Below the pieces are notes generated by a model, which made no database searches, had not been told where the DNA came from, and worked only from the letters and a program-made list of their open reading frames with translations. Shown here in pieces: positions 1 through 64,000 of a stretch of 64,000 nt of DNA. The first letter of the stretch is position 1; each line of letters begins with the position of its first letter. Source of the stretch: Orenia metallireducens (lineage in GTDB: Bacteria; Bacillota; Halanaerobiia; Halobacteroidales; Halobacteroidaceae); assembly GCF_003001995.1 (NCBI RefSeq), contig NZ_PVNB01000001.1, forward strand, positions 1 through 64,000, given 5' to 3'. The position numbers and the translations under genes are program-made.

Positions 1-14
1 ATCATTTAAGTAGT

Positions 15-97
15 CCATAGTATGCACCTGCCTGTAATTAGTTATTTTGTGGTGATCTAATTATATTACAGTTTGGTCTACTATGGGCATTTTTTTA
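15..97 (+). terminator. Long imperfect hairpin followed by a T-run
   Basis: The outer arms CCATAGTA (15-22) and TACTATGG (79-86) are perfectly complementary. An inner pair CTGTAAT/ATTACAG extends the structure, and a run of seven T follows at 90-96. It could terminate a gene left of the window. The interior is long enough to be a structured leader, but I could not assign it to a known riboswitch class. Confidence 0.4.
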
Positions 98-173
98 TTA
101 ATTTTTATTAGTTCAAGTTCATTTTACAATTAAGCAAATAATTATAAGATAAAAAATGAAGGAGTGTAGATAA

Positions 174-602
174 ATGCTTTCTCCCAGTTTAGAGGACTAT
201 TTAGAAGAGATTTATCGTTTTGATAAAGAATTAGGTTTTGTTAGGACTACAGATATAGCAGAAAAGCTCAAAGTCTCACTACCATCGGTGACGAAGGCAG
301 TTAAAAGATTGAATAAAAAAGGTTACTTAAACCATGAACCCTATAAGAACATAGAACTAACTAGTAAAGGAGAAAAATTAGGTGAATTTCTAGTTAGAAG
401 AAATAAGACCTTACAAGAGTTTGTAGAGATAATTGGTAGTAAGTGTAATAAAGCAGAAGAAGCAGAAGCAATGGAGCATTATCTTTCCAAAGATACTGTC
501 TCTGCTATTACATCTTTAGTAGAGTTTTTGAAGAGAAAACCAGAATTACAGAAAGAGTTGTTAGAATTTAGAGAAAAAAACAATAGCTATCGCAAAAGGT
601 AG
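174..602 (+). CDS. MntR/DtxR-family metal-dependent transcriptional regulator
   Basis: A 142-residue winged-helix repressor, the same length as Bacillus MntR. The N-terminal DNA-binding domain covers about residues 1-65, and a helical metal-binding/dimerisation domain follows. The SH3-like domain of DtxR is absent, which is typical of MntR. Ligands equivalent to MntR D8 and E11 are present (D8, E11), as are E98, E101 and H102 (MntR E99, E102, H103). The position equivalent to MntR H77 is Asn77, so the metal site differs from the textbook set. It faces the convergent feoAB genes, which suggests iron rather than manganese control; this is inference. The RBS GGAG lies 10 bases before the ATG. 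Possible targets are the palindromes in front of feoA. Confidence 0.85.
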   Translation: MLSPSLEDYLEEIYRFDKELGFVRTTDIAEKLKVSLPSVTKAVKRLNKKGYLNHEPYKNIELTSKGEKLGEFLVRRNKTLQEFVEIIGSKCNKAEEAEAMEHYLSKDTVSAITSLVEFLKRKPELQKELLEFREKNNSYRKR

Positions 603-629
603 AGGTCTACTACCCCCTACCTTATAATT

Positions 630-2024
630 CTATAAAAATAATGTAGTAAATATCTGATTGACCAAGAAAGTAACTATAATTGCCACAGTCAATGGCATCA
701 CAGCACCAAAGATTGCCCATTTCCAGCTATTAGTCTCCTTCTTAATCGTCAGTATCGTAGTTCCACAAGGGAAATGTAATAAGGAAAATAGCATAGTACA
801 GAGTGCTGTAACCCAAGTCCAACCATTGTTTACTAATATCCCCCTTAAAGCATCGGCACTATCAGGCTCAATCATAGACCCTAAGGAGAGATAACTCATG
901 ACTAATATCGGTAATACAATCTCATTAGCAGGTAGCCCTAAGATAAATGCCATTAAGATAACTCCATCTAAGCCAATCAGCGTGGCAAAAGGATCAATCA
1001 AATTAGCTACATAATCAATAATACTCACTCCACCAATTGTATTGTTAGCCAACAACCAAACTATTCCTCCTGCTGGTGCTGCTACTACTATCGCTCTCCA
1101 GAGTACAAATAAGGTTCTATCTATAAAAGAGCGAACTAAAACTCTACCAATTTGTGGTTTACGGTAAGGTGGTAATTCTAAAGTAAATGAAGAAGGGATA
1201 CCTTTTAAGATGGTTTTAGATAATATCCAAGAGACCAGCAAGGTAATAGCAATACCAATTAAAACTAACAGAACTACTATCCCTGCTGCTAAAAGAGAGC
1301 TTCCCCTTCCACCGACAGTTCCCATAAAAATCATCGATAATATCAATAATGTGGGAAAACGCCCATTACAAGGGACAAAGTTATTGGTCAAGATAGCTAA
1401 TAACTTCTCCCGTGGCGATTCAATGATTCTAGCTGCAATCACTCCTGCTGCATTACAACCAAAGCCCATACTCATTGTCAGAGACTGTTTACCATTAGCT
1501 CCTGATTTTTTAAATAAATTGTCGAGATTAAAGGCTACCCTAGGTAAATATCCCAGATCCTCTAGCAAGGTAAAAATCGGAAAGAAGATAGCCATTGGTG
1601 GTAACATAACTGAAATGACCCAAGCTAGAGTTCTATACATTCCCTCAACTAAAATACCATGTAACCAATTAGGTGCTCCAACAGCCATAAATAAATTACT
1701 AAGATGACCTTCAACCCAGAATAAAAATTCTCCTAACATTGCCGATGGATAGTTAGCTCCCACAATCGTTAACCAGAAAACTCCTCCTAACATCAGAAGC
1801 ATAATCGGAAAGCCAAGCCACTTAGATGTTAAAATATCATCTATTTTTTCTCCTATTCCAGTCTGCTCTCCTTGCATGCTGACATTATTATCAGCTATTA
1901 CTTCTGCATTACTATAAATATCCTTAACTATCTGATCTCTTAGTTGCTCTCTTTGCTTTCCATTCAAAGAATCTGAGATATTAGATAATAGCTCATTAAA
2001 ATCTTTAATCTTAGTCAACTCCAT
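630..2024 (-). CDS. feoB: FeoB C-terminal membrane domain as a separate protein
   Basis: This is the permease half of the ferrous-iron transporter FeoB. After a short helical stretch (residues 1-50, part of the linker domain) come two Gate-type transmembrane regions with the FeoB signatures FGCNAAG and FVPCNGRFPT, and a C-terminal TM pair around HFPCGTT. The G domain is in the upstream gene, so FeoB is made as two polypeptides. I chose ATG at 2024 because GGTGGAG lies just before it; a GTG at 2039 is possible. It overlaps the end of the G-domain gene by 14 bases, which implies translational coupling. No frameshift repair is needed: the first ORF ends where the second start and RBS sit. Natural splitting is therefore more likely than a sequencing error, though the latter is not excluded. 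Confidence 0.85.
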   Translation of the reverse strand: MELTKIKDFNELLSNISDSLNGKQREQLRDQIVKDIYSNAEVIADNNVSMQGEQTGIGEKIDDILTSKWLGFPIMLLMLGGVFWLTIVGANYPSAMLGEFLFWVEGHLSNLFMAVGAPNWLHGILVEGMYRTLAWVISVMLPPMAIFFPIFTLLEDLGYLPRVAFNLDNLFKKSGANGKQSLTMSMGFGCNAAGVIAARIIESPREKLLAILTNNFVPCNGRFPTLLILSMIFMGTVGGRGSSLLAAGIVVLLVLIGIAITLLVSWILSKTILKGIPSSFTLELPPYRKPQIGRVLVRSFIDRTLFVLWRAIVVAAPAGGIVWLLANNTIGGVSIIDYVANLIDPFATLIGLDGVILMAFILGLPANEIVLPILVMSYLSLGSMIEPDSADALRGILVNNGWTWVTALCTMLFSLLHFPCGTTILTIKKETNSWKWAIFGAVMPLTVAIIVTFLVNQIFTTLFL

Positions 2025-2802
2025 AGCAATCAACTCCACCCTTTAAATTCTCTCTAAAGTAATGATTCTGCATTGAATCTAAGATAGTCTGATCCCCTTC
2101 CAATAATCTTAAAGCCAGCCAACGCAAATTTAACCCTTCTGATAGTTCTCCTAAAGTATTCTTTATCTCTGGTAATAACTCTTCAACTGCTGCTTCAATT
2201 TGAGGAGAGTATTTAACTTTAACTGGTTTAATCTGCTTATCCTGATTAACTATAGCTGTTACCATATTTTTAAGATCATTTAGCCCTATCCCATCACGGG
2301 CTATAGTGGGAATCACTGGTATTCCTAACTCCTCTTCTAAACCTTTAATATCTATTTTAATATTCTTTCGCTCTGCCTCATCCATCAAATTTAGGCACAA
2401 GACTACATTATCGGTCAGCTCAGTAACCTGTAGTACCAGATTAAGATTGCGCTCCAAATTAGTAGCATCTGCTACAACTATAGTGGCATCTGGCTTAGCA
2501 AAGCAGATAAAATCTCTAGCTACCATCTCCTCAGTTGAACTTGCTAACAATGAATAAGTACCTGGTAGATCTACTAACGTATATTCTTGACCTTGATTTT
2601 CATAATATCCTTGTGCCTGAGTTACAGTTTTGCCAGGCCAATTTCCTGTGTGCTGTTTTAATCCAGTTAAAGCATTAAAGACTGTACTCTTACCTGTATT
2701 AGGATTACCGGCCAGAGCAATTATAGGATTATTCCTCTCAACATCCAGATTAAATGTTTCCCTTAACAGATTCAATCCACTTGATTTAGCTGTTAAACCC
2801 AT
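2011..2802 (-). CDS. feoB: FeoB N-terminal G domain as a separate protein
   Basis: A 263-residue soluble GTPase part of FeoB. G1 is GNPNTGKST (residues 32-40), G3 is DLPGTYSL, G4 is NLMD and a G5-like ARDG is present. The helical guanine-dissociation-inhibitor region begins near residue 195. In most bacteria this domain is fused to the permease. Here the protein stops after GVDCYGVD, and the membrane half starts within the last 14 bases. RBS AGGGGG precedes the ATG. feoA lies 69 bp upstream on the same strand, so feoA-feoB(G)-feoB(TM) is probably one operon. GTP hydrolysis in this domain gates Fe(II) import through the partner protein. Confidence 0.87.
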   Translation of the reverse strand: MGLTAKSSGLNLLRETFNLDVERNNPIIALAGNPNTGKSTVFNALTGLKQHTGNWPGKTVTQAQGYYENQGQEYTLVDLPGTYSLLASSTEEMVARDFICFAKPDATIVVADATNLERNLNLVLQVTELTDNVVLCLNLMDEAERKNIKIDIKGLEEELGIPVIPTIARDGIGLNDLKNMVTAIVNQDKQIKPVKVKYSPQIEAAVEELLPEIKNTLGELSEGLNLRWLALRLLEGDQTILDSMQNHYFRENLKGGVDCYGVD

Positions 2803-2871
2803 AATATATACCCCCTATTTATAATTTATATATAAAACCATCTAAAATAAGGTTGATAACTTTAATAACCA

Positions 2872-3090
2872 TCACCTCACTTTAATTAAATTGGTCTCTT
2901 CACTTCTTAAAGCAATTACTGTCCCTCTAATTAAATATGCAGTTGGGTCTCCAGAAGGGCTTCTCCTTTTAGCTATTATCTGTGTCCCTGGAATCAAGCC
3001 CAAGTCCAATAATCTCCTCCTTTTAATCCCCTCTGCTTCTAAGCTTACTACCTCAGAGATTACTCCTAAAGGTAGTTGAGTTAATAACAT
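2872..3090 (-). CDS. feoA: Ferrous iron transport protein FeoA
   Basis: A 72-residue SH3-like FeoA with the typical pattern LGV...GIKRRRLLDLGLIPGT, followed by a basic stretch and a terminal beta strand. FeoA is a small cytosolic partner of FeoB that modulates its activity. ATG 3090 is preferred over a GTG nine bases upstream, because AAGGGGG ends 7 bases before the ATG. It is the first gene of the feo operon. The promoter region just upstream holds two palindromes, the best operator candidates for the DtxR-type repressor at the left end of the window. Confidence 0.9.
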   Translation of the reverse strand: MLLTQLPLGVISEVVSLEAEGIKRRRLLDLGLIPGTQIIAKRRSPSGDPTAYLIRGTVIALRSEETNLIKVR

Positions 3091-3110
3091 TATCTTCACC
3101 CCCTTAATTT

Positions 3111-3144
3111 ATTAGTTTAGACTAATAATCTTAACCAAGGTTAA
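3111..3144 (-). promoter_or_regulatory. Candidate metalloregulator operators in front of feoA
   Basis: Two perfect palindromes lie back to back 21-54 bases before the feoA start: ATTAGTTTAGACTAAT (3111-3126) and TTAACCAAGGTTAA (3131-3144). The first resembles DtxR/IdeR-type TTAG...CTAA sites. On the minus strand TTGGTT could serve as -35 and TAATAA as -10, so bound repressor would block the promoter. Assignment to the regulator at 174-602 is inference from proximity. Confidence 0.5.
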
Positions 3145-3249
3145 CTTACTTTCACTCCATAATATGTACTAAATCTAAAAGTGTGCATTTGACTATAAGA
3201 AAAAAATAACAAGAATTAAATAGAAATCTTTAGATAATGATAATAAGGG

Positions 3250-3332
3250 TCAATATATAGTACTATAACAGATTCAGTACACTATATCTTGACCTTGTTG
3301 AGTTTGACATATAAAAGTAGATGAGATAAAAT
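3250..3332 (+). promoter_or_regulatory. Upstream NrdR-box pair with complete promoter (copy 1)
   Basis: Box 1a (3250-3263, TCAATATATAGTAC, reverse orientation) matches the NrdR consensus ACACWATATNTTGT at 11 of 14 positions. Box 1b (3279-3292, ACACTATATCTTGA) matches at 13 of 14. The boxes are 15 bp apart. A consensus promoter follows: TTGACA (3304-3309), 17 bp, TAAAAT (3327-3332). The whole module, including flanking TTAGATAAT and GATAAAATTAG words, is repeated 430 bp downstream in front of nrdD. No gene follows this copy directly. Confidence 0.65.
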
Positions 3333-3660
3333 TAGCCTTGTCGCTTTATATAATACACTAGCTTTTAATAGTTAATAAGAAATAAGAATAAAGATAATCT
3401 CTTATATCAATAAGAAATTAATTAATAATTTTGATAAGATACTTATAACTATTTTGAAAATTTTAAAAGTAAATTCTGAAAATCAGATTTATTCTAGTTG
3501 CTTTTATTCTAGTTGCTTTTATTCTACTACCTCTAACTGACACTAGGTCGAAGTAACTAACTTTTTGATTTTCACTTTAATCTTAGATTGACTTACTTTT
3601 AAGATTATTAGATTCAATCTCCTTCCCAAGAAAAAAATTCTAAGAATCAAATTAAATTTT
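3333..3660. other. Non-coding spacer between the two NrdR promoter modules
   Basis: About 330 AT-rich bases with no plausible ORF on either strand. It contains a short tandem repeat of TTCTAGTTGCTTTTA near 3491-3522. It may be the long leader of a tandem nrdD promoter, or the scar of a lost NrdR-controlled gene. I see no recognisable RNA element in it. Confidence 0.4.
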
Positions 3661-3681
3661 TTAGATAATATTAATAAAAGT

Positions 3682-3763
3682 ACAATATATAGTGTATACT
3701 TTATTTCTCACCACTATATGTTGTTGTTTGAATGTTGACAGACAAATTTAAATAAGATAAAAT
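3682..3763 (+). promoter_or_regulatory. NrdR-box pair and promoter of nrdD (copy 2)
   Basis: Box 2a (3682-3695, ACAATATATAGTGT) is a perfect inverted match to the NrdR consensus. Box 2b (3711-3724, CCACTATATGTTGT) matches 13 of 14. They are again 15 bp apart. TTGACA (3735-3740), 17 bp, TAAAAT (3758-3763) forms the promoter, and the nrdD ATG is 36 bp further on after GGAGG. NrdR is the usual ATP/dATP-sensing repressor of ribonucleotide reductase genes; its gene is not in this window. Confidence 0.8.
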
Positions 3764-3798
3764 TAGAAATATGATTTAATGTTATAGGAGGTAAATTA

Positions 3799-5832
3799 AT
3801 GGTTAATAAGTACATAAAGAAACGAAATGGAAAGAATGTTCCTTTTAAGAAAGAAAAGATTAAAGAAGCAATTAGTAGAGCAGCTAAGGCAGTTGGAGTA
3901 GAATCAGATATCATTGGAGAAGAGATCAGTCAAGAGGTAGTCGATTATCTAAAGATTTTCTTTAAAGAAGATGGTATTCCAACAGTAGAACAGGTACAAG
4001 ATCTAGTAGAGAAGATTCTAATTGAAAAAGGCTATGCTGCTATTGCTAAAGCATATATCCTTTATAGAGAACAACATGCTAAGCTAAGAGATACTGAACA
4101 ACTATTTACCGATGCTCTTAAGACTATAGATAATTATCTAGATCGGAGCGATTGGAAGGTAAATGAGAATAGTAATATGGGTTATTCCTTACAAGGACTT
4201 AATAACCATATTGCTTCTGAGATTACAGCACAATATTGGTTACAAGAGATTTATCCTCAAGAAATCAGAGATAAGCACCTTTCAGGAGATATGCATATCC
4301 ATGATCTAAGCCACTTAAGTGTCTATTGCTGTGGTTGGGATTTAAAGGACTTACTACTTAATGGATTTGGTGGAGTCTCTACCAAAGTAGAAAGTAAGCC
4401 ACCAAAGCATTTTAGAACTGCTTTATTACAAGCAGTAAACTTCTTCTATACATTACAAGGGGAGAGTGCTGGAGCTCAAGCCTTTTCAAGCTTTGACACA
4501 TACTTAGCTCCTTTTATCAAATATGATAATTTGACCTATAATGAGGTTAAACAAGCTATGCAAGAATTTATCTTTAACTTAAATGTACCTACTAGAGTAG
4601 GTTTCCAAACACCTTTTACAAATATCACTATGGATTTGGTTTGTCCAGGGATTATAGCTGATGAACCAGTAATTATCGGTGGAGAGGCTCAAGATAAGAC
4701 TTATAAAGAGTTCCAAACAGAGATGGATATGTTAAATAAGGCCTTTGCTGAAATCATGTTAGAAGGTGATTCTAAGGGTAGAGTATTCAGCTTCCCTATT
4801 CCAACTTACAATATCACCAAAGACTTTGATTGGGATAATGAGATCTTAGAGCCAGTTTGGGAGATGACTGCTAAGTATGGTATTCCATATTTCAGTAACT
4901 TCGTCAACTCTGATATGAAGCCTGATGATGTTAGAAGTATGTGCTGCCGTCTTAGACTTGACAACACTGAGCTTAGAAAACGTGGTGGAGGATTATTTGG
5001 TGCCAACCCAATGACTGGAAGTATCGGTGTTGTAACTTTAAATATGCCACGAATCGGTTACCTAGCTGAAGATGAAGAGGATTTCATTAAACGTACTTAT
5101 GCTTTAATGGATTTAGCTCAAGAGAGCTTAGAGATTAAAAGAAAGATATTAGAGAGATTGACTGATAAAGGATTATATCCTTATAGTAAGTTCTACCTCC
5201 GTAATGTTAAAATGCGTTTTGATGAGTACTGGAAGAACCACTTCAATACTATTGGATTAAATGGTATGAATGAAGCTGTAATCAACTTTATGGGCAAAGA
5301 TATTACTCACCCAGAAGCTAGAGACTTCTCTATTAGAATAATGGATGCTATGCGTAATAAGCTAGTAGAGTATCAAGAGGATACTGGCAATATCTATAAC
5401 TTAGAGGCCACTCCTGCTGAAGGTACCTCTTATCGTTTTGCTAATTTGGATAAGAAGAAGTTTGCTAATGATATCATCTGTGCCAATGAGGATAGAGTCA
5501 GAGCTGAAGGTGCAGACCCATACTATACTAACTCAACACAATTACCTGTAGGTTATACCGATGATATCTTTGAAAGTTTAGAGCTACAGGATGAATTGCA
5601 GAAGAGATATACTGGCGGAACCGTTGTTCATGGTTTCTTAGGTGAAAGGATGCCATCTATTCAATCGGTGAAGAAGCTAGTTAAGAATATCGCTGACAAT
5701 TTTGAGTTACCATACTACTCCATTACTCCAACCTTTAGTGTCTGCCCTGTTCATGGGTATTTAGATGGAGAGCATGAATATTGCCCTAAATGTGATGCTG
5801 AAATGGAGTTTGAAGAAGAACAGAGTGCTTAG
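3799..5832 (+). CDS. nrdD: Anaerobic ribonucleoside-triphosphate reductase, large body lacking the glycyl-radical tail
   Basis: Class III reductase that makes dNTPs from NTPs without oxygen. An ATP-cone occupies about residues 1-95. The ten-stranded barrel follows, with GDMHIHDL, the YCCGWDL segment and VRSMCCRLRLDN. The C-terminal zinc motif is C649-P-V-H652...C662-P-K-C665. The protein then ends after DAEMEFEEEQSA. The expected glycyl-radical motif (RVxGYL type) is absent, although the family normally carries it about 15-20 residues after the last zinc cysteine. It is encoded separately at 6559-6702. The stop is only 15 bases before nrdG, so there is no room for a shifted continuation. RBS AGGAGG. 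First gene of nrdD-nrdG-tail under NrdR boxes. Confidence 0.95.
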   Translation: MVNKYIKKRNGKNVPFKKEKIKEAISRAAKAVGVESDIIGEEISQEVVDYLKIFFKEDGIPTVEQVQDLVEKILIEKGYAAIAKAYILYREQHAKLRDTEQLFTDALKTIDNYLDRSDWKVNENSNMGYSLQGLNNHIASEITAQYWLQEIYPQEIRDKHLSGDMHIHDLSHLSVYCCGWDLKDLLLNGFGGVSTKVESKPPKHFRTALLQAVNFFYTLQGESAGAQAFSSFDTYLAPFIKYDNLTYNEVKQAMQEFIFNLNVPTRVGFQTPFTNITMDLVCPGIIADEPVIIGGEAQDKTYKEFQTEMDMLNKAFAEIMLEGDSKGRVFSFPIPTYNITKDFDWDNEILEPVWEMTAKYGIPYFSNFVNSDMKPDDVRSMCCRLRLDNTELRKRGGGLFGANPMTGSIGVVTLNMPRIGYLAEDEEDFIKRTYALMDLAQESLEIKRKILERLTDKGLYPYSKFYLRNVKMRFDEYWKNHFNTIGLNGMNEAVINFMGKDITHPEARDFSIRIMDAMRNKLVEYQEDTGNIYNLEATPAEGTSYRFANLDKKKFANDIICANEDRVRAEGADPYYTNSTQLPVGYTDDIFESLELQDELQKRYTGGTVVHGFLGERMPSIQSVKKLVKNIADNFELPYYSITPTFSVCPVHGYLDGEHEYCPKCDAEMEFEEEQSA

Positions 5833-5847
5833 AAAGGTTGTTTTAAG

Positions 5848-6540
5848 ATGAAGATAGCTGGTTTGCAACGGACAAGTTTAATCGATTATCCTGAGCATAT
5901 TGCTACTGTAGTTTTTACTCAAGGATGTAACTATAAATGCCCTTATTGTCATAATGCATCATTGATTGCTAATAGCTCAGAGAGATCTTCTTATCTATCT
6001 TTAGAAGATTTATGGAACTTTATAGAAAAGAGAAAAAAATTAATCGATGGAATCTCTATTACTGGAGGAGAGCCAACTCTACAACCAGGGCTGATAGACT
6101 TTATCAAAGAAATTAAAGCTACAGGATTAAAGGTCAAGCTTGATACAAACGGAAGTAACCCTGATATCCTGGCAGAATTACTTGCAGCTAATTTATTAGA
6201 TTATATAGCAATGGACATCAAATCATCTCTGCAAAGCTACTCTGCAGTAGTTGGAGAGTGTAATCTAGATAAAGTTAAAAAAAGTATCGAATTAATTAAA
6301 AGTTCTAAGATAGATTATGAGTTTAGAACTACAGTAGTCCCTACTCTACATACAGAACAGGACTTTAAAGATATCGGGGAATTAATCGCTGGAGCAGAAC
6401 GTTATTATATTCAAAACTTTAGACCAATTAATACTCTGGATAAAGGGTTGGAAGAATTAAGCTCCTTTCCCCCTGATAAATTAAATAAATTTAAAGAGAT
6501 AGTTTCTCCCTATGTAGTCAAGGTAGGAATTCGTAATTAA
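5848..6540 (+). CDS. nrdG: Anaerobic ribonucleotide reductase activating protein (radical SAM)
   Basis: A 230-residue radical-SAM activase. The [4Fe-4S]-binding motif is C27-N-Y-K-C31-P-Y-C34. SITGGEPT supplies the GGE motif for S-adenosylmethionine. It abstracts hydrogen from a glycine to create the storage radical of NrdD. Here its substrate glycine should lie in the small tail protein encoded immediately downstream rather than in NrdD itself. The gene starts 15 bases after nrdD. Its stop codon abuts the AAGGAGGTGA that serves the tail gene, so all three are one transcription unit. It is of the longer NrdG2-like type, similar to those next to many clostridial nrdD genes. Confidence 0.93.
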   Translation: MKIAGLQRTSLIDYPEHIATVVFTQGCNYKCPYCHNASLIANSSERSSYLSLEDLWNFIEKRKKLIDGISITGGEPTLQPGLIDFIKEIKATGLKVKLDTNGSNPDILAELLAANLLDYIAMDIKSSLQSYSAVVGECNLDKVKKSIELIKSSKIDYEFRTTVVPTLHTEQDFKDIGELIAGAERYYIQNFRPINTLDKGLEELSSFPPDKLNKFKEIVSPYVVKVGIRN

Positions 6541-6558
6541 AAGGAGGTGACACAGGAT

Positions 6559-6702
6559 ATGGAAAATAGAAAACGTCAAAAATGTGAGGTTTATTCTCGT
6601 GTAGTTGGATTCTTAACACCTGTAAGTCAGTGGAATAAAGGTAAGAAAGAAGAATGGGTGGACAGAAAGACCTACGATAAAGCATTAAAAGAAGCTAAAT
6701 AA
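6559..6702 (+). CDS. Stand-alone glycyl-radical tail of anaerobic ribonucleotide reductase
   Basis: A 47-residue ORF with a perfect Shine-Dalgarno (AAGGAGGTGA, 6541-6550) eight bases before its ATG. Residues 9-36 read like the last segment of an intact NrdD: KCEVYSRVVGFL, then PVSQWNKGKKEEW and DRKTY. Gly17 in RVVGFL is the expected radical glycine, and Cys9 sits where many NrdD proteins have the residue just before EVYSR. NrdD of this operon lacks exactly this segment. The natural reading is a two-piece class III reductase in which the radical domain docks in trans, comparable in principle to YfiD/GrcA for pyruvate formate-lyase. The terminator follows within 10 bases. Homology of the segment is clear; trans assembly is inference. 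Confidence 0.9.
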   Translation: MENRKRQKCEVYSRVVGFLTPVSQWNKGKKEEWVDRKTYDKALKEAK

Positions 6703-6710
6703 ATTCAAAA

Positions 6711-6748
6711 AAAGCAAGTTGGATTTAAAACTCCAACTTGCTTTTTTA
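6711..6748 (+). terminator. Terminator of the nrdD-nrdG-tail operon
   Basis: AGCAAGTTGGA and TCCAACTTGCT form an 11-bp stem with an 8-nt loop, followed by a T-run. Confidence 0.9.
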
Positions 6749-6750
6749 TA

Positions 6751-6910
6751 TAAAGTGAGTTCTTAGTTTCAGAGGGAGTTTTTTATCTCCCTCTGAAACT
6801 TATGTCCACAGGATGAACCTAAGGCCCTAGAACGAATCCAGAACCATAGTGTCCCTTATCTCCCACTTAATAGAAGTGGGGATTTTAGAGACACTTAGGT
6901 GTCGGATAAA
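6751..6910 (+). repeat. 160-bp structured intergenic repeat, copy A
   Basis: Roughly 93% identical to 49923-50081. It contains two hairpins. The first is GTTTCAGAGGGAG with CTCCCTCTGAAAC. The second is CCCACTT/AAGTGGG nested inside AGTGTC...GACACT. Terminal words TAAAGTGAGTTCTTAG and GGTGTCGGATAAAT are shared by both copies. There is no ORF. The two subterminal hairpins resemble the ends of IS200/IS605-type elements, so a non-autonomous derivative or a mobile structured RNA is plausible. Strand is given by the shared orientation of both copies. Confidence 0.75.
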
Positions 6911-6973
6911 TATCAAACTAATAGTCAAATTATTTAGAAGAAAACTACCTTCTCATAATTAATCATCTTTTAT

Positions 6974-8830
6974 CTAAACTTCAAATTTATCAACCAATTC
7001 ATGTAACTTCTGAGCCATATTAGCCAGCTCTTGTGAAGAGTAGGTAACCTCTGCAGACATATTACTGATATCATCAGTAACATTTATGATTTCTTGACTA
7101 TTATCTGCTAAACTCTGACTAGAAGCAGCAGTCTTTTCAAGGTGAGTAAATGTACTTTCACTAGAATCTTCGATCTCTTTAAAGAGATTGCCTGCACTTT
7201 CTATAATCTCTTGTCCATCTTTAGTCTTTGATTCAACTTGATTAATAGCTTTTAGAGCAGATTTAGACTTACCTTTAATCTCTACTACCAAATTGGAAAT
7301 CTCTGATGTTGCATTATTAGTCTCTACTGCTAGCTCTCTAATCTCATCTGCTACTACTGCAAAGCCTCGTCCATACTCCCCAGCTCTCGCTGCCTCAATA
7401 GATGCATTAAGTGCTAATAGATTGGTCTGTTCAGCTATATTATTGATTAAATCAATAATCTTTTCGATCATCTGTGAATCATTATCTAGCTGATTAATCA
7501 CCTCTACAGTCTCCCCTACCACTTGATTAATATCTTTGATACTAACTACTGCATTTTTAATATTACTACTTCCTATTTCAGTTTTAGAACTAGCTTCTTT
7601 AGAAAAAGAGGTGACCTCTTGCACACTACTAGAAATTTGTTGTATACTTGTTGATATTTCTGCTATAAGCTGTCTAGTATTCTCTATAGTCGCATTACCT
7701 TCTTGACTAGAGGCAGATAACTCTTCACTAGTTGATGAAATATCACTAGCTGCTTCTAAAACATCGATTACAATCTTCTTTAAGTTATCAACCATAGAGT
7801 TAAATTCTATTGCTAATTGTCCTATTTCATCATTACGTTTAGAATCAATACTTACTTGCAAATTACCCTGAGCAACTTTCTTCATAACCTTAATTAATTC
7901 AGAGATAAAATCTATTAGATACTTCTTGATAAAGATAGAAATAAATATAGCCACTAAAATTAACACAATAATATCTACTATTAAAATTTGTCTACCAATC
8001 TTGTTCTTACTTTCATAAACTTTCTCAACTGAATTCTGGGCGAATATAACCCCATCAATTACAGGTAGTGATACATAAGAAGCCATCACTTCTTTATCTT
8101 TAAAAGAATACTCCACACTTCCCCTTTTATTACTCTTAACAGTGTTCATATCTATAATTTGCCCTAAATCATAGCTCTTTTCAATCATCTCTTTATCTGG
8201 ATGAGCAATGACCTCATTATTTTTATTAGCAACATACACATAACTAGAATCAGTTGAACTAGCAATTACCATACTCTGTACAGGAGTTAACAACATATCT
8301 ATGCCCAAAGCTCCTATAAAATCACCATTATCATTAATTACAGGGGCTACTAAAGTAATTAATGGCTTCTTAAGCCCTTTATCTAAATGAAGATCGCTCC
8401 ACATAATATCTTTGCTATTTTTAATCTCTTGATACCAAGGCTTATCATTAATGTTGATCTCTTCATCTTCAGGATAAAAATAATTTTGACCAAAGCTTGT
8501 ACTAAGATATAGCCTTACAAAATAAGGATAATCATCCTTTAAATTCTCAAATAGATCTCTGACTGCCCATTCATTTGCATACTTAACAGAATCTTGGCGG
8601 GAAATCAATTTTATTATCTCTTCTTTTCTATAAAAAAAGGACTCAATTTGATTCTTTAATCCATCTGCTTTCTCCTCATTCTTTTCTTGAGCTAATTTAG
8701 TCAGCTCCTTTGATACAGAATTATTGACTATTAACCCTAAGATTAGAAATGAAATTACTAAGATAGCAACTATAGTACCTACAGCTTTAAAGGATAGATT
8801 ATTCTTTAGGTTTACTTCCTTTAATTTCAT
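6974..8830 (-). CDS. Methyl-accepting chemotaxis protein with Cache sensor
   Basis: A 618-residue transducer. TM1 is at about residues 13-35. A periplasmic double-Cache domain (about 40-275) contains the characteristic DKPWYQEI and GALGIDML segments. TM2 is near 285-305, followed by HAMP to about 355. The cytoplasmic signalling domain has the conserved hairpin tip [29 protein letters not shown] precedes ATG 8830. The neighbour just upstream on the same strand is an orphan TRAP-type binding protein, so the receptor may sense the same class of carboxylate ligand; this is a guess from adjacency. No other chemotaxis genes are nearby. Confidence 0.93.
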
Positions 8831-8867
8831 AATATTACATTTCCCTCCTTTTATTATCTAAATACTA

Positions 8868-8913
8868 GATAAGAGGTTTCTTTCTATAGCTAACAATGAA
8901 AGAAACCTCTTAT
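8868..8913 (-). terminator. Hairpin after the TRAP binding-protein gene
   Basis: AAGAGGTTTCTTTC and GAAAGAAACCTCTT form a 14-bp stem with a 13-nt loop between dctP and the chemoreceptor gene. The T-run is weak, so it may be an attenuating or RNA-stabilising hairpin. Confidence 0.6.
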
Positions 8914-8922
8914 TATCAATAA

Positions 8923-9993
8923 TTATTTACCTTCTAAATCTTTTAATAAAATTTGATATAACTCTTCTCCAATTATCTTTCTCCATTTAGCTCTTACCGG
9001 CTCTGTCTTAGCTTTAAATGCTTCATATTGTGCAGCAGATAAGGTATTAACCTTCATTCCTTTGCTCTCAATAAATTTTATAGGGTCTTCAAAAGAAAAT
9101 ATACCTTCTTCATTATTCTCTTTTAAATAATTCAATGCACTACCATCATCAAGACCCATCCTTGCTAACATCTGCTCATATTCTAAAGCTTCTTTAGCAG
9201 ATTGTTCAATAATATTTTGGGTTTTACTATCAAAATTATCCCAGACATCTTTATTAATACCAATCACTAATGGATCAAATAGATAATTCCATAAGGTAAT
9301 ATGAGTATGATAGTTCCAAATTTTAACTGGTATCTCTACACCCAATAATGGATTTTCTTGACCATCAACTACACCTTGCTTAAACCCATTGATTGCTGAT
9401 CCCCAAGGCATACTTACTGGTCTTGCACCTAAAGCATTATAGGTATCAAAAAAGATAGGTGTCCCAACTACTCTAACTCTAAGTCCTCTCAAATCATCAG
9501 GACTTGTAATTGCTCTTTTACTATTAGTAATTTGACGAAATCCATTTTCTCCCCAACCAAATGCCTTAACACCCTTCTTTTCTAGTGTATTTAAAATATA
9601 TTCTCCAGTTTTACCACTATAGATGGCATCAATCTGATCATAGCCTTGATACATAAAAGGTAGAGAAAAGACATTTAACTCCTTAACCTGAGATGACCAG
9701 TTAATAGTAGAAGATATAGCCATATCTATCTGTCCTTGCTGTAACATTGCAAATTCATTTGTCTGCTTCCCTGCAAAGAGTTTCCCACCAAAATAAGGTT
9801 TAATATTCACCTTTCCTGCTGTTCTCTCTTCTACTAGCTCAACAAACCTTTCTGCCCCAGCTCCCCAAGGAAACCCTGGTCCAACAACTACACTAAGTTT
9901 ATATTCTTCTTTAAATTCAGCGGCAGACCCTACTGAAATATTAACAAATAGCATTAATGTTAAGACCAATAAAATCAATAATTTCTTCTTCAA
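8923..9993 (-). CDS. TRAP transporter solute-binding protein, DctP family
   Basis: A 356-residue periplasmic binding protein. The signal peptide covers residues 1-24 and ends near VGSAA. The mature part has the DctP fold with the conserved segment LRGLRVRVVGTPIF, in which the arginine binds the carboxylate of the ligand, and the PWGSAINGFKQGVVDGQENP segment. TRAP systems import carboxylic acids on ion gradients, but the DctQ and DctM membrane subunits are not in this window, so this is an orphan or works with distant partners. Lack of a lipobox fits an organism with a periplasm. Adjacency to a Cache chemoreceptor suggests a role in ligand sensing. Confidence 0.9.
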   Translation of the reverse strand: MKKKLLILLVLTLMLFVNISVGSAAEFKEEYKLSVVVGPGFPWGAGAERFVELVEERTAGKVNIKPYFGGKLFAGKQTNEFAMLQQGQIDMAISSTINWSSQVKELNVFSLPFMYQGYDQIDAIYSGKTGEYILNTLEKKGVKAFGWGENGFRQITNSKRAITSPDDLRGLRVRVVGTPIFFDTYNALGARPVSMPWGSAINGFKQGVVDGQENPLLGVEIPVKIWNYHTHITLWNYLFDPLVIGINKDVWDNFDSKTQNIIEQSAKEALEYEQMLARMGLDDGSALNYLKENNEEGIFSFEDPIKFIESKGMKVNTLSAAQYEAFKAKTEPVRAKWRKIIGEELYQILLKDLEGK

Positions 9994-10033
9994 TTTATCT
10001 TCCCCCTTAAAATCTCTTTTATAGAATTTAAAA

Positions 10034-10063
10034 ATAAGCTCCCTCTAAAAGAGGAAGCTTATT
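10034..10063 (-). terminator. Terminator after the acetolactate decarboxylase gene
   Basis: AAGCTCCCTC/GAGGAAGCTT forms a stem followed on the minus strand by TTATTTTTAAA. Confidence 0.7.
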
Positions 10064-10080
10064 TAATTTAGAGTTAAACT

Positions 10081-10875
10081 CTACTCTTCAACATCTTCTA
10101 AATCCTCGCCTGATTCTTCATTTAGCTTTATCTTTCTAAATGAATTACTGTGAGGTAAGATTAATTGGAAGCCTGATGAATAATCAATTTGAACTTCTCC
10201 ACGCTTTAACTGGCATTCAAGTAAATGCCCTCCACCTGTACGGTCTTCATTAATGAAGTGTAGATGAAATTTAGGAACATTAATTCCATTAACATAATAT
10301 GGAGACCAAAAACCAACTAATGTTCCCTTGGTATTATAAAAATCAAAGGTTGGTTGCGTAGCCGCTATTTTAGCCAACTTTGGATATGGCTTGCTCTGCT
10401 TAGGCACACTACGAGTCTTCACATGTTTAAATTCCCCTTCAATCTTAATAGCATAGAATATATTCTTACTTGGCAACAATTCTGTTAACTCTTTTTTAAG
10501 CTCCTCAATATCCTTTACTCCCTTAAATACAGCACTTTTATCTTCATCAAAATATGTAGCTACAGCAAAAGGAGTTTTGACAATATCTGAAACCTCTTTT
10601 ACCTCTCCAGTAGATTTTACTTGATAAGCTACACCATCTAAAATAACCATCTCTCCATCTAAATCATGGAAAGTTCCAAGACCAAAGTTACCATGGTCTA
10701 ACAATTGACCAACAGTAATATCTCCATCATATAATCCTTGTAATAAAGCATCGATTGTTGAAATTTGAAATAAAGTATCTTGCCCCTCAATCTGAGCATA
10801 AGCAGTTAAACTTAAACCCATTACTAATAAAAAACTTACTACTAAATAAAAACTACTTTTTTTGATAATCTTCAT
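10081..10875 (-). CDS. budA: Alpha-acetolactate decarboxylase with signal peptide
   Basis: A 264-residue BudA/AlsD that converts acetolactate to acetoin. The family signatures are the early GxFGLGTFHDLDGEMVILDG region and the zinc ligands in KFHLHFINEDRTGGGH (two His separated by one residue, then a third). An N-terminal signal peptide (residues 1-27, hydrophobic core then AYAQ) indicates export, as in some Bacillus homologues. The C-terminal tail is acidic. RBS GAGGGG is present. The leader carries a c-di-GMP riboswitch and a terminator, so expression probably answers to the second messenger. No acetolactate synthase gene is adjacent. Confidence 0.93.
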   Translation of the reverse strand: MKIIKKSSFYLVVSFLLVMGLSLTAYAQIEGQDTLFQISTIDALLQGLYDGDITVGQLLDHGNFGLGTFHDLDGEMVILDGVAYQVKSTGEVKEVSDIVKTPFAVATYFDEDKSAVFKGVKDIEELKKELTELLPSKNIFYAIKIEGEFKHVKTRSVPKQSKPYPKLAKIAATQPTFDFYNTKGTLVGFWSPYYVNGINVPKFHLHFINEDRTGGGHLLECQLKRGEVQIDYSSGFQLILPHSNSFRKIKLNEESGEDLEDVEE

Positions 10876-10930
10876 AGCTATCCCCTCTCTGAATATAAGT
10901 TTTTGAATAATTATTTAAAAATCTATTAAC

Positions 10931-10957
10931 TATGCTGAAAAATGTTTTTCAGCATAA
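10931..10957 (-). other. Second hairpin in the budA leader
   Basis: ATGCTGAAAAA and TTTTTCAGCAT form a long AT-rich stem between the riboswitch terminator and the budA RBS. There is no T-run on the minus strand. It may stabilise the readthrough mRNA. Confidence 0.5.
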
Positions 10958-11003
10958 CAAAAAAATAAATAGTCCTATCCCTCTAAATGAAAGGAATAGA
11001 ACT
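10957..11003 (-). terminator. Intrinsic terminator of the c-di-GMP riboswitch
   Basis: On the minus strand AGTTCTATTCC pairs with GGGATAGGACT (11 bp, two G-U), followed by ATTTATTTTTTTG. It lies about 25 nt downstream of the aptamer and 82 bp before budA. This fits a transcriptional on/off switch. Confidence 0.8.
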
Positions 11004-11027
11004 GCTTACTTTTCTATTCACTATTCT

Positions 11028-11115
11028 TTCGGTAGTCTGACGATCTTAGTACAAAATTGTACCTTAGACTCAAAAACTTTGCGACCTTATCTTTCAATAA
11101 GTGTGCTATTTCAGG
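11028..11115 (-). promoter_or_regulatory. Cyclic-di-GMP-I (GEMM) riboswitch aptamer
   Basis: Read on the minus strand the element has the GEMM-I landmarks in order: GCACACTTAT, a GAAA tetraloop closed by an ATAAG arm, GGTCGCAAAG, GAGTCTAAGG with a small variable hairpin, TAAGATCGTCAGACT, then TACCGAA. These match the conserved GAAA tetraloop, the CGCAAAG strand, the CUAAG receptor side and the terminal UACCGA of class I c-di-GMP aptamers. A terminator follows, then budA. Likely promoters lie in 11116-11230. No covariance-model search was possible here. Confidence 0.85.
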
Positions 11116-11348
11116 AATAATAAAGATATATTATATTTTTATACCAAAAATGATAACTAAAAGGATCAAATAGTTATATCTCTTATATTATGTTAAAATT
11201 ATACCATGTATAATATACCAAATCAAGTTAATAAACTAATTTAATGGTTTAAATTTCATTCAAACAATTATTTGCTTAACTTTTTGAAAAATTTACATTA
11301 TCTAATAGAAAATCGGTTTTAACAAAATATTTTCGCCAAAAATTAAAC
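11116..11348 (-). promoter_or_regulatory. Promoter region of the riboswitch-budA transcript
   Basis: AT-rich and without ORFs. On the minus strand TTGATT, 17 bp, TATAAT (around 11190-11230) is the best promoter match, which would place the transcript start roughly 70 nt before the aptamer. A second TATAAT-like word lies closer. The remainder is unremarkable. Confidence 0.4.
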
Positions 11349-11379
11349 AAGATGGTTTCTCTGACCTAGAAACCATCTT
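11349..11379 (-). terminator. Terminator downstream of pfkA copy 1
   Basis: AAGATGGTTTCT/AGAAACCATCTT 12-bp stem, T-rich on the minus strand. The same hairpin with the same flank (CCAAAAATTAAA) occurs at 22284-22316 near the other pfkA copy. Confidence 0.8.
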
Positions 11380-11435
11380 AAACTTACTCAACGATAAGTA
11401 TATTGAGCTATTCTACTGTCTTCTTTCTATTAATT

Positions 11436-12407
11436 TTAATAACAGATCATCTTAGTCAACTCATAATTTTTATCATTGAAGCTCTTCTGCTCACTATTTA
11501 CTACCTCTAAATCTACTGCCTCTACTACATTATTTCTAACCCCTACCATCTTAGCATTTTCTCCTTTAACCAGTTGATTAACCGCCTCTGCTCCTAACTT
11601 ACTTGCCAAGACCCGATCAAAGAACGTTGGACGTCCACCACGTTGTTGATGACCCAACAAGGTCTCTCTGATCTTATACCCTAAGCGCATCTCTAGCTCT
11701 CTACTAATATCATCAACCTTTCCTACACCCTCAGCCATCAAAATAATCCCATAATTTTTACCGATTTCAAACTTTCTCTTTAAATTATCAGCAACCTCAT
11801 CATAATCTATCTCTAGCTCAGGAATTAATAGTCCATCTACACTTCCTGCTAAGGTAGAGTTCATGGCAATCTCCCCAGAATGGCGACCCATCACCTCAAT
11901 TACAAAGACCCGAGGAGTATCTCCTACTAACGAGGTAGCAGTATCTAAAATTCTATCGACTGTCTCGGTAACGATATTACAAGCAGTATCAAAGCCAATA
12001 GCATAATCTGTTCCTGTAATATCATTATCAATGGTTCCAGGTACACCTATTACCTTCACTCCTGCATCTACTAACTTTTGCGCTCCCTTCATTGAACCAT
12101 TACCACCGATCACCACCAATCCATCTAGCTCTAGGTTTTTGATATTAGCTAATGCCTTCTTAAAACCTGTCTCACTTTGAAACTCCTTGGTTCTACCAGT
12201 CTTGATTATCGTGCCCCCATAGCTGACAATCTCTTCTACATCTAATATTTCTAACTTTCTATACCTCTTCTCTAGAAGTCCAATATAGCCAGCCTCGATT
12301 CCTAAAACCTCTAAATTATGATATGTACCGGCCTTCACCACAGCTCGCAAGGTAGCATTCATCCCTGGAGCATCACCACCACTTGTTAACACACCAATTC
12401 TTTGCAT
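11436..12407 (-). CDS. pfkA: 6-phosphofructokinase, copy 1
   Basis: A 323-residue PfkA that phosphorylates fructose-6-phosphate. The nucleotide loop is LTSGGDAPGMN, the substrate/catalytic segment is PGTIDNDI, and HQQRGGRP binds the effector/substrate. The Gly in GTIDND favours ATP over pyrophosphate as donor. The motif usually written GGDGS is GGNGS here (Asn for the Mg-linked Asp), which is unusual for the short bacterial enzymes I know. The start at 12407 is set by AGAGGTG; an upstream in-frame extension is not supported. About 880 bp from the RBS to codon 288 are almost identical to pfkA copy 2 at 22552-23523, while the last 35 residues have diverged. It lies downstream of the ula operon and can take up its fructose-6-phosphate. 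Confidence 0.94.
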   Translation of the reverse strand: MQRIGVLTSGGDAPGMNATLRAVVKAGTYHNLEVLGIEAGYIGLLEKRYRKLEILDVEEIVSYGGTIIKTGRTKEFQSETGFKKALANIKNLELDGLVVIGGNGSMKGAQKLVDAGVKVIGVPGTIDNDITGTDYAIGFDTACNIVTETVDRILDTATSLVGDTPRVFVIEVMGRHSGEIAMNSTLAGSVDGLLIPELEIDYDEVADNLKRKFEIGKNYGIILMAEGVGKVDDISRELEMRLGYKIRETLLGHQQRGGRPTFFDRVLASKLGAEAVNQLVKGENAKMVGVRNNVVEAVDLEVVNSEQKSFNDKNYELTKMICY

Positions 12408-12476
12408 AAGGCACCTCTTTATTATATAATTATAGACTTGTGACTTCAGAATCAAACTTAAATATGTGTTATATAG

Positions 12477-12596
12477 AGCAATAATGCGACATTTTTAGAA
12501 CTCACACCTCACCCTAGCCCTCTCATTAGTTAAGGAGAGGGGGCTAAGGGGTAAGGTTGAAAGTGCCCCAATATCCCCATTAAGTTTCACTTTAAA
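12477..12596. repeat. Dispersed inverted-repeat element R1
   Basis: The left end is a degenerate GCGACATTTTTA (12486-12497). The right end, read inverted, is AAAGTGAAACTTAATGG then GGATATTGGGGCACTTT (12560-12592). The interior is a quasi-palindrome of CACCCTAGCCCTCTC and GAGAGGGGGCTAAGGGG. It belongs to the family described in the findings and lies just upstream of pfkA copy 1. Confidence 0.7.
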
Positions 12597-12632
12597 ATTG
12601 TTTATCTATATTCTAACAAAAGATATTCATTC

Positions 12633-13325
12633 TTATTTTTGTCCATAATAAGCATTATCCCCATGCTTTCTCAAAAAATGTTTATCTAATAATTTCTGAG
12701 GTATACTCTTAACTTCAGGGTTCAACTTCACAGTACGATAAGCCATCTTAGCCACCTCTTCCATAACTACTACATTATGAACAGCCTCATTAGCATCTTT
12801 ACCCCAGGCAAAAGGACCATGATTATTAACAACTACTCCTGGAATATAAGAAGCTTTAAGACCTTCAAAAGTTTCAACTATAACGTTTCCTGTCTCCTTT
12901 TCATATTCTCCTTCAATCTCTTGTTCAGTCATCTGACGAGTGCAAGGAATTTTCCCATAAAAATAATCGGCATGAGTGGTACCTAAATGAGGGATAGCTT
13001 TACCTGCTTGAGCCCAGATTGTTGCCCATGTTGAATGAGTATGAACTACACCACCAATCTCTAGAAAATTGTTATATAATACTAAATGAGTAGCTGTATC
13101 AGAAGAAGGATTTAAATTACCTTCAACCTTATTACCTCTAAGGTCTACTACTACTAAATCATCTACTGTCATCTCACCATAAGCAACTCCACTTGCTTTA
13201 ATTACAACTAAACCTTTGTCTCTATCTATCCCGCTTACATTACCCCAAGTATAAGTTACTAACCCCTTCTTAGGTAATTCTAAGTTAGCTTCTAATACTT
13301 CTTTTTTTAATTGCTCTAAAGACAT
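12633..13325 (-). CDS. ulaF: L-ribulose-5-phosphate 4-epimerase
   Basis: A 230-residue class II aldolase-fold zinc enzyme that converts L-ribulose-5-phosphate to D-xylulose-5-phosphate. Zinc ligands are in [14 protein letters not shown] (two His) and further His/Asp in HADYF. The phosphate-binding GNVSG and SSDTATH segments are present. The length fits UlaF/AraD (about 230). Start 13325 overlaps the ulaE stop by one base (TAATG), with AAGGGGG before it. An upstream in-frame ATG would lie inside ulaE and is not needed. Because all neighbours are ascorbate genes, UlaF rather than AraD is the right name. Last gene of the ula operon. Confidence 0.93.
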
Positions 13326-14185
13326 TATAATCCCCCTTTTTTCATTTTCTCTTCCACCCAAATTCGAGCCTCTCTAACTTCTTTAATAGCTCGCTTTTGA
13401 TTATAAGACTGATTATTATCTGCCCACATTTCAATTAAGAATGCCCCTTGATAATCCAATTTCTTCAATTTACTAAATAATTTAGTGAATTCTACTGTTC
13501 CCTCTCCAAAAGGAACACATTTAAATAGCCCTGGCTTGGTATCCTTAATATGAATTGCTACAATATGCTCTAAACCAAGTTCTAATTCTCCTTCTGGATT
13601 AATAGCCCATTGACTTAAATTACCTAAATCAGGATAAATTTTAAGCCAAGGTGACTTTAATTCATTTATATATTTCATAACTCTGGTGATAGTACCTAAA
13701 AATTGTGTATCCATAATCTCAATAGCTAAAATCACCCCAGCTCTACTTGCTAAAGTTACCGCTTCTTTTAACCCTTCTAAGAATAACTCTTTAGTTCTAT
13801 CATTTGACTCTTCATAATAAACATCATATCCTGCTAACTGAATAATTCTGATTCCTAAATCAACAGAAAGTTCAATTGCTTTAACCATAATCTCTCTTGC
13901 TCTTTCTCTAGTCTTCTCATCTTCACTCCCAAAAGGAAATCTTCGATGAGCACTTAAACACATAGAAGAAATTCTAACACCCGTTCTAGCAATCAATTCT
14001 TTAATTTCATCCCTCTTCTTTTGACTCCAATCTAAACGGGCTAACCTTCCATCACTTTCATCAACTGATATTTCAATAAAATCAAAACCAGCTTCTTTAG
14101 CCGATTCCAGTTTTGTCTTCCAGTCCATCTTATTAGGTAAAGCTTTTTCATAAAGACCTAGTGGTCGCTTATCCAAATTATGCAT
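13325..14185 (-). CDS. ulaE: L-ribulose-5-phosphate 3-epimerase (L-xylulose-5-phosphate 3-epimerase)
   Basis: A 286-residue TIM-barrel epimerase of the UlaE/SgbU group, converting L-xylulose-5-phosphate to L-ribulose-5-phosphate. Family segments seen are [10 protein letters not shown] at the N-terminus, [53 protein letters not shown] and IHIKDTKPG. These carry the metal-binding Glu/Asp/His. It follows ulaD by 66 bp, with an intrinsic terminator in that gap, so ulaEF may be expressed less than the upstream genes. RBS AAGGGGTGGG. It overlaps ulaF by one base. Confidence 0.94.
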
Positions 14186-14207
14186 AATCCCACCCCTTTT
14201 ATAAAAA

Positions 14208-14238
14208 AATCATCTAACCCTGCTGGACTAGATGATTT
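14208..14238 (-). terminator. Intrinsic terminator between ulaD and ulaE
   Basis: AAATCATCTA pairs with TAGATGATTT with an 11-nt loop. The minus strand then has seven T. It sits inside the ula gene order and probably sets a step in expression rather than ending the operon completely. Confidence 0.85.
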
Positions 14239-14251
14239 CTAATTTAAAGCC

Positions 14252-14896
14252 TTATTTCCCCCAATATTTAGCAATTTCCGCTTTGAACTCTCTGGCTGCT
14301 GCTATTGGATCTTCAGCATCTCTAATTCCTCTCCCAGCAATAAAACAATATATATCTATTCCTTTGAATAATTTTACAGTATCAGGGTTAAGTCCACCTG
14401 TTACTGAAACTTTAAAGCCCATTTCACTAAGCTTTTTAAGCTTATCAAGGTCTTCATCTCCCCAGCTCTTTCCAGAATTTAAGGCATCTCTACTTTGGTG
14501 ATACACAACTTGACTTAATCCCGCTTCCTTCCATTGTCTAGCATGGTCAAAAGTCCAATCACCATATAACTCCACTTGTAAGTCATCAACTTCTGCTAAA
14601 GCTGCTTTCATCGTTGGAATTGTTGCAGAACAGATAACAGTCATCCAATCTGCACCTGCATCTGCACAATTTTTAGCCACTGTCCCACCTGCATCTGCAC
14701 ATTTTGTATCTGCTAAAATTATCTTCTCAGGATAAAGTGCTCTAAGACATCTTACAACTTCCATCCCTTCCTGTAAGCATAAAATAGTTCCTGCCTCAAC
14801 CACATCTATCTCTTCTCCAACTGCATTTATTGATTTAATTGCATCACTTAAAGTTTGATTATCTAAAGCAATTTGAAGCTTTGGTAATGAACTCAT
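14252..14896 (-). CDS. ulaD: 3-keto-L-gulonate-6-phosphate decarboxylase
   Basis: A 214-residue orotidine-decarboxylase-suprafamily enzyme. It decarboxylates 3-keto-L-gulonate-6-phosphate to L-xylulose-5-phosphate. Visible motifs are LQIALDN at the start, EAGT, ILADTKCADAG (catalytic Asp-Lys-Asp set), VICSAT and the phosphate-binding SVTGGLNPD and FIAGRGI segments. Its ATG overlaps the ulaC stop by four bases (ATGA), so translation is coupled. Step two after the lactonase in the ascorbate route. Confidence 0.95.
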   Translation of the reverse strand: MSSLPKLQIALDNQTLSDAIKSINAVGEEIDVVEAGTILCLQEGMEVVRCLRALYPEKIILADTKCADAGGTVAKNCADAGADWMTVICSATIPTMKAALAEVDDLQVELYGDWTFDHARQWKEAGLSQVVYHQSRDALNSGKSWGDEDLDKLKKLSEMGFKVSVTGGLNPDTVKLFKGIDIYCFIAGRGIRDAEDPIAAAREFKAEIAKYWGK

Positions 14897-15351
14897 TTAA
14901 ATCCCCCCTCATTTAATAAATCTAACACTTCTTGAATATCTTCAGCATTTCTGATAGTTTCAAAAGCTTCTTCATCAGAAAATAACATTACCACCTCTTG
15001 AATAGCTTCCATGTGAGATTCATTATCTTCAGCTGCCAAAGTAATTAAAGTATCAACTGGATCATTGCCTTCATGTCCAAATTCAACTGGTTTATCTAAA
15101 GTTATTAAACTAAATCCAGTCTTAATTACTCCTGCTTCAGGTCTAGCATGAGGCATAGCTAAGCCTGGCGCCATTACATAATAAGGACCATTTTCATGGG
15201 TACATTCAATAATTGCATCAATATAACTTTCTTTGACTACTCCTACATTTACTAAAAGTTTACTTCCTACCTTAACAGCTTCTTCCCAATCTTTAGCAGA
15301 TTGATTCAAAGCTATTGTATCTTTAGTAAGCATTTCTTTTAATTTTCCCAT
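14893..15351 (-). CDS. ulaC: PTS ascorbate-type IIA component
   Basis: A 152-residue EIIA of the mannitol/fructose-like fold. MPHARPEAGV contains the phospho-accepting His. It passes phosphate from HPr to UlaB. It lies between tkt and ulaD, 32 bp after the tkt stop, with GGAAGGAG before ATG 15351. In many genomes ulaC is next to ulaB; here transketolase separates them. Confidence 0.94.
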   Translation of the reverse strand: MGKLKEMLTKDTIALNQSAKDWEEAVKVGSKLLVNVGVVKESYIDAIIECTHENGPYYVMAPGLAMPHARPEAGVIKTGFSLITLDKPVEFGHEGNDPVDTLITLAAEDNESHMEAIQEVVMLFSDEEAFETIRNAEDIQEVLDLLNEGGFK

Positions 15352-15383
15352 ATCAAAAACTCCTTCCCATCATTTTAAATTAA

Positions 15384-17366
15384 CTAAAGTTTATTAAGAA
15401 TATCTTTAGCAATCTTTTCAGCATTAAATCCAAATTTATCAGCTAACTCTACTGCTGGTCCACTGGCGCCAAAGCTCTCAATACTTACTACATGATATCT
15501 ATTATTTAATAATCTATACCAACCTTGACTTATACCAGCTTCAAGTACAACTCTGAAACTATCTTGACTACCTAATAAATCTTCTATATAAGTAATATCC
15601 TGTTTAACAAACTCATCTCTATCTGGAACAGATACTATTTGTACTCTTTTATCCTTAGCTTTCAAAATTTCAGCTACATCTATAGCAAGAGCAACTTCAC
15701 TACCACTTGCCATTAAGAATAAATCAGCATCTTGATCTCTTTTAACAACATAAGCACCTTTAGCAAAATCTTTTAAACCTTCACCCTTATCAATGCTTGG
15801 TAATCCCTGTCTAGTCAAAACTAAAACTGTTGGTCCATCTGTTCGTTTCATCGCCTCTAGCCATGCTACTTTAGTCTCTTCTGCATCAGCAGGTCTAAGT
15901 ACTTTCAAATTAGGAATAGCTCGTAATGATTCTAGATGTTCAACTGGCTGATGAGTTGGACCATCTTCCCCTAAATAAATTGAATCATGAGTTAAGACAT
16001 AAATTACAGGCTGTTTCATTAAAGCTGCCATTCTTATGGCAGGTCTCATATAATCAGAGAAAACAAAAAAGGTTGCTACAAAAGGTCTTAAACCGCCGTG
16101 AACTGAAATTCCATTAGCAATAGCGCCCATCGCATGTTCTCTAACTCCAAAACGGAAGTTACGCCCTTCATAATTATCTGCCTGTATTTCACTATACTTA
16201 CTAAGATAAGTTTTAGTCGATGGAGCCAAATCTGCTGAGCCACCAACTAAATAAGTTACTTTATCAGCAATCTTCTGTAATATTTCTCCAGATGCCTTTC
16301 TGGTAGCAATAGGTGTCTTTATTTCTAATTCTTCAATAGCTTCTGTTAAATCAACTGGTAATTCTAAATTATGACCTAAATCCCATTCTGCTTTTAATTC
16401 TGGATTAACTCGAGTCCATTGATTAAATAATTCTTCCCATTGCTCTCTGTTGGTTTTCATTTCTTTTTGACGAATAGAGAAAAATTCTTTAACCTTATCT
16501 GATACATAAAATTTACGCTTAGGTAAATTAAATTTCTCTTTTAAACCTCTAATCTCTTCTTCTCCTAAAGGAGCACCATGAGCCACATTACTATCCTGCT
16601 TAGTAGGTGATCCATAAGCAATATGTGTTTTAGCAACTATTAAAGTTGGTTTATCACTAACCTTTTTAGCTTCTTCTATCGCCTTTTTTAAAGCTATAAT
16701 ATCATGACCATCAACATTATCAATAACATGCCAATCAGCAGCCTCAAATCTCTTTGCTACATCCTCAGTAAAGGTTAAGTTAATATTACCACCGATACAA
16801 ATATCATTACTATCATAAATAGCAACTAACTTTCCTAAACCTAAATGACCTGCTAAAGAAACTGCTTCTGCCACAACTCCTTCCATCATACACCCATCAC
16901 CTAAAATGGTATAGGTATAATGATCAATTAAGTTAAACTTATCTGTATTATAACGTTTAGCAAGCATTCTTTCTGCTACAGCCATTCCCACTGCATTAGC
17001 AAGTCCTTGTCCTAATGGTCCTGTTGTAGTATCTACACCTGCAGTCTCTCCATATTCAGGGTGACCAGGCGTTTTAGAATCTAATTGTCTAAAATTCTTT
17101 AAATCATCTAATGATAAATCATAGCCTGACAAGTGTAGTAATGAATATAATAAAACTGAGCCATGTCCTGCTGAAAGGATAAATCTATCTCGATTAGGCC
17201 ACTTGGGACTTCTAGGATCATAATTCATTATTTCCCCAAAAAGTAATGCCCCTATATCAGCACAACCAATAGGCATTCCTGGATGACCTGAATTAGCTTG
17301 TTGTACAGCATCAGCTGCTAAACCTCTAACAATATTAGCCACTTTTTTTAACAATTGACTTCCCAC
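15384..17366 (-). CDS. tkt: Transketolase
   Basis: A 660-residue full-length thiamine-diphosphate enzyme of the non-oxidative pentose phosphate pathway. The N-terminal domain has NSGHPGMPIGCADI, the GDGCMMEGVVAEA cofactor motif and TKTHIAYGSP. The middle domain has the catalytic Glu in GVREHAMGAIANG and YVLTHDSIYLGEDGPTHQPVEHL. Placement inside the ula operon makes biochemical sense, because the pathway ends in D-xylulose-5-phosphate, a transketolase donor. RBS AGGTGGG. Its residues look complete. Confidence 0.96.
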   Translation of the reverse strand: MGSQLLKKVANIVRGLAADAVQQANSGHPGMPIGCADIGALLFGEIMNYDPRSPKWPNRDRFILSAGHGSVLLYSLLHLSGYDLSLDDLKNFRQLDSKTPGHPEYGETAGVDTTTGPLGQGLANAVGMAVAERMLAKRYNTDKFNLIDHYTYTILGDGCMMEGVVAEAVSLAGHLGLGKLVAIYDSNDICIGGNINLTFTEDVAKRFEAADWHVIDNVDGHDIIALKKAIEEAKKVSDKPTLIVAKTHIAYGSPTKQDSNVAHGAPLGEEEIRGLKEKFNLPKRKFYVSDKVKEFFSIRQKEMKTNREQWEELFNQWTRVNPELKAEWDLGHNLELPVDLTEAIEELEIKTPIATRKASGEILQKIADKVTYLVGGSADLAPSTKTYLSKYSEIQADNYEGRNFRFGVREHAMGAIANGISVHGGLRPFVATFFVFSDYMRPAIRMAALMKQPVIYVLTHDSIYLGEDGPTHQPVEHLESLRAIPNLKVLRPADAEETKVAWLEAMKRTDGPTVLVLTRQGLPSIDKGEGLKDFAKGAYVVKRDQDADLFLMASGSEVALAIDVAEILKAKDKRVQIVSVPDRDEFVKQDITYIEDLLGSQDSFRVVLEAGISQGWYRLLNNRYHVVSIESFGASGPAVELADKFGFNAEKIAKDILNKL

Positions 17367-17462
17367 CTTTTACATCTATATTCTAAATATTTTGATAATT
17401 AATAATATTCATGAACTTTATTCTTGAAAAAATAAAAGTAAATAGTCTTTAGCTAATAGGAT

Positions 17463-17484
17463 GTGGCTAAGTAGACTTAGCCAC
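17463..17484 (-). other. Hairpin between ulaB and tkt
   Basis: GTGGCTAAGT/ACTTAGCCAC is a 10-bp stem with a 2-nt gap and no T-run. It may be a processing or stability element in the 140-bp spacer. Confidence 0.55.
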
Positions 17485-17509
17485 CTTTACCTCTATCACT
17501 TTTAATCTA

Positions 17510-17791
17510 TTAAATATCTAAGGTTTCTTTAATCTTTTCTTCCATTTCAGCTTCAGACAAAAGATTTTTTAACCCAATTAATTTAGTCTTATTATTAGTT
17601 ATATTAAAATTAGAAGTTAAAGCTTCAGAACAGATTACTACATCATAATCTTTAGCAGCTGTTTTAGCTTGCCCTATACTCATGTGATCTATATCAATAG
17701 CAATATCTAATTTTTTAAATACTTTTTTAGCCTTCATCTTCATAATTTGACTTGTTCCCATACCATTACCACAGGCTACAACTACTCTCAT
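17510..17791 (-). CDS. ulaB: PTS ascorbate-specific IIB component
   Basis: A 93-residue EIIB. The phosphocysteine loop is VACGNGMGTSQ near the N-terminus (Cys7), where phosphate from UlaC is accepted and passed to the sugar during uptake. It follows ulaA by 36 bp on the same strand. RBS AAAAGGGG. Confidence 0.94.
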   Translation of the reverse strand: MRVVVACGNGMGTSQIMKMKAKKVFKKLDIAIDIDHMSIGQAKTAAKDYDVVICSEALTSNFNITNNKTKLIGLKNLLSEAEMEEKIKETLDI

Positions 17792-17827
17792 TTTATCAAC
17801 CCCTTTTTTATTTTAAATCTATTTTAA

Positions 17828-19255
17828 CTATGCAATTACCTCAAAGTACTCTTCTTTATTAGTATCACGACGATACTGTAAGTGTGGAATAACTAACATT
17901 AATACGATAGTAATAAATACACCTGGTAATGCTAATTTATTTATAGCAACACCTATTACTGGCCATAATGTATCAAAGTCAAAATTACCATGCCAGCCAC
18001 CAAACTTATAAAGTTTAAAATATGCAGCTGCAAAGGCTCCACCAAGAACTTGGATTATTCCTGAACAGAATGTTAAGACTGCTGCAGCTTTAATTCCACC
18101 TTTCTTATTAGCAAAAACAGCCAGTGTAGCATTGTCAAAAAAGACTGGAACAAATCCTGTAATAATCATAATTGGTGACTTAAAGACTAATAATCCTGCA
18201 ATTGCAATTAATTGTCCTATAAGCCCAAAGATAAACCCAAATAAGATTGTATTAGGAGATGAGAAACTATATACAGCTGCACAGTCAATAGCTGGTACAG
18301 ATCCTGGAAGAACTGTCTCTGAAATTCCTTGAAAGGATTCTGTTAACTCAGCAACAAACATTCTTACTCCTAACATCAAAATTTGTAAATAAACCGCAAA
18401 TTTTAATGACTTAGTAATTATATAAGTTGGAAAAGCAGTGCTAACTTTAAAACTAGGATCAATTTCACGAAGATATGGAGCTCCAAGAATCACCATTAAA
18501 GTACCAAAGAAAACAAGCATTAATGTCCCAGTTGCTACTACATTATCATTAAATATAGCAAGCCAACCTGGCAATTCAAGGTTATCAATACTTTTATCCT
18601 TATTACCTATCTTAGGAGCTAATTTATCAACAAGCCAGACACCAAACATCTGCTGATGCCCTACAGCAAATCCACCACAGCCATCAGTTAAATCTTTGAC
18701 CGGTTCAACAGTTAAGTTAGTAAATACAGCCCAGTACGTTCCAATCAACAGACCAGTTAAAATCACCCCTTGCATATTTCTAAATTGAGGAAAAGAAAGG
18801 AAAACTAACCATGTGATAGTTGCAGCCTGCTGAATCATAATGTGACCAGTAATACATAAAGTTCTAACTTTAGTATATTTTCTAAAGAGAACTAATAACA
18901 TATTCCAGCCAAAACCAACTAATAAAGCAATCATCATATAAGATGTAGTAGAGCCAATGCTTTCTATAGCTGAATTAGCTGCATTTAACCCAAAATAAGG
19001 GTCAATTACTGCTGCATTTAAATTAAATCTACCATTTAATCCAGCCAGAATTGGTCTAAAAGTTACAACCAAGCCACCCGCACCAACTCCTAAAATCAAA
19101 TAACCTACAGCCGCTTTAATAAAGCCCGCAAAGGATTCGTAAAGTGGTCTTTTTAATAATGCATATCCAATAAAAACAAGTAAGCCAATGAAAAAATGAG
19201 GCTGAGTTAAAATGTTGTTAGTAAACAATTCAAAAAATTTATACATTACTGACAT
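17828..19255 (-). CDS. ulaA: PTS ascorbate-specific IIC permease
   Basis: A 475-residue integral membrane EIIC of the UlaA family with about eleven hydrophobic segments. Recognisable stretches are FIGLLVFIGYALLKRP near the N-terminus, GHQQMFG and FVPVFFDNATLAVFANK. It imports L-ascorbate and releases ascorbate-6-phosphate inside. First gene of the ulaAB-tkt-ulaCDEF run. RBS AGGGGGAA. A 630-bp regulatory spacer separates it from ulaG. Confidence 0.95.
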   Translation of the reverse strand: MSVMYKFFELFTNNILTQPHFFIGLLVFIGYALLKRPLYESFAGFIKAAVGYLILGVGAGGLVVTFRPILAGLNGRFNLNAAVIDPYFGLNAANSAIESIGSTTSYMMIALLVGFGWNMLLVLFRKYTKVRTLCITGHIMIQQAATITWLVFLSFPQFRNMQGVILTGLLIGTYWAVFTNLTVEPVKDLTDGCGGFAVGHQQMFGVWLVDKLAPKIGNKDKSIDNLELPGWLAIFNDNVVATGTLMLVFFGTLMVILGAPYLREIDPSFKVSTAFPTYIITKSLKFAVYLQILMLGVRMFVAELTESFQGISETVLPGSVPAIDCAAVYSFSSPNTILFGFIFGLIGQLIAIAGLLVFKSPIMIITGFVPVFFDNATLAVFANKKGGIKAAAVLTFCSGIIQVLGGAFAAAYFKLYKFGGWHGNFDFDTLWPVIGVAINKLALPGVFITIVLMLVIPHLQYRRDTNKEEYFEVIA

Positions 19256-19886
19256 ATCTACATTCCCCCTAAGTTATGTTTTATTTTGAGTTAGTAAAAG
19301 ATAAAACTTTCATCATTAATTAAAGATACTATATAAAAACTGAAAAAAATTTCAGTTTTCATAGTGTCAGTGATTAGTGGGAAAATTGGCTTCACAATTT
19401 TTTAATGGGGAAATTATGCTTTATAATCTTTTTAATAAAGCATAATGACCATGGAGAGCCTTATTTAGACTCGTAAGAAGTCAATAACCACGAAAAGTTC
19501 TTTTGAACTTGTAGGCAAGTGTGAATAAGTTCAAAAGCATATAAAACATTCTAATTAAAAATCTTTTTCATGTTCTATATATAAAAGTATCAACTACTAA
19601 CCGTTTAATAGTTTTAGTATAAAGAAAATTACCATAACATTTAATTCTATCTGACCATTATAACAAATATTGACCTCAAAAAGTAATATTCTCTTGTAAT
19701 ACTTATGGGGGTCATCTTATATATGTGGCAGAAATAAAATATAAAAAATTTATTCTAACCTATTTTACTTTTTAAATAACTATTTCTTATTGTATCCACA
19801 CTAAGATACTCTTATTGGGTATAAGAATAAACATCATTAAAGCTTACTTTAAACTTATAATTTTTTCTTTAAATTTAAATAATTTA
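19256..19886 (-). promoter_or_regulatory. Regulatory spacer between ulaG and ulaA
   Basis: No ORF. Three inverted repeats are visible. AACTGAAA/TTTCAGTT (about 19335-19360) is followed on the minus strand by T-rich sequence and may be a terminator or attenuator before ulaA. ATGCTTTAT/ATAAAGCAT spans 19417-19443. TTTTGAACTT/AAGTTCAAAA (19501-19510 and 19527-19536) is a perfect 10-bp repeat with a 16-bp gap and is the best operator candidate for the SorC-type regulator. The remainder is AT-rich. Confidence 0.5.
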
Positions 19887-20957
19887 TTATAATAAAGATT
19901 TGAAAGGTAAATCAGGCTCAATTGCAAAAGCATCATGAAATCCACGATCATACATATATTCCATTCTATCTTTATCTGCTGGCCAAGTAAATTTACCTCC
20001 TACTTGCCAAATAAATGGTTTAAATTGATATTGTAATCTATCTTTTTTCATCTCCCACAAAGTTGTTATTTCTTTAGGGTCTGCCATGAAATTAGTCCAA
20101 ATATCATGATGAATAGGAATTATAACTTCAGTCTTTAAAGATTCTGCCATTCTTAAGATATCAGCAGCATTTAGCTTATCTGTCATCCCTCTAGGATTTT
20201 CTCCAAAAGATCCTAGAGCTACATCAATTTTATGTTCATTGCCATGTTTAGCAAAATAGTTAGAATAATGTGAATCTCCACTATGATAAAGATTTCCTCC
20301 TGGAGTTTTAATTAAGTAGTTCACAGCTAATCTATCCATTTCTTGAGGCATTTTATCTTTTAAAGTAACTCCTTTTGGAGCTGTTACTAATTCTGTTCTA
20401 TCAAAGGATTCCAAAGCTGCAATTTCAGTATCCTTAATTTTAATTGTATCTCCTGGTTTTACAGTAATACATCTTTCTTCAGGTACTCCCCAACTAATCC
20501 ATAATTCAACACAAGCTTCTGGTCCTATAAACTTAACTGACTTATCACAGTTCTCTAATACTGCTGCAGCTACATATGGATCAATATGATCTCCATGGTC
20601 ATGTGTCGCCATAATTGCATCTACTTCTCTGATTTCAAATGGATCTAATACACAAGGCACATTTCTTAAATTCGGTTGAAGTGCTACACATCCAATCATT
20701 CTTTGATGTTGATGTTGCTCTCTCATTAATTTATTCTTTTTAGTTCTCTTTCCACTTTTAGTCCAGAAGTCAATAGATATATTTGCACCTCCTTCAGATT
20801 TGACCCAGATACCGGTACAACCTAACCACCACATAGAAAATGTACCTGGCTTAACAACCTCTTGTTCAATTTCTTCATTCAGCCATGTTCCCCATTCAGG
20901 AAAATTATCCATTAACCACTTTTCTTTTGTAATTTCTTTAACGTCATATTTAGCCAT
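19887..20957 (-). CDS. ulaG: L-ascorbate-6-phosphate lactonase
   Basis: A 356-residue metallo-beta-lactamase-fold lactonase that opens ascorbate-6-phosphate to 3-keto-L-gulonate-6-phosphate. The metal motif is [10 protein letters not shown] (HxHxDH type), with further His in [11 protein letters not shown] and PIHHDIW. The length matches UlaG (about 354). It lies 630 bp upstream of ulaA on the same strand and is divergent from the SorC-family regulator, the usual place for a catabolic gene and its regulator. RBS GAGGAG. Confidence 0.95.
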
Positions 20958-20999
20958 TCTTCATTCTCCTCTCTTTATTATAAATTCAATCACACCTCA

Positions 21000-21111
21000 A
21001 ACATATGTTCGCTTTTTAATCAAATGTTATCTTGCTCTTAGTTTACCAAAGTCACAAAACTAAATCAACACTTTTATAAAAATTGCACATGTTCTCAGTT
21101 GATTTGAACAT
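21000..21111. promoter_or_regulatory. Divergent ulaG/regulator control region with inverted repeats
   Basis: AACATATGTT (21000-21009) is a perfect palindrome. ATGTTC (21089-21094) and GAACAT (21106-21111) form an inverted repeat 11 bp apart, overlapping TTGAACATCTTTTCA, which resembles DeoR/SorC-type operators. The remaining spacer to 21315 is AT-rich without ORFs. Confidence 0.5.
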
Positions 21112-21315
21112 CTTTTCATTATCAATCATACCTTCTGGTGAGCAGATTAATTTATATATAATACTTATAATCTTACCTTTCATAAACAAAACGTAATAAT
21201 TGACAATAAAGCAAATATACGATAAAGTTATATTGAGAATATGTGAAATTATTTTTCATTTGTGGAAGGGTATCATTCTGATTGTATCAAAAAACATATG
21301 AAAGAAGGGATAAAT

Positions 21316-22269
21316 ATGACTGAAAGAAAAACATTATTAGCAGAAGTTGCTAGATTATACTATGAAGAAGAACTTACTCAATCAGAAATTGCTAAGCGAA
21401 TTCATACTTCTCGTTCAAAAATCTCTAGAATGCTAAAAGAAGCAAAAGAAGAAGGCGTTGTAGAAATTAATATTAACTACCCTTGGGCACGTTCCTTAGA
21501 AACTGAAAATAAACTATTAGAAACTTTTGAGTTAAATCAAGTTAGAGTTTTAAATAGTAAAGAACTCCATTATAACGAAATACTAAAGGGCTTAGGAGTA
21601 TTAGCAGCAGACTATCTAGACAATATCTTGAAAGCCGATTCTATCTTAGGTATTTCTTGGGGAAAAACAATGTATAATGTTGTTAAATCTTTAAATCCTT
21701 CTAAAAAATTACCTATTAAAGTTGTTCAAGTAATTGGTGCTGCAGCCACTAACAATCCAGTTATAGATGCTCCAGACTTAGTCAGACACCTAGCTACTGC
21801 TTACGGGGGCAATTATTACTATTTATATGCCCCTTTATTTATTAAGGATGATATTGCCCACAATGCCTTAATTAAGCAACCAGCAATAATTCAAACTATG
21901 GCTCTTGCTCATAGAGCAGATATAATCTTAACTGGAATTGGTGCATTAAATAACTCTACTCCTAATGCTTTATGGGAGGGATATCTTAAAGAAGAATCTT
22001 TAGAAAACTTACGCTATAAAGGAGCAGTTGGACACATCTGTGCTCATCATTATAATATTAATGGTGAATTAGCAGATTTAGAAGAGCATAATAATATCAT
22101 TGGAATTGAGTTAGCAGATTTACAGAAAATCGATACCGTAATTGGCGTAGCAGGAGGAGAAATTAAAGCTAGAACAATCTTAGGTGCTTTACGAGGCAAG
22201 CATATTAATGTTCTTATTACTGATGATCTAGCAGCTCAAAAAGTATTAGAATTAAATGAGTTATTCTAA
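21316..22269 (+). CDS. SorC-family sugar-binding transcriptional regulator
   Basis: A 317-residue regulator. The N-terminal HTH (about residues 1-55) reads LARLYYEEELTQ-like then SEIAKRIHTSRSKISRMLKEA. The C-terminal effector domain belongs to the SorC/DeoR-Bsub group that binds phosphorylated sugars (LGISWGKTMYNVV, VQVIGAAA, GIGAL, GVAGGEIKARTILGALRGK). Start 21316 follows AGAAGGGA; a GTG 54 bases upstream lacks an RBS. It is divergent from ulaG, so it most likely controls the ula genes. This replaces the DeoR-type UlaR of enterobacteria. The inducer is unknown. Confidence 0.9.
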   Translation: MTERKTLLAEVARLYYEEELTQSEIAKRIHTSRSKISRMLKEAKEEGVVEININYPWARSLETENKLLETFELNQVRVLNSKELHYNEILKGLGVLAADYLDNILKADSILGISWGKTMYNVVKSLNPSKKLPIKVVQVIGAAATNNPVIDAPDLVRHLATAYGGNYYYLYAPLFIKDDIAHNALIKQPAIIQTMALAHRADIILTGIGALNNSTPNALWEGYLKEESLENLRYKGAVGHICAHHYNINGELADLEEHNNIIGIELADLQKIDTVIGVAGGEIKARTILGALRGKHINVLITDDLAAQKVLELNELF

Positions 22270-22283
22270 TCCAAAAATTAAAT

Positions 22284-22316
22284 AAGATGGTTTCTATACA
22301 GTATAGAAACCATCTT
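22284..22316 (-). terminator. Terminator hairpin, second copy
   Basis: Same stem (AAGATGGTTTCT/AGAAACCATCTT) and flank as at 11349-11379. The T-rich side lies on the minus strand, so it is oriented for pfkA copy 2 although repeat R2 now separates them. It may also act after the plus-strand SorC gene. Confidence 0.65.
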
Positions 22317-22317
22317 A

Positions 22318-22500
22318 AGGTGAAACTTAATGGAGATATTGCAACACTTTTTTAGTTGACAGTTTACGGTTGACGATTGACAGTTAAACCCTTAAGTCAG
22401 AATATTTAAAATCTATGTAACTATTCATAGAGTACAGTTTATAAAGGTTTGGCTTTAGTTATTTTAACTGTACAGTGTACACTGTCAACCGTCAACTAGA
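22318..22500. repeat. Dispersed inverted-repeat element R2
   Basis: The left end GGTGAAACTTAATGGAG then GATATTGCAACACTTT (22319-22350) matches the family consensus. The interior is a quasi-palindrome: TAGTTGACAGTTTACGGTTG at one side and TGTCAACCGTCAACTA at the other. The right terminal repeat is replaced by a hairpin. Confidence 0.65.
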
Positions 22501-22526
22501 AAGATAAAGCGTCGCTTTATCTTTCT
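22498..22526 (-). terminator. Strong hairpin downstream of pfkA copy 2
   Basis: AGAAAGATAAAGC and GCTTTATCTTTCT form a 13-bp stem with a 3-nt loop, 26 bp after the pfkA stop. Confidence 0.6.
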
Positions 22527-22551
22527 ATTCTTTCATTCTAAATTTAGATGA

Positions 22552-23523
22552 CTAATAACAAAGTATTCTATTTAACTTATAATCCTTATCATTAAATTCT
22601 TTATCACTATTATTTACTACTTTTAAGTCAGTTACCTCTACCTTATTATTCTTTATTCCCACCATCTTAGCATTTTCTCCTTTAACCAGTTGATTAACCG
22701 CCTCTGCTCCTAACTTACTTGCCAAGACCCGATCAAAGAACGTTGGACGTCCACCACGTTGTTGATGACCCAACAAGGTCTCTCTGATCTTATACCCTAA
22801 GCGCATCTCTAGCTCTCTACTAATATCATCAACCTTTCCTACACCTTCAGCCATCAAAATAATCCCATAATTTTTACCGATTTCAAACTTTCTCTTTAAA
22901 TTATCAGCAACCTCATCATAATCTATCTCTAGCTCAGGAATTAATAGTCCATCTACACTTCCTGCTAAGGTAGAGTTCATGGCAATCTCCCCAGAGTGGC
23001 GACCCATCACCTCAATTACAAAGACCCGAGGAGTATCTCCTACTAACGAGGTAGCAGTATCTAAAATTCTATCGACTGTCTCGGTAACGATATTACAAGC
23101 AGTATCAAAGCCAATAGCATAATCTGTTCCTGTAATATCATTATCAATGGTTCCAGGTACACCTATTACCTTCACTCCTGCATCTACTAACTTTTGCGCT
23201 CCCTTCATTGAACCATTACCACCGATTACCACCAATCCATCTAGCTCTAGGTTTTTGATATTAGCTAATGCCTTCTTAAAACCTGTCTCACTTTGAAACT
23301 CCTTGGTTCTACCAGTCTTGATTATCGTGCCCCCATAGCTGACAATCTCTTCTACATCTAATATTTCTAACTTTCTATACCTCTTCTCTAGAAGTCCAAT
23401 ATAGCCAGCCTCGATTCCTAAAACCTCTAAATTATGATATGTACCGGCCTTCACCACAGCTCGCAAGGTAGCATTCATCCCTGGAGCATCACCACCACTT
23501 GTTAACACACCAATTCTTTGCAT
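22552..23523 (-). CDS. pfkA: 6-phosphofructokinase, copy 2
   Basis: A 323-residue PfkA. The first 288 residues are identical to copy 1 at the protein level, including LTSGGDAPGMN, GGNGS and HQQRGGRP. The last 35 residues share only about two thirds. At DNA level I see three differences in about 880 bp, all silent, and the identity stops abruptly on both sides (at the RBS and at codon 288). That pattern indicates recent gene conversion or a recent duplication with a replaced tail. RBS GGAGGTG. It is flanked by repeat elements R2 and R3. Whether both copies are expressed cannot be seen. Confidence 0.93.
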   Translation of the reverse strand: MQRIGVLTSGGDAPGMNATLRAVVKAGTYHNLEVLGIEAGYIGLLEKRYRKLEILDVEEIVSYGGTIIKTGRTKEFQSETGFKKALANIKNLELDGLVVIGGNGSMKGAQKLVDAGVKVIGVPGTIDNDITGTDYAIGFDTACNIVTETVDRILDTATSLVGDTPRVFVIEVMGRHSGEIAMNSTLAGSVDGLLIPELEIDYDEVADNLKRKFEIGKNYGIILMAEGVGKVDDISRELEMRLGYKIRETLLGHQQRGGRPTFFDRVLASKLGAEAVNQLVKGENAKMVGIKNNKVEVTDLKVVNNSDKEFNDKDYKLNRILCY

Positions 23524-23579
23524 AAGGCACCTCCTAAATTTAATTTTACCTTTATCTATTTTTTTATGCCTAATCTATA

Positions 23580-23735
23580 TTGTTTAAAGTAAAACTTAAG
23601 AGAGAGATTGCGACACTTTCATTATTTTATAAATGTTAATCTTTTTGTAGGGCCTGGTCTCGACCAAACCCTACTTTAAGACCTTTTAATTATTCGTTAT
23701 ATATTTGAAAAACTGTCCTAATATACTCATATTAT
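23580..23735. repeat. Dispersed inverted-repeat element R3
   Basis: The left end AAAGTAAAACTTAAGAGAG then AGATTGCGACACTTT (23586-23619) and an inverted right end AACTGTCCTAATATACTCAT (23710-23729) bracket a GTAGGG/CCCTAC hairpin. It lies just upstream of pfkA copy 2. Confidence 0.7.
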
Positions 23736-23772
23736 AAAACCTAAAACAATTTATTTATAGTCTATATCAAAA

Positions 23773-23798
23773 GAGGAAACGGTACATACCGTTCCCTC
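23773..23798 (-). terminator. Terminator of nupC
   Basis: GAGGAAACGGTA/TACCGTTCCCTC stem, followed on the minus strand by TCTTTTG. Confidence 0.75.
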
Positions 23799-23814
23799 CA
23801 AATAATCTATTCTA

Positions 23815-25005
23815 TTACATTAAAATCCCCGCAATTGTAGCAGTCATATAAGTTGCTAAAGAACCTGCTACTAATGCTCTTACACCTAGTTGTGCCAGCT
23901 CTCCTCTTCTCTCTGGTGCTAAACTTCCTAGTCCACCAATTTGAATAGCAATTGAGGAGAAGTTAGAGAATCCACATAAGGCAAAGGTAGCAATTAATTG
24001 CGCTTTGTGGGATAATACTCCCTCTTTAATCATTTCAGACAACTGAGTATAAGCTACGAACTCATTTAATGCCATCTTCTGTCCTAATAGGCTCCCTACT
24101 TCAGTAATTTCAGCCATAGGAACACCCATTACTAGGGATAATGGTGCAAAGATATAACCTAAAATCTGCTCTAGGCTTGTACCAAGATAGCTTAATGGAT
24201 AGTTGATCAAAGCAATAATTGATACAAAAGCAAGTAACATCGCAGCTACATTCAAGGCTAATTTCAAACCTTCACTTGCCCCTTCAGCAGCAGCATCGAT
24301 TACGTTAGCATTATTTACTTCAATATCTACCTTCATCTCTCCAGAAGTAACCGATTCTTTTGTCTCTGGCACAACAATCTTAGCCATCATCAAAGCAGCT
24401 GGAGCTGACATGATACTAGCAGCCAATAGATACCCAGCATCGATTCCCATTCCAATATACCCTGCCATTACACCACCAGCTACAGTAGCCATCCCACCTG
24501 ACATTAAAGCCATTAGCTCTGAACGGGTCATATTCGGCACGAATCTCTTAACAACCAACGGAGCTTCTGTCTGCCCAACAAAGACATTTGCTGCTGCAGA
24601 TAAAGACTCTGCACCACTTAAATTCATTACCTTCTTCATAATTTTAGCCATAAATTCTACTACCCTTTGAATAGCACCTAGGTAATATAATACCGACATA
24701 AGTGATGAGAAGAAGATAATTGTAGGAATAACAGAGAGTGCAAAACTAAATCCTGTGCTCATTAGAGAACCAAATAAGAACTCAGCACCCTTTGTTGAGA
24801 ATCCTAAAATTGTAGCAATAAAATCACTTAATTTTTGAAAGGCTACCTTTCCGATAGGTAACTTCAAAATTGTAAAAGCAAATGCCAATTGTAATAATAG
24901 ACCACCGATTACTGGACGGATATCAATCTTCTTTCTATCTTCAGAAATTAGATAAGCAATACCAATTAAGACAAACATACCAATTACACCAATTAACCTT
25001 GACAT
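23815..25005 (-). CDS. nupC: Concentrative nucleoside transporter, NupC family
   Basis: A 396-residue membrane protein that takes up nucleosides with a cation. The N-terminal segment GGLLLQLAFAFTILK is typical. The gate region FVGQTEAPLVVKRFVPNMTRSELMALMSGGMATVAGGVMAGYIGMG and the C-terminal FALCGFSNFSSIAIQIGG are diagnostic of CNT carriers. RBS GAGGGGG. Two copies of the AGACGTCT operator lie upstream, and deoC further upstream carries the same operator. Import of deoxynucleosides and cleavage of deoxyribose-5-phosphate therefore look co-regulated. Confidence 0.94.
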   Translation of the reverse strand: MSRLIGVIGMFVLIGIAYLISEDRKKIDIRPVIGGLLLQLAFAFTILKLPIGKVAFQKLSDFIATILGFSTKGAEFLFGSLMSTGFSFALSVIPTIIFFSSLMSVLYYLGAIQRVVEFMAKIMKKVMNLSGAESLSAAANVFVGQTEAPLVVKRFVPNMTRSELMALMSGGMATVAGGVMAGYIGMGIDAGYLLAASIMSAPAALMMAKIVVPETKESVTSGEMKVDIEVNNANVIDAAAEGASEGLKLALNVAAMLLAFVSIIALINYPLSYLGTSLEQILGYIFAPLSLVMGVPMAEITEVGSLLGQKMALNEFVAYTQLSEMIKEGVLSHKAQLIATFALCGFSNFSSIAIQIGGLGSLAPERRGELAQLGVRALVAGSLATYMTATIAGILM

Positions 25006-25067
25006 ATTAATAGCCCCCTCTAGTTTATAATTTAAATGAAATTAGAGGCTTATTAATAGTTATTGAT

Positions 25068-25162
25068 TATTAGACGTCAGCTTATTAAATTGGATATCTG
25101 AGAAATCTGTGGCTATAAAATTTATGCCACTACAATAACTATTATCTTATCAGACGTCTAAC
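25068..25162 (-). promoter_or_regulatory. Two palindromic operators upstream of nupC
   Basis: TTAGACGTCAG (25070-25080) and TCAGACGTCTAA (25150-25161) are variants of the palindrome TCAGACGTCTGA, also present before xapX and deoC. They are about 80 bp apart, which would allow looping. Confidence 0.65.
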
Positions 25163-25243
25163 CTCTTAAGATATGCCTTTACATTAAGTCAAAATTTCCT
25201 TGGTCTTAATCTATATTCTTATAATCATCATAAAGTTTAATTT

Positions 25244-25399
25244 TTAAAATAAACTTTTACTTAATACTAAACCTAAATAGACACCTACAACACCCATAAC
25301 TCCTGCTAAATTAGGCGGAGCTGGTGCAGGTAACTTTAAGAAAGAGAATAAAGCTCCTACTAACAATCCACATAATGTAGAGATTAGAACCTGACTCAT
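25244..25399 (-). CDS. XapX domain protein
   Basis: A 51-residue membrane peptide with two hydrophobic segments separated by LPAPAPPNLAGVMGVVG, the hallmark of the XapX family. The family is named for a gene next to xanthosine/nucleoside genes; its function is unknown. ATG 25399 follows GAGGGAGG; the longer frame has no RBS. It sits between nupC and deoC with its own operator copy, which supports a nucleoside-related role. Confidence 0.85.
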   Translation of the reverse strand: MSQVLISTLCGLLVGALFSFLKLPAPAPPNLAGVMGVVGVYLGLVLSKSLF

Positions 25400-25509
25400 T
25401 GTGTTGCCTCCCTCTAGTTTGGTTTCCCTCTCCCACCCACTCACTTAAATAAGTGAGTTGAAATAAAAAACTTACCTCTAACAACTTTAATTATTAAAAA
25501 TTGGTAAAG

Positions 25510-25532
25510 GTAAGTCGTCTGACATCTTACAT
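25510..25532 (-). promoter_or_regulatory. Operator copy upstream of xapX
   Basis: GTAAGTCGTCTGACATCTTAC has GTAAG/CTTAC arms around a GTCAGACGAC core (minus strand). It is the same motif as in front of deoC and nupC. Confidence 0.6.
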
Positions 25533-25587
25533 TATAATTTTAATATATCTAATTGTCTTTGTCAAGAATTTTGCAAAATTAATAAAT

Positions 25588-25615
25588 AAAAGTGATATCC
25601 TAGGATATCACTTTT
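25588..25615 (-). terminator. Terminator of deoC
   Basis: AAAAGTGATATCC and GGATATCACTTTT form a 13-bp stem 20 bp after deoC. Confidence 0.85.
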
Positions 25616-25635
25616 ATTTATTAATTTATTTAATT

Positions 25636-26310
25636 TTAATAGTCACTTGTTCCCTTATCACCAGTTACAATTGCAACTCCAGAGCTGGCTCCAATTCTAG
25701 TTGCTCCCGCTTCAATCATCTTCAAGGCATCCTCTTTACTTCGTACCCCGCCAGATGCTTTGACTCCCATATCAGGACCAACAGTCTCTCTCATCAATTT
25801 TATATCTTCAACAGTTGCTCCACCAGTTCCAAATCCAGTAGACGTCTTAACAAAACCTGCTCCTACCTCTTTTGCTATTTGACAAGCCTTGACCTTCTCT
25901 TCTTCAGTTAGGTAACAAGTTTCAATAATTACTTTAACTATTGCACTTCCTTTAGTAGCCTCTACAACTGCTCTAATATCATCTCTGACAATATCCCAAG
26001 CACCTGATTTAATCGCACCAATATTAATTACCATATCAATCTCATCAGCACCATTTTTGACTGCATTTCTAGTCTCAAAGATCTTAGTCTCAGTTGTCGT
26101 CTCACCTAGTGGAAAGCCAATTACTGTACAGACCTTTACTTCACTACCTTCTAACTCCTTATTAACTAAAGAAACGAAGGAAGGGTTAACACAAACAGAA
26201 GCAAAACGATACTCTAAAGCCTCTTGGCATTTTAACTTAACATCTTTATCTAAGGCATCAGCATTCAATATAGTGTGATCAATCATAGCTGCTAACTCTT
26301 TATTATCCAT
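25636..26310 (-). CDS. deoC: Deoxyribose-phosphate aldolase
   Basis: A 224-residue class I aldolase splitting 2-deoxyribose-5-phosphate into acetaldehyde and glyceraldehyde-3-phosphate. The Schiff-base lysine is in [11 protein letters not shown], with [14 protein letters not shown] and VKASGGVRS as phosphate and catalytic segments. The length is standard. RBS AGGAGG. The operator GTATGACGTCTGACAAC lies 23-39 bases before the start. Together with nupC it forms a deoxynucleoside salvage/catabolism group. Confidence 0.96.
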
Positions 26311-26332
26311 TTTTTCTCCTCCTATATATGTT

Positions 26333-26349
26333 GTATGACGTCTGACAAC
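26333..26349 (-). promoter_or_regulatory. Operator copy upstream of deoC
   Basis: GTATGACGTCTGACAAC, an extended form of the shared GACGTC palindrome. The regulator is not in the window; a GntR-type protein would fit the motif style. Confidence 0.65.
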
Positions 26350-26465
26350 TTAATAATATCATACCAAAGTTTATTTTTCAATGTATTTTAATTTTAATAT
26401 ATCCAATTTACTAGCAAACAAGTATCGTTACTCATTACTCATTATTCATTACTCGTCACTATATT

Positions 26466-27323
26466 TCAATCTTTAAAAGCATTCTCATTAAATCCTTCGC
26501 CCAATACCTCATGGACTTCAGTAATAATTACAAAGGCATTCTCATCGATATTATGTACTATTCTCTTTAAATCAGAGACCTCTGAACGGCTGATAATACA
26601 GAGTAGGACATCCTTATTATGTTCAGTAAAACCACCCTTTCCCTTTAAAATAGTAACTCCACGATCCATCTTCTCCAAGATATTCTTTCTAATCTCTTCT
26701 GAGTAGTCTGAGATAATGAAGGTACCCTTAGAGATCTTTAGACCTTCTTGCACTATATCAATTGCTTTACCAGTAATCATCATAGCAATAAAAGCATACA
26801 GGGCAATCTCTGCATTAAAGACTATTCCTGCTAGAGCGATCACACAAAAGTCTATAATCATTAAACTCTTACCTACACTGATTCCAGTAAATTTATTGAT
26901 CAATTGGGCTACTAAATCAGTTCCTCCAGTAGTCCCTTTAGACCTAAATACCAGTCCAAGACCCAAACCACTTACTCCCCCACCATAGATAGATGCCAAT
27001 AAAGGATCATGGGTTAAAACTGGTAGATAAGGGTTCAACAAGTCTATCCCAAAAGAGAGTAGAAAGATTCCATACAAGGTTCTAATCCCAAATTTAGCCC
27101 CCATCTCCTTAACCCCAATGATAAAGAGGGGAATATTGATAGCCAAACTGACCATCCCCACAGGCAAGCCAAAGAGATAATAGATTACTGTAGAGAGTCC
27201 ACTTACCCCTCCAGCTGCAATTTTATTAGGAATTAAGAACATTACTAACCCTGCTGCTGTAATTATTGACCCGATTGTAATCCAAAAATAATCATATATC
27301 GTCTGTTTTCTCATCATCAACAC
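26466..27323 (-). CDS. YitT family membrane protein
   Basis: A 285-residue protein with five or six TM segments (DUF161/YitT repeats: GLVMFLIPNKIAAGGVSGLST and GTTGGTDLVAQL) followed by a cytosolic DUF2179 domain (about residues 205-275, GVTILKGKGGFTEHNKDVLLCIISR). The family is common in Firmicutes and of unknown function; transport is assumed. It is the last gene of a run with wecG/tagA and csaB, separated by only 6 bp from the former. Confidence 0.88.
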   Translation of the reverse strand: MLMMRKQTIYDYFWITIGSIITAAGLVMFLIPNKIAAGGVSGLSTVIYYLFGLPVGMVSLAINIPLFIIGVKEMGAKFGIRTLYGIFLLSFGIDLLNPYLPVLTHDPLLASIYGGGVSGLGLGLVFRSKGTTGGTDLVAQLINKFTGISVGKSLMIIDFCVIALAGIVFNAEIALYAFIAMMITGKAIDIVQEGLKISKGTFIISDYSEEIRKNILEKMDRGVTILKGKGGFTEHNKDVLLCIISRSEVSDLKRIVHNIDENAFVIITEVHEVLGEGFNENAFKD

Positions 27324-27329
27324 CCTTAC

Positions 27330-28073
27330 TTACTTTAACTTATTTAATTTTTTAAGCTTCTCTTGAAATATCTCATAGATAAATTGGGGTAATGCCGACA
27401 TTCTACCCAAACGTTTAGGCTCCTGTAGTAGTCGATACAACCATTCTAGATGAAAGTTCTGTATCATCTTTGGAGCACGCTTCTTCTTGCCAGCTAAGAT
27501 ATCAAAGGTACCACCAACTCCAATACCTACTGGAATCTCTAAATTAGCTAAATGTTTATCTAGCCATTTTTCCTGCAAAGGTACTCCCATTCCTACTAAT
27601 AATATATCAACCTTAGTATTTTCTAACTCTTCTAAAACCTTAGCTTCCAAGGCTCTATCTAAATAGCCATGATGGGTTCTAATATCTAAGTTAGGATACT
27701 TTTCTTTTACCTTGGCTTTAGCCTCCTGGGCTACTTTTGGTGCACCACCTAGGAAATAAAAATTATAACCTACTTTACTACCAATTTCTAATAATTCCTT
27801 CACCAAATCAATCCCAGTAACCCTTTCCGTTAAAGAGTTTCCTAATAACTTAGAAGCCAGTACTACCCCTGTCCCATCAGGTATAACCAAATCAGCAGAG
27901 TTTAGAATCCGCCTTAACTCTTCATCTTGGTGTGCTCTAATAATCATTTCAGCATTAGGGGTAACTATGATATGGCTATCTTTAGAATCTATAAAGGACT
28001 TGACTCTATTTAAAGCCTCCTTTTGAGCAACTTTATCTACTAATACTCCTAAAATATCTACTCTATCTCTCAT
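27330..28073 (-). CDS. WecG/TagA/CpsF family glycosyltransferase
   Basis: A 247-residue glycosyltransferase of family 26. Seen motifs are VTPNAEMI, the catalytic-Asp region LVIPDGTGVVLASKLLG, LGGAPKVAQEAK and LVGMGVPLQEKWL. Such enzymes transfer ManNAc-type sugars onto an undecaprenyl-PP-GlcNAc lipid in teichoic-acid or secondary wall polymer synthesis. The start codon overlaps the csaB stop by four bases (ATGA), so the pair is translationally coupled. The soluble basic C-terminus fits the peripheral-membrane type. Confidence 0.9.
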   Translation of the reverse strand: MRDRVDILGVLVDKVAQKEALNRVKSFIDSKDSHIIVTPNAEMIIRAHQDEELRRILNSADLVIPDGTGVVLASKLLGNSLTERVTGIDLVKELLEIGSKVGYNFYFLGGAPKVAQEAKAKVKEKYPNLDIRTHHGYLDRALEAKVLEELENTKVDILLVGMGVPLQEKWLDKHLANLEIPVGIGVGGTFDILAGKKKRAPKMIQNFHLEWLYRLLQEPKRLGRMSALPQFIYEIFQEKLKKLNKLK

Positions 28074-29161
28074 GAATTATCACCTAGAATCCTTAATGAT
28101 AGTTCTATATTCTGATGGGCTAGTCCTTCTAAATTATTAATTTTTTTCTTTATTCCCTTCTGCAAATCTTCTTTTTTATCCCAAATTCCAACAATTTCAT
28201 CTATGGCTTTTGAGATATCTAAATTATCAATCTTAGCTAGTGCTGATAATTCTAATCTATTGAGAAAACTATCGACTTTGGGATCATATGATATTCCAAC
28301 AAGGGGCACTCGATTTATAGCAGCAAAGATCAATGAATGTAACCTTACACCTAGCAACATCTCAACCTCTCCCATCAGTCCTAATAACTCTTGAGGGGTA
28401 TAACTGTTATTAATTATCTCTATTTTATTCTCCATCAACTCAGCCACCCTTCTACTAACCTCTACATCAACAGGATAATGGAGAGGAATAAATAAAATAT
28501 TGATATCTAACCTCTCCTTTAATCCATCTAAGATTTTAGCCATCTGCCTTAAGTAACTATTATCCTGCCACGGTCTTAGTGATACCCCAAGTATATTCTC
28601 TTCAACTTTTATTTCTTCTCTATTAAAAATCTCTTCTATCCGCTCTTGATTTGATTTTTGCAGAGCAAAGACAGGGTCAGCAGTTAAATGTATAGCTTCT
28701 CTTATTCCTATCTCCTCTAATAACTCTTTAGACTCTATATCTCTTACAGTGATTAAATCAACTCTATTTAAAACCTCTTTAACTAAATGATGATTAAAGG
28801 CATGATTAATTGGACCAACACCTTGGGCACAGAAGAAGACTGGAACCTTAAAGAGTTTAGCCAATAGAATAATCCCCAGATAATAAGGAATAGTCTTATT
28901 ACTAGTTACATCTTGTAACAAACTACCTCCACCACTAATAAACAAGTCAGCACCCTTGAGATAATGAATTAAAGTTGTAATATTTGTTCTGCCGATAGCC
29001 TTAACCCCATGTACCGACCTTGTCCACTCTGGATTTGCTGAGAGTACAATAATTTCGATATCAGCTCCACTTCTCTGTAAGTTATCAATTAATGCAGCTA
29101 AAATTGCCTCATCACCTGCATTCTTAAATCCATAATATCCAGATAAGATTACTCTTTTCAT
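28070..29161 (-). CDS. csaB: Polysaccharide pyruvyl transferase CsaB
   Basis: A 363-residue pyruvyl transferase that adds ketal pyruvate to a cell-wall polymer, which then anchors SLH-domain surface proteins. The N-terminal VILSGYYGFKNAGDEAIL and the later GGGSLLQD, AQGVGP and VRLHSLIFAAINRVPLVGISYDPKV segments are characteristic. Start 29161 follows GGGAAGTGAG; the longer frame is unsupported. It is coupled to the WecG/TagA gene and probably belongs with the DUF5693 gene upstream. Confidence 0.92.
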   Translation of the reverse strand: MKRVILSGYYGFKNAGDEAILAALIDNLQRSGADIEIIVLSANPEWTRSVHGVKAIGRTNITTLIHYLKGADLFISGGGSLLQDVTSNKTIPYYLGIILLAKLFKVPVFFCAQGVGPINHAFNHHLVKEVLNRVDLITVRDIESKELLEEIGIREAIHLTADPVFALQKSNQERIEEIFNREEIKVEENILGVSLRPWQDNSYLRQMAKILDGLKERLDINILFIPLHYPVDVEVSRRVAELMENKIEIINNSYTPQELLGLMGEVEMLLGVRLHSLIFAAINRVPLVGISYDPKVDSFLNRLELSALAKIDNLDISKAIDEIVGIWDKKEDLQKGIKKKINNLEGLAHQNIELSLRILGDNS

Positions 29162-29254
29162 TGTCTCACTTCCCTTTGTGAGTTGATAGTGCTTTACACG
29201 AAGAGTCTTGTACTGTAGACTCATAGAGACAGTGTATAGTTGATAATTTAAAAA

Positions 29255-29655
29255 ACAGTATAATAGAGAGATATTACGACACTTTCTTAAAATGGAGAAT
29301 GGATAATTAAAAGATTTTAAAGGTTTTTAAATCTAAGAAAATTAATGTTTGAACGAAGCAAAAATTAAGTTGAAATTTAGAGTTTAATTAAATTTTGATT
29401 AAAGAATCTGATTAATGATAATAATTAGTACTCTGATTGCTGAGTAAGTTTAATTTTCTTATTGATTGGGCTGTTTTTGCCACGGAAGGTTCTATGAACC
29501 TGTAGGTTTGGTTACTTTTTCATCAAGGAAAAACGTAACTCGCCGTTTAGGCGAAACCTAAACTAAAATAAAGCAGAGGTTTTTGAGCAAAGCTTAACAC
29601 TAAGATATTGTTAAAAAAACAAAAAAGAAAAACTGTCGCAATATACCCATTAACC
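29255..29655. repeat. Dispersed inverted-repeat element R4 (long)
   Basis: The left end is GAGAGATATTACGACACTTT (29267-29285). The inverted right end is AAACTGTCGCAATATACCCATTAA (29629-29652), interpreted in pieces of GTCGCAATATACCC. About 340 bp lie between. They include a tract near 29480-29570 (CACGGAAGGTTC, CGTTTAGGCG) with no ORF. The spacer from 29162 to 29672 holds nothing else I recognise. Confidence 0.6.
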
Positions 29656-29672
29656 GATAGCTTCAAATCAAA

Positions 29673-31517
29673 CTAAAATAAAGATTTATCCCTATATCTT
29701 GAGATTAATTTGACTACGCAAACTAACCCCCCCCCAATAACCCCCCCTAATCCCACTCCAATCAATACTCTAAATAAAGAGACAATAAAGGGGGTATGCA
29801 GATGAGAAAAGGTATTTAAAATAGTAATCTGCCCAATCAATCCTAATAATAGCAACCATAGATACCTTTTCTCTTTAAAGGAGAGATAAATGCCCAAAAT
29901 TAATAAAGGGTGTCCCAGTAAAAAACTCTTAAATCTTGGTCTAATCACCAAGATATCTTCTAATAGCTTTCTAACCTGTATCTCAAAGCTAGTCACTGGA
30001 ATTATTGGATTATTCCCTGTTCTACTCAAGTAAATAATTCCTCCAATAATTAAAACAGCAACTACAATTATATCCTGTATACTTATCTTTCTTGTAAGCA
30101 GCTTACTTATATCCTGCTTTAAATCTTCTAAATTACCATATTTAAAATATAAGTAATAAATTGTACTTAAAATTAAAGGTAGTAAAAAAGCCAACTTTAT
30201 CCCTCTAAATTGGGCAACCTGTAAGAGATATTCTCTATCTACTAAAAGCCCTTGTATTAAAATTCCTCCACTAATGGTCATCATAGTCCCCTTTATAAAG
30301 AGTTTATAGCAATTAATTAAAGTTCCTTCTCCCTTGATTCTATTAAGAAGATAGATAAAAGTGACTAGCGGAAAGATGATTGCAGTTTTTAAAGCTATCA
30401 ACTCTAAGGTTAATTGTTGATTAAAGATATAAAGCCCAACTAAAGCTAATGCGCCCAATCCAAAACAAAGATAAGCTAACTTGGAACTGTAAAAGGTTAA
30501 CAGTAGGCTAATTATTGCTATCAGAGATAGTCCAACTATTAGCTTTAATCTTTTGTTATCCTCTAGCTCTTTAAAAGGCTGTGCTACTTCCAAGTGGTAA
30601 CCAGATTTACGCAGCTTTTCTGCTAATCCCTTGATAACCTTGATGGTATCTGCTCTTTCATCAAAAGGCTTTAAATATAGAACTCTGACATTTCTCTCAT
30701 AAACCGCTTTAAAGTAGCGGTCAATCGTCTTCTCAATACCAAGCTTTGCTAATTCTTCTTGCTGTAAACTATGTACCCTTACAGCATTTAAATTAATATT
30801 TCTAGCTAACTGATTTGCCCCTTGCTGATAAGCAATAAAAGGCTCTATTATACCTAAAGTTATCCCATTTGTCTTTAGAATTTTAGCTGTCTTTGCAAGC
30901 TCTTTGGGATAAGCAACCACATTATCTCCACTAAAGATTACTTTGTCAAAATGAGGCAGCCTATTAATTATCTCTCTAAACTCTTCCACTGAATTATCAG
31001 CAGCTATACGAGGAATTAAATTAAACCCCAATCCTTTTAGCTTAGCTAGCACCTCACTATCAAAGTAAAGAGGAATATCCAAATACTTATCCTTCCAATC
31101 AGAGATTAATAAAAAATCACCGCTTCGCTCAACTCTACCTTCCCCTAACCTAGTAACTAATAAATCTTTAAGTCTTGATAATACTTCATTATCTCCCATA
31201 ATATATAACCTATCTATATCGAAGTCCTTATCTTGAGATAAAAATCTGCTAAGAAAATTAAGCTCCCTACCTGAATAATAAGTTATTCTATTCTTTGCTT
31301 CTAAAGACCTTAAACTCTCTTGTTCTAAGGCTACTGACTTAACCCCCAAATCTTTAAGCTTTATCAGTAAGTCAATCTGTTCCTTCTCTGCTAATGAACT
31401 ATAATCTATTACCAACTCTACATCCCTATTACTACTCTCTACTTGATGCCGCTTAGTAATTAAGAATGTAGCAGAGATTAATCCAATTATGATAATTAAA
31501 CCTAGGAACCGCTTCAT
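29673..31517 (-). CDS. DUF5693 family multi-pass membrane protein
   Basis: A 614-residue protein. An N-terminal membrane anchor (FLGLIIIIGLISATFLI) is followed by a large extracytoplasmic domain to about residue 320, with a TIM-barrel-like feel (LKDLGVKSVALEQ, YFDSEVLAKLKGLGFNLIPR). About ten hydrophobic helices follow. This architecture is that of DUF5693, usually next to csaB in Firmicutes and presumed to act in surface-polymer assembly or export. Start 31517 follows GGGGGA. The C-terminus is encoded by two long G runs (seven and nine G; 29727-29750 region), giving GGVIGGG. Slippage there would change the last 25 residues. Confidence 0.85.
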   Translation of the reverse strand: MKRFLGLIIIIGLISATFLITKRHQVESSNRDVELVIDYSSLAEKEQIDLLIKLKDLGVKSVALEQESLRSLEAKNRITYYSGRELNFLSRFLSQDKDFDIDRLYIMGDNEVLSRLKDLLVTRLGEGRVERSGDFLLISDWKDKYLDIPLYFDSEVLAKLKGLGFNLIPRIAADNSVEEFREIINRLPHFDKVIFSGDNVVAYPKELAKTAKILKTNGITLGIIEPFIAYQQGANQLARNINLNAVRVHSLQQEELAKLGIEKTIDRYFKAVYERNVRVLYLKPFDERADTIKVIKGLAEKLRKSGYHLEVAQPFKELEDNKRLKLIVGLSLIAIISLLLTFYSSKLAYLCFGLGALALVGLYIFNQQLTLELIALKTAIIFPLVTFIYLLNRIKGEGTLINCYKLFIKGTMMTISGGILIQGLLVDREYLLQVAQFRGIKLAFLLPLILSTIYYLYFKYGNLEDLKQDISKLLTRKISIQDIIVVAVLIIGGIIYLSRTGNNPIIPVTSFEIQVRKLLEDILVIRPRFKSFLLGHPLLILGIYLSFKEKRYLWLLLLGLIGQITILNTFSHLHTPFIVSLFRVLIGVGLGGVIGGGLVCVVKLISRYRDKSLF

Positions 31518-31663
31518 AAAATCCCCCATTTGTATATAATCAATAAAAAAACTCATCCTTGTAATTAGGATGAGAATCTTTAAGGTTAATTATTCTAATT
31601 GAAGTTATTTAAAGATTAAATCAAATAATTTTTGCCACCAATTTCACGAACAGAGGCGAATTT

Positions 31664-31690
31664 AGATTAAGGTTTTTTTAACCTTAATCT
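31664..31690 (+). other. Hairpin between the ferritin-like and DUF5693 genes
   Basis: AGATTAAGGTT/AACCTTAATCT 11-bp stem. T-rich sequence follows only on the plus strand. A weak terminator after the ferritin-like gene is possible. Confidence 0.4.
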
Positions 31691-31726
31691 TTTAATCTAC
31701 TTTTGGTGTTCCATATGTTAATCTCT

Positions 31727-32218
31727 CTAATACTCATCTAAATGATTAAACTCTGCATCTTCAATCCAGTTTAGAGGTCTTTCTAGATGTTCTACAATAT
31801 TATCCATAATGATTTCATGTCGTTTCTCTTCTTTTGCCAATTTTAAAAAGGCTTCTTGAATTACAGGATTATCAACTTCCTCAGCTTTTTGTTGGTAAAA
31901 GTTGTAGCTACTCCGTTCCATCTCTACAGCCTTTCTATAGAGATTGACATCCTCTTGAACTGGCTTTTCACTATTGACAGAGATATCCTTAGCTATCTCT
32001 TTAAAGACCTCTGCTGCCTTAGGTAAAATATCAGACTCTATCTCAGCAACTTCCTCTTCTTGCTTTAATTTCTTAACAATCTCTTCATGCCTTCTCTCTT
32101 CCTTAGCCAAATAATTAAAGATCCTCTTTAAATTACTATCTCTTGTCTGCTTAGCACATTCCTCATAATAGTCTTTATTTTCCTGTTCAAAATCAATAGC
32201 AAAGTCATAGATATTCAT
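31727..32218 (-). CDS. Ferritin-like (rubrerythrin-type diiron) protein
   Basis: A 163-residue four-helix protein with two EExxHE-type units: LAKEERRHEEIV near residue 38 and LAKEEKRHEIIM near residue 129. Each is paired with an upstream Glu (FEQENKDYYEE and AVEMERSSYNFY). There is no rubredoxin-like Cys4 tail, so it is an erythrin/rubrerythrin core rather than a classical rubrerythrin. The likely role is peroxide removal or iron handling. It lies 76 bp downstream of hcp, another stress enzyme, with a terminator between them. Confidence 0.88.
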   Translation of the reverse strand: MNIYDFAIDFEQENKDYYEECAKQTRDSNLKRIFNYLAKEERRHEEIVKKLKQEEEVAEIESDILPKAAEVFKEIAKDISVNSEKPVQEDVNLYRKAVEMERSSYNFYQQKAEEVDNPVIQEAFLKLAKEEKRHEIIMDNIVEHLERPLNWIEDAEFNHLDEY

Positions 32219-32249
32219 TTTAAAAAAACTCCTCTCTAATTATTATTAA

Positions 32250-32276
32250 GAAGTCTATCCCAAGAGGATAGACTTC
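32250..32276 (-). terminator. Terminator of hcp
   Basis: GAAGTCTATCC/GGATAGACTTC 11-bp stem with a 5-nt loop directly after the hcp stop. Confidence 0.7.
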
Positions 32277-32293
32277 AGATTATTTATATGAAA

Positions 32294-33940
32294 TTATCCT
32301 TGCATGAACATTTCAATATCTTCTTCTACCTCACTAATTCCTCCAATACCAAACTTGTCAACTAAGACGTTAGCTACATTCTCAGATAAAAATGCTGGTA
32401 ATGTTGGTCCTAAGTGGATATTCTTAACCCCTAGGTATAATAGAGCTAATAATACAATTACAGCTTTCTGCTCATACCAAGCGATATTATAGGAGATAGG
32501 TAATTCATTGATATCATCTAGCTCAAATACCTCTTGCAGCTTCATCGCAATTACTGCTAAGGAATATGAGTCATTACATTGTCCTGCATCTAAGACTCTA
32601 GGAATTCCTCCAATATCTCCCAAGTCAAGCTTATTATATCTATATTTAGCACAGCCTGCTGTTAGGATAACTGTATCCTCTGGCAGCTCTTTAGCAAATT
32701 CAGTATAGTAATCTCTACTATTCATTCTTCCATCACAACCAGCCATAACAAAGAATTGTTTGATAGCACCAGATTTAACTGCATCTACCACCTTATCAGC
32801 TAGTGCTAAGACCTGATTATGAGCAAATCCTCCCACAATCTTTCCATTTTCAATCTCTTGAGGTGCATCACATTTTTTAGCCAACTCGATAATCTCACTG
32901 AAATCCTTCTTACCATTCTCATCAGCCTCGATATGAGTTGCCCCATCTAAACCAGCAGAACCTGTTGTAAAGATCTTATCTTTATAACTAGCATTGCCTT
33001 TTGGTGGCACTATACAGTTAGTTGTAAATAGAATTGGTCCATTGAAGCTTTCAAATTCTTCTTTCTGCTTCCACCATGAATTACCATAGTTCCCTACGAA
33101 GTGATCATACTTCTTAAATGCTGGATAATAGTTAGCCGGTAGCATCTCAGAGTGAGTATAAACATCTACTCCAGTCCCCTCTGTCTGCTCTAATAACTGC
33201 TCCATATCCTTCAAGTCATGACCACTGATTAGAATAGCTGGATTGCTTCTAGTTCCGATATTTACCTCTGTAATCTCTGGATTACCGTAAGTCTCTGTAT
33301 TAGCCTTATCCAATTGAGCCATACCTTCTACTCCAAACTTACCAGTCTCTAAAGTCAATGCTACTAAATCATCGGCTGTCAAACTATCATCAGTTACTGC
33401 AGCTAATGCTTTTTGCATAAAGTCATAAATCTCTTGGTTTTCATAGCCTAGATTATAAGCATGCTCTGTATAAGCAGCTAATCCTTTAACACCATAAGTA
33501 ATCAATTCTCTTAAAGACCTCACATCTTCATTATCTGTCTGTAAGACTCCAACCTCTTCAGCCTTAGCTGAAAATTCATCTTCTGTCCCACTCCAAGTAG
33601 CTCCTTCATACAGATCAGCAAACTCTGCACCTGCTGTTTCTGCTTTAGCTTTAATCTCATCTCTTAACTCTAAAGCCTCTTTAATCTGCTCTACAAAAGC
33701 ATCATTATCAAAGTTGGCATTGGTAATTGTCATAAATAAGCTTTCCATTACAAAGGTATCTACCTTTGGAGTTTCAACTCCAAGATCTTTAGCCTTGGTA
33801 CTATAAACAGAAATCCCTTTAAGCAAATAGATTAATAAATCTTGTAGGTTTGCTGTAGTATCAGTCTTACCACAGACACCTCTGACAGTACAGCCTTTTC
33901 CACCTGCTGCTTCTTGACATTGATAACAGAACATTGACAT
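32294..33940 (-). CDS. hcp: Hydroxylamine reductase / hybrid cluster protein
   Basis: A 548-residue Hcp carrying a cubane cluster at the N-terminus ([21 protein letters not shown]) and a hybrid Fe-S-O cluster in the C-terminal half ([45 protein letters not shown]). It reduces NO or hydroxylamine and protects anaerobes from nitrosative stress. The shortened N-terminal insert region is of class I/II type. RBS GGGGGGA. The spacer upstream holds a spaced inverted repeat that may be an operator. No hcr reductase gene is adjacent. Confidence 0.95.
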
Positions 33941-34300
33941 TAAAAATCCCCCCTAAATAATTTATGTATTTGATCTTTCAGCTTGATACATAAAACTAGA
34001 TAATTATTTATACAGAATTCATAGATAATACACTCCTATTTATTAATTACAGGATAAAAGCTTCAATTTCCTCCTTATATATATAAATAATCTAGTTTTA
34101 ACTTTATTTACTACTTACTTTCTAATAGCTTTAAATAATTTTTACTCTTCTTATCTATATTATAAATTTATTAAAACTAAACTTATATGATATAACTCAC
34201 ATTCAGAGTGATAATTTACCAGAAATCATATTTATCTATTTACTCAGCTATTGAGCTATTATATAATAGCTGCAAGGAATCTATATAAGGAGTTGATTAA
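33941..34300 (-). promoter_or_regulatory. Spacer upstream of hcp
   Basis: TTATGTAT (33962-33969) and ATACATAA (33986-33993) form a perfect spaced inverted repeat just before the hcp RBS. It is either an operator or a leader hairpin. The remainder is AT-rich. I see no FNR or HcpR-type TTGAC/GTCAA site and no ORF. Confidence 0.4.
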
Positions 34301-34301
34301 A

Positions 34302-34820
34302 ATTATTATAGAGAAATCTATTCAAGAGTTCAGCCAATTGATTTCAAGTACAGAAGAACCTGTTCCAGCTGGAGGATCAACAATTGCTACCACTGCTCTA
34401 TTAGGAGTATCCCTGCTCAAATTAGCCTCTAAAGTCAGTAAAATAACAATTGATTTAGAAAAACTAGAGCAGATAGAAAAGAACCTTCTTCAAGCTATAG
34501 ATGGAGATGTTCAAGCCTTTAAACTCAATCAGCAGAAGCAATTTAAAGATCTACAGACCCTTCAGCTGATAATCGATATCCCCTTAGAGATAGCTAAAAA
34601 TTCATCCTTAGCTCTTAGACTAGCATCTCAAATTAAACCTGATATAAAAAAGAGTGTCAGAGCAGACTATCAAATCGCTATTTTTAATTTAAGAGCAAGT
34701 ATTAAAGGAGCACTAGCTATTATCGATTCAAATTATCAGTTCTTCACTGCTGATGAGTGTATACAGCAGGTAAGAAAAGAGGTTGAAGAATTAAATAACT
34801 TCCTATTAAAACAAAAATAG
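34302..34820 (+). CDS. Cyclodeaminase/cyclohydrolase family protein (FTCD_C-like)
   Basis: About 172 residues of an all-helical formiminotetrahydrofolate cyclodeaminase-like domain. The start has KSIQEFSQLISSTEEPVPAGGST, where the family motif is PxPGGGS, so the first Gly is Ala. Later RADYQIAIFNLRASIKGA matches the family end. Start choice is uncertain: AAGGAG (34287-34292) is followed at normal spacing only by ATT codons (34302, 34305), and no ATG exists in frame. An ATT start, or TTG 34251 without RBS, are the options. Folate one-carbon metabolism is the family role. No neighbouring folate gene is seen. Confidence 0.75.
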   Translation: MIIEKSIQEFSQLISSTEEPVPAGGSTIATTALLGVSLLKLASKVSKITIDLEKLEQIEKNLLQAIDGDVQAFKLNQQKQFKDLQTLQLIIDIPLEIAKNSSLALRLASQIKPDIKKSVRADYQIAIFNLRASIKGALAIIDSNYQFFTADECIQQVRKEVEELNNFLLKQK

Positions 34821-34843
34821 TAGCTGCCAGCAGCTACTATTTT
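34814..34843 (+). terminator. Terminator of the cyclodeaminase-like gene
   Basis: AAAATAGTAGCTG/CAGCTACTATTTT 13-bp stem overlapping the stop codon. Confidence 0.85.
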
Positions 34844-35022
34844 CAAATATATTATATAAAAAACAAGGGAGTCAATAATTGATGACGTCAATTACTATAA
34901 TTAAATTATAATATACTATTTAAGAGATTAATATGAGATAAATCACATTGATAATTTATAGAGATCCTTCTTAAATAGTAATGAGTTATGATAAAAAACC
35001 TCTACTCGTCACTGGTCATTTA

Positions 35023-36354
35023 TCACCCAACCATTGATTTCTTAGTCCATCTTCTACTCCGCCATCTAAAGAACATACAGATACCTCTAATCCATTCATC
35101 ACAGGTCATTCCCAGCCAAATCCCAGGAAGTCCATAGCCCAAGACTACTCCAAAGAAGTATCCACCCAAGACTGCAACTCCCCACATCGAGATAATCGCC
35201 ATTACTACAGGAAATATTACATCACCTGCTCCTCTTAAAGTATTAATTAGCACAACATTAAAGTTCCTTCCTGGCTCTAGAAAAGCATCTATCATCAAAA
35301 CTGAGGTGCCCAATATGATAATTTCAGAGTTATCTGTATAAAATCCAATGAGATATTTCCCAAAAAAGAATATAAATATACTACCTATTGCTGTAAAAAC
35401 CATAGAAATTTTAAAATTCTTAAGTCCAGTCTCATATGCCTGCTCTATTTCATTGGCTCCAACTAAGTGTCCAATCATTATTTGACTTGCTTGTCCGATG
35501 GCTATCGAAAATAACATTACAAACCAACCTATCATCCAAGCATAAGTCCTAGTTATATAGGACATTTCACCAAAATTAACCAATATAATAGTCATCAGAA
35601 CTGTCTGAGCTAAATTATAAGACATATTCTCCATTGCTGATGGAAAGCCTATTTTAAATAATTTCTTAAGTACTCTAACTGGTCTCTCTTTTAAATGAGA
35701 AAATATAGTTAGAGGTAGTAACTTCTTAAATAAGAAGACAAAAGCCACAATAGTTGCAAAAATTCTACTAAAAGTAGTAGCAATTGCTACACCTTTAACC
35801 CCTAAAACTGGTGCTCCAAATAGACCAAAAATGAAGATTGCATCACCAAAAATATTTATAATATTCATAATAACAGTTATAATCATGCTCTGCTTAGCAT
35901 AACCATGGCTTCTAATAATGGCAGTCAAAGTATTTAATATTGCTTGAAAGAATAAGGCTCCACCTACAATTGTAATATATTCAGAAGCATATTTCATTAA
36001 ATCTGAAGTCAGCCCTATTTTAAGTAATATGTAATCTCCAGAAAAGATCATGATAATACTTATAATTATACCTATTATCAAATTCACAGCAAGAGATATA
36101 GCACTTACTCTTTCTACTTCATCCTTTCTTTTTGCCCCAACATTCTGGGCTACTAATACTGCTGTACCAGCAGAGATTATAACAAATATCAGATTCAAAT
36201 TAGCAATCACCTGATTAGATGCTCCTACAGCACCAGCAGCCCTATCATCAAATTGACTTAACATAAAAATATCTGCTACTCCAAGTAGCATAAATAATAA
36301 AATCTCAATAAAAATTGGCCCTGCAAGTTGATACAAACTTTTTCTCTTCTCCAT
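35023..36354 (-). CDS. MATE family efflux transporter
   Basis: A 443-residue carrier with twelve predicted TM helices in two related halves. Seen segments are IFIEILLFMLLGVADIFMLSQ at the N-terminus, GASNQVIANLN, the second-half RTYAWMIGWFVMLFSIAIGQASQIMIGHLVGA and VLINTLRGAGDVIFPV. It exports drugs or metabolites with Na+ or H+. RBS AGGGGTAA. A palindrome TGACCAGTTGGTCA 150 bp upstream may be the site of a TetR-like repressor encoded elsewhere. The C-terminus is rich in Arg/Trp/Lys. Confidence 0.92.
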   Translation of the reverse strand: MEKRKSLYQLAGPIFIEILLFMLLGVADIFMLSQFDDRAAGAVGASNQVIANLNLIFVIISAGTAVLVAQNVGAKRKDEVERVSAISLAVNLIIGIIISIIMIFSGDYILLKIGLTSDLMKYASEYITIVGGALFFQAILNTLTAIIRSHGYAKQSMIITVIMNIINIFGDAIFIFGLFGAPVLGVKGVAIATTFSRIFATIVAFVFLFKKLLPLTIFSHLKERPVRVLKKLFKIGFPSAMENMSYNLAQTVLMTIILVNFGEMSYITRTYAWMIGWFVMLFSIAIGQASQIMIGHLVGANEIEQAYETGLKNFKISMVFTAIGSIFIFFFGKYLIGFYTDNSEIIILGTSVLMIDAFLEPGRNFNVVLINTLRGAGDVIFPVVMAIISMWGVAVLGGYFFGVVLGYGLPGIWLGMTCDEWIRGICMFFRWRSRRWTKKSMVG

Positions 36355-36506
36355 ATTACCCCTTCTATCTTATAGTTTATTAGCTTCTTATAATTACTTT
36401 TTGAAGTTACTTATATCTGTTACATTAAACTTATACCTTCATTAACTCTTATCACTAGAAGCAGTTATTATCAATAAATCAAGTTTAAAAGTAGATTATA
36501 AAGGTT

Positions 36507-36520
36507 TGACCAGTTGGTCA
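36507..36520 (-). promoter_or_regulatory. Palindromic operator upstream of the MATE gene
   Basis: TGACCAGTTGGTCA is a perfect palindrome of the TetR/AcrR operator style. Confidence 0.5.
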
Positions 36521-36589
36521 TAAACTATATTATACAGGAATCATCTAAAATCTTCAATCACTGATATAGTTTTGTGAATTTAAAATAAG

Positions 36590-36690
36590 ACCTTATGGAG
36601 AGATTGCGACACTTTAGTAATCAGTGACAAGTGACGGGTAACGAGTAAGAAGTTCTTCTCATCACTTGTCACTCATCACTCGTTACTGAA
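36590..36690. repeat. Dispersed repeat element R5 with quasi-palindromic filler
   Basis: The left end GGAGAGATTGCGACACTTT (36597-36615) is followed by CAGTGACAAGTGACGGGTAA and, inverted, CACTTGTCACTCATCACTCG. No clear right terminal repeat is seen before the DUF2993 stop. Confidence 0.6.
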
Positions 36691-36692
36691 TT

Positions 36693-37382
36693 CTATTTGT
36701 TCTCCCCCAAAATCTCCAAGCTATCTTCTTCTAATTTGACCTGCTCAATCTTGACAGGAAAGGGTAAATCAGCAAAATCAATCTCAAATTGTAACTTATC
36801 CTTAAGCTGTTCAATCAAACTTTTAGGGATAATAATATTCTGCACCGCCAATTCATCAGAGCTAAAAACAATAGTATCTTTATCCTTAACTACAAAATTA
36901 CCTGCTAATTGAATATTTACAGTAGCATTGAAAAATTGTATATCCCCTACCATCATTACTTTATTCTTTAAAAGCTCCATCTTAAATTTATCAAATATGT
37001 CAAGTTCCTCTCTACTAGCAAGATATTGATTCAGTTCTTCTTCTGAGAACTTCAAATTAAGGTAAGTATTCTCCCCTCCTGTTACCAGCCATTGACCATC
37101 TACCTTCTTAACCCTTAAATCTTTAAACTCCCCTTCAAAATTACTGATTGGTAATGAATCTATAATCAGATTATCTGCACTAAACTTCAAATTATCAACT
37201 CTACCTAGCAATAACTCTATCGCGGGAAAAGAGTCAATATCTACTTCTAATCTATCACTCTTATCCACCTCTTCTTTTAAAGTACTGGTCAGCCTTTGAG
37301 AGATTGATTGTGGTAAATAAAATTGCATAAAAGCCAATATTACTAATAAAAATATAATCACAAGCACTTTAAAATTTCGCAT
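36693..37382 (-). CDS. DUF2993 (LmeA-like) membrane-anchored protein
   Basis: A 229-residue protein with one N-terminal hydrophobic segment (VLVIIFLLVILAFMQFYL), then an extracytoplasmic beta-rich domain. The pattern of SFPAIELLLGRVDNLKFSADNLIIDSLPISNFEGEFKDLRV is typical of DUF2993. Mycobacterial LmeA of this family acts on lipomannan; a role in envelope lipid/polymer handling is possible here but unproven. Start 37382 follows GGGGTGA; a longer frame adds six residues without support. Confidence 0.78.
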   Translation of the reverse strand: MRNFKVLVIIFLLVILAFMQFYLPQSISQRLTSTLKEEVDKSDRLEVDIDSFPAIELLLGRVDNLKFSADNLIIDSLPISNFEGEFKDLRVKKVDGQWLVTGGENTYLNLKFSEEELNQYLASREELDIFDKFKMELLKNKVMMVGDIQFFNATVNIQLAGNFVVKDKDTIVFSSDELAVQNIIIPKSLIEQLKDKLQFEIDFADLPFPVKIEQVKLEEDSLEILGENK

Positions 37383-37475
37383 ACATTCACCCCAATTCAT
37401 ATATGATATAAAGACTATTCAACTATTATAAAGATCTATTATATTCTAAGAGATTTAATTTAGTATTAAGTGGCT

Positions 37476-38198
37476 TTAAAATAAGAATGTCAAAACAGCT
37501 CCTGTCCCCAGTCCTACTATTATTCCTAAGGTTGCATCTAGACCATAGTCAAAGTTATAAGAGCTAGGTATCAGCTCAAATAGGGTTAAGTATAACATCC
37601 CTCCTCCTGCAAAGCCTAAAGTAACCGATAAGAACTCTGGGGAGATATAGCCTATCAAAGACCCACAAAAAGCTCCAATCCCCATTGGTATCCCAGGCAA
37701 AAGTGTAGCTATAAAGATTCTAATAGGACTCCACCCTCCTACATTCATTGGGGTTGCCATCGATAAACCCTCTGGAAAGTTATGAAATGCCATCACTATT
37801 GCCAAACCAAAACCAAGCTCTGCTGTAGCAATATATCCTGCTCCAATGGCTAAACCCTCTGGAAAGTTATGCATAGAGATACCCAAACCCAGTAATACTC
37901 CTGTATGAATATACTCCTCTCCTTTTATATACTTTCTAAAAAATTTACTGGTTATACTTAATAGGATAAAACCTAGTAATAATCCACTAACTGCATAAGC
38001 TAGACTACTATGATGAATAGACTCTGGAACTAAATCAACCATTACAATGGCTAACATAATTCCACCTGCAACTCCCAATAAAAAGCTAACCGATTTATTA
38101 GTGGGCTTTCGCCAAAAAAAAGTAACAACTCCTCCCAAACCCGTTCCCAACATCCCTGCTAACAGGCCAATGGCTGTTGTTAGAACAATTGAATTCAT
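37476..38198 (-). CDS. ZIP family divalent metal transporter
   Basis: A 240-residue ZIP protein with eight TM segments. The metal-binding helix IV/V motifs are HNFPEGLAIGAGY and, shortly after, FHNFPEGLSMATPM, which are diagnostic. It imports Zn2+ or Fe2+/Mn2+ down a gradient. There is no histidine-rich loop between TM III and IV. It stands alone, between DUF2993 and a GGDEF/HD-GYP gene. Confidence 0.93.
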   Translation of the reverse strand: MNSIVLTTAIGLLAGMLGTGLGGVVTFFWRKPTNKSVSFLLGVAGGIMLAIVMVDLVPESIHHSSLAYAVSGLLLGFILLSITSKFFRKYIKGEEYIHTGVLLGLGISMHNFPEGLAIGAGYIATAELGFGLAIVMAFHNFPEGLSMATPMNVGGWSPIRIFIATLLPGIPMGIGAFCGSLIGYISPEFLSVTLGFAGGGMLYLTLFELIPSSYNFDYGLDATLGIIVGLGTGAVLTFLF

Positions 38199-38328
38199 CT
38201 TATCACCTCACCTTAAAGAATCAATAACTATAATCACAAAAGAAAACAAATAAATACTTTATATACTTTTATGTGAGATGATTAATAGTTATACTTGACC
38301 AGCCAGCAGATTAAACTAGATTTAAAAA

Positions 38329-38369
38329 GACTCCTAATTAAATGTAAGCTTACATTTAACTAAGAGTCT
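38329..38369 (-). terminator. Terminator of the GGDEF/HD-GYP gene
   Basis: AGACTC...GAGTCT with an inner AAATGTAAGC/GCTTACATTT palindrome, followed on the minus strand by TTTTTAAA. Confidence 0.75.
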
Positions 38370-38375
38370 TAGCTT

Positions 38376-40094
38376 CTACTCATCTATCTCTTCCCATTTA
38401 TTACTCCTAACTTCTTGCTTATCTTCTATCATCTCTATAAATTCATCAACCAGTTCAGGGTCATACTTAGCCCCTGCTCCTGCTTTTAATATTTTAATTG
38501 CTTCTTCTTTAGAGATTGCTTGTCTATAAGGTCTACCATTGACCATTATATCATAAGCATCAATAATTCTTAACACCCTTGATAATAATGGTATCTCCTT
38601 TCCTCTTAATCCTATAGGATATCCACTCCCATCCCAATTTTCATGATGATAAAGGATAAGTTCAGAGATTGGGTTTAAAATTTTAAAGTTTTTAGCTATA
38701 TTATAACCAGCTTCAATATGCTTATCTAACTCTTCTAAGTCTCCTTTATTTAGCTCTCCTCTTTTTTGTAATATTCCTGAGGAGACTGTTAATCTTCCTA
38801 TATCATGAAACTCTGCTAATAAAAACAGCTTATGAATTAAATTATCGGATAGCCCTAGCTTATTTCCAAATTTAAGGGAGAGTTCTCTAACTCTAACTAA
38901 ATGTTCCTCTTCCTCATATCCATTATTTAAAAATCGTTCTATCAAAGAAGATAAGATAGGATTATTAATATTATTCTTCTCTTCTGACTTCTGCTTATAC
39001 ATCCTATCCTCTGCCTTATTAAATACATCTTCAACCCTATCTAGCATAGTATATTTAGTAGCAGTCCCTAAAGCAATATTTGGAGAGAAAGGTGAGAGGT
39101 CATATCTCAAACAATTACTCTTAATCCTTTCAATAATTATTTGAGCCTCTTCTGCACCAGTATTAGGAAGAAGAGCACAGAACTCATCTCCTCCCCACCG
39201 AATGACTACATCCTCACCTCTAATAGAATCCTTCAAAATTCTAGCTGATGTCTTTAAAAGCCTATCCCCAGCTTCATGACCAAAGACATCATTAGCCAGC
39301 TTTAGACCATTTAAATCGGCTACAATTATACTTAAAGGTAAATTGTCTTCTCTATCTAGCTTAGGTAAGATGTATTCATAATATCTTCTATTATATAGTC
39401 CAGTTAAGGAGTCATAATAAGTCATACTTCTAATCTTCTCTTCTGTCATCTTATGAGCAGTTATATCAGCAGCAGAACAGATAAGATAATCTACTTGACC
39501 TATCTCATCCAATCTTGGAGTTCTAGTTATAGCTAATATTCTATCTTCACCATTCTTATCTTTATATATCTCTTCTGTGTAAACCTCTACCTTTTCTCTA
39601 AAGACTCTACTATTACACTTAATAGACCTTTCAGCTTCCTCTTTAGGATAGATATTATATATATTCTGATCTTCTATCTCCTCTTTACTCTTATTTATAA
39701 ACTCTGCATGTGCTTTATTTACTAGTCCATAAGTCTCTTCATCCTTAAAGGTCCAAACATGTATATTTATATCATCTAATAGAAGATTTTGATCTTTTAA
39801 TTTCTTACTCAATTCTTTTTTATCTACTGAATTTTCTTTATAATCTTTATAAAATTTAGCTAAAAATAAGAATAATAACAAATTAATCATAACCATTAAA
39901 TTCATTATCCTATTAAATAGCAATTCATTCTCTAAAAAGAAACCATATATATCCCCTATTGCTACACTTAAATTCTTAGAAACTAGTAGTTTTTCTACAA
40001 TATCCGCGCCCAGCACAACTTCTCCAGAGAAAAAAGAGTAACTTAACATCATAAATAAAAGAATAATTATAATCTCTCTTATATTTCTGCTCAT
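38376..40094 (-). CDS. PAS-GGDEF-HD-GYP c-di-GMP signalling protein
   Basis: A 572-residue membrane protein. Two N-terminal TM helices precede a PAS domain (about residues 100-220, ending in AADITAHKMTEEK). A GGDEF domain follows (about 225-385) with the intact active motif RWGGDEF, and then an HD-GYP domain (about 400-560) with FHDIG, HHENWDGSGYP and the DAYD segment. It could therefore both make and degrade c-di-GMP. Start 40094 is chosen over a GTG/ATG four codons upstream (GGTGGCC RBS region). It is relevant because a c-di-GMP riboswitch lies at 11.0 kb in the same window. Confidence 0.9.
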   Translation of the reverse strand: MSRNIREIIIILLFMMLSYSFFSGEVVLGADIVEKLLVSKNLSVAIGDIYGFFLENELLFNRIMNLMVMINLLLFLFLAKFYKDYKENSVDKKELSKKLKDQNLLLDDINIHVWTFKDEETYGLVNKAHAEFINKSKEEIEDQNIYNIYPKEEAERSIKCNSRVFREKVEVYTEEIYKDKNGEDRILAITRTPRLDEIGQVDYLICSAADITAHKMTEEKIRSMTYYDSLTGLYNRRYYEYILPKLDREDNLPLSIIVADLNGLKLANDVFGHEAGDRLLKTSARILKDSIRGEDVVIRWGGDEFCALLPNTGAEEAQIIIERIKSNCLRYDLSPFSPNIALGTATKYTMLDRVEDVFNKAEDRMYKQKSEEKNNINNPILSSLIERFLNNGYEEEEHLVRVRELSLKFGNKLGLSDNLIHKLFLLAEFHDIGRLTVSSGILQKRGELNKGDLEELDKHIEAGYNIAKNFKILNPISELILYHHENWDGSGYPIGLRGKEIPLLSRVLRIIDAYDIMVNGRPYRQAISKEEAIKILKAGAGAKYDPELVDEFIEMIEDKQEVRSNKWEEIDE

Positions 40095-40106
40095 AGGCCA
40101 CCTCAT

Positions 40107-40385
40107 TTATAGTAAAAATACTCTTATTTTATTCTAGTGTACAATTATTATATCACATATTCTCTCTAAACCCTATATTAATACTATTTATTAATTATTA
40201 ATAATAACAATCCCCTATTAAATTGTCAACAAGCCCAATAATTGCATATAAGAAAGCAGCCTACATTAGTAGGCTGCTTTCTCCCCTCTATTTTAACATA
40301 AATTTCAAAATTTCTTTATCTATCTTCTGACTCCACCTGAGCACATCACCATAAAAGGATAATATCTATTTAATCTAAAATAAAA
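40107..40385. other. Spacer with a strong hairpin
   Basis: GAAAGCAGCCTAC/GTAGGCTGCTTTC (40252-40281), a 13-bp stem with a 4-nt loop, may be a bidirectional terminator. The rest is AT-rich and without an ORF. Confidence 0.5.
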
Positions 40386-40407
40386 AGCGGGGCAACTACC
40401 CCGCTTA
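40386..40407 (-). terminator. Terminator of prfB
   Basis: AAGCGGGG/CCCCGCTT stem followed on the minus strand by TTTTTATTTT. Confidence 0.85.
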
Positions 40408-40432
40408 AAATTTATTCATATTAAATGCAATA

Positions 40433-41528
40433 TTACTTATACTTTAAATACCCTTCAATAAATTCATCTAAATCTCCATCCATCACATCGCTAGTCCTAC
40501 CTGTTTCTACATTGGTTCGGTGGTCTTTGACCATCTGATAAGGATGGAAGACATAAGAACGAATCTGACTTCCCCAAGCAATCTCTTTATGCTCACCACG
40601 AATCTCATCTAGCTTTTCAGCTTCCTTCTCTTGCATATATTCAAATAACTTGGCTTTCAAAATCTTCATAGCACTCTCTTTATTCTTATGTTGTGAACGT
40701 TCATTCTGGCATTGGGCTACAATCCCTGTAGGTATATGGGTAATCCTTACAGCTGAATCAGTAGTATTAACATGCTGTCCCCCTGCACCACTAGCCCGAT
40801 ATGTATCTATCTTCAAATCACTAGGATCGATTTCAATCTCAATTTCATCATCAATCTCAGGCATGATATCTACCGAAGCAAAAGAGGTATGGCGTCTTCC
40901 TGAAGCATCAAAGGGAGAGATTCTTACTAACCGATGAACCCCTTTTTCAGCCTGTAAATATCCATAGGCATAAGGACCTGTTATCTGTAAAGTTACACTC
41001 TTAATCCCAGCTTCATCACCAGCCATAAACTCTAAAGTCTCTACTTTATAGCCACGCTGCTCTGCCCAGCGAGTATACATTCTTAGTAACATCTCAGCCC
41101 AATCTTGGGATTCAGTTCCTCCAGCCCCGGGATTAATGGATAGTAAAGCATTATTTTCATCATATTCACCAGATAATAAAGTCTTTAACTCTAGTTTTTC
41201 TAAATCCTTCTCTAATTTTGTTGTTCTTTTTTGAACTTCTTCAATTACACCCTTATCATCCTCTTCTACAGCCAATTCCAATAATAGTATCAGCTCTTCA
41301 CTCTCATCATTGAGTTGATCAAAATCACTTATCTTTCCTTTAACCCCACTTAATCTTTGAGCAACCTTTTGAGCTTTATCACTATCATTCCAAAAATCAG
41401 GGTCAGCCATCTTAGCTTCTAACTCCATTTTTTTAGTTACTAAAGCATCATAGTCAAAGAGACTCCCTCAAATCTGCTAATTTTTCTGTAATAACTTCTA
41501 ATCTAGAGTTTAATTCATTTTCCAACAT
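40433..41528 (-). CDS. prfB: Peptide chain release factor 2 with programmed +1 frameshift
   Basis: RF2 recognises UGA/UAA stops. The zero frame starts at ATG 41528 (RBS AGGAAGTGG) and reads [20 protein letters not shown] then RESL before an in-frame TGA at 41454-41456. A +1 shift at CTT-TGA-C continues with DYDALVTKK into the main frame. The shift site is preceded by the internal Shine-Dalgarno-like GAGGGAG, as in most bacteria. The main part has the stop-codon-recognition SPF (RISPFDASG) and the catalytic GGQ (SGAGGQHVN). The gene follows secA by about 100 bp. It should be annotated as one joined CDS, not from 41428. Confidence 0.95.
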
Positions 41529-41634
41529 CAAACCACTTCCTTTATATATAGTCTGAGTACCAGTGTGAGCAGTAAGAACAATAATTAGTAAAAACTTCTT
41601 ATTTCTTACTCATTACTCGTCACTTGTCACTGCT

Positions 41635-44193
41635 TTATTTATTTATACAACACTTCTTATACTTTTTCCCACTTCCACAGGGACAAGGATCATTCCTCCC
41701 TGGTTCTTCTCCTTTAACGATCGGTTTTAGCTTAACCTCATCTTCCTGTTGCCCTTGACCTTGAACTGGTGGACGCACAGTATCATAAGCTGTCGTTAAA
41801 GGACCATGACCATAATCAAAGCTTCTATCATCCTCTATACTATCACTTCTTACCACTTCAATAGCAAATAAATATTTAATGATGTCCTCTCTAATCCAAG
41901 AACTCATCTGCTTAAACATCTCAAAGCTTTCAAATTTATATTCAACTAAAGGATCTCGCTGTCCATATGCTCTAAGACCAATCCCCTGGCGTAAATCATC
42001 AATAGCATGGAGATGATCCATCCATTTTTGATCGATAATTTTAAGCATAACCACCTTCTCTAGCTCTTCCATACCATCATTACCCAATTCTGACCTTCTT
42101 GCTTGATAAGCAGTGGTAAATTTATTAAATAACTCATCTTTAATCTCTTCTCTACTTAAACTAGATAATTCTTCTTCAGATAAGTCTAAACCTTTTAATT
42201 GATTAGCTAGATAATTGACTAATCCTGCTAAATCCCATTCATCAGGATGCACCTTATCATTTATATAAATATCTAAACTTTCGTCTAACCATTGCTCTGC
42301 CATTCCAAAGATTATCTCTTCTAAATCTTTTCCTTCTAGAACTCTACGTCGCTGATTATAGATAACCTGTCTCTGTTTATTCAATACATCATCATACTCT
42401 AAGATACTCTTTCTAATCTCAAAGTTACGTGACTCTACCCTATTTTGAGCATTAGCAATTGACTTGGTAATCAAATTATGTTCAATAGGTTGGTCATCCT
42501 CTAACCCTAAAGTATTCATCACCCCTGCAATCCTATCAGATCCAAATAGTCTCATCAAGTCATCTTCTAATGATACATAGAAACGGGAAGAACCTGGATC
42601 TCCCTGTCTTCCTGAACGCCCTCTTAACTGATTATCAATCCGTCTACTCTCATGGCGTTCTGTACCAATTACATGAAGGCCTCCTAATTTATCAACTCCA
42701 TCACCTAAAACAATATCTGTACCACGACCAGCCATATTGGTAGCAATAGTAATTGCTCCTCTTTGACCAGCTCTTTTGACAATCTCAGCCTCTCGCTCAT
42801 GATATTTGGCATTCAACACTTCATGGGGTACATGAACCTGTTTTAATCTCCTACTGAGTTCTTCCGACTTCTCAATTGAGACGGTACCAACTAGTACAGG
42901 CTGCCCCTTCTTATATCTTGCTTTAATATCTGCTACTACAGCATTAAATTTGGCATCTTCAGTCTTATAGATTACATCAGGTAAGTCCTCACGGGCTACT
43001 GGCTCATTTGTTGGAATAACCACCACTTCCAAGTCATAAATCTCTTCAAACTCTGTCTCTTCGGTAGCAGCAGTACCTGTCATACCAGCTAACTTATCAT
43101 ACATTCTAAAGTAATTCTGAAAGGTAATACTAGCAAGGGTCTGACTCTCTTTTTGAATATCTACCCCCTCTTTAGCTTCAATTGCTTGATGGAGCCCTTC
43201 ACTATAACGACGTCCAGACATTAAGCGTCCAGTAAATTCATCAACAATATGTACCTCTCCATCTTTAACGATATAATCTTTATCCCGCTTCATTAGCTCT
43301 TTTGCTCTTAGGGCTTGATTGATATGGTGTAAATAGTCCATATACTGATTATCATATAAGTTATCAATATTTAAGATACTCTCTACCTTATCATTTCCCT
43401 CATCGGTTAAGGTAATAGAACTTGCCTTCTCATCTACTGTGTAATGCTCCTCTTTATTCAACTTCTTTGCTATTTCAGCAAATTTATAGTATAAGGCTGG
43501 AGATTGCTGGGTAGGACCAGAGATAATTAATGGGGTACGAGCCTCATCAATTAAGATACTATCAACCTCATCAACAATACAATAATGTAGCTCTCTTTGA
43601 ACTAAATGATCATCATCAATTGCCATATTGTCCCTTAAATAATCGAACCCAAATTGGTTATTCGTTCCATAGGTAATATCAGCCTGATAAGCCTGCTTTC
43701 TTTCATCATAATCCATATCCTCTAATACTAGTCCAACTTCTAAACCTAAGAATTCATAAATCTGCCCCATCCACTCACTATCACGCTCTGCTAAATAGTC
43801 ATTTACAGTAATAGCATGAACACCTTTTCCAGTTAGTGCATTTAGATAAATTGGTAAGGTAGCTACCAAAGTCTTACCTTCCCCTGTCTTCATCTCAGCA
43901 ATCTTTCCTTGGTGTAGAACTATACCACCAATCAACTGTACATCATAATGGCGCATCCCAGTAGTTCTTTTTGATGCTTCCCTTACTACAGCAAAGGCCT
44001 CAGGTAGGAGTTCATCTAAGCTCTCCCCTTGTGCCAATCTATCTTTAAATTCCTCAGTCTTTCCCTTTAATTCTGCATCTGTTAAAGAACCAATCTTTGC
44101 TTCTAATTTATTAATCTCTTCTACTATAGGCTCTAACTTTCTTAGCTTCTTTTCATTTGGGTCAGTAAATAGATTCTTTAAAAGTTTAAACAT
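41635..44193 (-). CDS. secA: Preprotein translocase ATPase SecA
   Basis: An 852-residue motor of the Sec pathway. Walker A is [14 protein letters not shown] and Walker B is [21 protein letters not shown]. The helicase motifs GRGTDI and [11 protein letters not shown] follow. The C-terminal zinc SEC-C motif is [18 protein letters not shown]. All domains are complete. It follows hpf by 235 bp and precedes prfB, an order common in Firmicutes (hpf-secA-prfB). Confidence 0.98.
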
Positions 44194-44387
44194 ATGTATG
44201 TATTCACCTCTTTAAAATAATTTACACAAATCTTAAAATTTTATTATAAGTAACTCTCATATTATTTATAATTATTAATTCTAAATAGACTCATTCTTAT
44301 TCTAACTATACACCATTAACCATATACTGTCAACTAACCAAAGATCAATCTCCTTTTTCTAGTCACTATTAAAGAAATAAAGAAAAA

Positions 44388-44414
44388 AAGGCTAGCTATT
44401 AATAGCTAGCCTTT
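44388..44414 (-). terminator. Terminator of hpf
   Basis: AAGGCTAGCTATT/AATAGCTAGCCTT 12-13-bp stem followed by T-rich minus-strand sequence. Confidence 0.8.
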
Positions 44415-44428
44415 CTTGATTATGTCTC

Positions 44429-44971
44429 TTAGAATGTAGGTTCAATTAAACCATAGTTCCCATCATTTCTTTTATAAACTACATTGACCTCTTCTGTCTT
44501 AGCATTTGAGAATACAAAAAAATCATGATGTAATAAATCCATCTGCATAACTGCTTCTTCTATATACATAGGTTTAATAGCAAACTTCTTAGTCTTAACA
44601 ACCCTTACTTCATGTTCATCCTCATCATTATCATTATCATCTTCTATATCTAAGATATCTTCTTTATTAATTCCTTTTATCTTACGGTTGATCTTTGTTT
44701 TATATTTGCGAATTTGACCCTCTAATTTTGAAACTACTCCATCTATAGAAGTATACATATCATCAGTCTTATCTTCAGCTCTTAAAATAAGCCCATCTAC
44801 AAAAAGAGTTACCTCTACAATATGGCGCCCTCTCTCAACTTCTAAAGAGACTTGAGCTTCTATAACATCCTCATACTCAAAATACTTTCTAACTTTACCA
44901 ATCTTATCTTCAGCATAATCTCTCAAAGAATCTGTTATTTCTATGTTTTTACCTCTAACAATAAATTTCAT
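44429..44971 (-). CDS. hpf: Ribosome hibernation promoting factor, long form
   Basis: A 180-residue HPF. The N-terminal YfiA-like domain (FIVRGKNIEITDSLRDYAEDKIGKV...) binds the 30S channel. The C-terminal domain (about 120-180, FAIKPMYIEEAVMQMDLLHHDFFVF) dimerises ribosomes into 100S particles. The linker is very acidic (DIEDDNDNDEDEHE), more so than in most homologues, which would fit a salt-adapted cytoplasm. Start 44971 follows GGAAGGAG; the seven extra upstream codons are unsupported. Confidence 0.95.
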   Translation of the reverse strand: MKFIVRGKNIEITDSLRDYAEDKIGKVRKYFEYEDVIEAQVSLEVERGRHIVEVTLFVDGLILRAEDKTDDMYTSIDGVVSKLEGQIRKYKTKINRKIKGINKEDILDIEDDNDNDEDEHEVRVVKTKKFAIKPMYIEEAVMQMDLLHHDFFVFSNAKTEEVNVVYKRNDGNYGLIEPTF

Positions 44972-44992
44972 TACTAGACCAACTCCTTCCAA

Positions 44993-45284
44993 GATAATCT
45001 GGGTAATCTATTTATATAATTCTATCTTATATTGAGATATTCCTGCTTTTTATTCTATTTATTTTTAATTTTTAACAAAAAAGTTTACTGATTAATCAGT
45101 ATTCATTGCTAAAGCCTTATGGTGCTAATACTAAATATACAAACAATTGATATCTAAGAGATATTTCGACACTTTAGTTTCCAGTAATCAAGGAGCAGGC
45201 ACCTGTATATTTAACAGATTCCAGACTCCTGATGACCAATCTCCAAAAACATCTTAATAGATTTAATTAAGACCTAAACTAAAA
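44993..45284. repeat. Dispersed repeat element R6 region
   Basis: AAGAGATATTTCGACACTTT (45156-45175) is a family end. It is followed by quasi-palindromic CAAGGAGCAGGCACCTG and CAGACTCCTGATGACC words. No right end is obvious. The remainder of the spacer is AT-rich without ORF. Confidence 0.5.
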
Positions 45285-45309
45285 AAGTAGCAGGATCTCC
45301 TGCTACTTT
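45285..45309 (-). terminator. Terminator of the first amino-acid binding-protein gene
   Basis: AAGTAGCAG/CTGCTACTT stem with a GATCTC loop. Confidence 0.8.
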
Positions 45310-45312
45310 CTC

Positions 45313-46101
45313 TTATTCAAACCATTTAGCATAAATTTCATCATAAGTACCATCTTGCTTTAGTTCAGCTAAAGCTTCATTAATTTTTTCCTTCAACTCA
45401 GTATCTTCTTTTCTAAATGCAATACCATAATATTCAGTAGTAAATGGCTCACCTACTATCTTAACCTCTGGATGCTCTTTAATATAAGCTGCTGTTACTG
45501 GTAAATCATTAACTACAGCCTCTACCTGACCATTTTGTAAAGCAATAAATGCTTCTGGAATGGTATCAAAACGCTTAATCTCTTTAACTCCTTCCATTTC
45601 ACTTACCTTTAAATCTCCAGTTGTACCTAATTGAACAGCAACTATCTTATCTTCTAAATCTTTAACCCCTTTTACAGAAGAGTTATCTCCCATTGCTGCA
45701 ATCACCTGACCTGCATTAAAATATGGATCAGAGAAATTAACTGCCTTCTTTCTCTCTTCAGTGATCGTCATAGCTGACATTATTAAGTCATATTTTTTAG
45801 CTTGTAATCCTGGAATAATTCCATCAAAGGATGTATTTTGTAGGTCTAATTTTATATCTAACTTTTTAGCAACCTCTTTTAATACATCTACATCAAAACC
45901 TACAATTTCCCCATTCTTATCTTGATATTCAAACGGCTTATAAGCCGCATCCATACCTACCACTAATTTTCCTTCTGCTTGAACCTTATCCCAGGTAGCT
46001 TGTTCATCACTACCAAAAATCCACCATGCTCCCGCTACAGTTGATATAGAAAAAACAAATATCAGAGCCAAAATTAATAAATATCCCTTTTTTCTTAACA
46101 T
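45313..46101 (-). CDS. Amino-acid ABC transporter substrate-binding protein, soluble form
   Basis: A 262-residue family-3 solute-binding protein. The signal sequence (residues 1-24, ISTVAGA) has no lipobox cysteine, so the product should be free in a periplasm. The mature part has GKLVVGMDAAYKPFEY, GFDVDVLKEVAKKL, DLIMSAMTITEERKK and LGTTGDLKV, as in polar amino-acid binders. It is about 65% identical by eye to the next gene, from which it probably arose by tandem duplication. No permease or ATPase gene is close. RBS TAGGAGGG; start 46101 is chosen because upstream codons lack an RBS. Confidence 0.9.
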   Translation of the reverse strand: MLRKKGYLLILALIFVFSISTVAGAWWIFGSDEQATWDKVQAEGKLVVGMDAAYKPFEYQDKNGEIVGFDVDVLKEVAKKLDIKLDLQNTSFDGIIPGLQAKKYDLIMSAMTITEERKKAVNFSDPYFNAGQVIAAMGDNSSVKGVKDLEDKIVAVQLGTTGDLKVSEMEGVKEIKRFDTIPEAFIALQNGQVEAVVNDLPVTAAYIKEHPEVKIVGEPFTTEYYGIAFRKEDTELKEKINEALAELKQDGTYDEIYAKWFE

Positions 46102-46282
46102 CAAATTCCCTCCTAATATCATTTTCATGTTATGTTTTTGTTAATTATACCTTTTTTATTAGAGTCAGTCAAGATTATTTGAAAAAACAGACATAAATAT
46201 AACATGAACATTACATTAACTCTAATTTCCTACTATACTAGCAACTTCTGCACTAATAGATTCCGTAAAGAAATAAAAAAAA

Positions 46283-46334
46283 GCAACAGGACATAAAACG
46301 CCCTAGGTAGGGGACATTTCACATTCTGCTACTT
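46283..46334 (-). other. Interrupted hairpin after the second binding-protein gene
   Basis: AAAAAAGCAACAG and CTGCTACTTTTTT resemble the arms of the terminator at 45285 but are separated by about 35 bases that include CCCTAGGTAGGGG. It looks like a terminator with an insertion in the loop. Confidence 0.4.
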
Positions 46335-46349
46335 TTTTATTTAATCTTC

Positions 46350-47108
46350 TTATTTAAACCATTTAGCATAAATTTCATCATAAGTACCATCTTGCTTTAA
46401 TTCAGCCAAAGCAGTATTAATTTTTTCTAATAACTCTGTATCGCCTTTTCTCATAGCAATACCAAAGTTCTCTGTGGTAAATGGCTCTCCTACAATCTTA
46501 ACCCCAGAATGTTCTAAAGTATATTTAGCCACTACTGGTAAATCTGCAGCTACTGCATCCACTCTACCATTATTTAACTCAATAAAAGCTTGTGGTATCT
46601 TCTCATAACGCTTAACTTCTACACCTTCCATCTCACTAGCCTCTAAATCAGCTGTTGTTCCTAACTGTACTCCAACTTTTTTACCTTTTAAATCTTCTAC
46701 ACTTTTAATATTATTATTACCATCTAATACAGCAATTATCTGACCAGCATTAAAATAAGAATCAGAAAAACCAACTGCTTTCTTTCTCTCTTCAGTGATT
46801 GTCATAGCTGACATTATTAAGTCATATTTTTTAGCTTGTAACCCTGGAATAATTCCATCCCAAGCAGTATCCTTTAATTCTAGCTTAAGATTTAATTTTT
46901 TAGAAACCTCTTTTAAAACATCTACATCAAAACCAACAATATTATCACCTTTATCATGATACTCAAAAGGTTTATAATCAGCACTCATACCAACTACTAG
47001 CTTCCCTTCTTTCTCAATCTTCTGCCAAGTCCCTTGCTCTTGACTAGAACATCCTGCCATTATAAATAAAGCAAATACTAATGTAAGTAAAATTATTTTT
47101 TTCATCAT
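46350..47108 (-). CDS. Amino-acid ABC transporter substrate-binding lipoprotein
   Basis: A 252-residue family-3 binding protein with a lipobox (FIMAGC, acylated Cys about residue 20). Ligand-fold segments parallel its neighbour: GKLVVGMSADYKPFEY, GFDVDVLKEVSKKL, LGTTADLEAS and the identical C-terminal ALAELKQDGTYDEIYAKWF. One copy is lipid-anchored and one is soluble, so the pair may serve different sites or ligands. RBS TAGGAGG. Transporter membrane parts are not in the window. Confidence 0.92.
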   Translation of the reverse strand: MMKKIILLTLVFALFIMAGCSSQEQGTWQKIEKEGKLVVGMSADYKPFEYHDKGDNIVGFDVDVLKEVSKKLNLKLELKDTAWDGIIPGLQAKKYDLIMSAMTITEERKKAVGFSDSYFNAGQIIAVLDGNNNIKSVEDLKGKKVGVQLGTTADLEASEMEGVEVKRYEKIPQAFIELNNGRVDAVAADLPVVAKYTLEHSGVKIVGEPFTTENFGIAMRKGDTELLEKINTALAELKQDGTYDEIYAKWFK

Positions 47109-47261
47109 CAGTTCCTCCTACTATCTTCTTTTTTATAATTATACAACTTAGATTATAAACATGCAAGAATTTTAGTTATTTTTATATCTTATTCTAAGAA
47201 CAATTGATATAATTGAAAGATAAAACAAGATTTTAGATACTAGCAGCCAGTAGCTAGTATC

Positions 47262-47287
47262 TAAAATGTTTCAATATGCCCATTAAC
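47262..47287. repeat. Dispersed repeat end R7
   Basis: An inverted family end AAAATGTTTCAATATGCCCA then TTAACC. It is preceded by the filler TACTAGCAGCCAGTAGCTAG. Confidence 0.55.
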
Positions 47288-47303
47288 CCCCCTTATCTAA
47301 AGC

Positions 47304-48230
47304 TCATATTTTTAAATTATACATTTGCTTAAAATCCTCCCTTAATTTAAGCAATGCTTTATCTTTATTCTTACACTCTAGCATTACATCAAAATCTCTA
47401 TCGCCTATAGTAAGTAAATCGATAAACTCTTTAAAGTCCTTAGGATCAATATTATCAGCATGACTGGCATAATCATCCTCACTTCTAGGTGTAGAAAAAT
47501 GAAATTTTGGCTTGCCATGCCCTTCCCAAGTAGCAAATACCCTTGGCAAGATCTCCTCTAATTTTTCATCCTCAGTATGGTTACAGTTAAAATGATGGAT
47601 ATCAAAGACAATAGGTATCCCTAACTCTTCTGCTATTTCTAATACTTCAGTGGCAGTATAGGATTTGTCATCATTTTCTATAATTAGTCTACTCTTTATG
47701 TCTTCAGATAGAATTTCAAAGTTCTTCTTAAATCTATTTATTGCCTTCTCTTTATTTCCATAGACACCTCCGATGTGTAAGACTACTTTAGTGGTTGTAT
47801 CCAAACCCATTGCCAATAAAAACTTAGAATGATACTCTAACTCTTCAATCGACCTCTCAACGACATTCTTTCGATTACTGTTTAAGATAGTATACTGACT
47901 AGCATGCATACTGACTCTAATCTCATTTTTTTTAGCATAATTTCCAACCTCTAGAAACTCTTTTTCAAACTTATTGAGATAATTCCACCCATTACTAACC
48001 TCATGGGTAGCTAAAGGAACAATGTTAGAAGAGAAACGGTAAAATTTTATATTATGAGCCTTATTAAACTTCAATATCCGTAAGGTATTCTCTAAATTCT
48101 CCTTTAATAATGTATTCAGCTTAATTTTTTGACCCTCAAGAGACAGTTTCTTTAAGTGTCCCACAGTTGTTCTACGATTAGGTGTACAGTCTTTTAAATT
48201 AAGATTAATACAGGCATAACCCAATTCCAT
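47304..48230 (-). CDS. uvsE: UV DNA damage endonuclease UvsE
   Basis: A 308-residue TIM-barrel nuclease that nicks 5' of UV photoproducts independently of light. UVDE landmarks are LGYACINLNL at the start, FYRFSSNIVPLATHE, RVSMHASQYTILNS, VVLHIGGVYGNKE, LIIENDDKSYTATEVLEI, PIVFDIHHFNCNH, FHFSTPR and DVMLECKNKDKALLKL. These carry the metal-binding His/Glu/Asp. Start 48230 (MELGY) is family-like. A sunlit hypersaline habitat would explain its presence; this is inference. Confidence 0.95.
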   Translation of the reverse strand: MELGYACINLNLKDCTPNRRTTVGHLKKLSLEGQKIKLNTLLKENLENTLRILKFNKAHNIKFYRFSSNIVPLATHEVSNGWNYLNKFEKEFLEVGNYAKKNEIRVSMHASQYTILNSNRKNVVERSIEELEYHSKFLLAMGLDTTTKVVLHIGGVYGNKEKAINRFKKNFEILSEDIKSRLIIENDDKSYTATEVLEIAEELGIPIVFDIHHFNCNHTEDEKLEEILPRVFATWEGHGKPKFHFSTPRSEDDYASHADNIDPKDFKEFIDLLTIGDRDFDVMLECKNKDKALLKLREDFKQMYNLKI

Positions 48231-48258
48231 CTTAATCAATCCTCTCTTTAAATAATAA

Positions 48259-48283
48259 AAGCCTCCTATCTCTATAGGAGGCT
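48259..48283 (-). terminator. Terminator of the Fur/PerR gene
   Basis: AAGCCTCCTAT/ATAGGAGGCTT stem, with T-rich minus-strand sequence after it. Confidence 0.8.
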
Positions 48284-48298
48284 TACCCTTTATAATTA

Positions 48299-48688
48299 TT
48301 ATTTACTACATTCTGCACAATAACCAAAAAACTCTGTTCGACGATAAGAAACTTCCCCACCAATACAATCAGCCACTTCTTCATCCAATTCTCTGTCCAC
48401 ATCTAAATCAACATCCATCACCTGACCACACTCTAAGCAAGTAAAGTGATAATGATCATCTGAGTTAGCATCATAGCGACTATAACTACTACCATAATTT
48501 AATTCAATAATCTCGCCCATCTCTCTTAAAACATTTAAATTACGATAGATAGTCCCTAAACTAATATTAGGAATCTCCTGCTTTACTTCATCATAAATCC
48601 AATCAGCTGTTGGATGAGATCTAGTAGATTTTAAGACCTCTAGTATCTTCTTTCTCTGCTTAGTCATACGCCTTTGGGGATTTTTCAT
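48299..48688 (-). CDS. perR: Fur family transcriptional regulator, PerR-like
   Basis: A 129-residue Fur-fold repressor. The N-terminal winged helix has RRMTKQRKKILEVLKSTRSHPTADWIYDEV and ISLGTIYRNLNVL. The metal motif HYHFTCLECGQVMDV and the C-terminal YCAEC supply the structural Zn(Cys)4 site. The regulatory His/Asp pattern fits PerR better than Fur or Zur, but this is not proven. It likely senses peroxide by iron-catalysed oxidation. A TGATAATAATTATTA site lies 120 bp upstream in the spacer shared with ldh. Confidence 0.85.
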   Translation of the reverse strand: MKNPQRRMTKQRKKILEVLKSTRSHPTADWIYDEVKQEIPNISLGTIYRNLNVLREMGEIIELNYGSSYSRYDANSDDHYHFTCLECGQVMDVDLDVDRELDEEVADCIGGEVSYRRTEFFGYCAECSK

Positions 48689-48810
48689 AACTGCTCACCC
48701 TTCTATTAAGTATTATTTAATTAAATTATAGCAATTATAAAATAACGTGTCAATGCTAATTAGTAATAATAACTATTTTTATTTTAAAATCTTTCTATCA
48801 AAAAAAGGAA

Positions 48811-48825
48811 TAATAATTATTATCA
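48811..48825. promoter_or_regulatory. Fur/PerR-box-like palindrome between perR and ldh
   Basis: On the minus strand TGATAATAATTATTA matches the 7-1-7 core TGATAATNATTATCA at 13 of 15 positions. It could autoregulate perR and affect ldh. Confidence 0.5.
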
Positions 48826-48892
48826 ATAATTATATACTATAAGATATTTATTTTGTATATAATATTCTTAGAATATAAAGGAGAGGATAAGA

Positions 48893-49858
48893 ATGAACAT
48901 TAAATGCCATTCCAAGAACGACCCCAATAAAATTGCTATTATCGGTGCAGGTGGTGTTGGAGCTACAACAGCTTATGCACTAATGATTGAAGGTATTGCT
49001 TCTGAGATTATCCTAATTGACATCAATAAAGATAGAGCAGAAGGTGAAGCAATGGACTTAAATCATGGTAGTTCCTTTGTTAAGCCAGTTGAAGTACATG
49101 CTGGTGATTACTCCGACTGTGCAGAAGCCAATATTATCATCATTACTGCTGGTGCCAATCAGCAACCTGATGAAACACGTTTAGATTTGGTTAAGAAAAA
49201 TACTGAAATCTTTAAACAGATTATACCAAAAATCACTAAGTATAATCAAGATGCTATTCTATTAGTAGTTACTAATCCAGTAGATATCTTAACCTATGTC
49301 ACACTTAAATTGTCTGGTTTTCCTAAAGAAAGGGTTATTGGTTCTGGTACTGTATTGGATAGTTCTCGTTTTAGATCATTAATCAGTAGAAACTGTGGGA
49401 TTGCAGCTAGTAATGTCCATGGTTATATTATTGGAGAGCATGGTGATAGTGAAGTTCCAGTCTGGAGTTTAACCAATATCGCTGGAACTAAAATCGATGA
49501 TTACTGTCCAATCTGTGATGGTGACTGTTCTAGTAATAACCGTGATCAAATTGCTCATAAGGTCAAAGATGCCGCCTATGAAATAATCGAAAGAAAAGGA
49601 TCTACCTTCTATGCTGTTGCTTTGGCAGTTGCTAGAATTGTTAGAGCAATAATTAGAGATGAAAATGCTATTTTGACAGTCTCTAGCTTAATGGAAGGAA
49701 ATTATGGAATAGATGATATCTCTCTAAGCCTTCCTACTATAGTTAATAGTTCAGGGATTGCTAAGGTATTAGACTTACCATTAAATAAAGAAGAGAAAGA
49801 TCAGTTTGTAAATTCAGCAATCACTTTAAAAGAAACTGCTAAAACTTTGGATTTATAA
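48893..49858 (+). CDS. ldh: L-lactate dehydrogenase
   Basis: A 321-residue NAD-dependent enzyme reducing pyruvate to L-lactate. The Rossmann motif is [13 protein letters not shown], the NAD-specificity Asp is in [15 protein letters not shown], the catalytic loop has [11 protein letters not shown], the substrate Arg is in [11 protein letters not shown], and the catalytic His is in [12 protein letters not shown]. The insert YCPICDGDC carries three Cys, as seen in several clostridial LDHs. RBS GGAGAGG. Divergent from perR. Confidence 0.95.
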
Positions 49859-49922
49859 AAGGAGTTTAAGTCTTCAATCTAGAAATAAAGCTAGATAAGT
49901 TTTGGAAAAATAGACCGATCTA

Positions 49923-50081
49923 TAAAGTGAGTTCTTAGCTTCAAAGGGAGTTTTTCATCTCCCTCTGAGACTTATATCCACAGGATGACCTAAGGCCCTA
50001 GAACGAATCCAGAACCATAGTGTCTCTTATCTCCCACTTAATAGAAGTGGAAGTTTTAGAGACACTCAGGTGTCGGATAAA
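49923..50081 (+). repeat. 159-bp structured intergenic repeat, copy B
   Basis: Same sequence as copy A (6751-6910) with about eleven differences. Here the outer stem AGTGTCTCT/AGAGACACT is perfect. It lies between ldh and a NifU gene and in the same orientation relative to the upstream gene as copy A. Confidence 0.75.
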
Positions 50082-50110
50082 TTAGACTTATTTTAAGGAG
50101 GTGAGAAGTT

Positions 50111-50332
50111 GTGAAAGAGAAAGTAAAAGAGGTTTTAGATCAAATCAGACCATCTCTACAAGCAGATGGTGGCGATGTTAAATTAGTAGAAGTTACAGAA
50201 GATGGAATTGTAAAACTTGAACTTCAAGGAGCTTGTGCTGGATGCCCAATGTCACAGATGACTCTAAAAATGGGTATTGAAAAGAATCTAAAGAAGTTTA
50301 TTCCTGAAGTAAAAGAAGTACAATCAGTATAG
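50111..50332 (+). CDS. NifU-like C-terminal domain protein
   Basis: A 73-residue Fe-S scaffold/carrier of the NifU C-terminal type. The cluster ligands are C-A-G-C (GACAGCPMSQMTLKMGIE), preceded by RPSLQADGGDVKLVEV. GTG start with a full AAGGAGGTGA Shine-Dalgarno 8 bases upstream. It is a stand-alone gene with its own terminator; repeat copy B lies directly upstream. Confidence 0.93.
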   Translation: MKEKVKEVLDQIRPSLQADGGDVKLVEVTEDGIVKLELQGACAGCPMSQMTLKMGIEKNLKKFIPEVKEVQSV

Positions 50333-50339
50333 TATATTA

Positions 50340-50368
50340 AAAACCTCGATTCAATGAATCGAGGTTTT
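50340..50368 (+). terminator. Terminator of the NifU gene
   Basis: AAAACCTCGATTC/GAATCGAGGTTTT 13-bp stem with a 3-nt loop. Confidence 0.9.
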
Positions 50369-50570
50369 ATCCTTTATCAATATTCTCATATTAAAATTAA
50401 AACTCAAAATTACTAATAAGATAATCATTAAATTACTATTTCCTCTCACTAATAAGTATAGCCATCCAATTGTAAAGTGAGACATACAATATATTTCATG
50501 TCTTTATCTTTTACCAATTGCTAGTCACTGGTTACTCATCACTGTCAGCCAACTTGACCTCTATTTTAAT

Positions 50571-52148
50571 TCATTCTAAAATTGGATAACTATATATATC
50601 TGCAAATTCAACATTTAACTTCTCAGCCACTCCTATATTATCATAATTAGCATAAGAATTATTCTCTTGCTTAACTCTTCTATCTGGAATATATATAATA
50701 AATTCACTTCCTTTACCATATTCGCTCTTTACTTCAATTCTTCCTTGGTGTAGATCAACCAGAGATTTAATAAGAGAGAGTCCAACTCCACTGCCTAAAA
50801 TATTTCTTCCAGATAAAATACCTTCCTCTACTTGTTCAAAACGATTGAATATCCTCTTTTGTTCAGTCTCATTCATACCAATTCCAGTATCTTTAACAGA
50901 GATTAAAACCTCATTATCTTTAGAATCTATAGTTACAGAGATTTGATCATCTTTATTGGTAAATTTAATTGCATTAGAGATCAAGTTTAAAATAACCCTT
51001 TCTATACTAAAGGGATCACAAGCAATCATCTTATGCTCTGTTCTTCTATTAAAATTAAATAATCTATCTTGATTCTCTATATACCCCTTAGTGGATTGGG
51101 CTATTAAGCTAATAACTTCTACTATATTATGATTTTCTAATTTTATATTATAGGAATTAGAATCAATTTTAGTCAGATCAACTAAGTCATTTACTAGTTT
51201 TAATAATCTATAGCTATTCTGTTTAATCATATGAGTATAAGAATTAATTTTTTTAATATTATTTTTTGCTAAATTATTCTTACAGTACATATTTAGAACC
51301 TGAACTGAAGATAATATCAAATTTAGTGGAGACTTTAGATCATGAGAGATATTAGAAAAGAATTCTTCTTTCAATTCATTTGACTCAAGGCGCTTCTTCA
51401 AAGACTTCTCTTCTGTTATGTCTGCTAGTGAAACAATACTCTGGTTAGTTTTAGAAATTATTTCTGTTTGACATAATACATTCTTAATATTTTCATACTT
51501 GTCCATTAGGTGAAATTCATATTTATTGGAGACATCTTCTTTATTTAACTTTCTCTGATAATGATAAGCTAACATCTCTTCTAATTCTTCTTTATAGGCA
51601 ATTAACTCAGTGAATTTCATCTTTCCTTCAATCTCTGCTTTAGAGTAACCAGTTAATCTCTCTGCTTCTCGATTAGCCATAGCGATAGTAGTGTCTGACT
51701 GAACAACAAAAGTAGCTGTTCCTGTGTTTTCAAACAAAGTTCTGTATTTTTCTTCCTGCTGCTTAATTATATTCTCTTCTGTGATATCAAAAATAACAGA
51801 ATATAATAGTTTTTCTCCTTTGATATCCAGTGGATTGCTATATACTTGAACCTCACGTATACTCCCATCTCCCAGCTTATGTACAAAATTAAAGTAACTC
51901 CGCTCTTCTAGCTCTGCCTTTTTCATCTCCTTAAATATCTCTTCATCAGATAAAGCATTGATCTTACTGATATTTTTATCTAAAATCTCTTCTCTTGTAT
52001 AGTTGTAAAAAGAACAGGCAGATCGATTTGCATCTACAATTTGACCTGTTTTAGGATTGATTAATAATATAATTGCAGGGTTACCCTCAAAAAATATCTG
52101 ATAGAAATCTTCCAAATTATTGAAATTTTCATATATAGGTCTCTTCAT
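50571..52148 (-). CDS. PAS-domain sensor histidine kinase (cytoplasmic)
   Basis: A 525-residue kinase with no TM segment. PAS1 is at about residues 15-130 (PAIILLINPKTGQIVDANRSACSFY), PAS2 at about 135-250 (GTATFVVQSDTTIAMANREAERLTGYS), HisKA at 262-330 with FSNISHDLKSPL (phospho-His), and HATPase at 380-490 with NLISNAIKF, VKDTGIGM and GSGVGLSLIKSLVDLHQG. The signal is unknown. No response regulator adjoins it. The neighbouring GAF-XRE gene on the same strand is a possible functional partner. Confidence 0.92.
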   Translation of the reverse strand: MKRPIYENFNNLEDFYQIFFEGNPAIILLINPKTGQIVDANRSACSFYNYTREEILDKNISKINALSDEEIFKEMKKAELEERSYFNFVHKLGDGSIREVQVYSNPLDIKGEKLLYSVIFDITEENIIKQQEEKYRTLFENTGTATFVVQSDTTIAMANREAERLTGYSKAEIEGKMKFTELIAYKEELEEMLAYHYQRKLNKEDVSNKYEFHLMDKYENIKNVLCQTEIISKTNQSIVSLADITEEKSLKKRLESNELKEEFFSNISHDLKSPLNLILSSVQVLNMYCKNNLAKNNIKKINSYTHMIKQNSYRLLKLVNDLVDLTKIDSNSYNIKLENHNIVEVISLIAQSTKGYIENQDRLFNFNRRTEHKMIACDPFSIERVILNLISNAIKFTNKDDQISVTIDSKDNEVLISVKDTGIGMNETEQKRIFNRFEQVEEGILSGRNILGSGVGLSLIKSLVDLHQGRIEVKSEYGKGSEFIIYIPDRRVKQENNSYANYDNIGVAEKLNVEFADIYSYPILE

Positions 52149-52283
52149 TTACTAATAGCCTCCTGATAAAATTTTATAGAATATTTTGGTATCTTATAGT
52201 ATCTTTTAAATATTTTATCTATATTTCCCTTTATCGTTATAGCGATATTGATACCTGATTACTCCCAAGAAAGCTTATTCTAA

Positions 52284-52319
52284 TTAAAAGACAGCAGAAG
52301 ATTAATCTTCTGCTGTCTT
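52284..52319 (-). terminator. Terminator of the GAF-XRE gene
   Basis: AAAAGACAGCAGAAGATT and AATCTTCTGCTGTCTTTT form an 18-bp perfect stem. Confidence 0.9.
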
Positions 52320-52328
52320 TTCTGTTTA

Positions 52329-53165
52329 CTAATAATCTATTAAGTTTTTAATTGGTAGATCAAAGGCCTTAGCTATTAATCCTATACTCCTTAATGTAGG
52401 ACTCTTTCTTCCATTTTCAATATCACTTAAAAAAGATTGGGAGATATCTGCTTTGCTAGCTAATTTACTTTGAGTTAGAGACCTTTGCTCCCTTATCTTC
52501 CTAATTCTTTTTCCTATACTTTTATCATCTAGCAATTTATTTTTATTTTCTATATTCTTTAATTTCTCTTCAAGACCTTTAATAGCAGTCAAGACTATCA
52601 TTAGATTTTTAGGATCAGCATACTCTATAGGAACTGACAGATTTAAAGCAGCAATTATCTTACCATCTTTATCCCGTATAGGTAGTCCAAAACAACATAG
52701 ATATCGATAACCTTCTACATAATGCTCTACACCATATATTAATAAAGGTCTCCCTTCTTTTAAAACAGTTTCAATAGTACTATTTCCTACATAGTTTTCT
52801 GAATAATTTATACCTAATCCTATTCCTTCACCAGTAAGATTACCTGAAATTTCAATAGACCAAGCATCTTTATCTGTCAGAAATATAATATGAGGAATGT
52901 TGAGTAGACTTAATGAGATATCCTCCATAAAAGGCTTTGCCGCATTTATTAGTTCTTCATTTTTATTACGTATAATCTGTAACTCTTTCTCTGATAAGCA
53001 GTGGAGTTTAGCAAACTTAGAACTAATATTCTCCTCTTTACATCTCTGCCAAGCCTTTAGAGTAATCTCTCTATATGTAGGGTTATACTTAACATTGTCA
53101 ATTATATTGTTCCACTGCTTAATCAATTGATATATTTTTATACTATTTAAATCCACTATTGGCAC
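52329..53165 (-). CDS. GAF-like sensor fused to XRE-type HTH
   Basis: A 278-residue regulator. Residues 1-200 resemble the N-terminal sensor of AcoR/PrpR-like sigma-54 activators: TYREITLKAWQRCKEENIS, LTGEGIGLGINYSENYVGNSTIETVLKEGRPLLIYGVEHYVEGYRYLCCFGLPIRDKDGKIIAAL in pieces. The usual AAA+ and Fis domains are absent. Instead residues 218-275 are a Cro/CI-type HTH (GKRIRKIREQRSLTQSKLA...SQSFLSDIENGRKSP). It therefore binds DNA as a classical repressor or activator in response to an unknown small molecule. RBS GGAGATA. The fusion appears real because the frame is continuous. Confidence 0.82.
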   Translation of the reverse strand: MPIVDLNSIKIYQLIKQWNNIIDNVKYNPTYREITLKAWQRCKEENISSKFAKLHCLSEKELQIIRNKNEELINAAKPFMEDISLSLLNIPHIIFLTDKDAWSIEISGNLTGEGIGLGINYSENYVGNSTIETVLKEGRPLLIYGVEHYVEGYRYLCCFGLPIRDKDGKIIAALNLSVPIEYADPKNLMIVLTAIKGLEEKLKNIENKNKLLDDKSIGKRIRKIREQRSLTQSKLASKADISQSFLSDIENGRKSPTLRSIGLIAKAFDLPIKNLIDY

Positions 53166-53528
53166 CTATATCTCCTTTTACTATAATCTATAATTAATTT
53201 AACTTTTTAGCAAAGTAGAAGTATTAAAATTTAAATACTATTGATATATATTAATTTAATTAACCTTATTTTGATATCTATTCACATTACTAATTCTCTT
53301 TGAATTGTATTCTATTTTATTTACATTATACTAAAAATAATAATCTTTTTCATTCTTTATTTAGCAAAACACCACAGATAAAAATTGAGTTGATTTACTT
53401 ATACAATAAATTAATTTTAAAAGATAAAACTTCTAGATAATAGTTTATTGACAAAATAAAAAGAAAATGATATATTATTAAGCGTTGTCACAGAAAATAC
53501 CCCAAAAATAATTTTTGATGATTTTTTC
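53166..53528. other. AT-rich spacer before the tRNA cluster
   Basis: No ORF or structured element that I recognise. The reverse-strand reading frame that starts inside tRNA-Pro is spurious. Confidence 0.5.
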
Positions 53529-53557
53529 TTGACACACTTAAGATAATTTATTATAAT
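53529..53557 (+). promoter_or_regulatory. Promoter of the tRNA cluster
   Basis: TTGACA (53529-53534), 17 bp, TATAAT (53552-53557), perfect consensus, 39 bp before tRNA-Pro. Confidence 0.9.
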
Positions 53558-53596
53558 AGAATTTGTCGAATTGATAATTACTTCTATTTGATACGC

Positions 53597-53673
53597 CGGA
53601 GCATGGCGCAGTTTGGTAGCGCACCTGGTTTGGGACCAGGGGGTCGCAGGTTCAAATCCTGCTGCTCCGACCA
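53597..53673 (+). tRNA. tRNA-Pro (TGG)
   Basis: Acceptor CGGAGCA/TGCTCCG, anticodon loop TTTGGGA with anticodon TGG, T loop GTTCAAATC, CCA encoded. Confidence 0.97.
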
Positions 53674-53774
53674 TTTAAAATGCAGATAATAGATAACAGA
53701 TAAATTCAAAAGATTTAAGTTTTTGGAGGTTTTATCTATAATCTATTCTCTATAAACTATAATCTGAAATTCAT

Positions 53775-53851
53775 GCGCCTGTAGCTCAATCGGATAGAGT
53801 AGCAGACTTCGAATCTGAAGGTTGGGGGTTCGATTCCTCCCGGGCGCGCCA
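53775..53851 (+). tRNA. tRNA-Arg (TCG)
   Basis: Acceptor GCGCCTG/CGGGCGC, anticodon loop CTTCGAA with TCG, CCA encoded. Confidence 0.93.
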
Positions 53852-53886
53852 TTTATTAGATTATAACAACAGTTTTATTATAAAAA

Positions 53887-53962
53887 GGGCTATTAGCTCA
53901 GTTGGTAGAGCACCTGACTCTTAATCAGGGGGTCGCAGGTTCGAAGCCTGCATAGCCCACCA
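53887..53962 (+). tRNA. tRNA-Lys (CTT)
   Basis: Acceptor GGGCTAT/ATAGCCC, anticodon loop CTCTTAA with CTT, CCA encoded. Confidence 0.95.
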
Positions 53963-54023
53963 AAATCTTTTATTAAAAAACGCAAGATTGATTTTGGCAT
54001 TAGGTCATCGAGACCGTCACACT
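53958..54023 (+). repeat. tRNA-cluster spacer repeat, copy 1
   Basis: Starts CACCAAAATCTT and contains stem AATCTT/AAGATT, then GGTC-ATCGA-GACC, then CGTCACAC. It is related to the two copies after tRNA-Lys (TTT). Confidence 0.55.
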
Positions 54024-54035
54024 ATTTTAATTAGT

Positions 54036-54111
54036 GGATCATTAGCTCAGTTGGCAGAGCACCTGACTCTTAATCAGGGGGTCGCAGGTTCGAGGCCTGC
54101 ATGATCCACCA
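54036..54111 (+). tRNA. tRNA-Lys (CTT), second copy
   Basis: Acceptor GGATCAT/ATGATCC, anticodon loop CTCTTAA with CTT, CCA encoded. The acceptor stem differs from the first copy. Confidence 0.94.
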
Positions 54112-54196
54112 TATTAAAAACAGTAACGAGTGAATAGTAAGAAGTACTCAGTTAAAGAATGTTACTAGTTACTGCTCATTTAATTACTGAATTCAT

Positions 54197-54272
54197 GGGC
54201 CATTAGCTCAGTCGGTAGAGCACCTGACTTTTAATCAGGGTGTCGGAGGTTCAAATCCTCCATGGCTCACCA
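54197..54272 (+). tRNA. tRNA-Lys (TTT)
   Basis: Acceptor GGGCCAT/ATGGCTC, anticodon loop CTTTTAA with TTT, CCA encoded. Third lysine tRNA in a row. Confidence 0.95.
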
Positions 54273-54402
54273 AAAACTTTTGATTTTAAAACGATATGAA
54301 GTTTTCGGTACTTGCCCATCGAAGGCAGTGCACCAAAATTTCTTATTGAAGAATGCAATGAAAATTTGGGTTAAAAGATCAAGCCCGTCACACCATTTAA
54401 AC
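54268..54402 (+). repeat. tRNA-cluster spacer repeat, copies 2 and 3
   Basis: Copy 2 starts CACCAAAAACTT and has stem AAACTT/AAGTTT and TGCC-CATCGAA-GGCA. Copy 3 starts near 54331 with CACCAAAATTT and has stem AAATTT/AAATTT, then GATCAAGCCCGTCACACC. Confidence 0.55.
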
Positions 54403-54418
54403 AGATTAAATTTTTTAG

Positions 54419-54447
54419 TTGACAAGCAATTAAAAATGATTTATAAT
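54419..54447 (+). promoter_or_regulatory. Internal promoter before tRNA-Glu
   Basis: TTGACA (54419-54424), 17 bp, TATAAT (54442-54447), perfect consensus. It splits the cluster into two transcription units. Confidence 0.88.
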
Positions 54448-54479
54448 CTGGTATTGTGAGTAATTGATAATCCTAATAG

Positions 54480-54555
54480 GCCCCCATCGTCTAGTGGCCT
54501 AGGATACTGGGTTTTCATCCCAGCGACAGGGGTTCGAATCCCCTTGGGGGTACCA
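54480..54555 (+). tRNA. tRNA-Glu (TTC)
   Basis: Acceptor GCCCCCA/TGGGGGT, anticodon loop TTTTCAT with TTC, CCA encoded. Confidence 0.96.
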
Positions 54556-54652
54556 TTAATTAGCTACTAACTTCTAGCTATTAGTCACTAGCTTAAAACC
54601 TTTTTAAGTTCTAAGCCAGTAGCCAAAAGCTGGCAGCCAACAGCTAAAACAA

Positions 54653-54728
54653 GGGCGAATAGCTCAGTTGGGAGAGCACCTGCCTTACAAGCAGGGGGTC
54701 ACAGGTTCAAGTCCTGTTTCGCCCACCA
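54653..54728 (+). tRNA. tRNA-Val (TAC)
   Basis: Acceptor GGGCGAA/TTCGCCC, anticodon loop CTTACAA with TAC, CCA encoded. Confidence 0.96.
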
Positions 54729-54819
54729 TTTTATTTAGTTAAGAATTAAAAGTTAAAAATTAAGAGTTGTAATGATCTTTAATTATTAACTCTTCACTAT
54801 TAACTTTTGACTAATATAC

Positions 54820-54896
54820 GGGGATGTGGTGGAGTTGGTTACCACGCCGGCCTGTCACGCCGGAGGTCGCGAGTTCGAGTCTCGTCATCCTCGCCA
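54820..54896 (+). tRNA. tRNA-Asp (GTC)
   Basis: Acceptor GGGGATG/CATCCTC with one G-U pair, anticodon loop CTGTCAC with GTC, CCA encoded. Confidence 0.95.
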
Positions 54897-54960
54897 TTTA
54901 TTTTGTTAGCTTCTAGTAGTTAGCTACCAGCTATTAGCTAGAGGCAAAAAACAAAAACAT

Positions 54961-55036
54961 GCTAACTTAGCTCAGTTGGTAGAGCAGCTGACTTGTAATC
55001 AGCAGGTCGTCGGTTCGACTCCGACAGTTAGCTCCA
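54961..55036 (+). tRNA. tRNA-Thr (TGT)
   Basis: Acceptor GCTAACT/AGTTAGC, anticodon loop CTTGTAA with TGT, CCA encoded. Confidence 0.96.
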
Positions 55037-55132
55037 TTTATTTTATTAATAATTGATAATTTTCAGTTAAAAAATAAAGCTACTAAAGCTTTTATTATAG
55101 ATTGTTAGTTATTAATTAAAAACAAAATACAC

Positions 55133-55217
55133 GGAGGGGTTCCCGAGTGGTCAAAGGGAGCAGACTGTAAATCTGCCGGCGACGCCTTCAGAGGTTCAAA
55201 TCCTCTCCCCTCCACCA
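55133..55217 (+). tRNA. tRNA-Tyr (GTA)
   Basis: Acceptor GGAGGGG/CCCCTCC, anticodon loop CTGTAAA with GTA, long variable arm, CCA encoded, 85 nt. Confidence 0.96.
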
Positions 55218-55227
55218 TTTACTCTAT

Positions 55228-55259
55228 ACTTGGTTATTAACCAAGTCTTTTTATTTTTT
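55228..55259 (+). terminator. Terminator of the tRNA cluster
   Basis: ACTTGGTT/AACCAAGT stem with ATT loop and a T-rich tail. Confidence 0.88.
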
Positions 55260-55301
55260 GAATATTAATCTAAACTTATTAAAAATTAATAGATATGATA
55301 C

Positions 55302-55339
55302 AAAGAGGCGAGGATGATTTAAATCATCCTCGCCTCTTT
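55302..55339 (-). terminator. Terminator of the thioredoxin-like gene
   Basis: A perfect 19-bp palindromic stem: AAAGAGGCGAGGATGATTT and its complement. Confidence 0.9.
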
Positions 55340-55342
55340 CCA

Positions 55343-55669
55343 TTATAAGAAGGACTTTATCTGATAGTATAAGTCACTACTCTCTCTTATTCCAAAAGCA
55401 GTATATACAACCTTTCCTTCTATAAATAGCTTCAATATAGGTACACTAGATACCTGATATCGCTCTACAATCTTTGGAGAATTTGAAATAGAACATTCAT
55501 AAACTAAAATTTCAGGAAATGAATCTATGACTTGATTTAAGTTCTTCTTAGCAATCTGGCAATAACCACAGTTTTGTGAAGTAAAGAGTATCAATAAGTT
55601 CTTATAAGAATCTACTATTCTATCAAAATTATCGTCATTTACTTTAGCATATTCTATTATGCCTATCAC
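55343..55669 (-). CDS. Thioredoxin-like protein
   Basis: A 108-residue thioredoxin-fold protein with the redox motif N-C-G-Y-C in LLILFTSQNCGYCQIAKKNL and the cis-Pro segment QVSSVPILKLFIEGK. The CGYC centre differs from the CGPC of housekeeping thioredoxin, suggesting a glutaredoxin-like or specialised role. RBS AAGGAGTG. Monocistronic, with a strong terminator. Confidence 0.88.
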   Translation of the reverse strand: MIGIIEYAKVNDDNFDRIVDSYKNLLILFTSQNCGYCQIAKKNLNQVIDSFPEILVYECSISNSPKIVERYQVSSVPILKLFIEGKVVYTAFGIRESSDLYYQIKSFL

Positions 55670-55820
55670 TCCTTATCCTCTTTGAATAAACAAGTGGAAA
55701 GCTGCTTTAATTAGATATTAGTCAATTATTAAATTTAGAAGATTTGATTAAGATTATCTCTCAAATAGATAGAAAGCTATAGATTAATTTAATGACAGCT
55801 TATAAGCTATCAACTAGAAA

Positions 55821-56045
55821 TTATGAAACCTTCTCTTGATAAAGCCCCTTCTCTAAGCTGGCTAATTGCTGTTGCTTCTCTTCTCTTATTTGAGCCTTTA
55901 ATGACTTTATCTTTTTACTAGCGTCTATAATCTTTACGGTCAACTCTTCTTTATCTTGATAATTATCAGTGTGTTCATAATCATACTTCAATAGACTTAT
56001 TACCTCTTGCCAAACATGTAACTCTAACTCTAGTCCTTTTTTCAT
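55821..56045 (-). CDS. Small coiled-coil protein of unknown function
   Basis: 74 residues, rich in Lys, Glu and Gln, mostly helical: LELELHVWQEVISLLKYDYEHTD then IIDASKKIKSLKAQIREEKQQQLASLEKG. No known motif is recognised. A good RBS (AAGGGGAGAT) before the ATG and charged-helix composition unlike the surrounding spacers support a real gene. Neighbours give no functional hint. Confidence 0.65.
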   Translation of the reverse strand: MKKGLELELHVWQEVISLLKYDYEHTDNYQDKEELTVKIIDASKKIKSLKAQIREEKQQQLASLEKGLYQEKVS

Positions 56046-56114
56046 CTCAAATATCTCCCCTTACTATTTTAATTTATGATAATATTCAACTAAAGATACT
56101 TTAATTTTAAAGAA

Positions 56115-56972
56115 CTAAAAATTATCGATATTCTCCCTATACTTCCTATAACTACTATGCAACCTTCTTGTTATAGGACCAATTTTGCCATCATTGACCT
56201 TTCTACCATCTATCTCTATAACACCTAAGACTTCCTTAGTAGTACTGGTAATAAAGACCTCATCAGCATCATAAAGCTCTTCTACTGTATAGGTCTCTTC
56301 TTTAGCTTCAAAGCTCTCTTCAGCTAATTCTAGAACTATCTCTCTAGTAATACCACTTAATAATTTATTAGTAATTGGATGGGTTATAACTATACCATCT
56401 TTAACTATAAATACATTACTACTAGTCCCTTCAATGACAATATTATCAGGTGACACAAAAAATCCTTCAAAAGCACCTTGGTCCTTAGCCTCTTGATTTG
56501 CCAAGATATTAGGTAGTAAGTTAGTAGTTTTTATATTACAATAACTCCATCTAGTATCTAACAGGGTTACTGCATTAACACCACTCTCCCATAACTCTTC
56601 TGGAAAAGGCTGAGGTGGTAGAAGATACATAATAATTGTAGGGTCAAGGTCAGGGTTAAAACTATGATTTCTAGGTGAAACCCCACGGGTTACCTGGATA
56701 TAAAGGCTTCCCGATTGATTATTTATATTCTTATCTATAACCTTTAATGCTATCTCTTTTAACTCCTCTAAGGTGTGCTTGACCTTTAATCTAATTAAAT
56801 CTGCACTATTTAATAGTCTCTTAAAATGTTCATCAGCTTTAAATAATTTTCCATCGTATAATTTAATGACTTCATAGATTCCATCACCAAATTGAAATCC
56901 CCTATCCTCAATAGAGACTTTTGCATCAGATTGTTCTACAAATTGTCCACTTATGTAAGCTATATCTTTCAT
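56115..56972 (-). CDS. dat: D-amino-acid transaminase (class IV aminotransferase)
   Basis: A 285-residue PLP enzyme of fold type IV. The N-terminal YISGQFVEQSDAKVSIEDRGFQFGDGIYEV and VTRGVSPRNHSF are typical of D-alanine aminotransferase. The lysine that holds PLP is in WSYCNIKTTNLLPNI, and the Glu/Gly-rich phosphate cup is in VIEGTSSNVFIV and FITSTTKEVLGV. It supplies D-glutamate or D-alanine for peptidoglycan. A branched-chain or aminodeoxychorismate activity is less likely. Start 56972 follows GAGGGG. Confidence 0.9.
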   Translation of the reverse strand: MKDIAYISGQFVEQSDAKVSIEDRGFQFGDGIYEVIKLYDGKLFKADEHFKRLLNSADLIRLKVKHTLEELKEIALKVIDKNINNQSGSLYIQVTRGVSPRNHSFNPDLDPTIIMYLLPPQPFPEELWESGVNAVTLLDTRWSYCNIKTTNLLPNILANQEAKDQGAFEGFFVSPDNIVIEGTSSNVFIVKDGIVITHPITNKLLSGITREIVLELAEESFEAKEETYTVEELYDADEVFITSTTKEVLGVIEIDGRKVNDGKIGPITRRLHSSYRKYRENIDNF

Positions 56973-57015
56973 TATTCCCCTCCTCAAGAAAAAAATACTA
57001 TAAAAGCATCAATTA

Positions 57016-57474
57016 TTATAATAATTCTGAAAAACCAGTCTGTCTTAAGGCTTCATATAAAACTATACATACTGAGTTAGCCAGATTAAGTGACCTAGTC
57101 TCAGCCTTCATTGGAATTCTAATACAATTATCAGAATAATCCTTGATAATATTATCAGGCAAACCTGTAGTTTCTCTACCAAAGACTAGAAAATCATCAG
57201 ACTCATACTCGACATCTGTATAATGATTCTTAGCATATTTAGTAGAAAAATAAAAGTTACTATCACTATACTTTTCAAATAACTCTTCTAAACTATCATA
57301 ATAATGAATATTCAATTTATCCCAATAATCCAATCCTGCTCGTTTGACAGTCTTTTCATCAGTTGAAAAACCTAAAGGTCTAATAAGATGTAAGCTCGAT
57401 CCAGTACAGGCACAAGTCCGAGCAATGTTTCCAGTATTGGGTGGAATCTGTGGTTGATATAAAACTATATTCAC
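57016..57474 (-). CDS. trmL: tRNA (cytidine/uridine-34-2'-O)-methyltransferase
   Basis: A 152-residue SPOUT methyltransferase that methylates the wobble ribose of certain leucine tRNAs. Family motifs are NIVLYQPQIPPNTGNIARTC, LIRPLGF, LVFGRETTGLP and RIPMKAETRSLNLANSV, the trefoil-knot SAM site. GTG start at 57474 follows AAGGAGG; the upstream 14 codons are not needed. It is 43 bp upstream of dat on the same strand. Confidence 0.93.
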   Translation of the reverse strand: MNIVLYQPQIPPNTGNIARTCACTGSSLHLIRPLGFSTDEKTVKRAGLDYWDKLNIHYYDSLEELFEKYSDSNFYFSTKYAKNHYTDVEYESDDFLVFGRETTGLPDNIIKDYSDNCIRIPMKAETRSLNLANSVCIVLYEALRQTGFSELL

Positions 57475-57611
57475 TGTTATCCTCCTTAATCTTAAAAGTA
57501 TTTCAAACGATTTCATAAAATAAGCAAATATTATTAAACAATAATTATTCTTACTTAATCTATCATACTGCTACTTATAAAATCTCATACTTATTTCTTT
57601 TTATGAAAAGA

Positions 57612-58076
57612 TTATAATTTAGTAATTATCCTATCTATCTCTTCTTCATTAAATACTTCAATTCCTTCTTTTTGTAGCAATGCAGTAGTAACTCCTACCC
57701 CTGCCTTCTTATTTCCACTAAAGCTCCCATCATATATCACTCTACTACCACAGGAAGGACTTTTAGCCTTTAATATTGCCAAGCTACAACCATGCTCTTT
57801 AATTAAAGCTAAAGATTCTCTAGCCCCTTCAATAAAACTAACTGTAACATCATTCCCTTCTTTGTCTATAACCCTAGCAATACCTTCCAATACACCTTTA
57901 CCATCACCACCCTGAATCTCAGCAGGCGGTCTAGGCGTGCTTAATCCTCCTAGCACTTCAGGACAGATACTGATAACCTCTTCATCCTCTAGTAATTCTG
58001 TTATTCTACGATCATAGTTATTATTTCCACTATACCTACAATCTTCACCTAATAAACAAGAACTCACTGCTATCAT
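57612..58076 (-). CDS. DUF523 family protein
   Basis: A 154-residue protein with the DUF523 landmarks VSSCLLGEDCRYSG, ICPEVLGGLSTPRPPAEI and AILKAKSPSCGS. The conserved cysteines suggest a metal or Fe-S site, and the function is unknown. ATG 58076 is preferred; TTG 58082 is too close to AAGGGG. It starts 7 bases after the stop of the next upstream gene, so the two form an operon. Confidence 0.85.
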   Translation of the reverse strand: MIAVSSCLLGEDCRYSGNNNYDRRITELLEDEEVISICPEVLGGLSTPRPPAEIQGGDGKGVLEGIARVIDKEGNDVTVSFIEGARESLALIKEHGCSLAILKAKSPSCGSRVIYDGSFSGNKKAGVGVTTALLQKEGIEVFNEEEIDRIITKL

Positions 58077-58082
58077 CAACAA

Positions 58083-58430
58083 CTACCCCTTCTTTAACCA
58101 ATTTTGAGCCTCTTCTAATGTCATAAACTGCTCTATCTCAGCATAATTTTTATACTTTCTTTTCCACAATCTAAATTTAAACTTATTGACCAACTCTGGC
58201 AAAACAATTGAAATTCTCTTTACCTTTATCTTAGACAGATATTGAATAAAGATATCAAATTGACTATCATTTAAATTAACTCCTCTTACATCTAACAACA
58301 AACTATTATTACCTACCTCAAATTCCAATAGTTCGTTGATTTTTCTACAAATTGCTTTGGACTCCACCTCATCTATTATATCATTTCCAGTGACAACTAT
58401 AAACTCTTCTTTATTAGTTAATTTATACAA
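58083..58430 (-). CDS. STAS-like (SpoIIAA-type fold) hypothetical protein
   Basis: 115 residues with alternating beta/alpha pattern: NNSLLLDVRGVNLNDSQFDIFIQYLSKIKVKRISIVLPE, ending in EEAQNWLKKG. This resembles single-domain STAS/SpoIIAA-like proteins of unknown role. No phosphorylatable Ser in a DSG-type loop is seen. Upstream partner of the DUF523 gene. Confidence 0.6.
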   Translation of the reverse strand: MYKLTNKEEFIVVTGNDIIDEVESKAICRKINELLEFEVGNNSLLLDVRGVNLNDSQFDIFIQYLSKIKVKRISIVLPELVNKFKFRLWKRKYKNYAEIEQFMTLEEAQNWLKKG

Positions 58431-58544
58431 TTAAATCTCCCCCTTCCATACTCTTCTTTTATAATATTACAGGAGATTTAATTCTGTGTTTATTAAAGTG
58501 GTATAATCATCTGCTATGCTAATTAAGCTTTAATGTAAGTAGTG

Positions 58545-58712
58545 ATATTTAATAAGGATATTGCGACAGTTTAGCTACTAGCTTCTGACCTCTCCTACGG
58601 GTTTAAAAATCATAAACCCTCCGTGATAAATCTGCTATTAGCTAAGAACTTATAAAACTAGAGGCTAGTAGCTAGTGGCTATTAAAAAGTGTTACAATAT
58701 CTATCTATTTTA
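58545..58712. repeat. Dispersed inverted-repeat element R8 (complete)
   Basis: The left end is TTTAATAAGGATATTGCGAC, then AGTTT (58548-58572). The inverted right end is AAAAAGTGTTACAATATCTA (58684-58703). The interior is quasi-palindromic GCTACTAGCTTC and AGGCTAGTAGCTAGTGGCTA. It is the cleanest complete member of the family in this window. Confidence 0.75.
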
Positions 58713-58743
58713 TCAATCCTTATCCCATTAAAGAGGAGATAAA

Positions 58744-59679
58744 TCAATGGGTCTTAGACCTTAAATGGAGTGGCAGAATCTCATATTTATCTAATACTAT
58801 CTTATATCCATAGGCAGCTTGGCTGAACTTCTCTTCTGCTTGATTTAGTGGCATTCCCATTAGATTGATATTTCTTAAATCCCCTTCTCCTACTTTTGAT
58901 CTAATCAATTGATGGAGATAGGAGACAGCTTGTTGACGAAAACCTAATAGTCTTGCCCCTACCACATCAGTAGCAATAGGATCTGTACCTGCTACTACCA
59001 AATCAGCATTGACAGGCTTACCATGAGAAGGACCTGTACCTATCATCCCATTATCACCACTTAAAATCGTCAAATCTATAGGAATTAATTTTGCCATAGC
59101 CGCTATAAATTCATGTAAGTATTCATGGATTCCTCTATCTGCTTTAGGAAATCCATGAATCTCAGCTGGAGGCCATGCTAGAGCAATATTCTTTATTCCT
59201 AAAGAGACTGTTGCCTCTTCATGGTGCTTTATTTGAGTATAAGAGATTAAAAAATCCGTTTCAGTCAATACCTTATTCAACTTAATCTTTTTAATAATTG
59301 GATGGTCAAGTTCAAACTCCTCATAAGGACCATAATTTAAATCAACAAAATCTACACCCTCATCCTCAATAATCTGTTGATATCCTGTCTTCTTCATTAC
59401 ATCCTTTGTATCTGCTCCACCAGAGCCAGTAGCAACAACTATTCTAGCGGGAGATTTCTCCTTAATATATTGAATCAACTTTCTTAGAGATTCAGGACCT
59501 ACTACTGTTCCAGTCTGAGGTGTGTTATAATTTACCCAATTTGGTGTAATAGTTACTCTATCCTTAGCAGTAATCACTTTATCTGTAGGTAACATAGCCA
59601 AAAGCCCTTGAATCACATCACCTTCAAGCCCTTCTCCTAGAGCTACACAAGGCTCTTTAACCTTTCGCTCTCTTAACAT
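58744..59679 (-). CDS. DUF362 domain protein
   Basis: A 311-residue DUF362 protein: GLEGDVIQGLLAMLP, ITPNWVNYNTPQTGTVVGPESLRKLIQYIKEKSP, ATGSGGADTKDVMKKTGYQ, DFLISYTQIKHHEEATVSLGIKNIALAWPPA and VAGTDPIATDVVGARLLGF. Family members often carry ferredoxin domains; none is present here. The function is unknown. RBS GGAGGGA. It stands alone between R8 and the SOD gene. Confidence 0.85.
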   Translation of the reverse strand: MLRERKVKEPCVALGEGLEGDVIQGLLAMLPTDKVITAKDRVTITPNWVNYNTPQTGTVVGPESLRKLIQYIKEKSPARIVVATGSGGADTKDVMKKTGYQQIIEDEGVDFVDLNYGPYEEFELDHPIIKKIKLNKVLTETDFLISYTQIKHHEEATVSLGIKNIALAWPPAEIHGFPKADRGIHEYLHEFIAAMAKLIPIDLTILSGDNGMIGTGPSHGKPVNADLVVAGTDPIATDVVGARLLGFRQQAVSYLHQLIRSKVGEGDLRNINLMGMPLNQAEEKFSQAAYGYKIVLDKYEILPLHLRSKTH

Positions 59680-59737
59680 GTAATCCCTCCATCTTCTCTA
59701 ACCATTTTTGCCATAGTTTGTCCAATTAAAAGAAATA

Positions 59738-59773
59738 AATTCAAGAACGAAGCAATTATACCGTTCTTGAATT
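59738..59773 (-). terminator. Terminator of sodC
   Basis: AATTCAAGAACG/CGTTCTTGAATT stem. Confidence 0.75.
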
Positions 59774-59780
59774 ATATAGC

Positions 59781-60257
59781 TTAATCCCATTCAATCACTC
59801 CACAAGCCAGCCTTTTTCCAGCATCACCCGCTGGTTGGCTCCGATAATCATCAGGATTTTGATGTATAATAACTGAACGCCCCACAACATCTTCTACCTC
59901 AAATTCATTAGTAAAAACACTCATTCTAGCATAGCCATCATTAGAGAATAATACAGGTAGATCCCCTGCATGATCACCATGGGGTTGATTATCAGGATTG
60001 TAATGCCCTCCTGCTGCCTGAAAAGGATCATTAGGATCTCCTATCTTACAACTGCCAAACTCATGGATATGAAAGCCATGGGGCCCAATTGGATCTTCTC
60101 CATCTCTAGCTGGTTGATAAGGAGGTAAACCACTAACCTCTACAGAGACCTTGGTGCCATCTGCTACAGGGATAAAATAGACTATTCCCCTTATCTGTGG
60201 TGCTAGAGGACCACCTTTAATTCTAGCACAAGCTATTCTTCTGAATAAATTTACCAT
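59781..60257 (-). CDS. sodC: Cu/Zn superoxide dismutase family protein, no signal peptide
   Basis: A 158-residue SodC-like protein. Copper ligands are in GFHIHEFGSC (two His). The bridging/zinc loop is GGHYNPDNQPHGDHAGDLP (several His and an Asp). The last copper His is in VIIHQNPDD, and AGDAGKRLACGVI ends the fold; the two Cys can form the usual disulfide. The N-terminus MVNLFRRIACARIKGGPLAP has no export signal, so the protein would be cytosolic, unlike most bacterial SodC. Expected activity is superoxide dismutation, but some Firmicute homologues are weak or inactive. RBS GGAGGG. Confidence 0.88.
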   Translation of the reverse strand: MVNLFRRIACARIKGGPLAPQIRGIVYFIPVADGTKVSVEVSGLPPYQPARDGEDPIGPHGFHIHEFGSCKIGDPNDPFQAAGGHYNPDNQPHGDHAGDLPVLFSNDGYARMSVFTNEFEVEDVVGRSVIIHQNPDDYRSQPAGDAGKRLACGVIEWD

Positions 60258-60381
60258 AGTTATTCCCTCCTAATTCCTATATAATAGGAGATATCCTTTG
60301 TTACTAAACTTGTAACTATCTTATTCATTCAGTTTAAAAATGTGCTTAATCTTGATATTAAAATTTATATTAATTTTATCC

Positions 60382-60410
60382 TTGACAGTCAAAAGTATTT
60401 TAGTTATAAT
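60382..60410 (+). promoter_or_regulatory. Promoter of tRNA-Met
   Basis: TTGACA (60382-60387), 17 bp, TATAAT (60405-60410), 32 bp before the tRNA. Confidence 0.9.
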
Positions 60411-60442
60411 ATTAATTGTCGTTGCAAAAATTTCAACACTCT

Positions 60443-60519
60443 GGACCTGTAGCTCAGTTGGTCAGAGCACTCGGCTCATAACCGATAGGTCGGAGGTTCA
60501 AATCCTCCCAGGTCCACCA
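60443..60519 (+). tRNA. tRNA-Met (CAT), elongator type
   Basis: Acceptor GGACCTG/CAGGTCC, anticodon loop CTCATAA with CAT, CCA encoded. The first acceptor pair is G-C, so it is not an initiator. A lysidine-modified Ile tRNA is a less likely alternative. Confidence 0.93.
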
Positions 60520-60546
60520 TTAAATTTAATAATTATAAAAAAAGAA

Positions 60547-60577
60547 CTGCCTTTTGGGCAGATTTTTTATTTTTTTT
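60547..60577 (+). terminator. Terminator of tRNA-Met
   Basis: CTGCC/GGGCAG stem with a TTTT loop and a long T-run. Confidence 0.85.
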
Positions 60578-60586
60578 TGCAATAAA

Positions 60587-60624
60587 AAAACTCCTCTGTT
60601 ATCAGCTGATAACAGAGGAGTTTT
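60587..60624 (-). terminator. Terminator of the Na/Pi cotransporter gene
   Basis: A perfect 19-bp stem AAAACTCCTCTGTTATCAG with its complement. Confidence 0.9.
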
Positions 60625-60636
60625 TAAAATTATCAT

Positions 60637-62280
60637 TTATTTCTTTTCAATAAAGCTATGACCAATATCAGCAGATTGGTCACTGATATGCTCTAATTTT
60701 TCAAGGATCTCTAAATAGACAATAGCAGCACCTGGTATACAGGAACCTTGATTTAATCTCTTCATATGTTCCTCACGATATTCTCTTTGTAAATCATCTA
60801 CGTATTGTTCAGCCTGAATCAATTCAGTAGCTATTGACATACTCTCTTTCTCAATCAATTCATAAGTCTTAGCCAAGATATCCAAGGAAATATCAAAGAT
60901 ATTTTGAATACTATCTCTAGCATCTTCAGAGAATTCATTCTTATTATTTATATGCTCAATAAGTAACTTCGATAATGAATCAGCATCATCACCAACACTT
61001 TCAATCGCATCTATAATGATAAAGTACATATCGATTGTTTTAATATCCTCTTCCGACAAGTTAGCTTGAGGTATCTTAGTTAAAAAGACTAATAACTCCT
61101 CCTCTAACTCATTGACAATCTCTTCTTTTTTGCGAATAGAATCTATTAAGTCCTTATTCTCATTTAGAAACGCTTCCTTCGCATCTCTAACCATATCAGT
61201 AGAGATTTCTAACATACGAGCCACTTCACGCTTTAATTGCTCTACTGCTACACTAGGAGTCTCTAACATTCTCTCATCAAGATAGCTTAAGCCACGTTTA
61301 ATATCATCATCTTCACCTGGAACAATATAATTTACAATTTTAACAATGAATCCTACAAAAGGTAACCAGATAAGTGCATTGATAATATTGAAAGCCGAAT
61401 GGGTATTAGCAATCATTCTAACTGCATTAACCTCATGACCAGCACTTAAGGCTCTGTTAGTAAAGAAGTTCTCTAAAATCCCAGTAAAGTTTGGAATAAT
61501 ATATAAAGTTACTAAAAAGACAAGAGAACCAATTACATTAAATACTGTATGGGCTGCTGCAGCACGCTTAGCATTACGATTAGTCCCAATACTTGATAAT
61601 ATCGCTGTAATAGTAGTACCAATGTTATCTCCTAATAAAATCGGTACAGCAGCATGATAATCTAATACTCCTACAGATAATAAACTGATTAAGATACCGA
61701 TACTAGCACTACTACTCTGCACCATTACTGTCATCATAGTTCCTACTAATACACCTAAAATAGGAACATGGCTAAAGGTTCTCATCCAATGAACAAAAGC
61801 CTCAGATTTTCTAAGGGGCTTCATTGTATCTTTCATGATTGTCATTCCTAAGAATAAGATACCAAAGCCTAAAAGAACTTGTCCTAAATGCTTGAGTTTA
61901 TCATTCTTACTAAATAAATACAATACAGCACCGATAGCGATTGCATGTAATGAATAATGACTTAATTTAAAAGAAATCAACTGGGCTGTGATAGTTGTCC
62001 CAATATTGGCACCAAAGATTACCCCAACCGACTGTTTTAAAGTCATTAAACCTGCATTAACAAAACCTACTACCATTACTGTTGTAGCACTACTACTTTG
62101 AATAATAGCTGTTACTCCAGTCCCCACTAGTAAACCAGCTATACGGTTAGTAGTCAATAGACCTATTAATTGCTTTAATTTGTTACCAGCAGATTTTTGT
62201 AAGCCATCTCCCATCTGCTTCATCCCATAAATAAAAAGCCCCAAACCACCTAATAAAGAAAATACCATATCTAACGACAA
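60637..62280 (-). CDS. Na/Pi cotransporter family protein with PhoU-like domain
   Basis: A 547-residue NptA-type carrier. Two Na/Pi repeats are seen, each with a QSSS motif (TAIIQSSSATTVMVVGFVNAG and MTVMVQSSSASIGILIS), then a membrane segment to about residue 325. A cytosolic PhoU-like helical domain (about 345-545) follows. It imports phosphate with sodium, or exports phosphate, and a sodium gradient is natural in a halophile. A TTG start at 62280 is chosen: GGAAGGAGAG lies 7 bases upstream. The longer frame starts inside that RBS region and lacks one of its own. Confidence 0.9.
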   Translation of the reverse strand: MSLDMVFSLLGGLGLFIYGMKQMGDGLQKSAGNKLKQLIGLLTTNRIAGLLVGTGVTAIIQSSSATTVMVVGFVNAGLMTLKQSVGVIFGANIGTTITAQLISFKLSHYSLHAIAIGAVLYLFSKNDKLKHLGQVLLGFGILFLGMTIMKDTMKPLRKSEAFVHWMRTFSHVPILGVLVGTMMTVMVQSSSASIGILISLLSVGVLDYHAAVPILLGDNIGTTITAILSSIGTNRNAKRAAAAHTVFNVIGSLVFLVTLYIIPNFTGILENFFTNRALSAGHEVNAVRMIANTHSAFNIINALIWLPFVGFIVKIVNYIVPGEDDDIKRGLSYLDERMLETPSVAVEQLKREVARMLEISTDMVRDAKEAFLNENKDLIDSIRKKEEIVNELEEELLVFLTKIPQANLSEEDIKTIDMYFIIIDAIESVGDDADSLSKLLIEHINNKNEFSEDARDSIQNIFDISLDILAKTYELIEKESMSIATELIQAEQYVDDLQREYREEHMKRLNQGSCIPGAAIVYLEILEKLEHISDQSADIGHSFIEKK

Positions 62281-62592
62281 GTAAATCTCTCCTTCCCCAA
62301 AATTAAGTTTTAAAGGTACAAAATAAACAAGTCCCAAACAAGTTTATTTTTCGACATTAATTGCCAAAATCCTTTAATATTTATTTCAAAAGGTTTATAA
62401 TAAAATATAAATTATTCATTATAGACCTTTAAAATCCCAAGAAGTATCTATGTACTATGATGACTTGATATTAATAATTTTATAAATAAAATTAATATTC
62501 ATAAATACACACCATCTATTATTATATCATTTTTTTAATTTTGGTCAAGTTAATCAAATTTAATTAATGCCAGTAATTTAACTAATTAAAAA
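62281..62592. other. AT-rich spacer
   Basis: Upstream of the Na/Pi gene. It holds an imperfect CCTTT/AAAGG inverted repeat near 62370-62400 and no ORF. Confidence 0.4.
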
Positions 62593-62614
62593 AAGGCAAC
62601 TCTAAGGTTGCCTT
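62593..62614 (-). terminator. Terminator of the DAHP synthase gene
   Basis: AAGGCAAC/GTTGCCTT stem with a TCTAAG loop and T-rich flank. Confidence 0.8.
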
Positions 62615-62632
62615 AATATAGAAGTTTCAAAT

Positions 62633-63445
62633 TTACACAACTAACCTCTTATCTACAGCCTGTGCTACTCTATCAAGCTCCTTTATCATCTGAGCAAACT
62701 CTTCAGGTCTTAAAGACTGTTCACCATCACACAAGGCTTCTTCAGGATATGGGTGCATCTCAACTATAATGCCATCAGCTCCAGCAGTAACTCCTGCTTT
62801 AGCTAAAGGAGCTACTAAACTCCGTTTTCCAGTCCCATGGCTTGGATCTATAATTATTGGTAAATCAGTCATCTCCTTAATCCATGCTATAGCATTTAAA
62901 TCTAGGGTATTTCTAGTAGCAGTTTCAAAGGTTCTAATTCCTCTTTCACAGAGAATAACCTGAGAGTTACCATGGGCAATGATATATTCTGCTGCCAATA
63001 TCCACTCTTTAATTGTTGCTGAATAGCCTCTTTTTAATAGAATAGGCTTCTCTAATCTTCCTAGTTTCTTTAATAGACCATAATTTTGCATATTACGTGA
63101 ACCTATCTGTATAATATCAGCATAATGGTTCACTAGTTCTATATCATCAGAGTCCATTAATTCTGTAACAACCTTAAGTCCAGTCTCTTCTCTAGCCTCT
63201 GCTAACAACTTCAATCCTTCTTCCCCTAAACCTTGGAAGCTATATGGAGATGTACGTGGTTTAAAAGCCCCGCCTCGTAAAATATGGCCACCATATTCTT
63301 TAACATATTTAGCTGCCTCCAATAACTGCTCTCGACTCTCTACAGCACAAGGACCTGCCATAATCACCAACTCATCGCCACCAATCTTGATATCTCCTAG
63401 CTCTACAATCTTCTGATGCTTCTCCACTTCTACACTACTTAACAT
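62633..63445 (-). CDS. aroF: 3-deoxy-7-phosphoheptulonate synthase (DAHP synthase)
   Basis: A 270-residue AroA-beta (KDO8P-like) DAHP synthase, the first step of aromatic amino-acid synthesis. Motifs are [86 protein letters not shown] and [20 protein letters not shown]. It lacks an N-terminal ACT or chorismate mutase domain, so there is little allosteric control at protein level. Start 63445 follows GAGGAGT. Regulation is provided by the T-box leader upstream. Confidence 0.95.
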
Positions 63446-63582
63446 TTTATCCACTCCTCTTTTTTTGATAGTGTGGGTGTGAGTGGTCAGTATGAGTAAA
63501 TTCAAAATCATTAAAAAATTTTAATTGAATACTATTCTTTCTCTTTGCTCATACTCATTACTCACACTCACACTAAAATATA

Positions 63583-63838
63583 AAAAGCCCACCTTGTCAT
63601 CCTTATATTTAGGACGAAACAAGGCAGGCTTGAATTTCGTGGTACCACCCTAATTGGACTACTAAACTTCTAGTCCCACTAGTTTCAATAACGACAGAAA
63701 TGCCGGTATAACTTACTAAAAAGTTCAGCTATACAGCTCCAGAGCGAAATTTCACTTAATGACCTTTAGAGATGCTTACAGCCGGTGACATCTCCTCTCT
63801 GTAAAGGCTACCATTAACTTACTTAACTCCTTCATAGC
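63583..63838 (-). promoter_or_regulatory. T-box leader of the DAHP synthase gene
   Basis: On the minus strand the T-box AGGGTGGTACCACG (63638-63651) is followed by a terminator (AAGCCTGCCTTGT with ACAAGGTGGGCTT and T5; 63583-63632). Upstream lies a stem-I-like domain beginning near 63838, with TTAATG/CATTAA, CCTTTA/TAAAGG and GAGATG/CATCTC helices and a CAGAGAG bulge. Uncharged tRNA binding would favour the antiterminator. I cannot fix the specifier codon by eye; an aromatic codon (Trp, Phe or Tyr) is expected from the downstream gene. Confidence 0.9.
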
Positions 63839-63890
63839 TTTTAACAATATTCTATTTAAAGTACGTTTATCTTTAATCTTATTTTTAACA

Positions 63891-63919
63891 ATTGTAACAA
63901 TTATTTATAGTATTGTCAA
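63891..63919 (-). promoter_or_regulatory. Promoter of the T-box/aroF transcript
   Basis: On the minus strand TTGACA (63914-63919), 17 bp, TACAAT (63891-63896), about 50 bp upstream of the T-box stem I. Confidence 0.85.
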
Positions 63920-63986
63920 GTATATTTAATACCTTTTGATTATATCAAATTATTGAAATTTTAAATTTTAATATGATAATTGTCTG

Positions 63987-64000
63987 TTAATGGGTATATT
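63987..64000. repeat. Truncated dispersed repeat end R9
   Basis: TTAATGGGTATATT at the window edge matches the outer end of the dispersed terminal repeat and should continue with GCGACA. Confidence 0.4.

Follow-up and report, generated by a model that had tools for sequence, protein, structure and literature searches.

c-di-GMP riboswitches usually control flagella, pili, chemotaxis and surface proteins. In the GEMM-I class, contact with the two guanines of c-di-GMP is made through G20 and C92. Pocket changes at these positions are reported to reduce c-di-GMP affinity in the Vc2 aptamer (PMC9049102). An A at position 20 is the hallmark of the cGAMP-type GEMM-Ib switches, and Vc2 carrying G20A binds cGAMP; contacts in the Geobacter cGAMP aptamer involve A12, U13 and A14 (PMC7288161). 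Among GEMM-I platforms, Cd1 of C. difficile is a transcriptional OFF switch, in which an antiterminator competes with the holo aptamer and the terminator, which can both be present at once (PMC9262584). The locus described here, upstream of an acetolactate decarboxylase (ALDC) gene, provides a new target gene for this known riboswitch class within a narrow lineage, with its ligand and direction of control predicted below.

A c-di-GMP-I aptamer in the aldB leader

The window is the whole stretch of 64,000 nucleotides that was analyzed, from a 4.1-Mb genome. A reading made from its sequence alone had described, at 10931-11230, a budA leader with a c-di-GMP-I aptamer pattern, an intrinsic terminator and then a second hairpin. 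The coordinates are correct, and the three elements were recovered in that order. The features of the leader are as follows.

11198 to 11226, minus strand: promoter, TTGATT-17 nt-TATAAT with TG before the -10 element; best promoter match in 8700-11500 (10/12)
11115 to 11124, minus strand: 5′ strand of P1, UUUAUUAUUC, mostly just beyond the Rfam model; pairs with 11026-11017 in the leader folds
11028 to 11117, minus strand: c-di-GMP-I aptamer (GEMM-I, RF01051) upstream of aldB, by Rfam covariance model
11107, minus strand: pocket nucleotide 20 (Vc2 numbering, Rfam model alignment), A where the usual letter is G
11032, minus strand: pocket nucleotide 92, C here and U in the sister ortholog
11012 to 11026, minus strand: antiterminator 5′ arm, GAAUAGUGAAUAGAA, whose first ten bases double as the P1 3′ strand (folding by transcript length, both species)
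10989 to 11001, minus strand: antiterminator 3′ arm, UUCUAUUCCUUUC, which doubles as the terminator 5′ arm (computed folding)
10959 to 11003, minus strand: intrinsic terminator, a 14-pair stem (11003-10971) and a U-rich tail
10930 to 10957, minus strand: second hairpin, UAUGCUGAAAAA/UUUUUCAGCAUA, between the terminator and the start codon
10882 to 10889, minus strand: ribosome binding site, GAGAGGGG, read from sequence

The minus-strand scan with RF01051 that the earlier reading had proposed returned a full-length match at 11117-11028. It scores 65.2 bits, far over the gathering threshold of 35, with an E value of 1.7e-10 for the 64-kb window searched against all of Rfam. Every model pair is standard in the alignment, and A47 and the G21-C46 pair are present. 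With a covariance model built for the class, the seed of which comprises 33 aptamers of the class, including the aldB aptamer of the window, the score is 84.6 bits. The seed alignment shows strong covariation, with double changes in 16 of 23 pairs (0/500 shuffles). The score, together with conservation in the sister species, rules out a chance match and confirms a c-di-GMP-I-type aptamer at the aldB leader. This aptamer is one of two GEMM-I aptamers in the genome, the other being located upstream of flgB.

The promoter, of the sigma-70 type, has the same letters in the sister species. The terminator is top-ranked in the region and presents a z score of −3.9 against shuffled sequence. The second hairpin (z −5.6) keeps the base of its stem in the sister with a changed loop, has no U run directly after it, and may play a role in mRNA stability.

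The ligand pocket and its variation

The aldB aptamer combines A20 with C92, and its sister ortholog G20 with U92. Across the class (161 aptamers), position 20 holds G in 143 cases and A in 18 (about 11%), and position 92 holds C in 157 and U in 4, with G21, C46 and A47 invariant (161/161). A20 and G20 alternate in the class before the same gene types, namely flgB and one membrane-sensor family. Given A20, full-strength binding of c-di-GMP is not to be assumed for the aldB aptamer; since changes at G20 and C92 weaken this binding, the modest expectation is a higher c-di-GMP threshold. With U92 in the sister, this locus shows two different pocket changes, which could reflect relaxed constraint. 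This variation at both positions, at one locus in sister species, offers a clean, small test of A20 as a predictor of cGAMP sensing.

Related variation is found elsewhere in the class. In one family, the GEMM-I aptamers before a PilB-like type IV pilus ATPase gene carry A20 in 5 of 5 cases (L117, L251, L256, L267 and L268), one of them also with U92, against a mixed state elsewhere; these are candidates for a real difference in ligand or threshold. In one other genus, flgB-type riboswitches alternate between A20/C92 (L061, L114 and L118) and G20/U92 (L123).

The pocket changes could mean that the aptamer is decaying, with A20 here and U92 in the sister weakening binding and aldB being effectively constitutive with partial termination. 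Each ortholog is indeed altered at a different one of the two ligand-pairing bases, and ALDC is missing altogether from the remaining species of the genus. The aptamer is, however, the best-conserved part of the locus, with 94.4% identity to the sister, compared with 91.2% for the coding sequence, 89.7% for the linker and terminator, and 71% further upstream. Furthermore, both species retain intact P2 and P3 helices, A47, C46, G21 and a competing antiterminator, which makes decay unlikely.

A shift of the switch to 3′,3′-cGAMP, in the manner of the GEMM-Ib type, would pair A20 with the ligand's adenine and would tie aldB to cGAMP instead of c-di-GMP. The pocket combines A20 with C92, the J1/2 letters before the P2 closing pair are A-U-A, like in the Geobacter cGAMP aptamer, and the G20A mutants of Vc2 set a precedent for cGAMP binding; the sister's G20/U92 could fit the same hybrid ligand in the opposite orientation. 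The cyclases of the genome argue against this shift. The guanine-contacting site is Asp in 16 and Asn in 2 of the 18 GGDEF matches in this genome, and the Hypr serine was found in none of the 18, nor in the GGDEFs checked from the sister species G007 (10/12), from G006 (10/15) and from G029 (18/20), a genome that also carries A20 aptamers. A search of this genome for a SMODS (DncV-like) cyclase also returned none, although the two GGDEFs with Asn leave room for another source of cGAMP. As A20 interchanges with G20 before the same kinds of genes and no Hypr enzyme was found, A20 was rejected as proof of cGAMP sensing. The same two observations make c-di-GMP the likelier ligand of the aldB switch, perhaps with reduced affinity, and a shift to cGAMP improbable.

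A GGDEF protein with Asn at this site (GHPAGNEAL, with an intact GGEEF) is conserved across the three species of the genus (L006 in G000, L225 in G007 and L236 in G006). Two c-di-GMP-II riboswitches of this genome exceed the cut-off, one preceding the gene of a hemerythrin-like protein and one that of a small uncharacterized protein; two more score below it, one near a PilB-like gene and one before a peptidase-like gene (L243, L244, L245 and L246; gene names by eye).

The split between A20/C92 and G20/U92 separates species both at aldB and at flgB, and each combination could conceivably accommodate a ligand that has one G and one A. This argument is weak because there are four U92 cases in all. 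That both sister aldB switches sense the hybrid ligand 3′,3′-cGAMP through mirror-image pockets, in a bacterium that has no known Hypr cyclase, is very improbable.

Direction of the switch and proposed mechanism

The leader was folded at growing transcript length, using thermodynamic energies without tertiary contacts or ligand terms and a predicted start site. In this genome, the aptamer with P1 is preferred up to ~198 nt. Between 202 and 218 nt, the antiterminator beats the P1 form by ≤3.2 kcal/mol here and by ≤2.7 kcal/mol in the sister. When the transcript also includes the terminator 3′ arm, the best fold in this genome contains both the terminator and P1, whereas in the sister the terminator wins and the combination of P1 and terminator lies within 1.5 kcal/mol. 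As P1 lends its 3′ strand to the antiterminator, ligand binding that locks P1 would be expected to favor termination, which corresponds to an OFF switch at high c-di-GMP. The same P1/antiterminator arrangement is found in a paralog of the sister species (L029), upstream of a gene for an exported protein.

The aldB leader is thus likely a c-di-GMP-I-type OFF riboswitch that acts by transcription termination, with c-di-GMP as its most likely ligand. An ON switch, in which the ligand prevents termination, is most improbable: very similar aptamers can serve ON or OFF platforms (PMC9262584), but here the P1 3′ strand belongs to the antiterminator and not to the terminator, and the minimum-energy fold holds P1 and the terminator together. 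The riboswitch control of ALDC put forward in the sequence-only reading is supported by the aptamer, the termination platform and conservation in the sister; A20 leaves its choice of c-di-GMP as ligand less settled. That reading named no direction of control, for which the folding predicts OFF.

In the proposed OFF mechanism, transcription would start near 11191, and the aptamer, including the P1 helix, would be the earliest fold. Without ligand, the antiterminator hairpin (11026-11012 with 11001-10989) would capture the P1 3′ strand and block the terminator, so that the putatively exported ALDC would be made. With ligand bound, P1 would be held and the antiterminator blocked, the terminator at 11003-10971 would form, and aldB would be off. 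The ligand would most likely be c-di-GMP, perhaps bound with an affinity below the usual given A20. The enzyme would then be produced in the motile state, when c-di-GMP is low, and would convert acetolactate to acetoin outside the cytoplasm. A motility/attachment signal thus probably switches off a fermentation enzyme. A riboswitch before an ALDC gene that is otherwise absent from the sampled class would place extracytoplasmic acetoin formation in the motile program.

The decarboxylase and its neighboring genes

The genes and elements downstream of the leader, and the cyclase gene named in the earlier reading, are as follows.

10081 to 10875, minus strand: aldB/budA, acetolactate decarboxylase, 264 amino acids (PF03306, 1e-87; TIGR01252)
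10795 to 10875, minus strand: predicted ALDC signal peptide, residues 1-27, cleavage after AYA (by eye; similar in the sister)
10032 to 10064, minus strand: terminator hairpin after aldB, −19.5 kcal/mol, z −5.1, followed by a U run
8923 to 9993, minus strand: DctP-type TRAP solute-binding protein (protein family match)
6974 to 8830, minus strand: methyl-accepting chemotaxis protein, dCache-HAMP-MCPsignal (domain matches)
40106 to 38376: open reading frame of a GGDEF/HD-GYP protein (GGDEF domain confirmed; HD-GYP part read from sequence)

ALDC scores 282.6 bits against TIGR01252 (cut-off of 180.65) and is 45% identical to the Brevibacillus ALDC 4bt2. The alignment to 4bt2 shows that it keeps His204, His206 and His217, which we take to be the metal ligands, and Glu75 and Arg155, presumably active-site residues. 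By eye, its N terminus (MKIIKKSSFYLVVSFLLVMGLSLTAYA|Q) presents MKIIKK, a hydrophobic stretch and AYA|Q, and contains no Cys. The enzyme had been described as a secreted acetolactate decarboxylase; the family assignment is borne out by PF03306 and TIGR01252, and the signal peptide, as read by eye, suggests export.

A strong hairpin with Ts after it (10064-10032), the stem of which is largely kept in the sister, indicates that aldB is probably monocistronic. The TRAP protein and the chemoreceptor do lie directly downstream, as had been noted, but aldB's own terminator probably leaves them outside the riboswitch transcript. An aldB-dctP-MCP operon under one switch was set aside on account of this hairpin, with read-through possible. 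A further hairpin, with no clear run of Ts, lies in the gap between dctP and the chemoreceptor gene. The conserved aldB-dctP-MCP order may reflect shared use. As for the GGDEF/HD-GYP protein that the earlier reading pointed to at 38-40 kb, the open reading frame and its GGDEF domain were found, and the HD-GYP part is as read from the sequence; with 18 GGDEF matches across the genome, the closeness of this one means little. The window also contains a T-box leader at 63844-63607 on the minus strand (122.6 bits).

Distribution and origin

ALDC is present in 2 of 59 genomes of the class, this one and the sister species G007, and is absent from the third species of the genus. The gene order in G007, pfkA-aptamer-aldB-dctP-MCP, is the same as here. 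The host appears to be a halophilic anaerobe. A single-sequence scan recovered no distant ALDC relatives, while an alignment-based scan gave 80 distant loci from many phyla, with about 41-52% identity. No c-di-GMP riboswitch over the cut-off was found at any of the 80 loci, within flanks of ≤3 kb that contig ends shortened at several loci. An old, widespread pairing of ALDC with the riboswitch was rejected on this result, and the presence of ALDC in 2 of 59 class genomes, taken together with it, indicates that the pairing seems limited to this genus. Literature searches for ALDC with a c-di-GMP riboswitch returned no reported case.

The aldB aptamer and platform resemble other members of their riboswitch family, with identities of 86% and 77%, respectively, to L021 and 76% and 68% to the flgB switch L030. 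The simplest history would be that the genus gained the ALDC gene and that a resident riboswitch of the motility type was copied in front of it.

The distant homologs (L143-L222) include ones, in metagenome-assembled genomes of Omnitrophota, Aerophobetes and anammox bacteria, that match the query from its first residues and so probably carry N-terminal signal sequences. Some methanogen homologs (L165 and L170) also match from near the start.

Comparison with known systems

The secreted ALDC of Brevibacillus brevis (PDB 4bt2) and the enzyme described here have the metal histidines and the active-site Glu and Arg in common, and differ in the predicted riboswitch control of the latter. The Geobacter GEMM-Ib/cGAMP riboswitches (4YAZ, pilM) combine A20 with C92, as does the aldB aptamer, whereas the aldB platform is predicted to be of the OFF type and this genome has no detected Hypr cyclase. 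Within the genus, the flgB riboswitches (L001 and L030) have aptamers 74-76% identical to that of aldB and a related terminator platform (CUAUUCCUUUCAU), but, unlike the aldB switch, carry G20 and serve a flagellar target. Cd1, which precedes the flagellar operon of C. difficile, has a GEMM-I aptamer like the aldB leader, and its OFF design is experimentally known, while that of aldB is predicted. In contrast to Cd1, the aldB switch has A20 in its pocket, and its target is a metabolic enzyme, probably exported, instead of flagella.

Follow-up and report, generated by a model that had tools for sequence, protein, structure and literature searches.

Spacers of a tRNA gene cluster in Orenia metallireducens as probable copies of a small two-hairpin mobile element

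The window analysed here, a stretch of 64,000 nt from Orenia metallireducens, carries ten tRNA genes clustered at 53597-55217 (ARAGORN), with three related spacer units, named c1, c2 and c3, among them (Table 1). An earlier note, made from the letters of this stretch, had described three related repeats after the first tRNA-Lys(CTT) and after tRNA-Lys(TTT), and these repeats are real. With R2, a covariance model built on 47 copies, and no filters, c1, c2 and c3 reach 78.2, 51.3 and 40.6 bits versus 11.2 bits for the next best place within 53500-55300, scores that are not independent since all three units are among the 47 copies of the model. The units share the start CACCAAAA, the first stem and an ATCGA-like loop word in the region of the second hairpin, and their ends in the window are words such as GTCACA or GTGCA. 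CACCA, previously given as the start of the repeats, corresponds in c1 and c2 to the tRNA 3' end as encoded in the gene, the ACCA tail of tRNA-Lys(CTT) no. 1 being identical with the first four bases of c1; as a start that no tRNA precedes, it holds for c3. Units c2 and c3 abut, both downstream of tRNA-Lys(TTT), and the last base of c3 together with the CCATTT of the right flank yields the ACCA of what was presumably the old tRNA end.

Table 1. Features around the three units; positions are those of the window.
Feature	Position	Strand	Evidence
tRNA-Lys(CTT) no. 1	53887..53962	+	ARAGORN; Rfam RF00005, 73.4 bits
Unit c1 with its two hairpins, right at the 3' end of tRNA-Lys(CTT) no. 1	53959..54021	+	R2, 78.2 bits
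c1 first hairpin, 5' arm CCAAAATC, overlapping the tRNA CCA	53960..53967	+	Fold, -12.6 kcal/mol; family covariation
c1 first hairpin, 3' arm GATTTTGG	53990..53997	+	Fold; family covariation
c1 second hairpin, GGTC-ATCGA-GACC	54003..54015	+	Fold; family covariation data
tRNA-Lys(CTT) no. 2, without unit downstream	54036..54111	+	ARAGORN; R2 scan
tRNA-Lys(TTT), whose ACCA tail coincides with bases 1-4 of unit c2	54197..54272	+	ARAGORN
Unit c2, first stem AAAACTT/AAGTTTT, second stem TGCC/GGCA	54269..54332	+	R2, 51.3 bits; fold
Unit c3, second of the c2-c3 tandem; its second hairpin is decayed	54332..54392	+	R2 unfiltered, 40.6 bits (44.4 in another search)
Right flank of the c2-c3 array, starting CCATTT	54393..54402	+	Sequence; compare the empty tRNA-Val site

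The compensated changes reported for the first stem agree with the family in c2 and c3, but the pairing AATCTT/AAGATT read in c1 competes with the family stem CCAAAATC/GATTTTGG, whose minimum free energy is given in Table 1. The change of the second stem between c1 and c2, from GGTC/GACC to TGCC/GGCA, was seen again in the folds. In c3, the second hairpin has four broken pairs and does not form in the family register. Fold z-scores obtained from the window alone are -2.51 for c1, -1.42 for c2 and -0.79 for c3. On the evidence of the window alone the case for structure is weak, and it is the related copies that settle the matter.

A blastn search of 61 genomes with positions 54255-54420 gave matches in six of them, including two congeners and other genera, and all the matched places inspected in these relatives lie beside tRNA genes. 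Covariance models revealed a family of dispersed two-hairpin units of about 57-63 nt, present in 20 of the 30 genera of the class Halanaerobiia, a group of salt-loving bacteria: R1, built on 12 copies, matches 35 of the 59 class genomes at E<=0.1, and R2 matches 37 of the 59 at E<=0.01, with a maximum of 49 matches in a single genome (G016). At E<=0.001, 36 of 398 relatives match R2, every one of them within the class. Among the genomes searched, the family is restricted to this one bacterial class. A core-pattern scan of genome contigs returned 12 stretches, half of which (L064-L068, L075) are in or near the class by organism name. The six from other phyla (L069-L074) were discarded: with R1, a single one of them, L072, passed E<=0.05 (24.4 bits, E 0.048) and was counted as a chance match. 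The same pattern had no match in IMG/VR, and the ten matches listed from a blastn search of phage records with 53880-54480 (1124 records) proved to be tRNA genes. In Rfam, nothing above the gathering score was found over the window copies and nothing at E<=0.5 over the copies in 12 other loci; a search of the open-licence PMC literature found no description of the family. Another copy occurs downstream of tRNA-Gly(GCC) elsewhere in the window's genome.

In a first alignment of related copies (A4, 46 distinct rows), which was fitted to the model and hence leans towards the structure, 88.7% of the cells are paired versus 68.3% after shuffling, and covariation amounts to 0.541 versus 0.177 in shuffles and at most 0.083 in slid controls, with two-sided changes in all 15 pairs. 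A second alignment (A5, 127 distinct rows from 100 further loci), aligned to R2 and leaning towards the structure for the same reason, yields 89.8% of cells paired versus 63.3% in shuffles and a covariation of 0.655 versus 0.209. Its two-sided changes (546 cells versus 182 in shuffles) rule out that covariation is absent from a larger alignment. The second hairpin of the family is paired in 96.8% of the cells of A5, and the pair that closes it alternates between C-G (61 sequences) and U-A (52 sequences); for the tenth pair in the first stem there is no support, 71 of 91 cells being unpaired in A5. Given the slid controls and the magnitude of the effect, there is little doubt that the fold is conserved while its stems change, and the retained structure proposed for the three spacers is strongly supported by this covariation in related copies.

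The genomic contexts were read from 174 arrays found by two R2 searches (145 sources, 195 matches) in places picked among the better matches of the R1 and R2 scans above; three arrays are counted twice because L068 and L164 overlap on one contig, transposon copies within one genome are not independent of each other, and c3, which fell under the threshold of the array search, is outside this count. Eighteen arrays are placed precisely at the 3' terminus of a tRNA or tmRNA gene (Ala 5, Lys 4, Val 3, Gly 3, Ile 2, tmRNA 1), all in the sense orientation, and among the 174 none was antisense at such an end. The repeat is thus found near tRNA genes in relatives, where the earlier note had proposed to look for it, yet 156 of the 174 arrays are elsewhere: 28 near an IS605-type tnpB gene (26 of them antisense to it), 20 inside a palindromic repeat of G016, 16 next to a sequence resembling the complement of a ribosome-binding site, six near tRNA genes but otherwise placed and one near 16S, while the remaining 85 include sites in rRNA operons, contig ends and a structured repeat of G010. 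Rfam identified the 16S gene, in L129; the contexts given as 5S, 23S or ribosome-binding site, as well as the reading frames called TnpB, are presumed ones, recognised by eye. Units abut within arrays, with two units in 18 arrays and four in one.

Several of these hosts deserve a description of their own. The repeat of G010 (L056, L093, L094, L096, L097) is apparently structured and hosts units at two fixed positions, one of which carries a unit in L093 but not in L056; in these two loci, which were the ones tested, the repeat has no Rfam match. Within tnpB coding sequence, units occur at L047 2658-2716 and L158 1476-1534, where the net 58 nt would shift the frame. In G029, an insert of about 45 nt consisting of the first hairpin only lies inside tnpB-like frames in several copies of one transposon (L205-L211), twice in L205 and in L209. 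The many 47-nt matches of this genome were considered as an autonomous partner and rejected, as they are these first-hairpin-only inserts.

The joined flanks of many arrays match uninterrupted places. A candidate empty site was obtained for 52 of the 174 arrays, with a net insert per unit of 57-63 nt, mostly 62, although several of these candidates are joints within arrays or lie beside undetected copies; the case relies on the tRNA-Val, IS605-type, rRNA-operon and nested examples. The spacer between tRNA-Val and tRNA-Asp is filled in the congener G002 (L013, L016) and empty in the window's genome, G000 (L023), with a net difference of 63 nt and a right flank that is 100% identical in L016. 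Two IS605-type sites, between tnpB and the transposon end, are filled or empty across genomes (net 62 nt), and two sites beside rRNA genes, compared between G032 and G045, each carry a unit in one of these genomes and none in the other (58 and 59 nt). Finally, L060, L110 and L112 hold units that are interrupted midway by another unit. Read at the sequence level, these pairs show precise insertion, with 0-1 nt of the target duplicated as deduced from the net insert lengths. Among 45 de-duplicated sites that are not at tRNA or tmRNA ends, the base immediately before the unit (-1) is C in 29 (background 17%) and the preceding one (-2) is T in 28 (background 32%).

Taken together, the spacers are most probably copies of a non-coding and non-autonomous mobile element of about 60 nt with two hairpins. 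The folded single strand would be the substrate of a transposase supplied in trans, the most likely enzyme being of the Y1 HUH type (IS200/IS605 or RAYT-like), which would cut the target after (T)C and the element after its second hairpin. With a folded single strand as substrate, the stems would be free to change but would have to pair. The small size, the lack of coding capacity, the precise joints, the duplication of 0-1 nt and the conserved fold fit such movement of a folded strand in trans. Taken alone, the Y1 mechanism is advanced tentatively, as plausible and somewhat short of probable. Y1 transposase genes are present in 31 of 37 genomes with copies versus 10 of 22 without (p=0.003), a correlation that may reflect lineage and genome completeness. 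No copy was found within about 1 kb of a Y1 transposase gene in 20 regions (20 of the matches listed), and six genomes with copies have no Y1 match, including G013 (13 copies) and G047 (16). An orientation bias would be expected from lagging-strand insertion. With the terminus assumed to lie opposite dnaA, orientation to replication is biased in G030 (20 of 23), where many copies ride inside one longer repeat, and unbiased in G029 (12 of 28) and G019 (10 of 18); a general replication-strand bias was not found, only one of the three complete genomes showing it. Targeting of hairpin feet was likewise sought and not found (53 sites, 0.189 versus 0.236 in the control, sd 0.048).

At tRNA and tmRNA genes, the insertion breaks the gene between the acceptor stem and the ACCA tail. 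The arrays at these ends start with ACCA in 15 of 18 cases versus 0 of 146 elsewhere (short flanks or N excluded 10 of the 174 arrays); the three others start with ATCG (two, after a tRNA-Gly ending in CTCCA) or CTTA (one). From this contrast, the insert supplies the tRNA tail and replaces the displaced one, and the first stem is kept because the opposite arm is TGGT-like in most ACCA-start units. The simplest reading of the ACCA starts is selection: at tRNA genes mainly ACCA-start units would be tolerated, since any other start would cost the gene its encoded tail. The repetition of ACCA makes the middle segment pair with the right flank at tRNA sites, and this pairing was therefore excluded as evidence. 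In a further reading, an undescribed transposition process might recognise the junction between acceptor helix and ACCA and insert a folded unit with its own ACCA start and a matching stem partner, the short units found after tRNA-Glu and tRNA-Met (see below) being further products. We consider such a process unlikely; if it were true, minimal mobile nucleic acids would have in tRNA tails a general place to land.

The sense orientation and exact 3' position of all 18 arrays at tRNA and tmRNA ends, the pairing of the tRNA tail within the first stem and the conserved fold would also agree with functional RNAs of tRNA operons, whose first hairpin would seal the CCA end and steer 3' processing or from which a stable small RNA would be released. 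Such a role in processing, or as a small RNA cut from the tRNA transcript, was suggested in the earlier note, but it is not supported as the reason for the family. Of the arrays, 156 lie away from tRNA and tmRNA 3' ends, many of them antisense to the transcript of their host; corresponding sites occur with and without the unit, as for a mobile element; tRNA-Lys(CTT) no. 2 and the empty tRNA-Val spacer do without a unit; and the unit matches no Rfam family. The functional-RNA explanation is thus very unlikely, while an effect of the units on processing at the tRNA sites themselves is possible. Movement as RNA, by reverse splicing or ligation into RNAs followed by copying back to DNA, might be suggested by the many hosts that are RNA genes or transcribed (tRNA, tmRNA, rRNA operons, the noncoding region beside tnpB), but the mixed orientation, with sense units at tRNA genes, 26 of 28 arrays antisense near tnpB and antisense units at 16S, 5S and ribosome-binding sites (flanks read by eye), makes it highly improbable. 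Spread by nothing but replication slippage and recombination between existing repeats is barely credible: tandem arrays with shared ends, and c2-like and c3-like units whose order after tRNA-Lys(TTT) is swapped between the window (54270-54392) and the congener G001 (L010 1440-1565), would suit it, but single copies stand at unrelated sites with clean empty counterparts, and these together with the presence in 20 of 30 genera require transposition or transfer.

If the units are mobile elements, they resemble several known systems in part. The rtT RNA/tyrT spacer repeats of Escherichia coli also follow a tRNA gene and include the tRNA 3' end, but they are tied to one tRNA operon and released during processing, whereas the family described here is dispersed and mostly outside tRNA operons, which speaks against identity with rtT. 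Integrative elements that use tRNA 3' ends likewise restore this end upon insertion; in contrast, our unit has 60 nt, no integrase and many non-tRNA sites. MITEs are short, non-coding and non-autonomous like the unit, but they carry terminal inverted repeats and duplicate several bases of the target, whereas the two ends of the unit do not form an inverted repeat and the pairs examined show a duplication of no more than 1 nt. Elements derived from IS200/IS605 are moved strand-specifically by a Y1 transposase and leave no target duplication; with regard to these, the duplication of 0-1 nt fits and Y1 genes correlate, but strand bias occurs in only one of three genomes. The nearest kinds are REP elements, REPINs, the very small cyanobacterial repeats and the Rickettsia palindromic elements. 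The last two are, like our unit, tiny, repeated and inferred to be mobile. The cyanobacterial repeats measure about 20 bp (Elhai 2008, via PMC2884548), and insertion at a tRNA tail with an ACCA start, as seen here, is absent from the part of PMC2884548 that gives an account of them. REPs are units of 20-40 bp with one hairpin and an unpaired GTAG or CGTC tag at one end (Di Nocera 2013, PMC3733652). The likeness to REPs and REPINs lies in short, non-coding, dispersed palindromic units with compensated stems; movement in trans by Y1 transposases is assumed for REPs and REPINs. The unit here differs by its 57-63 nt, its two hairpins, its head-to-tail joints and the lack of a GTAG or CGTC tag as defined in the relevant passage of PMC3733652, since a CGTC-like word after its second stem has its C paired. 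It also differs from REPINs, whose units flank a RAYT gene, in that no unit lies beside the 20 Y1 genes examined. The main text of PMC3733652 contains no mention of Halanaerobium.

As a whole, the element has the look of a tRNA-gene parasite whose own ACCA spares the host. A mobile unit of about 60 nt with filled and empty sites in close relatives makes its movement directly testable, and the class offers a natural collection for finding the enzyme that moves very small repeats. For some REP-like families, such as the CGTC group, the section of PMC3733652 on these families leaves the moving enzyme unsettled. Besides, our results carry a warning that spacers of tRNA clusters with covariation need not be regulatory RNAs.

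Other short sequences accompany tRNA genes in these genomes. Short units of another kind follow tRNA-Glu(ttc) in three genomes (L016 1205-1316, L014 1700-1830 and L091), in L016 as two 56-nt units in tandem. They form hairpins with different stems and end in a copy of the last bases of the tRNA (GGGTACCA or GGGGTACCA), and from their sequence they look like a second family ending in the tRNA tail. In the window's genome, two tandem units of about 41-44 nt lie downstream of tRNA-Met (L021, 719-794, minus strand), each of them ending in GTGCAACCA, which is close to the end of tRNA-Met. In the window itself, the spacers at 54129-54193, 54556-54640, 54735-54815 and 54900-54950 consist of imperfect palindromes (AGCTACTAGCTATTAG-like and AACTATTAACT-like), and such palindromes are also found between tRNA genes elsewhere in the genome. 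Finally, a 27-nt inverted repeat with no spacer, at 55294-55347 after the last tRNA gene, is possibly the terminator of the cluster.
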